From positions 1 to 41,655 of the forward strand of contig JADGEK010000037.1 in the NCBI GenBank assembly GCA_016744395.1: 41,655 nucleotides of DNA, read 5' to 3'. The position numbers were made by a program, and so were the translations under genes. Shown here piece by piece: positions 1 through 41,655 of the stretch; position 1 is the stretch's first letter; every line of letters begins with the position of its first letter. This DNA comes from Gammaproteobacteria bacterium. GTDB taxonomy: Bacteria; Pseudomonadota; Gammaproteobacteria; GRL18. The notes under the pieces are model-generated. The model made no database searches. It was not told the DNA's origin and saw only the letters and a list, made by a program, of their open reading frames with translations.

Positions 1-1
1 T

Positions 2-1737
2 CTGACTTTCATCACCTACTTTTAGGAATAAACATTTTTATAGGGTGAGCCCAATGCCTCTATGATAATTCGGTGCCTTTCTTGTATGTTGACCACAATA
101 GATGGCTGCTCATCAATGGTTAAAATATCAATGCCATTAAAACAGAAGAAGACCCAACGAGCGGTCGGATTCTGATAGTCTTTTTTCTTTTGATTCTTGA
201 ACTGAAGTTTTTTCTCTTTAAGCCCTGTCCGTATTTTGAGTTCTAGTCCCGCATAAACCATCAGACAACAAGTCATCATCATAAGCAATGCTTCAATCCT
301 CTCAGGCTTTTTCAAGTAAAATGATGAGGTTAAAAATTCAGGATTCTTAAGAAACCGAAAACCATGCTCAACATTTTGCTGTGATTTATAGAGTGTTAGA
401 AATTCATCCATACCCAGCTGTTTTCTAATATCATTCGTTGCAATGATAAACAGGCCTTTTGTTTTTAAAACCGCTTGTCGTTTTTCTAAAATGCTATACA
501 AGTCACCTTCAATATAATATTGATAGAAATCAAAGGGTTTATCTTTCGCAGGCTTTCCTTTTTTATTGTAGCGTCCAACTGCTTTGATATTCACATCAGT
601 GACTTGCTGAAACTTTTGTTTTTTCTGCCATTTGTCTAATTGAGCTCTGGCATCTGTTTCACAGGCAAAGGATTGAGCCATTAATTTTTTAAATGATTTT
701 CTGGTGAGTTCCGATTGTTTGTGAATTTGTTTATCAAAAGTTATTTTCTCTCGCTTATAGGCCTGTTCACTATAAATGATCAGCCATTGCTGAGAAACAT
801 CAGCATAATTTGAGTCATGCCATTGCCCTTTGTAACCTTTGGATAACTCAGTCATTTGTTCAACATCAACGGACTGCATTAACTCTTTTGCTTCTTTGAT
901 AGTTTGAGGAACACGGCTGATAAGATAACGATTTTGTTGATGAAAGTACATCAGGTTATCTTGTGTGTAACCCGCTGCATCCATAATAAAATAAGGATTG
1001 TTTTGTGCTGATTTGAAGCTATTAAGATGTTCTTTGATAATGGTATTGAAACCTTCTTTATCATTACTGTTTCCACTGGCAGGCTTCATATACAGAGGTA
1101 TGCCTGCCTGGTTCTCAACTAACAAGTTCAATATCGCTTGATTTAATTCAGGTCGATGATCACGACTGTAACCTTTGACTAGTTGGATACAATTCTCATC
1201 GTCTGAAGCATTTTTATAATCACCATCAACATGAAAACTGGTGGAATCAAGGTGGTGGCAACTGATGTCCAAGCCTAAATGTTCAACCACTTTTTCTGCC
1301 AATCCCATATAAAGTTTACTCACACCAAACTCATAAAATTTATCAAGACTTCGTCCCAGAACCGCATCATTGATATGTTCTGGTTTAATTCCTTTGCCCA
1401 ATAACTTTCCTGTTGGCTTATCGCTGAAATAATCAGACTGAAGATAGAGTGTTTGACTGGTAAAGCCCAGTCCATTTAAGATCATTGCAAGCAGGCAATG
1501 ACCATAGGTCATTACTTTGTCGGGTGATTGATTTGGGAACTGTTGATTTATGTACTCAACCAGACCAATTTCATGACAAAATCCAGCGATTAATCCAAGG
1601 TGATCTAAATGTTTGATTTGATAAGATGACATTTTATATACTCAAAGATAAGTATATGATCAAATTAGGGGATCTGTGTCAAGCTTTTTTTAATTTACTT
1701 CAGTTTTTAAATGTTTTTATGGGGTGATGAAAGTCAG
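2..1737 (-). mobile_element. IS1634-family insertion sequence
   Basis: The transposase gene is bracketed by perfect 15-bp terminal inverted repeats, CTGACTTTCATCACC at 2-16 and its reverse complement at 1723-1737. The element is about 1.74 kb with a single long gene, which fits the IS1634 family. Only one base of left flank lies inside the window, so the target-site duplication cannot be checked. The right flank begins TTAAC at 1738. The copy looks intact and recent because both ends match exactly and the reading frame is open. The element lies about 75 bp from a cruciform extragenic repeat. Confidence 0.9.
22..1632 (-). CDS. IS1634-family DDE transposase
   Basis: This 536-residue protein cuts and joins the ends of the surrounding insertion sequence. 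The N-terminal 110 residues (HLGLIAGFCHEIGL, ILNGLGFTSQTLYL) resemble the DUF4277 domain that opens IS1634 transposases. A DDE core follows: D129 in HHLDSTSF, D218 in YFIMDAAG, and E422 in the Y-x2-Q-x3-E-x6-K-like stretch YKSQQNVEHGFRFLK. The frame is complete with no stop or frameshift, so the enzyme may be active. The ATG lies about 100 bp from the right inverted repeat. A TTGACA (complement of 1677-1682) and a TATACT (complement of 1651-1656) lie upstream but 20 nt apart, so the promoter is uncertain. Confidence 0.93.
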   Translation of the reverse strand: MSSYQIKHLDHLGLIAGFCHEIGLVEYINQQFPNQSPDKVMTYGHCLLAMILNGLGFTSQTLYLQSDYFSDKPTGKLLGKGIKPEHINDAVLGRSLDKFYEFGVSKLYMGLAEKVVEHLGLDISCHHLDSTSFHVDGDYKNASDDENCIQLVKGYSRDHRPELNQAILNLLVENQAGIPLYMKPASGNSNDKEGFNTIIKEHLNSFKSAQNNPYFIMDAAGYTQDNLMYFHQQNRYLISRVPQTIKEAKELMQSVDVEQMTELSKGYKGQWHDSNYADVSQQWLIIYSEQAYKREKITFDKQIHKQSELTRKSFKKLMAQSFACETDARAQLDKWQKKQKFQQVTDVNIKAVGRYNKKGKPAKDKPFDFYQYYIEGDLYSILEKRQAVLKTKGLFIIATNDIRKQLGMDEFLTLYKSQQNVEHGFRFLKNPEFLTSSFYLKKPERIEALLMMMTCCLMVYAGLELKIRTGLKEKKLQFKNQKKKDYQNPTARWVFFCFNGIDILTIDEQPSIVVNIQERHRIIIEALGSPYKNVYS

Positions 1738-1812
1738 TTAACTTAATTTCAAGTGCTCTTACTCTGCTTTTGATTTTCCCACAAAAAATGAGAATAAATG
1801 CGGCTTGAGAGT

Positions 1813-1923
1813 GTGCGGTGGGGAGGCTTATCTATTTGGGGTTTATGAAAACAGGATGTTTTCACTAAGCGGGCCATGGATGGCCGAAAAGCGTCCCTAA
1901 ATAGATAAGCCTCTCCACCGTGC
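1813..1923. repeat. cruciform extragenic repeat with GGA-loop hairpins, copy 1
   Basis: Imperfect 29-bp arms (1813-1841 and 1895-1923, 25 of 29 paired, most mismatches being G:U-compatible) enclose two smaller hairpins. The first is GAAAAC-AGGAT-GTTTTC at 847-863 past 1000 (1847-1863). The second is GGCC-ATGGAT-GGCC at 1872-1885. A second copy with the same architecture lies at 21865-21925. The element sits downstream of nadC, where it could end transcription, and beside the IS end. A small reading frame over it is just a translation of the repeat. Arms and hairpins are visible in the sequence; the function is inferred. Confidence 0.75.
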
Positions 1924-2061
1924 AATCGGTTTTGATCGTACCTATGCGAGTGAAACTCCTTCTTTTTCTCTTGATTTTTTAAACCCAAATTGCCGCAATG
2001 GTCGTAAACTGACAAAAGTCCGAAAAAATGTGAAGAACCCTCTTAAATGCTTGTCTACGAA

Positions 2062-2919
2062 CTATTTCTCAAAGCGAAGTGAAAAGTCGGTTGCATTCAG
2101 ATGTTTTGTAATAGCACCTGTTGAAATATAGTCGATGCCAATATTTTTTAGACTTTCAAGCCTTTCATGAGTGATGTTTCCTGAGACTTCCAGCTTAGCT
2201 CGTCCTTGTTTATTTGATAGATTCAGGTTGACAGCCTGTTCAAGCAGTTCATTACTCATATTATCTAAGAGTAAAATATCCGCCTCAGCTGCCAAAGCTT
2301 CCTGAAGTTCTTCCAGTGTTTCAACTTCAACTTCGATTTTCAGTGTGTGTGGGCTGATTTCTCGGGCGGTTTTAATGGCATTACTAATAGAGCCTGCAGC
2401 CATAATATGGTTTTCTTTAATGAGGATGCCATCAAAGAGCCCATGACGGTGATTATAGGCACCACCACAAGAGACGGCATACTTTTGAGCTTCTCTCAAG
2501 CCTGGGATTGTTTTTCGGGTGTCAAGCAGCTTAATGTGGCTGCCTTCTAAGTATTTTACATAATTTGCAGTGACTGTGGCGGTGCCAGAAAGCGTTTGTA
2601 AAAAATTCATTGCAGTACGCTCGCCAGTTAAAATCGCTCTGGCACTGCCTTTTAGAGTACAAATACACTGTTCTTCTGCTATGCTTGCACCATCATCAAA
2701 ATGCCAGTTAATATGAATGGGGACTTTTAAGTCGGGAGAAAGCTGCTGGAATACTTCATTGAACCAGCCTTTGCCACAGAGCACAGCATTTTCTCGACAA
2801 ATTAGATGAGCGGTTGCTTGTTGACTGATAGGAATTAAAGCGGCGGTAATATCTCCAGAACCTATGTCTTCAGTGAGAGCCTGAGAGACCTGGGATTGAA
2901 TTATTGAGTATGGCAGCAT
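2062..2919 (-). CDS. nadC: nicotinate-nucleotide diphosphorylase (quinolinate phosphoribosyltransferase)
   Basis: NadC converts quinolinate and PRPP to nicotinate mononucleotide, CO2 and pyrophosphate in de novo NAD synthesis in the cytosol. The 285 residues are the usual length. Family motifs are present in order: an N-terminal ALTEDIGSGDITA, ERTAMNFLQTLSGTAT at 100-115, RKTIPGLR at 135-142 and the lysine of LIKENH at 168, which together form the quinolinate and PRPP site. The C-terminal LEVSGNIT and ISTGAIT strands complete the barrel. It stands alone with no nadA or nadB in view. Downstream lies a hairpin repeat that may terminate it. Confidence 0.97.
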   Translation of the reverse strand: MLPYSIIQSQVSQALTEDIGSGDITAALIPISQQATAHLICRENAVLCGKGWFNEVFQQLSPDLKVPIHINWHFDDGASIAEEQCICTLKGSARAILTGERTAMNFLQTLSGTATVTANYVKYLEGSHIKLLDTRKTIPGLREAQKYAVSCGGAYNHRHGLFDGILIKENHIMAAGSISNAIKTAREISPHTLKIEVEVETLEELQEALAAEADILLLDNMSNELLEQAVNLNLSNKQGRAKLEVSGNITHERLESLKNIGIDYISTGAITKHLNATDFSLRFEK

Positions 2920-3031
2920 GTAAAGTCTCTGGTCAGCTAGGTTATTAAAGTCATTTGTGGCTTAAATGATTGTATAGGCTTGGGTATAATATTTCAAAAA
3001 ATGACACAATAAAAGAACATAAGGATAAAAA

Positions 3032-4384
3032 ATGGAATTAATAACAGCTCTTATCAATGATCTGAATGGCCTGGTTTGGGGAAAGCCTATGCTGATCATG
3101 ATTTTTGGTACAGGGATCTTTTTAATGGTTGGCCTGAAATTCATGCCTTTGCTTAATTTAAAAAAGGGTTTTAAATTATTATGGGCAAGTCGTGATAAAG
3201 GCATTGAAGGGAAAAAGGATGAGGATGGTGAAATTTCTCCCTTCAATGCCTTAATGACTTCCTTATCCGCCACAATAGGCACAGGTAATATTACTGGTGT
3301 TGCTACGGCTATTTTTATTGGCGGCCCAGGTGCTTTATTCTGGATGTGGATAACTGCATTGATTGGTATGGCAACGAAATACGCTGAAGCCGTTTGTGCA
3401 GTTCATTATAGAGAAATAGATGAAAATGGCAGCTATCTTGGCGGCCCAATGTATTACATTAAAAATGGCCTGGGGGAAAAATGGCTTTGGCTGGGGTTTC
3501 TTTTTGCGCTGTTTGGAGCATTAGCTTCCTTTGGTATTGGTAATACGGTGCAAGCGAACTCAGTGGCTCATGCATTGGAAACTCAATTTAATATTCCACT
3601 TTGGCTAACAGGCCTAGTATTGCTGATCTTAACTGCAGCAGTTGTCCTAGGTGGCATCAAACGAATTGCTCAAGTGGCAGGAAAATTAGTGCCGTTTATG
3701 GCAATTGCTTATGTGTCTGCGGGTCTGGTCGTATTGGCGACTCATTTTTCAGAAATACCTGATGCTTTGGTTTTGATTGTAGAAAGTGCCTTTAATCCAG
3801 TGGCAGCTACAGGTGGTTTTGCAGGTGCTAGTATTATTATGGCTATTCAATGGGGGGTGGCAAGAGGTATTTTTTCCAACGAAGCAGGCTTAGGTAGCGC
3901 CCCTATTGCACACGCTGCCGCTAAAACCAATGATCCCGTGCGTCAGGGCACAATTGCCATGCTAGGGACTTTTATTGATACTATTATTGTTTGTAGTATT
4001 ACGGGATTGGCCATTGTTTTGACGGGAGTTTGGACGACAGGAGTTAAAGGTGCAGCCTTGACCATTGCGGCTTTTGATCAGGCCATGCCTGAAATGGGTG
4101 GGGTTGTGGTGACGCTTGCACAGGCTGTTTTTGCATTTACCACTATCTTGGGCTGGAGTGTCTATGGTGAACGTTGTACTGAATATTTATTGGGTGTGCG
4201 TTCAGTGCTTATTTTTAGAGTCTTATGGATCATTGCGGTGCCTATTGGTGCGATGGGCGATTTAAGTTTCATCTGGTTACTAGCGGATACATTAAATGCT
4301 TTAATGGCTTTGCCCAATTTAATCGCTTTACTGTTGCTGAGCCCTGTTATATTTAAATTGACCCGAGAGGCAGGGAAAAAGTAG
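3032..4384 (+). CDS. sodium:alanine symporter, AGCS family
   Basis: A 450-residue inner-membrane transporter that probably imports alanine or glycine with sodium. The AGCS signature appears as GGPGALFWMWITALIGMATKY at about residues 95-115 (first 20 residues form the core), followed by the cytoplasmic loop GGPMYYIKNGLG. A second family motif is SNEAGLGSAPIAHAAAKT near residues 285-302. About ten hydrophobic segments can be read. The ATG is preceded by AAGGA at a good distance, and a TATAAT lies at 2985-2990. It converges on the protease gene at 4460; a hairpin between them probably serves both. Substrate choice (alanine versus glycine) cannot be told. Confidence 0.93.
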   Translation: MELITALINDLNGLVWGKPMLIMIFGTGIFLMVGLKFMPLLNLKKGFKLLWASRDKGIEGKKDEDGEISPFNALMTSLSATIGTGNITGVATAIFIGGPGALFWMWITALIGMATKYAEAVCAVHYREIDENGSYLGGPMYYIKNGLGEKWLWLGFLFALFGALASFGIGNTVQANSVAHALETQFNIPLWLTGLVLLILTAAVVLGGIKRIAQVAGKLVPFMAIAYVSAGLVVLATHFSEIPDALVLIVESAFNPVAATGGFAGASIIMAIQWGVARGIFSNEAGLGSAPIAHAAAKTNDPVRQGTIAMLGTFIDTIIVCSITGLAIVLTGVWTTGVKGAALTIAAFDQAMPEMGGVVVTLAQAVFAFTTILGWSVYGERCTEYLLGVRSVLIFRVLWIIAVPIGAMGDLSFIWLLADTLNALMALPNLIALLLLSPVIFKLTREAGKK

Positions 4385-4393
4385 AGGATTTTG

Positions 4394-4432
4394 GTAGAGG
4401 CAAGGTGTGGCTTGTCTTGTCTCTCTTGCCTT
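4394..4432. terminator. hairpin between convergent genes
   Basis: AGGCAAG at 4398-4404 pairs with CTTGCCT at 4425-4431, between the ends of the symporter and the convergent aspartic protease. The left half (GTAGAGGCAAGG) resembles a decayed copy of the 28-bp palindrome seen elsewhere in the window. There is no long T tract, so termination is inferred from position and structure. Confidence 0.45.
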
Positions 4433-4459
4433 GACTTTATGAACATTGCAAAATAGCTA

Positions 4460-4975
4460 TTACAAATACTGACGAATGGTGAGCACATCACCACGTTGGG
4501 TGAACTCTAATTGCTTCAGTACAGACATACCCAATAAGATTTCTTCAAGATTTGGTGTGATAATGGCTTTAATATCATATAAATGAATTTGGCCAATACT
4601 CAATGCTTTAATATTGGTTTGATAGCCCGTAGTTCGACCATTTGCTGTTGAAATTGAGAGGGGCTGGCCTTTTTTGAGCCCTAACTGCTTGGCTAAATGC
4701 TCAGGAATGGCGACATAGGTTGCCCCCGTATCTAGAAGGAAGACGGCTTTTTGACCATTAATGATACCCGTACCAACATAATGACCTGAACGATTTCGTT
4801 TAAGAACAATTTCAATGTGTTCATTGTTGGATTGAGTGGTATGAATTTTCTGGTTGGGATTGTTCTGAGTATCAAGAACGCCTTGAAAGAAATTGGTAAG
4901 AAGTCCAAAACCAATGACCATGGCAAGAATCATCATGATCAGGCCGAGCTTACTGGTTTCAGATTGCGCGTTCAA
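4460..4975 (-). CDS. retropepsin-like aspartic protease, TIGR02281-type, membrane anchored
   Basis: A 171-residue protein with a hydrophobic anchor at about residues 10-30 and a single retropepsin-like domain outside it. The catalytic signature is FLLDTGATYVAIPEHLAKQL, with the aspartate at residue 82, and the flap-like region is TANGRTTGYQ. The glycine-rich strand ILLGMSVLKQLEF near the C terminus closes the fold, as in clan AA single-domain proteases that act as dimers. Its substrate is unknown. It starts only 9 bp after the DUF1631 gene stop on the same strand, so the two are probably co-transcribed. The family assignment is firm; proteolytic activity is inferred. Confidence 0.88.
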   Translation of the reverse strand: MNAQSETSKLGLIMMILAMVIGFGLLTNFFQGVLDTQNNPNQKIHTTQSNNEHIEIVLKRNRSGHYVGTGIINGQKAVFLLDTGATYVAIPEHLAKQLGLKKGQPLSISTANGRTTGYQTNIKALSIGQIHLYDIKAIITPNLEEILLGMSVLKQLEFTQRGDVLTIRQYL

Positions 4976-4984
4976 GAGCTGAGC

Positions 4985-7459
4985 TTATTCAGTTTGTTCT
5001 TGCAGTTCTTCCAGAACAGCATCCATTGCACGTTCAAAAACAGGGGATTCATCCAGGATAGTTGCTTGCTTGTGCCTTAATGCATTGCTTAAGCCCTGTA
5101 ATGATTTTTCAGCAATTTGCCCTGTTTGTGTGACAAAAATGTAAGCACTGGCATCTTCACTCATCCAGGATATTTTGGCGCGATAACTTTTATCATCACC
5201 ACCAAAAAACTCAACCCAGGCACCTGCAGTGAGATTTCGTGCTTGTTGTGTATAAGTGTCTTCAACTAATTCAGAATCACCATCGTCGGATATTGCTTGT
5301 TCAGAACCGTCTTCAAGTGAGGCCAGAAGGTTATCTTCTTCCAATGCATCAAGAGAGGATAGATCACTGTCTAACATGATATCAACACCAGCATCAATAC
5401 TTTCTAATTCTTCTGGTGTCAGCTCGTTGCTTGTACTTGCGGATGTATCAGAGGCCCTTCTTTGTTGTACCTTATTGGACTGATTGCTTGAAATGTAAGC
5501 TGAACCGTTTTGAGACAGTTCACTGTCATTGATCCCTTGCCCTTTCATGCAGGCAAGGTGACAGTTTTGCAGATCTTGTAAAAGCTGCTCGCGCAGTTCT
5601 TTAGGGTAATGAATTCTGTCCAGGCCAGCATTGAGTGCGTTTAAAATACCTGGAATTACTCTGACCAGCTGTTTTTGGCTCTGAGTGTCTGACTTTGGAT
5701 CAATACTCCAAATTAAAGTATCAACGAAAGTCATGGCCATATCCCATTCGTCAGATTCCATGCCATCACTAAAGAAAATATCAAACATCACGTCCTTCCA
5801 GACTCTTTCAAGGAGTAGAATGATATTATGAGGTAATTCTTTAGAACTCATTCTGGAGCTGAGTTCAGTGCTGACCAATTGAAGTGCAGCCTCTTTTGAG
5901 GGGCCTTTTTTAAGGCTAATGCCTTGATTAAACTGAATAAGAAAGCGATGTAAGTCTTCAAGCAATTCTTCAAAAAATGATGCTTCGTTTTCCTGAGAGT
6001 GTTCAAGTGAAAAGCGGCTAACCAGGCTTTCCAACTTAAGGTATAAAGGATTGTCTTGTGCTGTGACATTATCGGTCACGCCTAAGCCTGCATTGGCTAA
6101 TTCATTCAGCAGTTTACGTGCTGGATGAGCCTTATTTCTAAAAAAACTTTTGTCTTGCAGGGCAATTTTGATGATTGGAATTTGTAAACGGCTGAGCAAT
6201 GATTTGACTGAATCAACCAGGTTTTTATCGTCTAAAATAAAATCAAACAGCATGCCGATGACATCAATCATATCGTCATCACTTTGATTAATAGCCCGTT
6301 TCTGTTGGTTAGACTGTAATGATTGCTTCAGTGCTTCTTTAAGAAGGTTACTGGTGAGAGCTCCGCTGCCCTCACCCACTTGTAGTGCGGGGTTGTTATT
6401 AAATTCGGGTGCCACCTGCATTTCAGACAAAGTTGACATAACATCTTCAGTTGACGCATATTGAGCCTGAGGTATTTGTTGTTGATATTGTCTGTTTTGG
6501 GAAATAAGCTGTTGAATCAGTGCAAAGGCTTGTGCATCATCATTATTCCCAGTCTGTTGACCTGATTGTTGCATGAATTGAGACAAACCTGACTCATTTT
6601 CTTGCTCTTCCATATTATCTTGGACGGGAGTATTGAGCAGTCCACCAAGCCCCGAAGCACCAGAATTAGGCTGTTTCTTGACTGCATTTTTATAACTGAC
6701 TTTAAGGTTGGGAAGAATTCCTTTGTCCACAAGCATCTGGTTGGCATTTTCATAGAGCTCATTCAGTTGTGTGATAAGGTTAATATCAAACAGTTTGAAA
6801 ACTAATAGTTTTACTTTAATTTCAGCATCAAGCGTATCTGCTGCAAGGGCAAAGGAATTGCATAGTGCGCTAGGCCCCATGGGATTGTTTTCAGTGGTAA
6901 TTTTTAAGCCATTATAGAGGTAAGAAAGACGTTGGTTAAGCTGACTTAGGTTGTTTTTATTGTCTCTCTCTGCTTTGGCGATCATATTGTGTGTCGCCAA
7001 CTCTTCTTCAAGGCTGTCATCGGCTACAAGAGAAAGGTTATCGACATCAGTAATGGTTTCTTCTGCTTCCACCTCACCCGTGATACTTTCAATCGTGAAA
7101 CTTTGATTGACATTGTTGACAAATTCTTCATAGGCTATGCTGCGACGTAAACGTACAATACGCATGGCGTCAAAGTAGGTGTTCTGATCGGTGGAATTTT
7201 CAGATTTTTCAGCCATTTCAAACAGTTGTGTGTCAACATTATCAAATAATGTTGAAATGGCATTATTTGTCCACTCACTGGTAAATTGAATTAAGTCACC
7301 TAATGAACCTTCAGGCGTCATTGAATTTAGCTTCCTATTTTTGGGCAAAGAGTCATGTAAAGAGTTTTGTAATAAGTGCTTGTTGTCATGAAGACTGCCT
7401 TCTTTTGAAGTTGTTTTTTCTTGTCGGCTAAAATGTAATATGTTGTTTTTAGGTTGCAT
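4985..7459 (-). CDS. DUF1631 family protein
   Basis: A large, acidic, soluble protein of about 824 residues of unknown function. Conserved DUF1631 landmarks include the N-terminal GPSALCNSFALAAD region near residue 200, the RKLLNELANAGLG segment in the middle, and a C-terminal domain that begins LTAGAWVEFFGGDDKSYRAK and looks like a small beta barrel, possibly PilZ-like. The centre is rich in Gln, Asn and Ser and probably disordered. A GTG at 7468 would add three residues; I prefer the ATG at 7459, though neither start has a clear ribosome site. The membrane-bound protease gene follows after 9 bp. A PilZ-like end would suggest cyclic-di-GMP sensing, but the RxxxR motif is not evident. Confidence 0.85.
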   Translation of the reverse strand: MQPKNNILHFSRQEKTTSKEGSLHDNKHLLQNSLHDSLPKNRKLNSMTPEGSLGDLIQFTSEWTNNAISTLFDNVDTQLFEMAEKSENSTDQNTYFDAMRIVRLRRSIAYEEFVNNVNQSFTIESITGEVEAEETITDVDNLSLVADDSLEEELATHNMIAKAERDNKNNLSQLNQRLSYLYNGLKITTENNPMGPSALCNSFALAADTLDAEIKVKLLVFKLFDINLITQLNELYENANQMLVDKGILPNLKVSYKNAVKKQPNSGASGLGGLLNTPVQDNMEEQENESGLSQFMQQSGQQTGNNDDAQAFALIQQLISQNRQYQQQIPQAQYASTEDVMSTLSEMQVAPEFNNNPALQVGEGSGALTSNLLKEALKQSLQSNQQKRAINQSDDDMIDVIGMLFDFILDDKNLVDSVKSLLSRLQIPIIKIALQDKSFFRNKAHPARKLLNELANAGLGVTDNVTAQDNPLYLKLESLVSRFSLEHSQENEASFFEELLEDLHRFLIQFNQGISLKKGPSKEAALQLVSTELSSRMSSKELPHNIILLLERVWKDVMFDIFFSDGMESDEWDMAMTFVDTLIWSIDPKSDTQSQKQLVRVIPGILNALNAGLDRIHYPKELREQLLQDLQNCHLACMKGQGINDSELSQNGSAYISSNQSNKVQQRRASDTSASTSNELTPEELESIDAGVDIMLDSDLSSLDALEEDNLLASLEDGSEQAISDDGDSELVEDTYTQQARNLTAGAWVEFFGGDDKSYRAKISWMSEDASAYIFVTQTGQIAEKSLQGLSNALRHKQATILDESPVFERAMDAVLEELQEQTE

Positions 7460-7468
7460 TGAGATCAC

Positions 7469-7765
7469 ACTATTGTCTGTTTCTGATTTCGCTTCTGTTA
7501 TGCTTGTGTGATTACGGTTTCAGGAAAACACAAACAGCGATTAGAATTCTTGAGTATAGTTAAATCATAATACTTTTTAATCAATATGTCTTTGAGCCAA
7601 TCGACAATCATAAAAAATTCTCACTTAAATTGTTGATATTGATTATTAGCATTTATAATCTAAGAGGATTTTAGCGATTTTCTTAATACCAATAATAGAA
7701 CATTAATTGAATTTTTTCACTTTCTTTTTACGAGTTAAATAAAACAAAGAGACTATTTTAAGTAT
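7469..7765. other. divergent intergenic region, DUF1631 / ampD
   Basis: About 300 bases of AT-rich DNA lie between two divergent genes and must carry both promoters. I see no strong -35/-10 pair, no repeat and no RNA-like structure here. Confidence 0.5.
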
Positions 7766-8329
7766 ATGTATGATATTTCTGACGGCTGGTTTAAACAATC
7801 TCACAAAATAGACTCGCCTAATTATAATGAGAGACCTGAAAATATGGCTGTTGATGCCATTATTATTCACTCTATTTCATTGCCGCCAGGCTGCTATGAA
7901 GGGCATGATATCAGTCAATTTTTTTTAAATAAACTGGATTGCAGTAAGGACCCGTTTTATGATGAAATTCGAGGGTTAGAGGTCTCATCACACCTGTTGA
8001 TTCGTCGCACAGGTGAATTAGTACAATATGTTAATCTGCATTCGCGGGCCTGGCATGCAGGACAGTCTCAATTAGGTCGACAGGAAAATTGTAATGATTT
8101 TTCTATTGGCATTGAGCTTGAGGGCACGGATAATAGCTCATTTGAAGTGGCTCAATATAATACTTTATCGGAAGTGATTCATTCACTAATGGACTATTTC
8201 CCTGAAATTACTCAAGAGCGAATTGTGGGTCATAGTGATATAGCTCCAGGTCGGAAGACTGATCCAGGCTGTGGGTTTAATTGGGACGTTTTGAGAAAAG
8301 AGCTCGATGAAAACTCGACAAAAACTTAA
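7766..8329 (+). CDS. ampD: 1,6-anhydro-N-acetylmuramyl-L-alanine amidase
   Basis: AmpD cleaves the amide bond between anhydro-MurNAc and the stem peptide in the cytosol during murein recycling; loss of it often derepresses AmpC beta-lactamase where an AmpR system exists. The 187-residue length is typical. The zinc ligands H35 (IIIHS), H156 (VGHSD) and D166 (KTDPG) are present, and E117 (GIELEG) and K164 match the catalytic residues of the characterised enzyme within two positions. The WHAG motif at 96-99 is also conserved. No ampE follows, which is a difference from enteric bacteria. No ribosome site is obvious upstream of the ATG. Confidence 0.96.
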   Translation: MYDISDGWFKQSHKIDSPNYNERPENMAVDAIIIHSISLPPGCYEGHDISQFFLNKLDCSKDPFYDEIRGLEVSSHLLIRRTGELVQYVNLHSRAWHAGQSQLGRQENCNDFSIGIELEGTDNSSFEVAQYNTLSEVIHSLMDYFPEITQERIVGHSDIAPGRKTDPGCGFNWDVLRKELDENSTKT

Positions 8330-8408
8330 AAAGTATTCAGAAAAATAGAAAAGAATGATTGATTAAATCAATTTCAAATTAACGTTAAAAGTGAGAAAAA
8401 TAGTCAAT

Positions 8409-9272
8409 ATGACAGTTTATAGCGGGCATTTACGTAAAATGCAGGTGCAATATAAAGATTCAGCAACACCAGTAGAATATTTTTTAGCAATGGACTCGGA
8501 CTCTAGCATGAAGGAGAAAGCTTTAGACGCTATTTCTCTAAATTCAATGCTGGGAAAACGTCTGAACATTCATTTTAAAAATGAAATTCATTGCGTATCT
8601 TGCGGTCGTAAGAGCAATAAGAGCTTTAATCAGGGGCATTGCTATCCTTGTTTTATGCGTTTAGCCTCCTGTGATAAATGTATTATGAGTCCTGAAAAAT
8701 GTCACTATAAGCAGGGTACTTGTCGTGAACCTCAGTGGGGACAAGATAATTGCATGCAGTCACATTATGTTTACCTGGCCAACTCATCGGGTCTGAAAGT
8801 TGGCATTACCCGCGGTGATCAACTGCCGACACGCTGGATTGATCAGGGAGCGATTCAAGGGCTTGCAATCTTTAAAGTGAGTCAGCGTTATTATTCTGGC
8901 TTATTGGAAGTGTTGTATAAACAAAAAATTTCTGACCGTACACAATGGCAGAGAATGCTCAAAGGGCAGGTTGAAGAGATGGACTTGCTTCAGCATCAGA
9001 ATGAATTACATGATTTTTTTGCTGATCAAATTGAAGACATTAAGTCGAGCTTGCCTGAAGGCGCCATTGAAACCATTGAAAACAAAGAAATGACTGAAAT
9101 ATTTTATCCTGTTGAAACTTATCCCTTGAAAGTGAAATCATTTAATCTGGATAAGCAAGTTCTGGTTGAAGGTACTTTAATGGGCATAAAAGGACAATAC
9201 TTAATACTGGATACGGGGGTCATTAATATTCGAAAATTCTCTGGTTATCATATTGATTTTGAAGTGGTATAA
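8409..9272 (+). CDS. DUF2797 family cysteine-rich protein
   Basis: A 287-residue protein with a dense cysteine cluster typical of DUF2797: CVSCG (62-65), CYPC (78-81), CDKC (88-91), C98, C105 and C115, which could bind zinc or an Fe-S cluster. After the cluster comes HYVYLANSSGLKVGITR, the start of a GIY-YIG-like segment described for this family. Function is unknown. A GTG at 8391 would add six residues; I prefer the ATG at 8409 because the family normally begins near SGHLRKM. Its 3' end overlaps the convergent response regulator by 25 bp, and no terminator lies between. Confidence 0.85.
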   Translation: MTVYSGHLRKMQVQYKDSATPVEYFLAMDSDSSMKEKALDAISLNSMLGKRLNIHFKNEIHCVSCGRKSNKSFNQGHCYPCFMRLASCDKCIMSPEKCHYKQGTCREPQWGQDNCMQSHYVYLANSSGLKVGITRGDQLPTRWIDQGAIQGLAIFKVSQRYYSGLLEVLYKQKISDRTQWQRMLKGQVEEMDLLQHQNELHDFFADQIEDIKSSLPEGAIETIENKEMTEIFYPVETYPLKVKSFNLDKQVLVEGTLMGIKGQYLILDTGVINIRKFSGYHIDFEVV

Positions 9273-9766
9273 TGCTCAAGGATACGGCTGGTTAAACGCA
9301 AAAGTTTCTCTTTGTCCATGGGTTTAACCATAAAGCAGCAGGCCCCCAGCTTTTTAGCCCAAATTCGGCCTGATGACTGTTCTTCGCCACTGATTAAAAC
9401 AATCGGTATGTGTTTGGTTGTGGCTTGGCGCTTTAGATAACGGGTGGCTTGAAAGCCATTGACATGGGGCATCACAATATCCATCAAAATAAGATCAGGA
9501 TGCTCCTGCTTTGTTTTTAATATCCCCTCTTTGCCATCTCCCGCGGTAATCGTTTTGTAGCCTGCATCACCAAGCCATTTTCTACAGACTGCTATCTGAG
9601 TTTTTGAGTCATCAACAATGAGAATGGTCGCGTCCTTTGTCAGAGTGATACCATCAAGCTCTGGTTCAGGCACTGATTTCAGGGTGGATTTGGATTTAAC
9701 AGACTGTTTTTTATCATTTTTCTTAGAAGATGAGAAAAAATTGCTCAGAAGTGATAAAAAGCCCAT
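9248..9766 (-). CDS. single-domain response regulator (CheY/PilG-like) with basic N-terminal tail
   Basis: A 172-residue receiver-domain protein without an output domain. The receiver begins near residue 47: acidic pair D52-D53 (LIVDDS), phosphoacceptor D96 (LILMDIVMP), S/T switch in LISGEE, and the lysine of MVKPMD. The first 45 residues (MGFLSLLSNFFSSSKK, then Lys/Ser-rich) are not part of the domain and may be a membrane-touching helix plus linker. Such stand-alone receivers pass phosphate to a motility or chemosensory target; no kinase is nearby. AAGGAT lies just before the ATG and a good sigma-70 promoter lies at 9819-9847. It may be a PilG relative, but that is not established. Confidence 0.88.
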   Translation of the reverse strand: MGFLSLLSNFFSSSKKNDKKQSVKSKSTLKSVPEPELDGITLTKDATILIVDDSKTQIAVCRKWLGDAGYKTITAGDGKEGILKTKQEHPDLILMDIVMPHVNGFQATRYLKRQATTKHIPIVLISGEEQSSGRIWAKKLGACCFMVKPMDKEKLLRLTSRILEHYTTSKSI

Positions 9767-9818
9767 TGATATCCTTATACTTATTCTAGGGGTATGAACG
9801 TTTTGCAGCTAAATTTGA

Positions 9819-9847
9819 ATTATAGGCATCCTGAAGAAGGATGACAA
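9819..9847 (-). promoter_or_regulatory. sigma-70 promoter of the response regulator, with a dyad in its spacer
   Basis: Read on the minus strand, TTGTCA (complement of 9842-9847), a 17-nt spacer and TATAAT (complement of 9819-9824) stand about 50 bp before the gene. The spacer contains the inverted repeat CATCCT-N5-AGGATG. The dyad could be an operator, or the 3' hairpin of the upstream dxs transcript. Confidence 0.65.
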
Positions 9848-9899
9848 CCCTTGCATGTGCCATTATGCTGCATGCCATGTCTTTCTTTAATTTAACGGA

Positions 9900-11858
9900 T
9901 TAAACGGGGAGGTTTTCCTGTATTGTTTTAATCAGGCCTGCGCAATCAAGTCCATAACTCTGGTGAATTTGTTGCTGAGTCGCATGCTCCGGGTAACTAT
10001 CAGGTAGTCCTAGATTAATAATTGGACAGCTTGAAACTCGGCTCGCCAGACATTCATTGACTGCACTTCCAGCACCACCAATAATGGTATTTTCTTCCAG
10101 AGTGACTAGCAAATCACAGCTTTTAACTTGTTCATGAATAAGTCTGGAATCAAGTGGCTTAATAAAGCGCATGTTAAATACTTTGATATGGCAGTCATCG
10201 AGTAACTTTTCAGCCGCTTTTAATGCTTCACTCAACAGGCTTCCAAAACTCAAAATCACAATTGTGTTTTTGGGTTTTTTAAGTGAGTTTTCTGCTTGGT
10301 TGTCAAAGGCTAATAAACCTTTACCTTTTTCAATCTGAATGGAGTGTGACTTGTTGATGGCTTGTCCTGTGCCTTTGCCTCTAGGGTAACGGACAGCTAC
10401 GGGCGCTTTAAGGGAAAATCCAAAATCCAGCATGTGATAGCATTCATTTTCATCCGCAGGGGCCATAATTATCATATTTGGGATGCAGCGCATAAAACTT
10501 AAATCAAAATTGCCTGTATGAGTGGCACCATCACCACCAACAATACCACTACGATCAATGGCAAATAAAACAGCTAAGTTTTGTAAAGCAACATCATGAA
10601 TGAGCTGATCATAGGCACGTTGTAAAAATGAAGAATAAATGGCTACGACAGGTCTTAAGCCTTCACAAGCCATGCCCGCAGCTAAAGTGACACTATGCTG
10701 TTCGGCAATTCCAACATCATAATAACGATCTGAGAATTGCTCTGAAAATGCCACCAGACCAGAGCCTTCACGCATGGCTGGAGTGATGCCAATCAATAGC
10801 TCGTTTTTATGAGCCGCGTCAACAATCCACTCACTGAAGACCTGAGTATAAGTCAAACCGACAGGTGGTGAAGAAATGGCAGCAACTTCCTCTTCAGGTT
10901 GTGCAGAGGAAACATCTTGCTCATTGGCATGATTATAATGCTCAAAAAAACCTGGTGAAGCGGCATGATATTTTGTCGGTGCTTGTTCTGCAGGTTCAAA
11001 GCCTTTGCCTTTTCGGGTGACCACATGTAAAAACTGAGGTCCCGATAGCTGCTTAATGTTTTTTAAAGTGGTTAATAAGGCAGGTAAGTCATGGCCATCA
11101 ACAGGACCGATATAGTTAAACCCTAACTCTTCAAATAAGGTGCCTGGAATCACCATGCCTTTCATATGTTCTTCAGCACGACAAGCCAATTCCCAAACGG
11201 ATGGCATAGAGCTCAGTACTTTTTTAGAATTTGATTTGACCGTGGAATAAAATTTTCCAGAGAGAACTTTGGCAAAATAATTAGATAAGCCGCCAACATT
11301 GGGTGAGATTGACATATCATTGTCATTTAAAATGACGAGTAAATCAGCATCCAAATCACCTGCATGATTCAATGCTTCAAATGCCATGCCTGCGGTCATG
11401 GCACCATCACCAATAACGGCAATGGATTTTTGCTGTAGGCCATTTTTTTTAGCAGCAATGGCCATGCCTAAAGCAGCACTGATCGATGTGCTGGAATGGC
11501 CGACACCAAAGGCATCATAGGGACTTTCGGAGCGTTTTGGAAAGCCTGAAAGGCCTCCTTTAATCCGAATGCTGTCAAGTTGTTGTGCTCGACCTGTGAG
11601 TATTTTGTGTGGATAAGCCTGGTGACCAACATCCCAGATGATTTTATCGGCAGGTGTATTGAAAATTCGGTGTAAGGCAATTGTTAATTCAACTGCGCCT
11701 AAGTTCGATGACAGGTGGCCGCCAATTTTATCCAGCGTATTCAATAAAAATAATCGGAGTTCCGAAGCTAATAAAATTAATTGCTCTTTATCCAGAACGT
11801 TTAAATCTTCGGGAGAGTTGATGGTCGATAATAATGGATAACGCAAAAGATCTGTCAT
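9900..11858 (-). CDS. dxs: 1-deoxy-D-xylulose-5-phosphate synthase
   Basis: Dxs joins pyruvate and glyceraldehyde 3-phosphate to give DXP, the first step of the MEP isoprenoid route and a precursor of thiamine and pyridoxal. The thiamine diphosphate site shows H48 (GGHLSSNLG), H79 (DVGHQAYPHK) and GDGAMTAG at 150-157 with the distal NDNDMSIS. The transketolase-like middle domain has GIAEQHS with E386. At 652 residues it is about 30 longer than usual; the extra length is an acidic linker at roughly 308-334. It follows ispA by 160 bp, and the order xseB-ispA-dxs is classic in gammaproteobacteria. Confidence 0.98.
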   Translation of the reverse strand: MTDLLRYPLLSTINSPEDLNVLDKEQLILLASELRLFLLNTLDKIGGHLSSNLGAVELTIALHRIFNTPADKIIWDVGHQAYPHKILTGRAQQLDSIRIKGGLSGFPKRSESPYDAFGVGHSSTSISAALGMAIAAKKNGLQQKSIAVIGDGAMTAGMAFEALNHAGDLDADLLVILNDNDMSISPNVGGLSNYFAKVLSGKFYSTVKSNSKKVLSSMPSVWELACRAEEHMKGMVIPGTLFEELGFNYIGPVDGHDLPALLTTLKNIKQLSGPQFLHVVTRKGKGFEPAEQAPTKYHAASPGFFEHYNHANEQDVSSAQPEEEVAAISSPPVGLTYTQVFSEWIVDAAHKNELLIGITPAMREGSGLVAFSEQFSDRYYDVGIAEQHSVTLAAGMACEGLRPVVAIYSSFLQRAYDQLIHDVALQNLAVLFAIDRSGIVGGDGATHTGNFDLSFMRCIPNMIIMAPADENECYHMLDFGFSLKAPVAVRYPRGKGTGQAINKSHSIQIEKGKGLLAFDNQAENSLKKPKNTIVILSFGSLLSEALKAAEKLLDDCHIKVFNMRFIKPLDSRLIHEQVKSCDLLVTLEENTIIGGAGSAVNECLASRVSSCPIINLGLPDSYPEHATQQQIHQSYGLDCAGLIKTIQENLPV

Positions 11859-12017
11859 ATTCGAGCCATCAAGAGGATGTCATTAATTGTTAAAAATACG
11901 GACAATAAAAAAGGCTAAATTAAAGCGAGTTCGCAAATACTTCTTATCTCATTTCTAATGAGTTAGGGGATTGCAGGCCTTTTAAATAAATGAATTAACT
12001 TTTAATTATACATTAAT

Positions 12018-12902
12018 TTAATGATCACGGGTAATAATATATTCAGAGAGCCAACGCAGTGGATCGGCATTATTATCAAAGTGGCTCAAACTGTCTAAGG
12101 CATTTTGGTGGCATTGTTGTGCCATATTTTTTGCACCATCAAGACCTAATAATGCGGGATATGTGGCTTTATTGAGATTGATATCCGCCCCTTGTTGTTT
12201 GCCTAGAGTTTCAGTGTCAGATTCAATATCAAGAATATCATCTTTGATCTGAAATGAGAGGCCAATATTTTGGGCATAATGTTCTAAAGCGGTTATATCG
12301 GCAGTGCTGGTTTGGGGAGAGCAAAGTGCGCCCAACTGAACGCTGGCACGTATGAGTGCCCCCGTTTTGTGCTCATGCATGATTTTAAGCTGTTCAAGAG
12401 ATAAATCTTTGCCTGTTGCTGATAAATCAAGGGCCTGACCACCTGCCATACCAGCCGCACCGCTGGCATATGCGAGGGCTTTTACCATTGGTAAAATAAG
12501 CTTGGCGTCCAGGTAAGGATTTTGGCTGAGTGCTTCAAAGGCCAGTGTTTGTAGAGCATCTCCAGTGAGTAAGGCAGTGGCCTCAGAAAATTGCTTATGG
12601 CAGGTGGGTTGACCACGGCGTAAATCATCATCATCCATTACGGGCATATCATCATGTACCAGAGAGTAACAATGAATGAGTTCAACCGCACAAGCCGAAG
12701 CATCCTGATGTTCATGGGGAATATTGAGTGCTTGCCCTGTGAGGTAGACTAATAAAGGGCGGACTCTTTTTCCACCATTAAAAACACTATAATGCATTGC
12801 CTGATGTAACTCATTGGCAAGATTGGAAGTATTCTTTATGAGCCGTTCAAGTGCCTCATCAACTCTTTTTTGGTATTGCTGAGTTAATTGCTTTAAGTGC
12901 AC
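12018..12902 (-). CDS. ispA: (2E,6E)-farnesyl diphosphate synthase
   Basis: IspA condenses isopentenyl diphosphate with dimethylallyl and geranyl diphosphate to make farnesyl diphosphate for quinones and bactoprenol. The 294 residues contain the first aspartate-rich motif DDMPVMDDDDLRRG (84-97) and the second, DDILD (221-225). The two-residue insert in the first motif is typical of bacterial short-chain synthases. Translation starts with GTG, whose G is the last base of the xseB stop (TAGTG), so the two genes are coupled. Dxs, which supplies the pathway, is the next gene. Confidence 0.97.
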   Translation of the reverse strand: MHLKQLTQQYQKRVDEALERLIKNTSNLANELHQAMHYSVFNGGKRVRPLLVYLTGQALNIPHEHQDASACAVELIHCYSLVHDDMPVMDDDDLRRGQPTCHKQFSEATALLTGDALQTLAFEALSQNPYLDAKLILPMVKALAYASGAAGMAGGQALDLSATGKDLSLEQLKIMHEHKTGALIRASVQLGALCSPQTSTADITALEHYAQNIGLSFQIKDDILDIESDTETLGKQQGADINLNKATYPALLGLDGAKNMAQQCHQNALDSLSHFDNNADPLRWLSEYIITRDH

Positions 12903-13153
12903 TATTGCTTTTCCTCATTGTTACTATCAAAATCTGTCAATGAGGATTTATTGTCTTCTTCAAGCAAAATTTGCACTTTTTGCTGGGCATCGGTCAAAGC
13001 ACTTTGACAGGCTCGGGTTAGATGAATACCACGCTCAAAATCTTGCAGTGATTGCTCAAGACTTAAATCACCATTTTCCAGGGCATCCACTAATTTTTCT
13101 AATTCATTGAGTGAAGACTCAAAATTAAATGTTTTCTCTTCTTTTTTTGTCAT
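12902..13153 (-). CDS. xseB: exodeoxyribonuclease VII small subunit
   Basis: XseB is the small coiled-coil subunit that joins the large XseA subunit to degrade single-stranded DNA. The 83 residues hold the family core: NFESSLNELEKLVDALENG, then LSLEQSLQDFERGIHLTRAC, two helices that form a hairpin. The remaining residues are an acidic tail. The stop codon overlaps the ispA start by one base. xseA is not in the window, which is normal. Confidence 0.95.
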   Translation of the reverse strand: MTKKEEKTFNFESSLNELEKLVDALENGDLSLEQSLQDFERGIHLTRACQSALTDAQQKVQILLEEDNKSSLTDFDSNNEEKQ

Positions 13154-13518
13154 ATTTACTTCGGCTTAATTCGAGGTTTATAGTCAGTTAATGGTATAAT
13201 CGCCAAAAATCATCAAAATTTAATTAATTGAGCTCTATTTTTGTTAAAACAGGGTCTGATAATGACTTAATCAGAGATATTATGAAAATTTGCATTGATT
13301 TTTAAGATAATTGTAATGTTGCGCTTAAAGATGGTAAAGGTATTTAGTGAGTTTTTTAACATTATAAATAAAAAATAACGGAATAAACGATTTAGCTCCT
13401 CAGCTTCTAACTAACGAAAACTTTAACAATCATAATTTTAGAGATTTTATGTTACTAAAATGATGGCAGATAAATTTTTTTGGCTAAGGGCTTTTGATTG
13501 CTCTTTGAGATTTAATAT
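13154..13518. other. divergent intergenic region, xseB / CNP1-like gene
   Basis: This 365-base AT-rich stretch must carry the promoters of two divergent transcripts. A TATAAT occurs at about 13195 on the plus strand without a good -35. A 7-bp inverted repeat ATTTTAG/CTAAAAT lies at 13435-13461. I see no gene or convincing RNA structure. Confidence 0.4.
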
Positions 13519-14145
13519 ATGACTATTTTCCCTAAAATAATAAATTTAAGTTTTTTATCATTGTTTAAACGGTTTGCATCTGTTGGTGTGATTTCATGTC
13601 TGCTTCTGTTCAATTGTACGCCTGTTTTTGCTGATGTCTGGAATAAATGGGAAAGTTTTTCTGAAGACTATAAGGATAATGAAGGTGTTGAGGATTACGT
13701 TTGGAAAGAGGGCAGCAAGCAATTACCTGATTACCCACAGGATAAAGATCTGCTTGAAATTTCAGGCCCGCCAAGTTATCGAAATTACCAATATTTAATT
13801 GATGGAAAAAATTTAAGTGTTGGTGCGGATGGTGTTGTTCGCTATAGTATTGTGATTCGTTCACCCAGTGGCTCAGATAACGTAATGTTCGATGGCATTC
13901 GTTGTTCAAAGAGGCATATGAAAAATTACGCATACGGCACTACCGATATGGAAGGTAAGAAGAAATTCATTCAGAGAGAGAATCCAGTTTGGAAGCCTTT
14001 TCGTTCATCAGGAGTGACTGGATACGGACCCATTCTTGCCAGAAACTATTTTTGTAACTTTGAATCGACCATATTAACTCGCCATGAAATCATACAAAAT
14101 ATAAAATACGGTAAGGGTCGTGTGGATGGGCTTTATATTAACTAA
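13519..14145 (+). CDS. CNP1-like family secreted protein
   Basis: A 208-residue protein with an N-terminal signal peptide: basic residues, a hydrophobic core SVGVISCLLLF, and a likely signal peptidase cut after VFA at residue 38. The rest matches what I know of the CNP1-like family: a WNKWESF start, PxYPQDKDLLEI, SVGADGVVRYSIVIRSPSGSDN, and the cysteine pair IRC...NYFCNFE that could form a disulfide. It should sit in the periplasm or outer envelope. Its function is unknown. It precedes pcnB by 72 bp but has no obvious tie to it. Confidence 0.82.
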   Translation: MTIFPKIINLSFLSLFKRFASVGVISCLLLFNCTPVFADVWNKWESFSEDYKDNEGVEDYVWKEGSKQLPDYPQDKDLLEISGPPSYRNYQYLIDGKNLSVGADGVVRYSIVIRSPSGSDNVMFDGIRCSKRHMKNYAYGTTDMEGKKKFIQRENPVWKPFRSSGVTGYGPILARNYFCNFESTILTRHEIIQNIKYGKGRVDGLYIN

Positions 14146-14217
14146 GCCGAATAGAACTCCAAATTAAGAACAACTTGCCAGGGGTAAGGGATTTACTGTC
14201 CCAACGGAAATTCAGGA

Positions 14218-15576
14218 ATGAAAATAAAAAAACAAATTATATCCAGGACAGACCATTCAGTTTCCAGAGATGCCATCAGCGATAATGCTTTAAAGGTACT
14301 CTATCGTCTTAAAGATGCGGGTTATCAGGCCTACCTTGTTGGGGGAGGTGTTAGAGATCTATTATTGGGACAAAAACCCAAAGATTTTGATGTGGCAACT
14401 GATGCTCATCCTGATGAAGTAAAAAGCTTGTTTCGTAATTGCCGTCTCATTGGTCGGCGTTTTCGCTTGGCGCATATTTTATATGGTCGTGATGTTATTG
14501 AAGTTGCTACGTTTAGAGGGCCTCATGAGGGCAAAAGTCCCAGCCATGCAGACCAAAATAAAGAAGGCCGTATCATTCGAGATAATGTGTATGGCAGTTT
14601 AGAAGAAGATGCACTGCGTCGAGATTTTTCTATTAATGCGCTTTATTATAACATCCGTGATGATTCGATTGTTGATTTCACGGGTGGCATGGTTGATTTG
14701 AACAATAAAACCATACGTATGATTGGGAATGCGGATACACGTTATCGAGAAGACCCCGTTAGAATGCTTAGGGCGGTTCGGTTTGCTGCAAAACTGGATT
14801 TTCAAATAGAAGGAAAAACCAATGAGCTGATTTATGAACTTGGGCATCTCCTGGAAGACATCCCTGTTGCCAGACTGTTTGATGAAACCATTAAATTGTT
14901 CCAGGGCGGCTATGGCCTGAGGTGTTTCCAGTTACTCAGAGAGTATCGCCTGTTTGAGCTACTATTTCCCATGACTGAAGCTTCTATTAACGATACCGAA
15001 CATGATGGTCGAACTTTAAAAATTATTGAGCAAGCCTTAAAAAATACCGATGATCGAATTGATTCAGGGAAGTCAGTCAATCCTGCGTTTTTTCTGGCCG
15101 TGTTACTCTGGCATCCAATGCATGAATATAAAAACCGCTTTATAGAGCGTGGAGAACATGAGATAGAAGCCTTACTCAGTGCTAGTCGGGAGGTTATTAT
15201 ACGGCAGCAGGCATATACTTCGATCCCTAAACGATTCAGTTTGATGATGCGGGAAATTTGGCATATGCAACCTCAATTACAGCATCCAACACGTAAGCGA
15301 GCAATACGCACATTAACCAATAAGCGTTTTCGGGCAGGTTATGATTTTCTGCTTTTAAGAAACACTGTGGGTGAATTGGAATTAGATTTACTGTGTGAAT
15401 GGTGGACTGATATTCAGACCAAAAGTAAAGCTGAACAGGAAAATATGTGTGATCAATTAGGAAAAGGTCAAAAAAATTCAAAAAGACGAAATAAACGCCG
15501 ACGTTCAAAAACAGTCATTAAAAAGACGGGGCAGGGTAATAGCTTAGCGTCTGCTGAATCGGCAAATAGTGAATGA
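14218..15576 (+). CDS. pcnB: poly(A) polymerase I
   Basis: PcnB adds A tails to RNA 3' ends and so marks them for decay by polynucleotide phosphorylase and RNase II. The nucleotidyltransferase head has GGGVRDLLLG at 42-51 and the metal-binding DFD at 56-58. RLIGRRFRLAHILYG that follows is diagnostic for poly(A) polymerase rather than the CCA-adding enzyme. EDALRRDFSINALYYN and the RNA-binding helices come next. The C-terminal 40 residues are strongly basic (KRRNKRRRSK) as in E. coli. Its stop overlaps the folK start (ATGA), giving the conserved pcnB-folK pair. Confidence 0.97.
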   Translation: MKIKKQIISRTDHSVSRDAISDNALKVLYRLKDAGYQAYLVGGGVRDLLLGQKPKDFDVATDAHPDEVKSLFRNCRLIGRRFRLAHILYGRDVIEVATFRGPHEGKSPSHADQNKEGRIIRDNVYGSLEEDALRRDFSINALYYNIRDDSIVDFTGGMVDLNNKTIRMIGNADTRYREDPVRMLRAVRFAAKLDFQIEGKTNELIYELGHLLEDIPVARLFDETIKLFQGGYGLRCFQLLREYRLFELLFPMTEASINDTEHDGRTLKIIEQALKNTDDRIDSGKSVNPAFFLAVLLWHPMHEYKNRFIERGEHEIEALLSASREVIIRQQAYTSIPKRFSLMMREIWHMQPQLQHPTRKRAIRTLTNKRFRAGYDFLLLRNTVGELELDLLCEWWTDIQTKSKAEQENMCDQLGKGQKNSKRRNKRRRSKTVIKKTGQGNSLASAESANSE

Positions 15577-16076
15577 ATTGCTATATCAGTCTGGGCAGTA
15601 ATCTAGGCGATTCATTAGAACACTTACAGAGTGCATTAGAAGCGATGTGCTTAGATAAAAAACTGAATGCATTACAAACTTCATCTTTATATCAAAGTAA
15701 AGCCTTAATTTTGCCCGACACTCCCCCGCAAAATGACTATATCAATGCAGTGGCCCAGCTAGAAACGAATTTATCCGCCGATCAGTTGCTGTTGAAGCTC
15801 CATGAAATTGAGGCATTACATGGACGCGAAAGGAATGAAAAGTGGGGTGCCAGAACATTGGACTTAGACATTCTGCTTTTTGGTGAAATGCAAATACAGA
15901 CGGAAACTCTTGTCATTCCTCATTTACAGATAAAACATCGCAACTTTGTGATCCATCCGCTTTTTGAAATTGCAGGTAATATTGATATTCCTGGATTAGG
16001 GAACTTAGGCCCATTAGCCCAGGAAATGTCCTGGGCTGGTTTGCAAAAGGTTGAAACTCACTTAAAAATAAGATAA
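15573..16076 (+). CDS. folK: 2-amino-4-hydroxy-6-hydroxymethyldihydropteridine diphosphokinase
   Basis: FolK transfers pyrophosphate from ATP to 6-hydroxymethyl-dihydropterin, just before dihydropteroate synthase in folate synthesis. The 167-residue chain opens with the typical YISLGSNLGDS, and the family signature is RNEKWGARTLDLDILLFG, carrying the two metal-binding aspartates. The start ATG overlaps the pcnB stop by four bases, so translation is likely coupled. panB starts within seven bases downstream. Confidence 0.97.
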   Translation: MNCYISLGSNLGDSLEHLQSALEAMCLDKKLNALQTSSLYQSKALILPDTPPQNDYINAVAQLETNLSADQLLLKLHEIEALHGRERNEKWGARTLDLDILLFGEMQIQTETLVIPHLQIKHRNFVIHPLFEIAGNIDIPGLGNLGPLAQEMSWAGLQKVETHLKIR

Positions 16077-16082
16077 TTGGCT

Positions 16083-16880
16083 ATGAACAAAATTACTACA
16101 ACAACACTCAAAAAAATGAAAGCCTCAGGTGAGAAATTTGCCTGTTTAACTGCTTACGATGCCAGTTTTGCCATTGCTCAGGAAAATGCAGAAGTTGAAG
16201 TCATTTTAGTGGGTGATTCTCTTGGTATGGTTGTAAAAGGGCAGAGCAGTACCTTATCAGTTTCCATGGATGAAATGGTATATCACACAGCCAATGTTTC
16301 CAGGGTATGCCAAAAATCGTTGATCATGTCTGATTTACCTTTTGCTTCAGACATTACTAAAGAGCAAGCCTATAGTAATTCAGCACGTCTTATTAGTGAA
16401 GGTGGCGCGCATATGGTCAAGATTGAAGGGGGTACAACAATGCTAGAGACCGTTGAGTTTCTGTCTCAAAGAGGCGTTGCTGTTTGCTCTCATCTGGGCT
16501 TATTACCCCAGTCTGTTTATAAAGTGGGTGGGTATCGTATACAGGGGCGCGCACCTGAGGAAGCAGAACAAATTTTGAGTGATGCCCTGGCTTTAGAAAA
16601 AGCAGGTACTGATATTTTATTGTTAGAGTGTGTCCCTGCTGAACTGGCAGCACGCATTACGGCCAGTGTTGAAATCCCAGTTATTGGTATTGGTGCGGGA
16701 GTGAATTGTGATGCACAGGTGTTGGTTTGTTATGACATACTGGGCCTGACCAGTGGAACTCCTGCAAGCTTTGTGAAAAACTTTTTAGCGGATACTCACT
16801 CAATACAAGAGGCTTTTGAAGCCTATGTTAAACAGGTAAAAAGTGGGCAATTCCCCACTGATGCTCACACTTTTAACTAA
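16083..16880 (+). CDS. panB: 3-methyl-2-oxobutanoate hydroxymethyltransferase
   Basis: PanB makes ketopantoate from alpha-ketoisovalerate and methylene-tetrahydrofolate, the first committed step of pantothenate synthesis. The (beta/alpha)8 barrel motifs are LTAYDASFA, VGDSLGMVVKG (metal-binding Asp45), MVKIEGG, and LLLECVPAELA with the catalytic glutamate. A TTG at 16077 would extend it by two residues; the ATG at 16083 gives 265 residues, close to the family norm. It follows folK almost directly, so pcnB-folK-panB is likely one transcript. A 75-bp palindrome separates it from panC. Confidence 0.97.
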   Translation: MNKITTTTLKKMKASGEKFACLTAYDASFAIAQENAEVEVILVGDSLGMVVKGQSSTLSVSMDEMVYHTANVSRVCQKSLIMSDLPFASDITKEQAYSNSARLISEGGAHMVKIEGGTTMLETVEFLSQRGVAVCSHLGLLPQSVYKVGGYRIQGRAPEEAEQILSDALALEKAGTDILLLECVPAELAARITASVEIPVIGIGAGVNCDAQVLVCYDILGLTSGTPASFVKNFLADTHSIQEAFEAYVKQVKSGQFPTDAHTFN

Positions 16881-16968
16881 TAGAGTGAGCAATACATCCA
16901 ATTATTCTAGACTCTTGATGTACTTACAAAATTGTTCTAAATATCTGTTCATAAATAATGCACACTAA

Positions 16969-17043
16969 GTATCAGAATGAGTTATTGCTTGTTGGGCTCG
17001 GACTTCGTCAAATCGCACAACAAGCAATAGCTCATTCTGATAC
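16969..17043. repeat. 75-bp palindrome (MITE-like) between panB and panC
   Basis: Two 26-bp arms (16969-16994 and 17018-17043) match at 25 of 26 positions, starting GTATCAGAATGAG, around a 23-base loop that itself contains GAC-TTC-GTC. There is no T tract after it, so it is not a plain terminator. The long near-perfect arms suggest a small mobile palindrome. I see no other copy in the window. Confidence 0.8.
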
Positions 17044-17115
17044 AGATTTGAAGTGATCCAGATTAAATAAAGAATGATCTTTGTTGTTGAATTGCTATTT
17101 AGACAGTGAGTATCT

Positions 17116-17176
17116 GAGCTTTAAAATAAGAGCAGAGTTTTAAAATAAGAGAGCAGGGCTTTAGAATAAGGGAGCA
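17116..17176 (+). repeat. three tandem 19-21 bp repeats before panC
   Basis: Imperfect units GAGCTTTAAAATAAGAGCA, a 21-bp version and a third 21-bp version stand head to tail, each ending GAGCA. The last one runs into the panC ribosome site (AGGAA). They may have arisen by slippage and may supply extra Shine-Dalgarno-like sites. Confidence 0.75.
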
Positions 17177-17187
17177 GGAATTTTTCA

Positions 17188-18060
17188 ATGCAAATTATCC
17201 ATACTATCTCAGAATTAAGAGATTTAGTTTCTGCCTATAAAAAGAAAGGGAAAGTCATAGGCTTTGTGCCCACAATGGGAAACTTGCATGATGGCCATTT
17301 GCAATTGGTCAAAATGGCATTAGCACAGTCTGATATTGTTATTTGCAGCATCTTTGTTAACCCATTACAGTTTGGTGAAGGGGAAGACTTTGAACAATAC
17401 CCGCGAACCCTGGATGCAGATGCTGATAAATTAGACAAGGTGGGTTGTCATATTATTTTTTCACCTGCTGTCGATGAAATGTACCCTAAATCAATGGGGG
17501 GAGGACGAGACCAAACTCAAGTCAGTGTACCTGGAATCAGTGACATTCTTGAGGGGGCATCACGGCCAGGGCATTTTACTGGAGTGGCTACGATTGTGGC
17601 CAAACTCTTTAATATGGTTCAACCTGACAAGGCGGTGTTTGGTGAAAAAGATTATCAGCAGTTACAGGTCATTAAACGCTTTGTTCGGGAATTGTGCTTT
17701 CCAGTAGAAATTGTATCACATCCGATTGTACGTGAAAGCAATGGCTTGGCGATGAGTTCTCGAAATGGTTATTTGAGTACAGATCAGAAGCAACAGGCTT
17801 CAGCCTTATACCATACCTTAGAAAATCTCAAAAAAAAGATCACTAATCATTCTTCAAAGAAGACTCCGCTTGAGTATTACGCCATGATTGAGTCAAATGC
17901 GATAGAAAACCTTAATTCGCAAGGATTTGTGACCGATTATCTGACCATCCGTAAGGCTGATTTAACAATGCCAACAGGTCAAGAAAGAAATTTAGTTATT
18001 CTAGTAACAGCTTATCTTGGAAATACTCGATTACTGGATAATATTAAAATATCATTTTAG
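17188..18060 (+). CDS. panC: pantothenate synthetase
   Basis: PanC joins pantoate and beta-alanine using ATP to give pantothenate, through a pantoyl-adenylate. The nucleotide-binding motifs are FVPTMGNLHDGHLQL near residues 27-40 (the HIGH-like site is HDGH) and GEKDYQQLQVIKRF. ESNGLAMSSRNGYLS supplies the KMSKS-like serines. Length 290 is normal. AGGA lies eight bases before the ATG. It is 307 bp from panB with a palindrome and tandem repeats between, so the pan genes are probably not a single tight operon here. Confidence 0.97.
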   Translation: MQIIHTISELRDLVSAYKKKGKVIGFVPTMGNLHDGHLQLVKMALAQSDIVICSIFVNPLQFGEGEDFEQYPRTLDADADKLDKVGCHIIFSPAVDEMYPKSMGGGRDQTQVSVPGISDILEGASRPGHFTGVATIVAKLFNMVQPDKAVFGEKDYQQLQVIKRFVRELCFPVEIVSHPIVRESNGLAMSSRNGYLSTDQKQQASALYHTLENLKKKITNHSSKKTPLEYYAMIESNAIENLNSQGFVTDYLTIRKADLTMPTGQERNLVILVTAYLGNTRLLDNIKISF

Positions 18061-18104
18061 CTATGAATACGGGAATCATTATTTAACTCTGAAAGCACTT
18101 TATT

Positions 18105-18132
18105 TTGAAATGTGAGTATTTCATGATAAAAT
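18105..18132 (+). promoter_or_regulatory. likely panD promoter
   Basis: TTGAAA at 18105-18110, a 16-nt spacer and TAAAAT at 18127-18132 stand about 150 bp before panD. The leader then contains two hairpins that share bases: CTGAAT-CTT-ATTCAG at 18215-18229 and CAGC-AAAA-GCTG at 18227-18238. They cannot form together. Confidence 0.45.
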
Positions 18133-18282
18133 ATTTAGCCGTTTTCAGTAATTATTTGTTATTTATCTCCTTTACACCTCAAAAAAGGCGTGAGAGAACT
18201 GAAAATTGAAGAAACTGAATCTTATTCAGCAAAAGCTGATGTAAATTTCAATCGATAGATAATGTAAAGTCAGGATAACCAC

Positions 18283-18666
18283 ATGCAGTGCTCAATGCTT
18301 AAATGCAAATTACACCGAGTCACAGTGACTCACTCAGAACTAGAATATGAAGGTTCTTGTGCCATTGATATGGATTTAATGGATGCAGCAGGTATTCTGG
18401 AGTACGAGCAAATTGAAATTTATAACATCACAAATGGTAAACGCTTTTCAACTTATGCCATTAAAGCCGAAGCGGGCTCAAACATCATTTCTATTAATGG
18501 TGCTGCAGCACACAAAGCCAATCCAGATGATCTCATTATTATTGCGGCTTATGCCAGTTTGAATGAGCAAGAATTAAAAACCTATAAGCCTAAGCTGGTG
18601 TATGTTGATGCTCAAAACAATATAACTCATACTAATACCCAAATACCCGTTCAAGCTGTCAGTTAA
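18283..18666 (+). CDS. panD: aspartate 1-decarboxylase
   Basis: PanD decarboxylates aspartate to beta-alanine for PanC. It is made as a proenzyme and cleaves itself at Gly24-Ser25 in YEGSCAID, leaving a pyruvoyl group on the alpha chain; the motif sits at exactly the usual position. K9, H11, and the [15 protein letters not shown] and NGAAAH segments are also standard. Length 127 is typical. AGGAT lies before the ATG. It lies 222 bp from panC and has its own candidate promoter. Confidence 0.97.
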
Positions 18667-18682
18667 TAATGTTCAGATTTGT

Positions 18683-18709
18683 GTAGAGATGTACATACAA
18701 CTTCTCTAC
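18683..18709. repeat. 28-bp palindrome family, copy B
   Basis: GTAGAGA at 18683-18689 pairs with TCTCTAC at 18703-18709. The centre has diverged from the family consensus. It lies just after panD and may end its transcript. Confidence 0.6.
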
Positions 18710-18710
18710 T

Positions 18711-18755
18711 ACACCTAAAAGACACCTAAAACACACCTAAAACCATCCCTAAAAC
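18711..18755 (+). repeat. four tandem 11-bp repeats
   Basis: ACACCTAAAAG, ACACCTAAAAC, ACACCTAAAAC and CATCCCTAAAAC follow head to tail between panD and gnd. They start right after palindrome copy B. The units are one helical turn apart, as in arrays of protein sites, though simple slippage is as likely. Confidence 0.75.
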
Positions 18756-18876
18756 ACCCCACATAAATTTGAGCAATAAAATCTCCTCTCCTACTAGAAA
18801 ATAAGTAAAAAAGTTCTATACTGTATTTCTATTGTATTTTTTAAATCTACTATTCATTTCATTCTGAGGAGATACC

Positions 18877-20298
18877 ATGGAAAAGGCTGATATTGGCTTA
18901 ATTGGTTTGGCTGTTATGGGGCAAAATCTTGCTCTGAACATCAATGATCATGGCTTTAAACTTGCTGTATTCAATCGAACAACCAGTAAAGTTGATGACT
19001 TCTTAAATGGTGAAGCCAATGGTACTAATATTATTGGCACACATTCAATTGAAGAATTTGTCAGCACTTTGGAGTCTCCTCGCCGAATTTTGCTTATGGT
19101 GAAGGCTGGAGAGGTCGTTGATCATTTTATTGAACTGCTTATCCCGCATCTAGCGACTGGTGATATTATCATGGACGGTGGTAATTCATTGTATACAGAT
19201 ACCACACGACGAGTTCAGGCATTAGAAGAACAAGGCATTATTTATCTGGGGACAGGTATATCTGGTGGTGAAGAAGGTGCACGAAATGGACCTTCAATTA
19301 TGCCTGGGGGAAACAAAAAAGGCTGGTCTCATGTTAAAGGTATTCTCCAAAGCATTACTGCAAAAGTGGATGGCAAACCCTGCTGTGACTGGATTGGAGA
19401 AGAGGGTGCAGGCCATTACGTTAAAATGGTACATAATGGCATTGAATATGGTGATATGCAGTTGATTTGTGAAGCCTATCAGTTTTTGCGAGAAGGGTTG
19501 GGCTTAGGTGTCGATGAAATTGCTGATATATTTTCTCAATGGAATGAAGGTGAGTTGAATTCTTACTTGATTGAAATCACCAGTCATATCCTAAGAGTGA
19601 AAGATATTGACGGAGAACCTCTTGTTGACAAAATATTAGATACGGCAGGACAAAAAGGGACAGGTAAATGGACAGCCATTAATTCATTAGAACTAGGCAT
19701 TCCATTGACATTAATTGGAGAAGCCGTTTTTGCTCGATTTTTGTCAGCCTTAAAATCAGAGCGAGTTAAAGCGTCAAAAGTACTCGCAGGTCCAAATGTC
19801 GCATTTGAATACTCATCTGAAGAGAAAGAAACCTATATTGATGCAGTTAAAGAAGCGCTCTATGCTTCAAAAATTATTTCCTATACTCAGGGATATATGT
19901 TGATGAGGGAAGCCGCTAAAGAGTATCAATGGAACTTAAATTATGGTGGTATTGCTCTCATGTGGCGAGGGGGTTGTATTATTCGCAGTCGATTCCTGGA
20001 AAGTATCAAACAAGCTTATAGCAATAACCCAGACTTAGAAAGTTTGCTTTTGGATGGTTTTTTTCAACAAGCAATTACATCTACTCAAAATGGCTGGCGT
20101 AAGACGGTTGCCAGAGCGGTTGAATCAGGAATTCCTGTGCCTGGCTTTGCGGCAGCACTGACTTTTTATGATGGCTATCGGATGGCTTCTGTACCTGCCA
20201 ATTTACTGCAGGCACAGAGAGACTATTTTGGTGCACACACCTTTGAACGTATTGATCAGCCTCGTGGTCAGTTTTATCACCATGAATGGAATGATTAG
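18877..20298 (+). CDS. gnd: 6-phosphogluconate dehydrogenase (decarboxylating)
   Basis: Gnd oxidises and decarboxylates 6-phosphogluconate to ribulose 5-phosphate, making NADPH. Visible motifs: nucleotide fold [13 protein letters not shown] at 10-22, [16 protein letters not shown] near 129-144, the catalytic lysine in [14 protein letters not shown], and [18 protein letters not shown], the family signature. Length 473 matches the long-chain enteric type. AGGAGA at 18866-18871 is a strong ribosome site. zwf starts eight bases after the stop, so the two oxidative pentose phosphate genes form an operon, though in the order opposite to the reactions. pgl is not present. Confidence 0.97.
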
Positions 20299-20306
20299 GA
20301 TTGAAT

Positions 20307-21803
20307 ATGACACAAATTAAAGAACCTTGTACCCTGATTATTTTTGGCGTAACAGGTCACCTGAGTAAAAATAAATTATTACCTGCCATTTACCATCTTG
20401 AAGAAGCCAACCGCTTACCTGAAGAGGTGACCATTGTTGGTTTTGGTCGACGAGATTGGACTGATGAACAATGGAGTGATGAAGTTAAGAATGAGCTAAC
20501 CGCACATGCCAGAGGTGGTCTGGATGATACAGTATTTATGCGTTTTAAAAAGCGTCTGCATTTTCAACAAGGTGATTTACAAGATGAGTCTTCCTTTGAA
20601 AATTTAAAAACACGCTTGGATAATGTGGCACTGTTTCCAACCAATCATATTTTTTATCTGGCAATACGCCCTCAAGATTATAATTTTGCAACTAAAAATT
20701 TAGTGGCCAGTGGATTACATGAAGAGCACAATGGTTATTGTCGTTTGGTGATAGAAAAACCTTTTGGACATGACTTGGAAAGTTCAGAAGTGCTGAATAC
20801 TCAACTGCATAAAAACTTCCGTGAAGAACAATTGTATCGAATTGATCATTATCTGGGTAAAGATACAGTACAAAATATATTAGTCTTTCGTTTTGCAAAT
20901 CTACTTCTTGAACCCTTGTGGAATCGTAACTACATTGATCATGTACAGATTACTCATGCTGAAACGGCTGGGGTTGGGGGTCGCTCACATTATTATGACT
21001 CAGCAGGTGCTTTGCGAGATATGATTCAAAGTCATTTGTTGCAAATGCTGGCCCTTGTTGCTATGGAGCCTCCTGCTCATCTGGATGCCAACGCCTTGCG
21101 TGATGAAAAAGTGAAAGCCCTTCGCTCTATTCGTCCTATTAGTCGTAATTCAGTCAATATGCATGCATTTCGTGCTCAATATGCAACAGGAAATGTAGAT
21201 GGCGAATCCGTAGCAGGCTATATGGATGAAGATGATATTGCTCCTGGAAGTACCACCGAAACCTTTGCTGCAATGAAACTTTATGTGGATAATTGGCGTT
21301 GGAAAGGGGTACCTTTTTACCTGCGAACAGGCAAGCGAATGAAGGAAGATAATTTTCTGGTCAGTATTCGTTTCAAACGTCCACCTCAGCAATTATTTAA
21401 AGATACCGCACTGAAACAAATGGAACCCAATTGGATCCTTTTGAACATTCAACCTGAAGAGTGTTTAAGGATTGAAATGCAAGTCAAAAAGTCAGGACTT
21501 GAGCTGGAAACAAACATTACTCAACTGGAAGCTTGCTCTTGTGATAATAAAGAGCAAATTGATGCCTATGAAGCTTTGTTGTTAGAAGTAATGGAAGGTG
21601 ATCAGTCGCAATTTTTACGTTTTGATGAAGTTTCATGGGCGTGGAAAATTGTTGATCCCGTCTTACGTTCCTGGATGGAAGAGCAGGATTATATTCATAC
21701 CTATCCTGCGGGTACTTGGGGGCCGGATGTTTCATCTCGATTGTTTGATAGTAATGATCAGTTCTGGCGAAACAAATTGGATGCTAAAAACTGCGAAACA
21801 TAA
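20307..21803 (+). CDS. zwf: glucose-6-phosphate 1-dehydrogenase
   Basis: Zwf oxidises glucose 6-phosphate to 6-phosphogluconolactone, the entry to the oxidative pentose phosphate and Entner-Doudoroff routes. The active-site motif is RIDHYLGKD at about 178-186 and [11 protein letters not shown] lies before it. The nucleotide-binding loop reads [15 protein letters not shown], with His where the family usually has Asp (GxxGDL), which may bear on cofactor choice. A TTG at 20301 would add two residues; the ATG at 20307 has AGGA six bases upstream and is preferred. It is translated right after gnd. Confidence 0.96.
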
Positions 21804-21864
21804 AGTCTCGTTCGGATTGGGTATGTTTTAAAAGCGATTGTTGGGTGTGCTGATTGAGCTCTCT

Positions 21865-21925
21865 GGGGCTTTTCGAGGCATGGATGCCGAGGATGAGCGT
21901 GCCATGGATGGCCTTGCAGCGCCCC
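21865..21925 (+). repeat. cruciform extragenic repeat with GGA-loop hairpins, copy 2
   Basis: GGGGC at 21865-21869 pairs with GCCCC at 21921-21925. Inside lie GGCA-TGGA-TGCC (21877-21888) and GCCA-TGGA-TGGC (21901-21912), separated by GAGGATGAGC. The layout matches copy 1 at 1813-1923, including the final CCCTAAA. It sits between the convergent ends of zwf and glgA. On the plus strand the loops read UGGA, so the GGA motifs would be in a zwf 3' transcript. Confidence 0.7.
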
Positions 21926-21986
21926 TAAAAATACTCACCAGACTTCCTAAACTACGCTTTTAGTTTCACCATACTTCGAACGCCCC

Positions 21987-23570
21987 TTATAATATCACTG
22001 GCGTATGTTGCGTGTATTTATTTCTGTCTTTTATCGCCTGAGCATAAAGTTTAAGATATTTCTTGGCACTTTCTTTCCAGGAATACTCCTGCTTCATCCC
22101 TGAAATCATTAACTGCTTCCAGATATCTTTGTTTTGATATAATAAGGATGTTAGAGTAATTGCATCAATAATAGTAGAGCCTTTAGACTCATGAAAAACA
22201 ACACCTGTTGCTGTATTATTATTTAAATGCTCTTTAGAAGCATGTACAACCGTATCTGCAAGCCCACCTGTTTCTCTGACAATGGGTATAGTACCATAGC
22301 GTAAACTATACAGTTGGTTCAGACCACAAGGTTCAAAACGTGAAGGCATTATGAAGGCATCGATACCCGCTTCAATTAAGTGGGAAAGAGATTCATCATA
22401 ACCGAGCTGGATTTGAATTTTATCAGGGTATTTGTTGGACCATTGTCTGAGGCGGGACTCTAATTCAAGATCACCCGACCCAAGAACGACAATTTGTACA
22501 GGGAGCTCCAAAATTTCTTCCATGTTCTCTAAGACTAAATCAATGCCTTTTTGATAGACCAGGCGTGCAACAATACCAAGTAATAAGGTATTTTTCTTTT
22601 TGGGTAAGTTGAAATGTTTTTGTACTGCAGTTTTATTAGTTTGTTTGTCAATGAGTGTTTTTATGGAATAATTTTGCTTAATCATAGGATCCTTTGCGGG
22701 ATTCCATTCTTTCATATCAATGCCATTTAATATGCCAGAAAGGCGCTCACTGCGGTAAGACAATAAACCAGACAAACCATAGCCAAACTCTTCATGTTGT
22801 ATCTCTTTTGCATAGGATGGGCTGACAGTATTGACTCGATCAGAAAAAACCAGACCTCCTTTTATAAATGAAAAATCATCGTGGAATTCTAATTCATGGT
22901 GATTCCACAAATGCTTTGGTAATTCCAGTGCGTTAAATCGTTCTTGTGAATAAACGCCCATATGAGCCATATTGTGAATCGTAAATACGGTGGCAGGTCT
23001 TAGGTTTTTTTTGTTAAGGTGTTCATCTTCAAGCAAAGCGCCAATTAAACCAGCTTGCCAGTCATTGCCATGCACAATGTCTGGTTTCCAGTTTACTTCT
23101 GTACGGCCCATGGCAATTTCAACGGCAACATAATTTAATAAAGCAAAACGAAAATCATTATCATCCCATTCTTTGTTATTACTATTAAAATAAGGTGTGC
23201 CTGAACGGTTATAAAGCTCTGACTCGATCATCATGACTTTAACTTGACTGCCAGGTAATAAAGTTTCAAGAATGGAAACTCTATTCCTTTTACCTTCAAT
23301 GGCAGGCAAGCCAAGGTGCCCTGGAAATCCTTTAGTGGGTAAATCAATGGTTGCAATTGTTTTAATGGACTCCGCTTTTTTAACGGCAAAGGGATAGGCG
23401 GGGATGAGTATTCTAATGTCTTGATATAAAGCTTTAAGTGCTTTTGGTAAACTGTTTGATACATCACCAAGACCACCCGTTTTTGCAAAAGGATGAAGTT
23501 CACTACTGACAAATAATATTTTATACTTTGGCTTCTTTTGTGACTTTTTGTTTTTTTTTGCATTCATCAT
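21987..23570 (-). CDS. glgA: glycogen synthase (ADP-glucose type)
   Basis: GlgA extends alpha-1,4-glucan chains from ADP-glucose. This GT5 enzyme has the N-terminal substrate motif PFAKTGGLGDV with the lysine at residue 30, and the C-terminal PSRFEPCGLNQLYSLRYG and RETGGLADTV, where the glutamate pair and glycine loop hold ADP. At 527 residues it is about 50 longer than E. coli GlgA; the first 16 residues are a lysine-rich tail, and other extra residues lie inside the N domain. Two ATGs stand in tandem at the start and no ribosome site is clear. glgB lies 74 bp upstream on the same strand, so glgB-glgA is likely one transcript. Confidence 0.96.
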   Translation of the reverse strand: MMNAKKNKKSQKKPKYKILFVSSELHPFAKTGGLGDVSNSLPKALKALYQDIRILIPAYPFAVKKAESIKTIATIDLPTKGFPGHLGLPAIEGKRNRVSILETLLPGSQVKVMMIESELYNRSGTPYFNSNNKEWDDNDFRFALLNYVAVEIAMGRTEVNWKPDIVHGNDWQAGLIGALLEDEHLNKKNLRPATVFTIHNMAHMGVYSQERFNALELPKHLWNHHELEFHDDFSFIKGGLVFSDRVNTVSPSYAKEIQHEEFGYGLSGLLSYRSERLSGILNGIDMKEWNPAKDPMIKQNYSIKTLIDKQTNKTAVQKHFNLPKKKNTLLLGIVARLVYQKGIDLVLENMEEILELPVQIVVLGSGDLELESRLRQWSNKYPDKIQIQLGYDESLSHLIEAGIDAFIMPSRFEPCGLNQLYSLRYGTIPIVRETGGLADTVVHASKEHLNNNTATGVVFHESKGSTIIDAITLTSLLYQNKDIWKQLMISGMKQEYSWKESAKKYLKLYAQAIKDRNKYTQHTPVIL

Positions 23571-23644
23571 GTGGTACCAATCTTTAATATTATTTTTTCA
23601 AATAGAACTTTAATTGAAGGCGCATTGCATGATTGATTATTAAA

Positions 23645-25834
23645 CTAATCAATCATTTTTATAATTAATCCAGCCATTGGTGGTAGAGTGATGTTAATAG
23701 AATGTTCCTTGTCCATCCATGGTATTGCTTCACTTATTATTGGGTTACTATTCCCAATGTTGGTGCCATCATAATAACTGGAGTCTGAGTTTAACAGCTC
23801 TTCATAGTGTCCAGAAAAAGGAACCCCTATACGGTAATTTTCTCGAATAATAGGGGTAAAATTAAGGATGATAATGACGGAGTCATCAGGGCCATTTCTT
23901 TGATATATTAAAATGGATTGAGCAGAATCATGACAGTCTACCCAGTCAAATCCTTGCGCATCAAAATCATAATAATGCAGGGCGGGTACTTGAGTATAAA
24001 GCTTATTTAGCTGAGCAATTAATTCTTTTATTCCACGGTGAGAATTAGATTCCAGCTCATGCCATTGCAGGGCTTTATCATAGGCCCATTCAGCACGTTG
24101 TCCAAATTCACAGCCCATAAACAGTAATTTTTTACCAGGGTAAGTAAACAGAAAGGTATACAGTAAGCGTAAATTCGCAAATTGCTGCCAGTCATCCCCA
24201 GGCATTTTTCCAAGCATTGAGCCTTTCCCATGTACGACTTCATCATGAGAAAATGGCAGCATGAAATTTTCGGTAAAACTATAAAGCAGGCCAAAGGTCA
24301 GTTTATCATGATGATAATGGCGGTGAATGGGATCCATTTGCATATAGCTTAGAATATCATGCATCCAGCCCATATTCCATTTCATGGTAAAACCTAAACC
24401 ACCAAGCCATGAAGGCCGTGTGACTTGTGGCCATGAGGTCGATTCTTCGGCAATAACCAGTGTGCCTGGGTATTCAACATGGGTATGGTGATTGAGTTCT
24501 TTGATGAAATCAATGGCTTCCAGGTTTTCATTGCCGCCATGTTTATTGGGCAACCACTCGCCATCCTCGCGTGAGTAATCAAGATAAAGCATTGAAGCAA
24601 CTGCATCAACTCGCAGACCGTCAATATGGAATTTATCCAGCCAGAAAAGTGCGCTGGAAAAGAGAAAGTTTTTTACTTCATTCCGGCCTAAATTATATAT
24701 CAACGTGCCCCAGTCTTGATGTTCTCCCAAACGGGGATCTTCATGCTCATATAATGCGCTACCATCGTATTGGGCCAGCCCATGTGCATCTTTTGGAAAG
24801 TGTGCGGGCACCCAATCGACTAAAATACCAATGTGGTATTGATGGCAATAATTTACAAAATATTTAAAATCATTAATAGTGCCAAAGCGGCTAGTCGGGG
24901 CAAAATAGCCTGTGGCCTGATAACCCCAGGAAGCATCTAATGGATGTTCGGTGATGGGCATTAACTCAATGTGTGTGAACCCCAGAGGTTTGATGTAATC
25001 AACCAGGCGATGTGCTATCTCACGATAGTTTAGGAATTGACCTTTGTCACCTCTTTGCCATGAGCCTAAATGGAGTTCATACACTGACATTGGCGAATGC
25101 TGCCAGTTGTCTTCTTTGCGTGATGACAGCCAATCGTCATCTTGCCACTGATAGTCATCAGCCTCTGTGGTGATGGAAGCTGTGGCAGGACGGTATTCAT
25201 ATTGCTGAGAATAAGGATCAATTTTTTCTAATATTTCCCCAGTGTTACGGTTGAGTATTTCGTATTTATACAGCGAACCTGACTCAATGCCTGGAATAAA
25301 GAGTTCCCAAACACCGCTACCACCACGAGCTCTCATGGGGTGGCTTCGTCCATCCCATTGATTAAAATCAGCAATGACACTGACTCGTTCGGCATTAGGT
25401 GCCCAGGTAGCAAAAAGGATACCTTTAATGCCATCAACTTCAATAGCATGTGAGCCTAAGACGTTGTAGCACTGAAGTAATTTACCCTCGGTAAACAAGT
25501 GTAAATCAAAATCACTGATTTGCGGCTCAAAGGTATAGGGGTAGTATTGGTTGTGTTCATAGCCGCTTTTATCCATCCAGCTTAGTTGAATATGGGGACC
25601 CAAAGAATGGATGTCACCATGCCACTCAAAAAAATCACTGTCAGGAAGTCGTTTAACGGGTTCTTTAGATGGTTCTGATGTTAATACAAAAACGCTTTCG
25701 GCATAGGGTAAAAAGACTCGAAAAAGTTGGTTTTTCTCATCAAAGCCCAGCACTTTAAATGGATCGTGGTGTTTGGCTTCGATAATACGTGACAAATCAT
25801 TCTGTATAGGGGACTTTTTGTATTTTTTTACCAT
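23645..25834 (-). CDS. glgB: 1,4-alpha-glucan branching enzyme
   Basis: GlgB cuts alpha-1,4 chains and reattaches them in alpha-1,6 linkage. The 729-residue length matches the E. coli enzyme: an N1 domain, a CBM48 domain near 115-225 (GSHAIE...[18 protein letters not shown]), the GH13 barrel and a beta C domain. Catalytic residues are D410 (GLRVDAVAS), E463 (VIAEEST) and D531 ([11 protein letters not shown]). AGGAA lies eight bases before the ATG. It diverges from glgC across a 280-bp region that holds a perfect FNR-type box. Confidence 0.97.
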
Positions 25835-25950
25835 GGAGTTATTCCTGCCAGGTGATTGCTTTATGATTAAGACTTTGTTTCATTATACTGTCATTTTTCA
25901 AGATTAGAATAGCCTAAATGAGCAGTAAAGATTCTTATTGTTGGAAATAT

Positions 25951-25964
25951 TTGATTGTGATCAA
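25951..25964. promoter_or_regulatory. perfect FNR/Anr-type box in the glgB-glgC divergent region
   Basis: TTGAT-TGTG-ATCAA at 25951-25964 is an exact match to the FNR consensus TTGAT-N4-ATCAA. On the glgC side a TATAAG lies at 25983-25988, 18 bases after the box. That is about four bases closer than in a standard class II FNR promoter, so the -10 or the mode of action is uncertain. No good -10 is seen at the right distance on the glgB side. The match is seen directly; oxygen control is inferred. Confidence 0.65.
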
Positions 25965-26114
25965 TTATTGCTTTAAATTTGGTATAAGAATGCTGAGTTT
26001 GTGATATATTTAAGGTATAAAACATAAGCTGTATTTTGTTTAACATACTGTGTATTTTTTCATCATTTTAAAATGAGCTCGTATATTAAGCTTAACTTCA
26101 TTAAGGAGTCATCA

Positions 26115-27383
26115 GTGTCAACTAAAAATTCCCATCGTTATGTCAGTCGAATTACACGAGATACTTTAGCAATTATACTCGCGGGAGGGCAAGGCTCCCG
26201 TTTGAAAGAACTGACGGCCTGGCGTGCGAAACCTGGTGTGCCTTTTGGTGGTAAATTTAGAATTATTGATTTTCCTTTATCGAACTGCGTGAACTCAGGT
26301 ATACGTAAAATCGCAGTGGCGACACAATATAAATCACACTCCCTGATTCGTCATATTCAACAAGGCTGGGGACATTTTCGTGGTGATTTTGGTGAATTCG
26401 TAGAATTACTACCTGCGCAACAGCGAATTAAAGATAATTGGTATCTAGGCACTGCTGATGCGATTTATCAAAATCTGGATATTCTTCGTGCCCATGACCC
26501 TGAGTATGTTTTGGTTCTGGCAGGTGATCACATCTACAAAATGGATTATGGCGTGATGTTAGCCAAGCATGTGGAAAATCAAGCCGATCTGACCGTTGGT
26601 TGTTTTGAAGTGCCTGTGGAAGAAGCAAAGGCCTTTGGCGTGATGGCCGTAGATGAAAATAACCGAGTGGTCGAATTTGCTGAGAAACCTGAAAATCCAA
26701 AACATGTACCTGGCAATCCAGACTGTGCTCTGGCTTCAATGGGAATTTATATCTTTAATCGAGATTTTTTGTTTGAACAGCTCATTAAAGATGCGGATGA
26801 AAGTGGCTCATCTCGTGATTTTGGTAAGGATATCATTCCAAATGTCGTTGAAAAATATCGTGCATTTGCCTATTCTTTTAATAATAAAGAAGAGCAGAGT
26901 CAAACCTATTGGCGTGATGTTGGAACCATCGATGCCTTCTGGAAAGCCAATCAGGAATTGATTGGTGTTTCGCCTGAGCTAAATCTTTATGACGATGTCT
27001 GGCCAATCTGGACGCATCAGGAACAATTACCTCCTGCAAAATTTGTCTTTGATGATGATGAGCGCAGAGGTATGGCTGTTGATTCTATGGTTTCAGGCGG
27101 GTGCATTATATCAGGCTCTAAAGTGTCACATTCTCTCTTGTTTTCAAATGTCAGAGTCAACTCCTATTCGTTGGTTGAAGATTCAGTCATTCTTCCCGAA
27201 GTGCATATTGGTCAGCACTGTCATATCAAAAATGCGGTGATAGATAAAGGCACTCAGGTTCCTGATGGCACGAACATTGGTATAGACCGGGAATATGATA
27301 AAGAGCATTTTCGCGTCACTGACACAGGCATTGTATTAGTGACTCCCGATATGATTGGTATCAAAAAACACACGATTCGGTAA
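26115..27383 (+). CDS. glgC: glucose-1-phosphate adenylyltransferase (ADP-glucose pyrophosphorylase)
   Basis: GlgC makes ADP-glucose from glucose 1-phosphate and ATP, the regulated step of bacterial glycogen synthesis. The pyrophosphorylase loop is [13 protein letters not shown], and [21 protein letters not shown] follows with the activator-site lysine region; [17 protein letters not shown] and VVEFAEKP complete the catalytic domain, before a C-terminal left-handed beta helix. I choose the GTG at 26115: AAGGAG at 26103-26108 stands six bases before it and the 422-residue product is the usual length. An upstream ATG at 26073 would add 14 residues but has no ribosome site. It leads a likely operon with the GH57 gene and malQ. 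Confidence 0.96.
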
Positions 27384-27518
27384 TAATATTCAGTCATAGT
27401 AATAAACACTGCTTTTAATGAAATCAGTCAGTAATCGTTAAGAATTACAGACCAGTATAGTTACTAATTTTTATTCTATTGCTACACTAATTCCAGTTAA
27501 TCAATTTTATATCAGTTC

Positions 27519-27546
27519 GCAGAGGCGTTGCATGTAACTTCTCTAC
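27519..27546. repeat. 28-bp palindrome family, copy C
   Basis: A 28-base element beginning GCAGAGGCGTTGCATG and ending TCTCTAC lies in the 220-bp gap between glgC and the GH57 gene. It is palindromic except for a few positions. Here the core reads CGTTGCATG rather than CAAGGCATG. Confidence 0.6.
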
Positions 27547-27603
27547 GAGTAAAACGTTGCTTGGGCCTTACTAAAAAAGTCAATAGCAATCAAAGGGGAA
27601 AAA

Positions 27604-29322
27604 ATGAGTTCTTCAGTTGAAGATAAATTAAAAGTCGTTGTCTGCTGGCATATGCATCAACCAGAATACCGTGATTTAAGAAAAAATGAATATCAGTTAC
27701 CCTGGACTTACCTTCATGTCATTAAAGACTATATTGATATGGTTGATCATCTTGAGTCCATTCCTGGTGCCAGAGCTGTGGTTAATTTCACGCCCACTTT
27801 ATTAGAACAAATTGAAGACTATAAACAACAGATTAAAGATTTTTTAAGACATAATGCACCGCTGCGTGATCCCTTATTGAGCAATCTGACTTCTAATAAA
27901 CTGCCCTCTAGTCCACCTTTAAGGTTGCAAATTATCAATGATTGTCTTAGAGCTAATCGAGAGCGTCTAATTGATCATTATCCTGCTTATCAGAAACTGG
28001 CCAATATGTCTGAATGGTTTCTTAATAATCCTGATACTGTTTTTTATCTGGATGAGCAATATCTTTTTGACTTACTGATGTGGCATCACCTTGCATGGAT
28101 AGGAGAAACCATTAAGCGCAAAGATCAACGTATTAAACGATTGATTCATAAAGAAAGTGACTACACTCTTAATGACCGCTATTTGTTATTAGAAGTGATA
28201 GGTGAAATTCATAATACCATTATTGACCGATACCGGCGTTTGGCCCAGTCGGGACAAATCGAACTATCGGTTACTCCTTATGCGCATCCGATTATGCCTT
28301 TGATGCTGGATCTTAATTCTGCGCGTGAAGCAATGCCTGATGTGCCATTGCCAGAAAAACCTGCCTATCCTGGTGGCAAGGAGCGGGTTCACTGGCACAT
28401 AAAACAAGGTCTGGATATTTTCAAAAATCACTTTGGTTTTAAGCCCGTTGGTTGTTGGCCATCAGAAGGCGCAATCAGTGGCGAAACACTGGAAATATTA
28501 TCTGAATATAACTTTAAATGGGCTGCTACTGGGGGCAGCGTCCTGAATAATAGCTTGAGCCGGGCTGGTATGATGGACGAAGTTTATAATGATATTGGTC
28601 TGCACAGAGCCTATAAAGTGGAACCAGAAGAAAGTAAAATTAATTGTTTCTTTAGAGATGACGGCTTATCAGACTTAATTGGCTTCACATATTCTAAGTG
28701 GCATGCTGATGATGCGGTTGGCAATTTAATGGAACATCTGGAAACCATTTTTAATACTCGTGAAGATCAAAGTGGGCGCGTTGTCTCAATTATTCTCGAT
28801 GGTGAAAATGCCTGGGAATATTATCCTGAAAATGGTTATTATTTTCTTACCGCTCTCTATAAGAGTCTTGCTGAGCACCCTAATATTGAGTTAACCACTT
28901 TTTCAGATTGTATTGATTTGAAGGTAAAGCCGACTAAATTGCCTTCTATTGTTGCTGGCAGCTGGGTGTATGGTTCTTTTTCAACCTGGATTGGGGACAG
29001 TGCCAAAAACCGTGGCTGGGATATGTTGATAGAGGCCAAAGAATGTTTTGATACAGTCGTTGCTCGCGGTGAACTTGATCCTGGTGAATTGTCAAGAGCT
29101 GAGCAACAGTTGGCTGTTTGTGAAGGCTCGGACTGGTTCTGGTGGTTTGGCGATTACAACCCTGCGGATTCAGTCAGTAGTTTTGAATCCTTATTTCGCT
29201 TGAACCTGTCCATTTTATATCAATATCTTGGCGTATTACCTCCCAGCTATCTGACTCAAGTCTTTACTCAGGGAAGTGGCGCACCCGCCGCAGGTGGAAC
29301 AATGAGACCAGGACAGGAATAA
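27604..29322 (+). CDS. glycoside hydrolase family 57 protein
   Basis: A 572-residue GH57 enzyme, probably an alpha-glucan hydrolase, transferase or branching-type enzyme acting on glycogen or maltodextrins in the cytosol. The GH57 motifs are HMHQP at 17-20 (first histidine pair), CWPSEGA with nucleophile E288, and ILDGENAWEYY with acid/base D399, followed by WVYGSFSTWIGD. No signal peptide is seen. AAGGGG lies before the ATG. It is six bases from malQ, so the pair is co-translated. GH57 proteins are often listed as alpha-amylase; exact activity cannot be called from motifs. Confidence 0.92.
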   Translation: MSSSVEDKLKVVVCWHMHQPEYRDLRKNEYQLPWTYLHVIKDYIDMVDHLESIPGARAVVNFTPTLLEQIEDYKQQIKDFLRHNAPLRDPLLSNLTSNKLPSSPPLRLQIINDCLRANRERLIDHYPAYQKLANMSEWFLNNPDTVFYLDEQYLFDLLMWHHLAWIGETIKRKDQRIKRLIHKESDYTLNDRYLLLEVIGEIHNTIIDRYRRLAQSGQIELSVTPYAHPIMPLMLDLNSAREAMPDVPLPEKPAYPGGKERVHWHIKQGLDIFKNHFGFKPVGCWPSEGAISGETLEILSEYNFKWAATGGSVLNNSLSRAGMMDEVYNDIGLHRAYKVEPEESKINCFFRDDGLSDLIGFTYSKWHADDAVGNLMEHLETIFNTREDQSGRVVSIILDGENAWEYYPENGYYFLTALYKSLAEHPNIELTTFSDCIDLKVKPTKLPSIVAGSWVYGSFSTWIGDSAKNRGWDMLIEAKECFDTVVARGELDPGELSRAEQQLAVCEGSDWFWWFGDYNPADSVSSFESLFRLNLSILYQYLGVLPPSYLTQVFTQGSGAPAAGGTMRPGQE

Positions 29323-29327
29323 ACATT

Positions 29328-30983
29328 ATGACAGGGATGCAAGCATTGGATAAGAGAGAACAAGAGACAGAGTGTCACAACGATTTGAAAGGTCACAACG
29401 ATATAAAGAGTCACAACCAACCAAAACGTTATAATCAATCCGAACCCTTGGATAAACGTCGTTCAGGTGTGTTACTTCATTTGACTTCACTGCCTGGACC
29501 TTATGGAAATGGTGTTATTGGCGAAGATGCCTATCGTTTTGTGGACTTTTTGAAAGATTCGGGCTTTACTGTCTGGCAAACTTTACCGCTGGGCCCCACT
29601 CATGGTGATGGTTCTCCCTATCAATCACTATCAGTTCACGCGGGTAATCCTCAGCTTATTGATTTGCAATGGTTGGTTGATCGAGGCTGGCTTGCTGAAT
29701 ATGATATTAATCATTGCCTAACGGATGTTTTCGGTCGTTCAAAATGCATCTCAATTGCTTTTAATGTCTTTCGCAAACAATTTGAAGAATCGCATGATAA
29801 TAAGTTACATGATAATAAATGCATAACAGATTTGAATTCTGAAAATATTAGTTTAGATGAGAATACAGAGTGTCATAATTTTCAAAACTTTATGAAAGAA
29901 CAATCTTTCTGGCTTGACGATTATGCTTTATATTGTGCATTAAAAAAAGAGCATCAACAAAAAAGTTGGACGGATTGGCCTGAAGCATTAAAAAATCGAG
30001 ATGAAAGTGCACTTGTAGAAGCCAGGAATCAATTTAGAAATTCTATTTTGTATTATCAATTTGAACAATACCTGTTTTTTTGTCAATGGCTATCATTAAA
30101 AGAGTATGCGAATAGTCATGGTATTCACCTATTTGGTGATTTGCCTATTTTCGTTGCCCATGATAGTGCCGATGTTTGGGCTCAGCGACAATTTTTTAAA
30201 CTGGATGAGCAAGGACAATCTGACGTTGTGGCAGGTGTACCACCTGATTATTTCTCCGAAACTGGTCAGCGCTGGGGGAACCCTCATTATCAATGGGATA
30301 AGATTGAAACATCTCAGTTTAGTTGGTGGGTTGAACGAATTAAAACTCAACAAGTTCTTTTTGATCTGATCCGCATTGATCATTTTCGTGGCTTTGAAGC
30401 CAGCTGGGAAATTCCCGCTGAAGAAGAAACTGCCATCAATGGCTTATGGGTTAAATCTCCTGGTGAAAAACTAATGAGTGCTTTGTATCAAGCTTATCCT
30501 GATTTAGCTCTAGTGGCAGAAGACTTAGGAATCATCACCGAAGAAGTCAATGAGTTGCGAGAGCAGTTTAATTTACCAGGCATGAAAATCATGCAATTTG
30601 CTTTTTCTGGTGAAAGCAGTAATCCCTATTTACCTCATAATCATCAAATTAACAGTGTTGTGTATACTGGGACACATGATAATGACACCACTCTTTCATG
30701 GTTAGAGTCGCTGTCTGAAGATGAAAAGAACTATATTAAACAGTATTTTAATTTTCCCTATGAATCACTGAATCAGGTACTGATGTGTATGACGATGGCC
30801 TCAGTTGCTAAGCTGGCTATTTTACCCATGCAAGATTTAATTAATTTAGGCGTGGGCTATCGAATGAATACACCAGGGACAACAGAAGGTAATTGGCAGT
30901 GGCGGTTTTACTGGGAACAACTCAAAGAAGAACATAAAGTTTCAGCAAGAAGTATGAACAAACTCTATGGGCGTATGGCTTAG
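29328..30983 (+). CDS. malQ: 4-alpha-glucanotransferase with two low-complexity inserts
   Basis: MalQ moves maltosyl units between alpha-glucans. The GH77 core has D351 (LIRIDHFRGF), E398 (LVAEDLGII) and D451 (YTGTHDNDTT), plus GVPPDYFSETGQRWGNPHY. The core begins at about residue 44 (RRSGVLLHLTSLPGP). The first 43 residues are extra and contain four copies of a six-residue H-N-x repeat (HNDLKG, HNDIKS, HNQPKR, YNQSEP), encoded by four 18-bp DNA repeats. A second Asn/His-rich insert at about 155-190 (HDNKLHDNKC, then ECHNFQN) has similar words. Its neighbours are GH57 and glgC upstream and ppdK downstream. Confidence 0.95.
   Translation: MTGMQALDKREQETECHNDLKGHNDIKSHNQPKRYNQSEPLDKRRSGVLLHLTSLPGPYGNGVIGEDAYRFVDFLKDSGFTVWQTLPLGPTHGDGSPYQSLSVHAGNPQLIDLQWLVDRGWLAEYDINHCLTDVFGRSKCISIAFNVFRKQFEESHDNKLHDNKCITDLNSENISLDENTECHNFQNFMKEQSFWLDDYALYCALKKEHQQKSWTDWPEALKNRDESALVEARNQFRNSILYYQFEQYLFFCQWLSLKEYANSHGIHLFGDLPIFVAHDSADVWAQRQFFKLDEQGQSDVVAGVPPDYFSETGQRWGNPHYQWDKIETSQFSWWVERIKTQQVLFDLIRIDHFRGFEASWEIPAEEETAINGLWVKSPGEKLMSALYQAYPDLALVAEDLGIITEEVNELREQFNLPGMKIMQFAFSGESSNPYLPHNHQINSVVYTGTHDNDTTLSWLESLSEDEKNYIKQYFNFPYESLNQVLMCMTMASVAKLAILPMQDLINLGVGYRMNTPGTTEGNWQWRFYWEQLKEEHKVSARSMNKLYGRMA
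29374..29445 (+). repeat. four tandem 18-bp repeats in the malQ 5' end
   Basis: Units starting GTCACAACGAT, GTCACAACGAT, GTCACAACCAA and GTTATAATCAA follow every 18 bases and keep the frame. The words ACAGAGTGTCACAA here and ACAGAGTGTCATAA near 29866 are shared by the two inserts, which suggests one source. Confidence 0.85.
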
Positions 30984-31072
30984 CTTTGTATTGTCAAAAG
31001 AAGTGCGACAATTTGATATTCATATTCGCTCATATTCTGCTCTTATAATTTTGAAGGAAAGAGGAGTAAGAC

Positions 31073-33832
31073 ATGAACAAGCAAGTATTTGCCTTTGAAG
31101 AAGGCGATGGAAAAAATAAAGCATTATTAGGCGGAAAAGGGGCCAACCTTTGTGAGATGACCCAAATTGGTTTGAATGTACCTCCAGGTTTTGTCATTAC
31201 GACAGAAACCTGTTTGAGTTATCTGGACTCTAAAACGGATTCTCTACCTGAATCATTAATGCTTGAAGTGCAGGAACAGATGGCTGCACTGGAAGAGAAA
31301 ACGGGCAAAAAATTTGGTGATAGCAACGAGCCTCTTCTGGTTTCAGTTCGTTCGGGTTCGGCAATGTCCATGCCTGGAATGATGGATACTATTCTCAATT
31401 TAGGTCTCAACCGTGCCACGTTGGAAGGTGAAATTAAACAAACTGGTGATCCTCGCTTTGCCTATGACTCTTATCGACGCTTCATTCAACTCTTTGGCAA
31501 AGTGGCTCTGGGAATTTCTGATGAACCTTTTGATAAAGCTCTGCTACAAATAAAAAAAAGCAAAGGAATCAATGAAGATATTAGTTTGTCAGCAGACGAC
31601 TTATCCACTATTTGTCATGAGTTTTTAACCATTGTGCAGCAACAAACCGGGCGGGCGTTTCCTGAAGACCCTTATGAACAGTTAGAATTAGCCATAAAAT
31701 CAGTGTTCAGTTCCTGGATGGGCAAACGCGCTATCGACTATCGTCGAGAATTTAATATTACCCCGGAAATGGCCAATGGTACTGCGGTGAATATTTGTAC
31801 CATGGTATTTGGTAATCGAGGAGATGATTGTGCCACAGGTGTTGCCTTTACTCGTAACCCTGGTACTGGAGAAAATCGTCTCTATGGTGAATACCTGACC
31901 AATGCTCAGGGCGAGGATGTGGTTGCAGGAATCAGGACCCCAAAATCCATTGAGCAATTGGCTCAGGAAATGCCTACTATGCATAAGGAATTGGAAGAAC
32001 TTCGTTCTCGGTTGGAAGTTCACTATTGTGAAATTCAAGATTTTGAATTTACCATTGAACGTGGTGTGCTTTATTGTTTGCAAACTCGAAATGGCAAAAT
32101 GAATGCCGTTGCAATGGTCAGAACTTCGGTGGAAATGGAGCGTGAGGGTCTGGTCAGCAAACAAGAAGCATTATTACGTATTGATCCCCAGCATCTTGAG
32201 CAGATGCTTTATCCAAGGCTTGATCCTAATGTCCGCACTGAAGCATTGGCTCAAGGCTTACCTGCATCACCAGGTGCTGCCAGTGGTATTGCTATCTTTG
32301 ATGCCGATCGAGCCGAACAAATAGGCAAGGAAGGCAATCAAGTTATTCTTATTCGCGAAGAAACTAAGCCAGAAGACATTCATGGATTTTTTGCTTCTCA
32401 GGGCATTTTGACCAGTCGCGGTGGTAAAACATCCCATGCTGCTGTGGTGGCCAGAGGCATGGGAAAACCCTGTGTGGCAGGTGCAGAAGGCATTGTTGTC
32501 GATGTTAATTTACGCCAGGCAATAATTGGTGACATTACCATTAAGGAAGGTGACTGGATGACTCTTGATGGCACAACAGGTAATGTCTTTCAGGGGAGGA
32601 TAGAAACTGTTGAGGCAGATTTTACGCATGAGTTGAATATCTTATTAGGCTGGGCGGATGAAGTTGCCCAATTAAAAGTGCTGGCAAATGCGGATACTCC
32701 TGCTGATGCCAGCAAAGCGATTAAATATGGTGCGATGGGCATCGGCTTATGCCGTACGGAAAGAATGTTCAATGATCCTGAGCGTCTGCCTATGGTGATT
32801 GAAATGATTGTCGCTGATGATAAATTACAGCGCCAACAGGCCCTGGATCGGCTCTTGCCCATTCAGCGAGCTGACTTTAAAGGACTTTTTGAAGTCATGT
32901 CACCCAGAAATGTGACCATTCGATTATTAGATCCTCCAATTCATGAATTTTTACCCTCGGAATCACAGCTACAACGAGAGATTGAGCAGTTAAGACAACT
33001 CCATGGAATGGCCTCGGGCGCGAGTGTGCTGTGCAATAGCATGAATTTACTTGGGGGAAGTCATGGTCGGCGAACCACTGATAAATTACCTCTGCCACAA
33101 ATGGTTGATCCCTCATTAGTTGAAGAAGCCATTAATAAAAAGCAAAGTATGCTTAAGAAAGTTCGGGCGCTTTATGAAACCAATCCCATGTTGGGGCATC
33201 GTGGTGTTCGACTGGGCATTACCTTTCCTGAAATTTATTCCATGCAAATTCGTGCTATTTTAGAAGCGACGGCTGAATGTGTTGCCAAAGGTATTGATGT
33301 TCAACCTCAAATTATGATCCCCCAGGTCTCAACCGTAGAAGAGTTAAAGTTCATCAAACATTTTGCGGATTCGATTCATACCGAAGTTGAGAAAAGCTAC
33401 AACCTAACGGTTAATTATAAATTTGGCTCAATGTTGGAAGTAGTGAGAGCTTGTATGCGTTCAGAATCATTGGCAGAAGTGGCTGAGTTTTTCTCTTTTG
33501 GTACTAATGACTTGAGTCAGGCAACCTTCTCATTCTCTCGTGAAGATGCGGAAAATAAATTTTTGCCACTTTATAATGAGCGTAATATTTTGCAGAATAA
33601 TCCTTTTGAAGTACTCGATAGGGAAGGGGTTGGCAAATTAATGGAACTGGCGGTGAATTGGGGCAGGAACAGTCGAAAAGGCATGTCAATTGGTATTTGT
33701 GGTGAACATGGGGGCCACCCGGAATCCATTCATTTTTGCCATCAGATTGGTCTGGATTATGTCTCTTGTTCAGGACCCAGAGTCCCTGTTGCTCGTTTAG
33801 CTGTTGCCCATGCAGCAATGAAATTGGGCTAG
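31073..33832 (+). CDS. ppdK: pyruvate, phosphate dikinase
   Basis: PpdK interconverts pyruvate, ATP and phosphate with PEP, AMP and pyrophosphate, and can serve gluconeogenesis or pyrophosphate-linked glycolysis. Length 919 is slightly above the norm. The N-terminal ATP-grasp domain shows GGKGANLCEM and SVRSGSAMSMPGMMDTILNLG; the swivelling phosphohistidine domain has GGKTSHAAVVARG with H455; the PEP barrel has IRLLDPPIHEFLP and GICGEHGGHPESI with the catalytic cysteine. GAGGAG at 31061-31066 is a strong ribosome site and TATAAT stands at 31044-31049. No regulatory kinase (DUF299/PPSR) gene is seen nearby. Confidence 0.97.
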   Translation: MNKQVFAFEEGDGKNKALLGGKGANLCEMTQIGLNVPPGFVITTETCLSYLDSKTDSLPESLMLEVQEQMAALEEKTGKKFGDSNEPLLVSVRSGSAMSMPGMMDTILNLGLNRATLEGEIKQTGDPRFAYDSYRRFIQLFGKVALGISDEPFDKALLQIKKSKGINEDISLSADDLSTICHEFLTIVQQQTGRAFPEDPYEQLELAIKSVFSSWMGKRAIDYRREFNITPEMANGTAVNICTMVFGNRGDDCATGVAFTRNPGTGENRLYGEYLTNAQGEDVVAGIRTPKSIEQLAQEMPTMHKELEELRSRLEVHYCEIQDFEFTIERGVLYCLQTRNGKMNAVAMVRTSVEMEREGLVSKQEALLRIDPQHLEQMLYPRLDPNVRTEALAQGLPASPGAASGIAIFDADRAEQIGKEGNQVILIREETKPEDIHGFFASQGILTSRGGKTSHAAVVARGMGKPCVAGAEGIVVDVNLRQAIIGDITIKEGDWMTLDGTTGNVFQGRIETVEADFTHELNILLGWADEVAQLKVLANADTPADASKAIKYGAMGIGLCRTERMFNDPERLPMVIEMIVADDKLQRQQALDRLLPIQRADFKGLFEVMSPRNVTIRLLDPPIHEFLPSESQLQREIEQLRQLHGMASGASVLCNSMNLLGGSHGRRTTDKLPLPQMVDPSLVEEAINKKQSMLKKVRALYETNPMLGHRGVRLGITFPEIYSMQIRAILEATAECVAKGIDVQPQIMIPQVSTVEELKFIKHFADSIHTEVEKSYNLTVNYKFGSMLEVVRACMRSESLAEVAEFFSFGTNDLSQATFSFSREDAENKFLPLYNERNILQNNPFEVLDREGVGKLMELAVNWGRNSRKGMSIGICGEHGGHPESIHFCHQIGLDYVSCSGPRVPVARLAVAHAAMKLG

Positions 33833-33863
33833 CTTATCTACTGCACTATTATCTTTGTTCACT

Positions 33864-33891
33864 GTAGAGACAAGGCATGCCATGTCTCTAC
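33864..33891. repeat. 28-bp palindrome family, copy D (between ppdK and fabA)
   Basis: Starts GTAGAGACAAGGCATGCC and ends GTCTCTAC; only one base pair is mismatched. It stands between convergent genes and could terminate both. Confidence 0.8.
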
Positions 33892-33902
33892 TTAATTGTC
33901 GC

Positions 33903-34418
33903 TTAAAAATTCTCAGTTGAGGTAAATAAGCCCACACGGAGATCTTTCATTGTGTAAATTTCTTTGTCATCAACGAACATACTGGCATCGGCAATTCCCA
34001 TCACCAAACGGCGAGTAATCACGCGTTTTAGATCCAGCTTATAGGTCACCTTTTTTGCCGTCGGCAATACTTGCCCTGTGAATTTTACTTCACCAACTCC
34101 TAAAGCACGACCTCGGCCAGGACTGCCCAGCCAGCCAAGATAAAAGCCAACCAGTTGCCATACTGCATCAAGACCGAGACAACCAGGCATAACTGGATCG
34201 CCCTTAAAATGGCAATCAAAAAACCAGAGATCGGGTGTAATATCGAGCTCTGCTACGATACCGCCTTTACCATGCGTTCCGCCATCTTCATTGATATCAA
34301 CGATGCGATCAATCATTAACATATTGGGCAGTGGTAACTGAGCATTGCCAGGCCCAAACATTTCACCACGACCACATTGGAGTAACTCTTCTTTGTTGAA
34401 TGAGTTTTGTCTGTTCAT
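33903..34418 (-). CDS. fabA: 3-hydroxydecanoyl-[acyl-carrier-protein] dehydratase/isomerase
   Basis: FabA dehydrates 3-hydroxydecanoyl-ACP and isomerises trans-2 to cis-3-decenoyl-ACP, the branch point to unsaturated fatty acids. The 171-residue hotdog-fold protein has catalytic H70 ([12 protein letters not shown]) and D84 ([11 protein letters not shown]), the same numbers as in E. coli. [11 protein letters not shown] is also conserved. AAAGG lies before the ATG. The usual partner fabB is not adjacent. Confidence 0.97.
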
Positions 34419-34694
34419 AATAGCCTTTTGTTAATTATTTATTTTAAAAGGGTTCAAGATTGAAATTGGCGACATTTTAACAGATTTTCATCGGCACAAC
34501 ATCTTGCTCTTTGAATTTTCAATGAAATTGCATAGAGAAATATTCATCGGAAAAAAGGTGAAACAAAAAAAATGATAAATTATACTAAAGTTTGAATTTT
34601 TCTGTACGCCATTAGTAATGAGTAAATTCACTTTTTAAGGATTCATGTATTTTTCATGGGGCAGGTTTTATTAGAAACACTCTGATTTTTAGAA

Positions 34695-35513
34695 ATGAAT
34701 ATAAATAGTCTTTTAAATACAATGACTTTAACCCGAATTGGAGGGTTTCCCCATTCTGCTTTAAAAACGGAAGGCAAATCTGATCCTAGTCAGTCATCCA
34801 ATCAACTGCTTGATACCTTAACGCTTTCTGAAGACGCTAAAAGCTTAATTACACAAGATAAAAAGACAAAAACTGAAGCCAATATTTTAGGTGCAAAAGA
34901 TGACTCTGACCCATCAAAGAAGCCTGTTTCAACTGAAGAAAATACCTCAGATGAAACAAAACGTTCAGAGCCAGACTCTTCAGGGGGCAAAGAACACTCA
35001 TCAACTGAGCTGACCGAAGAAGAAGAGTTGGAAGTTGAAGAGTTAAAACGTCGTGATTCAGAAGTCAGAGCACATGAGCAGGCACATTCTTCGGCTGCTG
35101 GTAATTTAGCTCTGGGTGGTGTGAGCTTTGACTACGAAACTGGCCCTGATGGTAAACGCTATGCCGTTGGTGGTGAAGTTAGTATTGATACTTCTGGTGT
35201 GGCAGGTGATCCGCAAGCCACAATAAGAAAAGCACAGCAAATTAGACGGGCGGCTTCAGCACCTGTTGATCCTTCTGCACAAGATCGTTCTGTGGCAGCA
35301 GAAGCCTCTCGAATGGAAGCGCAGGCTCGTTCAGAAATTGCTCAACAAGGTAGGGAAAAGCAGGCAGAATATGTCGATGAAAATACCCCTGAGATTGATT
35401 TTTTAGGGCCACAAAAAGATCAAAATGAAAAGAACATTCAGGATACTTATTCTAAAATTCAAAATGCCAGCGTGCTGCAAGAGCAAAAAAGCTTCGTTGA
35501 CTTCTTTATTTAA
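34695..35513 (+). CDS. SprA-related putative metalloprotease
   Basis: A 272-residue protein of the SprA-related family (also listed as putative metalloprotease CJM1_0395-like). The first 110 residues are rich in Ser, Thr, Asp, Glu and Lys and probably unstructured. The conserved core follows: RRDSEVRAHEQAHSSAAG with an HExxH zinc motif at 127-131, then GGVSFDYETGPDGKRYAVGGEV, and a helical IRKAQQIRRAASAPVDPSAQD. The motif suggests zinc protease activity, but I know of no proven substrate. No signal peptide is seen. It stands alone between fabA (divergent) and coq7 (convergent). Confidence 0.82.
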   Translation: MNINSLLNTMTLTRIGGFPHSALKTEGKSDPSQSSNQLLDTLTLSEDAKSLITQDKKTKTEANILGAKDDSDPSKKPVSTEENTSDETKRSEPDSSGGKEHSSTELTEEEELEVEELKRRDSEVRAHEQAHSSAAGNLALGGVSFDYETGPDGKRYAVGGEVSIDTSGVAGDPQATIRKAQQIRRAASAPVDPSAQDRSVAAEASRMEAQARSEIAQQGREKQAEYVDENTPEIDFLGPQKDQNEKNIQDTYSKIQNASVLQEQKSFVDFFI

Positions 35514-35528
35514 TTCTGTAAATTGAAA

Positions 35529-35556
35529 GTAGAGACAAGGCATGCCTTGTCTCTAC
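35529..35556. repeat. 28-bp palindrome family, copy E (perfect), likely bidirectional terminator
   Basis: Arm GTAGAGACAAGGCA followed by its exact reverse complement, flanked by AAA on the left and TTTT on the right. It lies between the convergent SprA-type gene and coq7, so it can terminate both transcripts. Confidence 0.85.
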
Positions 35557-35583
35557 TTTTACTAATGTGTAATGTTTTACCCG

Positions 35584-36234
35584 TTAAAGGTAGTAAGCCC
35601 CTTTAGTCATCACCTTAGACATCATTCCCATGGCCAGCTTGACTGCCCCTGGCAACTTGGCTGCTCCAGCTTCCTCGGCGATGATGGCATGATGCAATTC
35701 ATCCTCTTTCATTTGTTCTAAAATAGAACGGCTTTTATTATCCTCAGGTGATATTTGAGAAAGGTGGCTGTCAAGGTGACGAACCACTTGATGTTCCGTC
35801 TCAGCAACAAATCCCAGACTCCATTTATCACCTGCAATTCCCGCAACTGCCCCAATAGTGAGCGAACCCATATACCAGAAAGGGCTCAGATAGCTGACAT
35901 GAGTCCCTAATTCCTGACAACGTTTTTCACACCAGTCAAGGTGATCATTCTCTTCTTGTGCCGCGCGAAACATTTGTTGGCGAACTTCAGGTAGTTTTGC
36001 TGTTAATGCCTGCCCCTGATAGAGTCCTTGAGCGGAAACCTCACCCGCATGATTAATTCTCATTAAACGCCCTGAGAGTTGTTTGTCTGCATCATTTAAT
36101 TCAGTTTCAGTATGATTTTTTGCAGGGTTTTCTCGTTCAGTGATTTCGGGGGCACCCAAGAGTGTGCGCACACCTGTATCAATATTGAAAAGGAAATGAT
36201 CCAGGGCTGAGTATTGGCGTTGATGTGAAGACAT
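35584..36234 (-). CDS. coq7: 3-demethoxyubiquinol 3-hydroxylase, Coq7 type
   Basis: Coq7 is a di-iron enzyme that hydroxylates demethoxyubiquinone (C6) in ubiquinone synthesis; it replaces the flavin enzyme UbiF of E. coli. Length 216. Iron ligands are visible: E65 (NHAGEVSAQG), E95 and H98 (EENDHLDWC), E147 (ETEHQV) and the ExxH at E179-H182 (EDELHHA). The hydrophobic stretch near 120-135 probably touches the membrane. It lies 16 bp after the GlcF-like gene on the same strand, so the two are co-transcribed. Ubiquinone presence points to aerobic respiration. Confidence 0.95.
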   Translation of the reverse strand: MSSHQRQYSALDHFLFNIDTGVRTLLGAPEITERENPAKNHTETELNDADKQLSGRLMRINHAGEVSAQGLYQGQALTAKLPEVRQQMFRAAQEENDHLDWCEKRCQELGTHVSYLSPFWYMGSLTIGAVAGIAGDKWSLGFVAETEHQVVRHLDSHLSQISPEDNKSRSILEQMKEDELHHAIIAEEAGAAKLPGAVKLAMGMMSKVMTKGAYYL

Positions 36235-36250
36235 AATTTTTTAACTCTGT

Positions 36251-37597
36251 TTAATATGCTTTGATTAATTGACGAGCCAATAAATGAATAGGGTGTATGA
36301 CTTCTACTTTTCGCCCTATCTGATGCTCGTGCCTCTTAATACCATCTTTAAAGTGTAAACTGCAACCGATATTGGAAGAAACAATGGTTTGGTAGTCATG
36401 CTGTATCACATCGTCTATTTTTTCATCAATAAGACGATTGGCTATCTCAGGGTATTGAAGCATATAACTGCCTGCTGCACCACAACAATACTGATCATTA
36501 ATTCTAATTAATTGAATATTGGGGATGTTTTCTAGTAAATCGAATAATGACTGATCGTCTTTTAATACATTTTTTAAACTACAGGGAATATGCACACCGA
36601 TTTTCTGTAACTCTTTGTTGCCTATTGGTGTAAATTGGACTGAGCTTTTTTTGATGGCATGAGTGAGAAAAGAAATAATATCAGTGGCTTTGTGGCTAAA
36701 ATTTCTTGCATCATTCTCTAAGTCATCTTGCTCAAAGAACTTGATGTATTCTTTGAGCTGTCCAGAACAACTGTTGGTTATGGACAAAATGGCCTCACTT
36801 TCTTGTAACAATGGCTTATATTGATTGATATTCTGCTGTGCTAATTTGTTCATGCCTTGGATATCACCATGGCGACTGTTCATCGCACCACAGCACTGTT
36901 GCTTTTCTGGAACATGGACATTGAATTGACAGGCGTTTAAAAGTGTAATGGCATCATTTAACGTTTGTTGCTCAAATAGATCGCTACTGCAGCCTTTAAA
37001 TAAAATAACTTGTTGCTTATCTTGGCTGTCAGTCGATGAAAGTGTCTTTGAAGCAGGGTAATACTCTTCTAACTTCGGATTGAGTGAAGCATTAGGTAGC
37101 ATTTCATGGCTGAAATGACTCATTGTGCCAAGTGTTGATGGCTTTTGGTACTTAACACCTTGGTGATTATGGTCTGTGTCAAATAAGGACAAAATAGGAG
37201 CAGCCGCTTTTGCTGATATTTTTACCAAAGGATGCAATGATTGAGTCACTAACAGCTTCTCAGCCATTTTTTGTGTAAGAGAGCGTTTGTGCTGTGGATA
37301 CTGGGACACTAAAAGTGCTCTACCCAGATTGTTTAAAGTGGCATAATCAACCTGTGATGGACAGATTTTTTCGCAAGCACGGCATGTCAGGCAATGATCC
37401 AGTGACAGCCATAAGTCTTCACTGGCTTCAAATTGTTCTTCGGCCAGGGCCTTAAACAGTGAAATACGACCACGAGGGGATTCGTTTTCAGTCCTGAACA
37501 AGTGATAAGTGGGGCAATGTGGAATGCACAGTCCACAGAGTACACACTGATTGGCAAGCTGAGAAATGGTTTGCTGAATCGTCAATAAAATTTCCAA
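36251..37597 (-). CDS. GlcF-like two-cluster Fe-S protein (glycolate oxidase iron-sulfur subunit type)
   Basis: A 448-residue electron-transfer protein with two N-terminal [4Fe-4S] motifs, C18-C21-C24-C28 (CVLCGLCIPHC) and C69-C72-C75-C79 (CLTCRACEKIC), then two CCG domains with CCGAMNSRHG and CCGAAGSYML, as in GlcF and related heterodisulfide-reductase-like subunits. GlcF passes electrons from the flavin subunits GlcD/GlcE to quinone, but neither gene lies near, so the substrate is open. No upstream ATG is available; TTG at 37597 follows an extended -10 (TGCTATAAT) by about 20 bases. It precedes coq7 by 16 bp, a link with quinones. Confidence 0.86.
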   Translation of the reverse strand: MEILLTIQQTISQLANQCVLCGLCIPHCPTYHLFRTENESPRGRISLFKALAEEQFEASEDLWLSLDHCLTCRACEKICPSQVDYATLNNLGRALLVSQYPQHKRSLTQKMAEKLLVTQSLHPLVKISAKAAAPILSLFDTDHNHQGVKYQKPSTLGTMSHFSHEMLPNASLNPKLEEYYPASKTLSSTDSQDKQQVILFKGCSSDLFEQQTLNDAITLLNACQFNVHVPEKQQCCGAMNSRHGDIQGMNKLAQQNINQYKPLLQESEAILSITNSCSGQLKEYIKFFEQDDLENDARNFSHKATDIISFLTHAIKKSSVQFTPIGNKELQKIGVHIPCSLKNVLKDDQSLFDLLENIPNIQLIRINDQYCCGAAGSYMLQYPEIANRLIDEKIDDVIQHDYQTIVSSNIGCSLHFKDGIKRHEHQIGRKVEVIHPIHLLARQLIKAY

Positions 37598-37619
37598 AAA
37601 CTAACTGGTAAATTTTGCT

Positions 37620-37628
37620 ATTATAGCA
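37620..37628 (-). promoter_or_regulatory. extended -10 element before the GlcF-like gene
   Basis: On the minus strand TGCTATAAT is a perfect extended -10. The -35 region is poor, which is usual for this promoter class. It supports a start near the TTG at 37597. Confidence 0.55.
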
Positions 37629-37725
37629 CCCTAATTGAAAAAGCAGATAAAAGTCTGAGTGCTTTTTTTGTCTCATTAGACTATCGATTACAGATTTTCG
37701 ACATCATTTATACCTTGGAGCTAGC

Positions 37726-38040
37726 ATGTCCTATTATTCAAAACATTTATTCGTCTGTACCAATGAACGAGAAGATGGCGGTCCGTGTTGTCAACGATAT
37801 GATACCCGCAGGATGCGTAAATATGTGAAAAATAAATGCAAAGAACTCGGTATTCATGGTGAAGGACAAGTTCGCATCAATAGTGGTGGCTGCATGGGGC
37901 GTTGTAATGAAGGTCCTGTTATTGTGATTTATCCTGAGGCGGTTTGGTATACCTTTGTTGATGAAGAAGATCTGGATGAAATCATAGAGCAGCATTTATT
38001 AAAGGGGAAGATTGTTAAACGACTTCAATTGCCAGGGTGA
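37726..38040 (+). CDS. thioredoxin-like [2Fe-2S] ferredoxin
   Basis: A 104-residue protein of the thioredoxin-like [2Fe-2S] ferredoxin group. Candidate cluster cysteines are C11 (HLFVCTN), C21/C22 (GPCCQ), C56 and C60 (GGCMGRCNEGP). The C-terminal half PVIVIYPEAVWYTFVDEEDLDEIIEQHL closes the fold, and the WY-x-F-V-D motif is typical. Electron partner is unknown. TTGGAG lies before the ATG. The gene diverges from the GlcF-like gene, so the two might share control, but this is inference. Confidence 0.92.
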   Translation: MSYYSKHLFVCTNEREDGGPCCQRYDTRRMRKYVKNKCKELGIHGEGQVRINSGGCMGRCNEGPVIVIYPEAVWYTFVDEEDLDEIIEQHLLKGKIVKRLQLPG

Positions 38041-38195
38041 TCATTAATGCTAAATGTTGGATTAAAAGAGAAAGAATAAAAATGATTTGAAGTCTCATTA
38101 AATTGATTTTTGTCTAAAAATATTCTTATTTTTTATCTATGTCAGATGAAACTGATAAACAGTTAACACTTTCACGGTTAATTTTGAAAATGCTA

Positions 38196-38224
38196 TTGAC
38201 AAGGTTAGGGTATATCAGTATATT
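38196..38224 (+). promoter_or_regulatory. strong sigma-70 promoter of the putative small RNA
   Basis: TTGACA at 38196-38201, a 17-nt spacer, and TATATT at 38219-38224 form a near-consensus promoter. No open reading frame follows; a structured region ending in an intrinsic terminator does. Confidence 0.75.
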
Positions 38225-38230
38225 ATTATT

Positions 38231-38347
38231 CAGCTGATTACTGTTCACATGAAGTGACAGCAGCTACTTTATACCTCCATCCTCCTTTGGTGGTTTTTAT
38301 AATGGCGTAACTCCCCCCCCCCCTTGGTTGCGCCTTATTTTTTTTCT
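38231..38347 (+). ncRNA. putative C-rich small RNA with anti-Shine-Dalgarno loops
   Basis: About 117 nt from the predicted start to a T tract, with three hairpins. Hairpin 1 (38232-38265): AGCTG/CAGCT closes an inner CTGTTCAC/GTGACAG stem with a 5-base loop and a 4-base bulge. Hairpin 2 (38273-38294): ACCTCCA pairs with TGGTGGT (one T-T mismatch) and leaves the loop TCCTCCTT, complementary to Shine-Dalgarno sequences. Hairpin 3 (38304-38334): GGCGTAAC pairs with GTTGCGCC (one G-U) around a loop with eleven C. It ends in TTATTTTTTTTC. It lies between the ferredoxin gene and rplM, with no coding potential. Trans-acting RNAs with C-rich loops are known in other bacteria, but I can name no homologue. 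Structure was drawn by hand. Confidence 0.6.
38304..38347 (+). terminator. intrinsic terminator with an eleven-C loop
   Basis: An eight-pair stem (38304-38311 with 38327-38334) is followed by TTATTTTTTTTC. The loop is C11 (38313-38323) plus TT, which is unusual. Confidence 0.75.
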
Positions 38348-38441
38348 ATAATTTACTTCAAATTTTCATCGGCTTTTTAATCATAAAATAAAAACAAATA
38401 AATTGTTATTTAACAGGTAATCAAAGTCGGTAACACAACCA

Positions 38442-38469
38442 GTAGAGATAAGGCATGCCTTATGTTCAG
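38442..38469. repeat. 28-bp palindrome family, copy F (degenerate 3' arm)
   Basis: GTAGAGATAAGGCATGCC is conserved, but the right half reads TTATGTTCAG instead of the matching arm. It lies between the small RNA and rplM. Confidence 0.7.
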
Positions 38470-38566
38470 CCTATATGAATGCAGAGTCAATGGTTTACTC
38501 ATCTTTAGAGATATAATTATTAAAACTAATTTCATAAAAACACTTTTTAAATGAAAAAAAGTCATG

Positions 38567-38662
38567 TATAATCTCGGGCTCTTTGAAACACAAGTGATTA
38601 TTTCTGATTGGAAGAAGCTGATTAGTCGCAATTAAGAAATGAGCTCAAGAGGATACTTGTGT
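38567..38662 (+). promoter_or_regulatory. rplM promoter and structured leader
   Basis: TATAAT at 38567-38572 starts a leader of about 120 nt before rplM. ACACAAGT at 38588-38595 pairs with ACTTGTGT at 38655-38662. Within it ATTTCT (38600-38605) pairs with AGAAAT (38635-38640) and ATTG (38607-38610) with CAAT (38629-38632). L13 autoregulates its own operon in some gammaproteobacteria; this stem could be such a site. The -35 is weak. Confidence 0.55.
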
Positions 38663-38698
38663 GACTAAAACAAAATTTAATATACAGGCGCTGTAAAA

Positions 38699-39127
38699 AT
38701 GAAGACATTTAGTGCGAAACCAGAAACTGTCGAACGTGACTGGTATATCGTTGATGCTGAAAACAAAACCCTGGGTCGTCTGTCAACAGAAATTGCCAGA
38801 CGTCTTCGTGGTAAACATAAACCAGAATATACTCCACACGTTGACACAGGTGATTACATCGTTGTCATTAATGCTGAAAAAGTACACGTGACTGGAAACA
38901 AAAGAACCGATAAGATGTACCATCATCACACTGGTTTTGTTGGTAATCTGAAAAGCATCAGCTTTGAAAAATTACTCGATAGAGCGCCTGAGCGTATTAT
39001 TGAAAATGCTGTTAAAGGTATGTTACCTAAAAACCCTTTAGGTCGTGCTATGTACAGAAAAATGAAAGTCTATGCTGGTGATGAGCATCCACATACTGCT
39101 CAGCAGCCTAAGACTTTAGAAGTATAG
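38699..39127 (+). CDS. rplM: large subunit ribosomal protein L13
   Basis: L13 binds 23S rRNA early in 50S assembly. At 142 residues it is the E. coli length and shows the expected [20 protein letters not shown] start, [20 protein letters not shown], and [19 protein letters not shown] near the C terminus. rpsI follows after 63 bp, the universal pairing. A structured leader precedes it. Confidence 0.99.
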
Positions 39128-39190
39128 GTAGCGACTTAACTCTGCTTTCAGTTAACAAATGAAAGCTAAGAAATGGTAACAGGATAAATT

Positions 39191-39580
39191 ATGATTACAC
39201 AATATTATGCAACAGGTCGCCGTAAAAGTTCATCTGCACGTGTTTATTTACGTCCAGGAAAAGGCGATATCACTATTAACGATCGTCCAATCGAAGTATT
39301 CTTCGGTCGTGAAACTTCAAGAATGGTTGTTCGTCAGCCTCTAGCACTTACTGAATTGTTAGAAAAATTTGATGTTAAAATTAACGTCAGTGGCGGCGGC
39401 AATACAGGTCAGGCTGGTGCTATTCGTCATGGTATTACTCGTGCATTGATTGAATATGATGAGTCACTACGTCCAACACTAAGAAAAGCTGGTTTCGTCA
39501 CTCGTGATGCTCGTCAGGTCGAACGTAAGAAAATCGGTCTGCATAAAGCACGTAAGCGTCCACAATACTCTAAACGTTAA
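39191..39580 (+). CDS. rpsI: small subunit ribosomal protein S9
   Basis: S9 lies at the 30S head, with its C-terminal tail reaching the P-site tRNA. The 129 residues open with [19 protein letters not shown] and end in the basic RPQYSKR tail, whose terminal KR contacts tRNA. AGGAT lies before the ATG. A double hairpin terminator follows the stop, so rplM-rpsI is a closed operon. Confidence 0.99.
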
Positions 39581-39584
39581 TTCG

Positions 39585-39654
39585 TTGTACAGTCAGTCTT
39601 TATTTCAAAGACTGTACAAAAAGCCCTGTCGAGGAATCGACAGGGCTTTTTTTT
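39585..39654 (+). terminator. double-hairpin terminator of rplM-rpsI
   Basis: First hairpin: TTGTACAGTC at 39585-39594 pairs with GACTGTACAA at 39610-39619. Second: AAGCCCTGTCGA (39621-39632) and TCGACAGGGCTT (39637-39648) form a 12-bp stem with a GGAA loop, then an eight-T run. The second is a textbook intrinsic terminator. Confidence 0.92.
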
Positions 39655-40074
39655 GCTTTTTAAAAATACAAGTTAAACGACTGGAGGTATCTACGCTTGA
39701 TATATTTCTGTTCATTATAAAGAACAAGGCTAAAGCCTTATTAATTTTGTCATGGGCAATCGTATGACCAGTCAAGATGCTAATTCTTAAATATTGGTGG
39801 GTAAAATTTTGTTTGTTTTTGGTCTTATCAAGCGACTGAAGCTTAATTTTTAGATTCAGTTTCTTCGAAATAGGATGCAAAAAATACGTTTTTGTTTGAA
39901 TGTTGTAGTAAAACAACATTAAAAAGTGAAAAAAAATCTAATTTAATTTCTCACTTAAAATCGCTAAGTTATTGTTTTTTACTTTTTCAATGTTGTTTTT
40001 TGTTGTTTTGATGTAAATAAACAACAAAAAAACACCTTTCTTTTAAAAAATGTCGTTTTTTTGGAAAATAAGTG
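39655..40074. other. long AT-rich porin upstream region with TGTTGT/ACAACA inverted repeats
   Basis: No gene is convincing between the rpsI terminator and the porin promoter. Two inverted repeats stand out: AATGTTGT (39899-39906) with ACAACATT (39913-39920), and TGTTGTTT (40001-40008) with AAACAACA (40019-40026). A further AATGTTGT lies at 39989-39996. These recurring words could be regulator sites. The earlier part (39655-39895) shows nothing definite. Confidence 0.5.
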
Positions 40075-40102
40075 TTGCATTATGGATAAAAATGATTAGA
40101 AT
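40075..40102 (+). promoter_or_regulatory. likely porin promoter
   Basis: TTGCAT at 40075-40080, 16 bases, then TAGAAT at 40097-40102. This leaves an untranslated leader of about 100 nt before the porin ATG, which is common for porin mRNAs that small RNAs control. Confidence 0.55.
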
Positions 40103-40213
40103 AGAATCTGTCAGTGAAACATTGTGACAAAAAACAAAAGCTCATTTTTAGCAAAGAGATGTTTTTTGAAGCAAAAACAAAAGATTTATATTAAATAATA
40201 TTAAGGAAATAAA

Positions 40214-41263
40214 ATGAAAAAATTAATTGCTGCTGCTGTTGCTGCTGCCGTTATCGCTCCTGCTAGCGTTATGGCTGCTGGTCCTACTCTTTATGGTAAG
40301 ATCCACATGGCTGTTGAAAACCACGATAATAATGCTTCTGGTGCTGCTAACTATGATGAGTGGAGCATGACTTCACGTTCATCACGTATCGGTGTTAAAG
40401 GTTCTGAAGATTTAGGTAACGGCATGAAAGTTGGATACCTAATCGAGTGGGAAGTTAACATGGACGGTACTGGTTCTGACATGGGTCAACGTAACCGTGC
40501 TGTTACTCTTTCTGGTGACTGGGGTACTGCTCTAGCGGGTCGTTGGGATACTCCTTTCAAGTCTCTTGGTCGTAAAATTGATCTGTTCGGTGACCAATCT
40601 GGTGATTTACGTGCTGTAAATGGTGATCAAGATTTTCGTCTTGATAACGTTGTAGCATATGTTACTCCTAACATGAATGGCTTCAGTGCAACTGTTGCAT
40701 ACTCTTTTGATGCAACAGGTTGTCAAACATGTGGTGGTGAAGGTACTGATGCTAGTGCATGGTCTTTCAATGCAATCTATAACAACGGTCCTCTACTAGT
40801 TGGTCTTGGTTATAGTGATGCGAATGATGATGGTCGATTAGCTGCCAATACTGAAAACATGTCTGCATGGCGTGCAGTGGGCTCATATGCATTTGGTGAC
40901 TTCAAAGTTGCTGCTTCTTACACAGATTTCGATGGTCAAGGTTTTGTAAAAGACGCTGATCCTGATGTTTGGACTCTTGGTGCTTCTTACACAATGGGCA
41001 GCAACAAGATTAAGTTTCAGTATGCTGACCGTGACGAAAGTCAAAGCAATGCTGATGACGAAGCAGATATGTGGGCAATTGGTATAGACCACGCTATGTC
41101 TAAACGTACTACTGTTTATGCTACCTATGCAACACTTGATAATGATGATAACTCTACTAGACGTGCTTGGGCTGGTGGTATGAGTAATGGTACATCAAAT
41201 GGTCTTGCAGTTGGTGGTGAAGATACTGATTCATTTGCTGTTGGTATCATCCACAAGTTCTAA
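40214..41263 (+). CDS. outer-membrane porin, Gram-negative general porin family
   Basis: A 349-residue porin. A clear signal peptide (MKKLIAAAVAAAVIAPASVMA) is cut after A21, giving AGPTLYGKIHMAVE, the usual first strand. The body alternates polar and hydrophobic residues as in a 16-strand barrel: SRIGVKGSEDLGNGMKVGY, AGRWDTPFKSLGR in the eyelet-loop region, and the last strand SFAVGIIHKF ends in phenylalanine as needed for the Bam complex. CQTCGGEG near the middle is an unusual cysteine pair for a porin loop. Codons are strongly biased toward GCT, GGT and CGT, unlike neighbours, which points to high expression. AAGGA precedes the ATG. Confidence 0.94.
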   Translation: MKKLIAAAVAAAVIAPASVMAAGPTLYGKIHMAVENHDNNASGAANYDEWSMTSRSSRIGVKGSEDLGNGMKVGYLIEWEVNMDGTGSDMGQRNRAVTLSGDWGTALAGRWDTPFKSLGRKIDLFGDQSGDLRAVNGDQDFRLDNVVAYVTPNMNGFSATVAYSFDATGCQTCGGEGTDASAWSFNAIYNNGPLLVGLGYSDANDDGRLAANTENMSAWRAVGSYAFGDFKVAASYTDFDGQGFVKDADPDVWTLGASYTMGSNKIKFQYADRDESQSNADDEADMWAIGIDHAMSKRTTVYATYATLDNDDNSTRRAWAGGMSNGTSNGLAVGGEDTDSFAVGIIHKF

Positions 41264-41324
41264 GTGCGACGTGAGTCGTAACTGCTTGATTTTAAAAGGT
41301 TTTTCTTAACTTTTAAAAATAATG

Positions 41325-41350
41325 AAGGGGAGCTTTGCTCCCCTTTGTTT
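41325..41350 (+). terminator. porin terminator
   Basis: AAGGGGAGC (41325-41333) and GCTCCCCTT (41337-41345) form a 9-bp stem with a TTT loop, followed by TGTTT. It lies about 60 bases after the porin stop. Confidence 0.85.
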
Positions 41351-41355
41351 ATTAT

Positions 41356-41655
41356 ATCAAGCGAAATGCAGGTGAAAATCTGCGTCCTTTTAGGTTGAAT
41401 GTGAGTGGCGTAACTCAACCAGACTTCGGTCTTCCACTTGACTATTCAGATTATCATCTGAATATTGTAAAAAGCAGATTAATTTCTGTGCATTTCAAAA
41501 ACGGCGTAAGCTGTTCATTTCGATTGTTCCTACAGTACTTTTTACAGTATTGTCAGTGGAACCTTCTATTTAGCTAGAAGTAGCCTAGGGATAGTGCGAG
41601 ATCAGTAATGATCCTGTGCGAAGCTTCCTAACAATGTAACCATCCAATTGGATTA
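41356..41655 (+). other. hairpin-rich region at the window end, no convincing gene
   Basis: Six or more short stems follow one another: GCAG/CTGC, GGTTGA/TCAACC (near 41393-41421), AGAC-TTCG-GTCT, TTCAGAT/ATCTGAA, CTTCTA/TAGAAG and GATCA-GTAA-TGATC (41600-41613). A GTGCG at 41594 and a GTGCGAA at 41616 flank the last stem. Group II introns open with GUGYG, so this might be the 5' end of one that continues outside the window; that is only a suggestion. The region may instead be a structured RNA or a transposon end. Confidence 0.35.

Follow-up and report, generated by a model that had tools for sequence, protein, structure and literature searches.

The window, which is the whole stretch of 41,655 nucleotides of a gammaproteobacterial contig analyzed here, carries a predicted small RNA gene between a [2Fe-2S] ferredoxin gene and rplM, with coq7 further upstream on the opposite strand. 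The features of the region are as follows.

35584-36234, minus strand: coq7 (NF033656, 277 bits), syntenic neighbor, and also the neighbor of S17 in Bordetella (PMC11722255)
37726-38040, plus strand: [2Fe-2S] ferredoxin of 104 amino acids (sub-cut-off NCBIfam ferredoxin matches), syntenic neighbor
38196-38224, plus strand: sigma-70 type promoter TTGACA-17-TATATT (-35 at 38196-38201, -10 at 38219-38224, predicted start at about 38231)
38231-38347, plus strand: predicted small RNA gene of about 117 nt
38232-38265, plus strand: 5' hairpin of the window's family
38273-38294, plus strand: core hairpin ACCUCCAUCCUCCUUUGGUGGU, drawn from folding and accessibility
38304-38345, plus strand: intrinsic terminator
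38544-38572, plus strand: separate rplM promoter, TTTTTA-17-TATAAT with the discriminator CTCGGGC, within a conserved intergenic block
38699-39127, plus strand: rplM, encoding ribosomal protein L13 (TIGR01066, 216 bits), syntenic neighbor
39191-39580, plus strand: rpsI, the next gene after rplM

A promoter scan gave TTGACA-17-TATATT as the best promoter-like site within positions 37000-39500 (11/12). The RNA predicted to start from it folds with -30.8 kcal/mol (z = -4.66), and none of 200 shuffled sequences folded equally well. It forms three hairpins, namely the 5' hairpin, the core hairpin and the terminator. The core hairpin contains the anti-Shine-Dalgarno (anti-SD) loop UCCUCCUU at 38280-38287, while the terminator has a stem at 38304-38312/38326-38334, a loop of 11 C at 38313-38323 and a run of eight T at 38338-38345. 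Both loops are unpaired in the folding ensemble. An alternative register of the core hairpin, with the stem CCAUC/GGUGG and the loop CUCCUUU, is favored by variants among the relatives (U-G to C-G or U-A). In the window the register with the loop UCCUCCUU is the more stable one, with a pair probability of about 0.87 versus 0.11 for the alternative, and the anti-SD is exposed in both registers.

There is no plus-strand ORF of at least 30 amino acids inside the predicted RNA. A coding function was also rejected for a GTG frame of 18 codons that covers the core, as this frame is shorter or absent in eight of 14 orthologues. The RNA is single-copy in the genome. A sequence-only reading had earlier proposed that this promoter drives an RNA of about 117 nt without coding potential, with three hairpins, the loop UCCUCCUU in one of them and eleven C in the loop of the terminator, and each of these was recovered where that reading had placed it. 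Judged by these features and their conservation, the element is a genuine, independently promoted non-coding RNA gene with a conserved anti-SD loop.

Two other observations concern the rest of the window. A match to group II intron D1-D4-7 (64 bits) lies at 41562-41655, where it is cut by the contig end. Two similar palindromes were seen by eye, gagacaaggcatgccttgtctc at about 35533-35563 and gataaggcatgccttat at about 38446-38466, and these possibly belong to one dispersed repeat.

Conservation and synteny

The RNA has orthologues in 14 same-family genomes. When the interval from the ferredoxin gene to rplM was compared in seven genomes, with the window as the reference and six relatives, the identity to the window was 90% for the RNA and 78% for the promoter, against 32 and 37% for the flanks. 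The same comparison revealed a second conserved intergenic block at 38518-38607, which holds the rplM promoter. The same-family copies with complete upstream DNA keep TTGACA-17-TATATT unchanged, except in G013, where the -10 element is TATATC at the 17-nt spacing, and in the divergent copy of G018. In a few relatives, paired changes preserve the pairing of the 5' hairpin, while C-G/U-A changes in same-family relatives preserve that of the terminator. The sequence-only reading had staked its claim on conservation of promoter, loop and terminator in related genomes, and all three were found to be conserved there. A record of the symbiont of the clam Lucinoma myriamae (L070) contains one same-family locus (L007, from genome G003 of the same genus); the window's genus thus includes this symbiont.

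The core, (CUCC)AUCCUCCUUUGGUGG of 14-20 nt, is found unchanged in distant Gammaproteobacteria, and with distant families the window's family has an identical core of 20-23 nt in common. The 15-mer TCCTCCTTTGGTGGT occurs exactly in 79 of 369 genomes of the class, compared with four for its reversed control. A scan of named genomes with CTCCATCCTCCTTTGGTGGT gave at least 117 stretches, and the matches listed include Thiocapsa, Chromatium, Thioalkalivibrio, Thiothrix, Beggiatoa, Thiomargarita, Sedimenticola, and Arenicella; Chromatiales and Thiotrichales are among the orders of the named carriers in these matches. In the 107 class-wide homologues with an upstream TTGAC[AGT], to which the -10 counts are limited, position 2 of the -10 element is A in 91% and position 6 is T in 90%, at 17-bp spacing. 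Many homologues have ATATTAGAA between the -35 and -10 elements (38202-38218, ATATCAG in the window), which is possibly a regulator site conserved over families.

The terminator pairs covary. Class-wide, 141 two-sided cells were counted, versus 28 in shuffles and at most 21 when the pairing was slid, and all eight modeled stem pairs show two-sided changes. In the core hairpin only a single pair varies (U-G, C-G, or U-A), and on one side only; the hairpin is too invariant to provide a strong covariation test. The sequences behind the covariance model described below were selected by their exact core, so that the core invariance is inflated, partly by construction.

The position of the gene is also conserved. 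In all 84 non-redundant core-bearing loci with rplM in the DNA examined, the RNA precedes rplM and shares its strand, at a distance within 1.5 kb in 82 of them, and a [2Fe-2S] ferredoxin gene or coq7 often flanks the RNA on the other side. Multiple or tandem copies of the RNA, about 100-280 nt apart and several with their own terminators, were also seen: three each at L044 and L115, four in G324, three in G284, and two each at L052 and L192.

The constant position in front of rplM is what would be expected of a cis-acting leader or attenuator of rplM-rpsI, where readthrough from 38231 would be set by the state of the ribosome and would tie in the synthesis of L13 and S9. However, the RNA has its own terminator, rplM has a conserved promoter of its own between this terminator and the gene, the distance to rplM reaches 4.1 and 4.6 kb in two Thioalkalivibrio genomes, tandem copies each end in their own terminator, and at several loci of betaproteobacterial type coq7 is the only near neighbor of the two. 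Moreover, the rplM leader of Escherichia coli is different, being a structured 5'UTR of 157 nt (PMC10931766), and the betaproteobacterial relatives act in trans (PMC11722255, PMC5688073). A role as a leader is therefore considered highly unlikely.

The C-run of the terminator loop

The sequence-only reading had suggested that the run of C in the terminator loop could change in length, and between species it does so: 8, 9, 10, or 11 C were found in 13 same-family sequences, and six C in the divergent G018. It is present in many separate assemblies, which speaks against a sequencing artefact, although the exact lengths in assembled metagenomes are uncertain. Outside the window's family the loop mostly has two to five C, and the terminators of 133 of 153 homologues have five or fewer. 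Compared in this way, the C-run is a local variation confined to the window's family.

The sequence-only reading had drawn an analogy to RepG of Helicobacter, which binds a G-run through a C/U-rich terminator loop. By the same logic the C11 loop could be the main targeting element here, binding G-runs in mRNA leaders and being tuned by its length. The loop is indeed unpaired, it keeps 8-11 C across the window's family, no longer G/C run than its C11 was found in the genome, and the second loop of S17 is known to aid targeting (PMC11722255). On the other hand, the RNA family elsewhere does without the C-run. Of the G-runs of at least eight in the genome, nearly all are intragenic and none stands before a start codon. 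G6-N-ATG occurs 120 times in the genome versus 77 times for the reversed control; none of the 30 places inspected among these 120 proved to be a true start, since an ORF of at least 70 amino acids follows the ATG at only four of them and each of these four lies inside a longer frame. Since no G-run partner was found among the runs of at least eight G and these 30 places, RepG-like action is possible but unsupported, and as the main mode of targeting it is unlikely. RepG of Helicobacter pylori shares the C-rich terminator loop with the window's RNA, whose main conserved element is instead the anti-SD hairpin.

Relation to the RF02278 RNAs

RF02278 is the Rfam family "Betaproteobacteria toxic small RNA", including the double-hairpin RNAs ncS03, ncS05, ncS27, and ncS62 of Burkholderia cenocepacia. 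Rfam gave no match at the RNA locus at gathering score, and RF02278 does not match the window's copy even at E <= 10. The sequence-only reading had called the RNA unannotated, but its family has already been described in Betaproteobacteria. At E <= 0.001, RF02278 matches 102 of the 369 class genomes and none of 14 controls. The gammaproteobacterial members score 28-49 bits over the whole model, with 28-34 bits for the distant core-bearing members first compared, which is below the gathering score of 50 bits, and the cut-off is exceeded in just two of the 369 genomes.

A covariance model, R1, was built solely from exact-core gammaproteobacterial sequences. It recovers two loci that are both over the RF02278 cut-off (L179 and L180) at 31 and 35 bits, and beyond these a number of others that have the form CTCCTCCACCTCCTCC / GTCTCCTCCACCTCCTCC...GGTGGATT. 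The betaproteobacterial label of this second type, GTCTCCTCCACCTCCTCC...GGTGGATT, rests on the RF02278 score and the form of the sequence. Second-type loci found by R1 lie near coq7 (L179, L180, L230, L234, L237, and L238) or upstream of rplM (L227, L229, L232, L233, and L235), while L224 and L231 have both genes. Five weak R1 matches, of which three are in other classes (L239, L240, and L242) and two within the class (L241 and L243), lack the core and were discarded as terminator matches.

The architecture of RF02278, with a CU-rich stretch, a hairpin with an anti-SD loop and a terminator hairpin, is present in the RNA. The best reading is that the RNA is the gammaproteobacterial orthologue of the RF02278 family. 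Orthology is proposed because reciprocal model matches, intermediate sequences and a shared position come together, and since RF02278 itself misses the window's copy, what ties this copy to the family, as a variant more than a plain member, is the evidence from its relatives, from R1 and from synteny.

A membership among the alphaproteobacterial cuckoo RNAs was also considered. CcsR1-4 and ar14 likewise have two adjacent hairpins with C-rich loops, and sub-threshold matches were obtained for CcsR1 (24 bits, E 8e-4) and ar14 (19.8 bits, E 0.1). These are far from the gathering scores of 65.3 for CcsR1 and 58.8 for ar14, and the homologue L018 scores 33.6 bits with RF02278 against 21.4 bits with ar14. 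By eye no DUF1127-like frame, the neighbor looked for with such RNAs, was recognized upstream, where the ferredoxin gene is followed only by frames of 32-40 amino acids. The R1 matches outside the class are weak and without the core, and linking sequences were not found. The cuckoo assignment was rejected and is held to be extremely improbable.

The "toxic" double-hairpin small RNAs have been described as exclusive to Betaproteobacteria (PMC7011215). In the sequence comparisons, RNAs of this kind occupy a conserved position in many families of Gammaproteobacteria, and the known betaproteobacterial family is extended to a gammaproteobacterial branch with a lineage-specific loop. Because the core is invariant over deep distances and the position is conserved, the locus is placed among the better preserved small RNA loci of Beta- and Gammaproteobacteria. 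R1 detects what RF02278 misses, the gammaproteobacterial members can be compared directly for the conservation of targets, and Thiocapsa, Thioalkalivibrio, and Thiothrix offer culturable and harmless hosts for functional work.

Proposed action, candidate targets and known systems

The present analysis supplies the promoter, terminator, conservation, covariation, synteny, and reciprocal model matches. Hfq dependence, translational repression and the use of the pairing sites would be as in the betaproteobacterial relatives, by analogy with which the RNA is most likely an Hfq-dependent trans-acting repressor masking Shine-Dalgarno sites. S17 of Bordetella pertussis is bound by Hfq, and its deletion raises the expression of 91 genes (PMC11722255). 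Its pairing sites are a 5' site, the first loop and the second loop; it represses BP2158 via the 5' site (Site 1), with the second loop adding to the effect, and compensating mutations restore the repression (PMC11722255). Overexpression of NcS27 slows growth, and the double-hairpin RNAs are induced in biofilm, during starvation and in glucose medium (PMC5688073). The window's genome encodes Hfq (102 bits). In the RNA, ACCUCC upstream of the core hairpin matches Site 1 of S17 in position, while the loop UCCUCCUU matches Site 2.

In the proposed mechanism, the RNA would be transcribed from its own promoter and end at its own terminator. Together with Hfq it would present CU-rich unpaired stretches, of which the anti-SD loop UCCUCCUU would be the chief one and the upstream ACCUCC and the C-rich terminator loop possible further ones. 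Pairing with a selected set of mRNAs at their strong Shine-Dalgarno regions would then block ribosome binding and lower the expression of genes for uptake and energy. As a whole, a stand-alone sigma-70-promoted trans-acting small RNA, orthologous to RF02278, that pairs with Shine-Dalgarno regions with the aid of Hfq and represses translation is regarded as quite probable.

Since the anti-SD core CCUCCUU recurs in the loop, the RNA might also act as a broad inhibitor that mimics the 3' end of 16S rRNA and restrains all mRNAs with strong Shine-Dalgarno sites. When carried by a cloning vector, RF02278 members are reportedly toxic to E. coli. Overexpression gives slow growth (PMC5688073). S17, however, hardly changed the growth of E. 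coli, and the genes raised by its deletion are a limited set (PMC11722255); further, the 8-base complement of the loop lies within reach of an ATG at only 12 places in the window's genome. Little likelihood is given to such a general effect compared with the selective repressor.

The 12 sites of this complement, AAGGAGGA, located 2-9 nt from an ATG, are not an enrichment, as 10 were found for the reversed control; five of the 12 precede a frame of at least 86 amino acids. The sequence-only reading had named glgC, gnd, and ppdK as possible partners over 5-6 bases. Such pairing turned out not to be specific, since seven of the 29 long ORFs of the window, with the best-case choice of start, match equally well. 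A guess at the targets from the genome-wide sites would be dsrA, fccA, and the small subunit of a sodium/solute symporter. The fccA-like cytochrome gene is followed by a flavoprotein gene, and the fccA label comes from this neighbor and the haem motifs, all NCBIfam matches being below cut-off. Its AAGGAGGA site is kept in all 11 close orthologues read, while the site of dsrA is kept in six copies; the two dsrA paralogues differ in their ribosome site. All three genes are candidates only, because sites of this kind are also kept simply for strong translation.

Two side observations were made on these genes. In fccA-like leaders (L280-L291, for example G000:C205 near 83970) the Shine-Dalgarno site of the flavocytochrome c-type cytochrome gene lies inside a conserved inverted repeat, which reads GGTCACCTAAGGAGGACC in one set of species and GATCACCTAAGGAGGATC in another; this paired change points to a hairpin that may cover the ribosome site in cis. 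Two dsrA copies (L256-L278) are present in many genomes of the genus, with the different ribosome sites and starts AAGGAGGACATTATG and AAGGGAGAAAACCGTG.

A wider and rather doubtful version of the proposal would derive the coq7/ferredoxin/small RNA/rplM arrangement from the ancestor of Beta- and Gammaproteobacteria. The RNA would then regulate dsrA, fccA, and the uptake of organic acids in sulfur-oxidizing symbionts and their relatives, and the C-run, with its fast-changing length, would serve as a tunable third pairing site.

Among the described systems, sX13 of Xanthomonas resembles the RNA in its three hairpins and C-rich loops, and it acts on G-rich motifs near start codons (PMC3771888). 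It differs in lying beside polA, in being limited to Xanthomonadaceae, in its 4C/5C motifs and in being independent of Hfq (PMC3771888). S17 adjoins coq7 and is conserved through Betaproteobacteria (PMC11722255), and like the window's RNA it has a sigma-70-type promoter and an intrinsic terminator. Its transcript is Bvg-dependent and 190 nt long, and RNase E trims it to 67 nt, whereas the predicted primary RNA of the window is 117 nt. The RF02278 RNAs as a group share with the window's RNA the CU-rich stretch, the hairpin with the CU-rich anti-SD loop followed by the terminator, and the coq7/rplM neighborhood. The gammaproteobacterial members differ from them in the shorter core stem (CCAUC/GGUGG) and in scores below 50, and the window's copy differs further in having a conserved 5' hairpin and the C11 loop.
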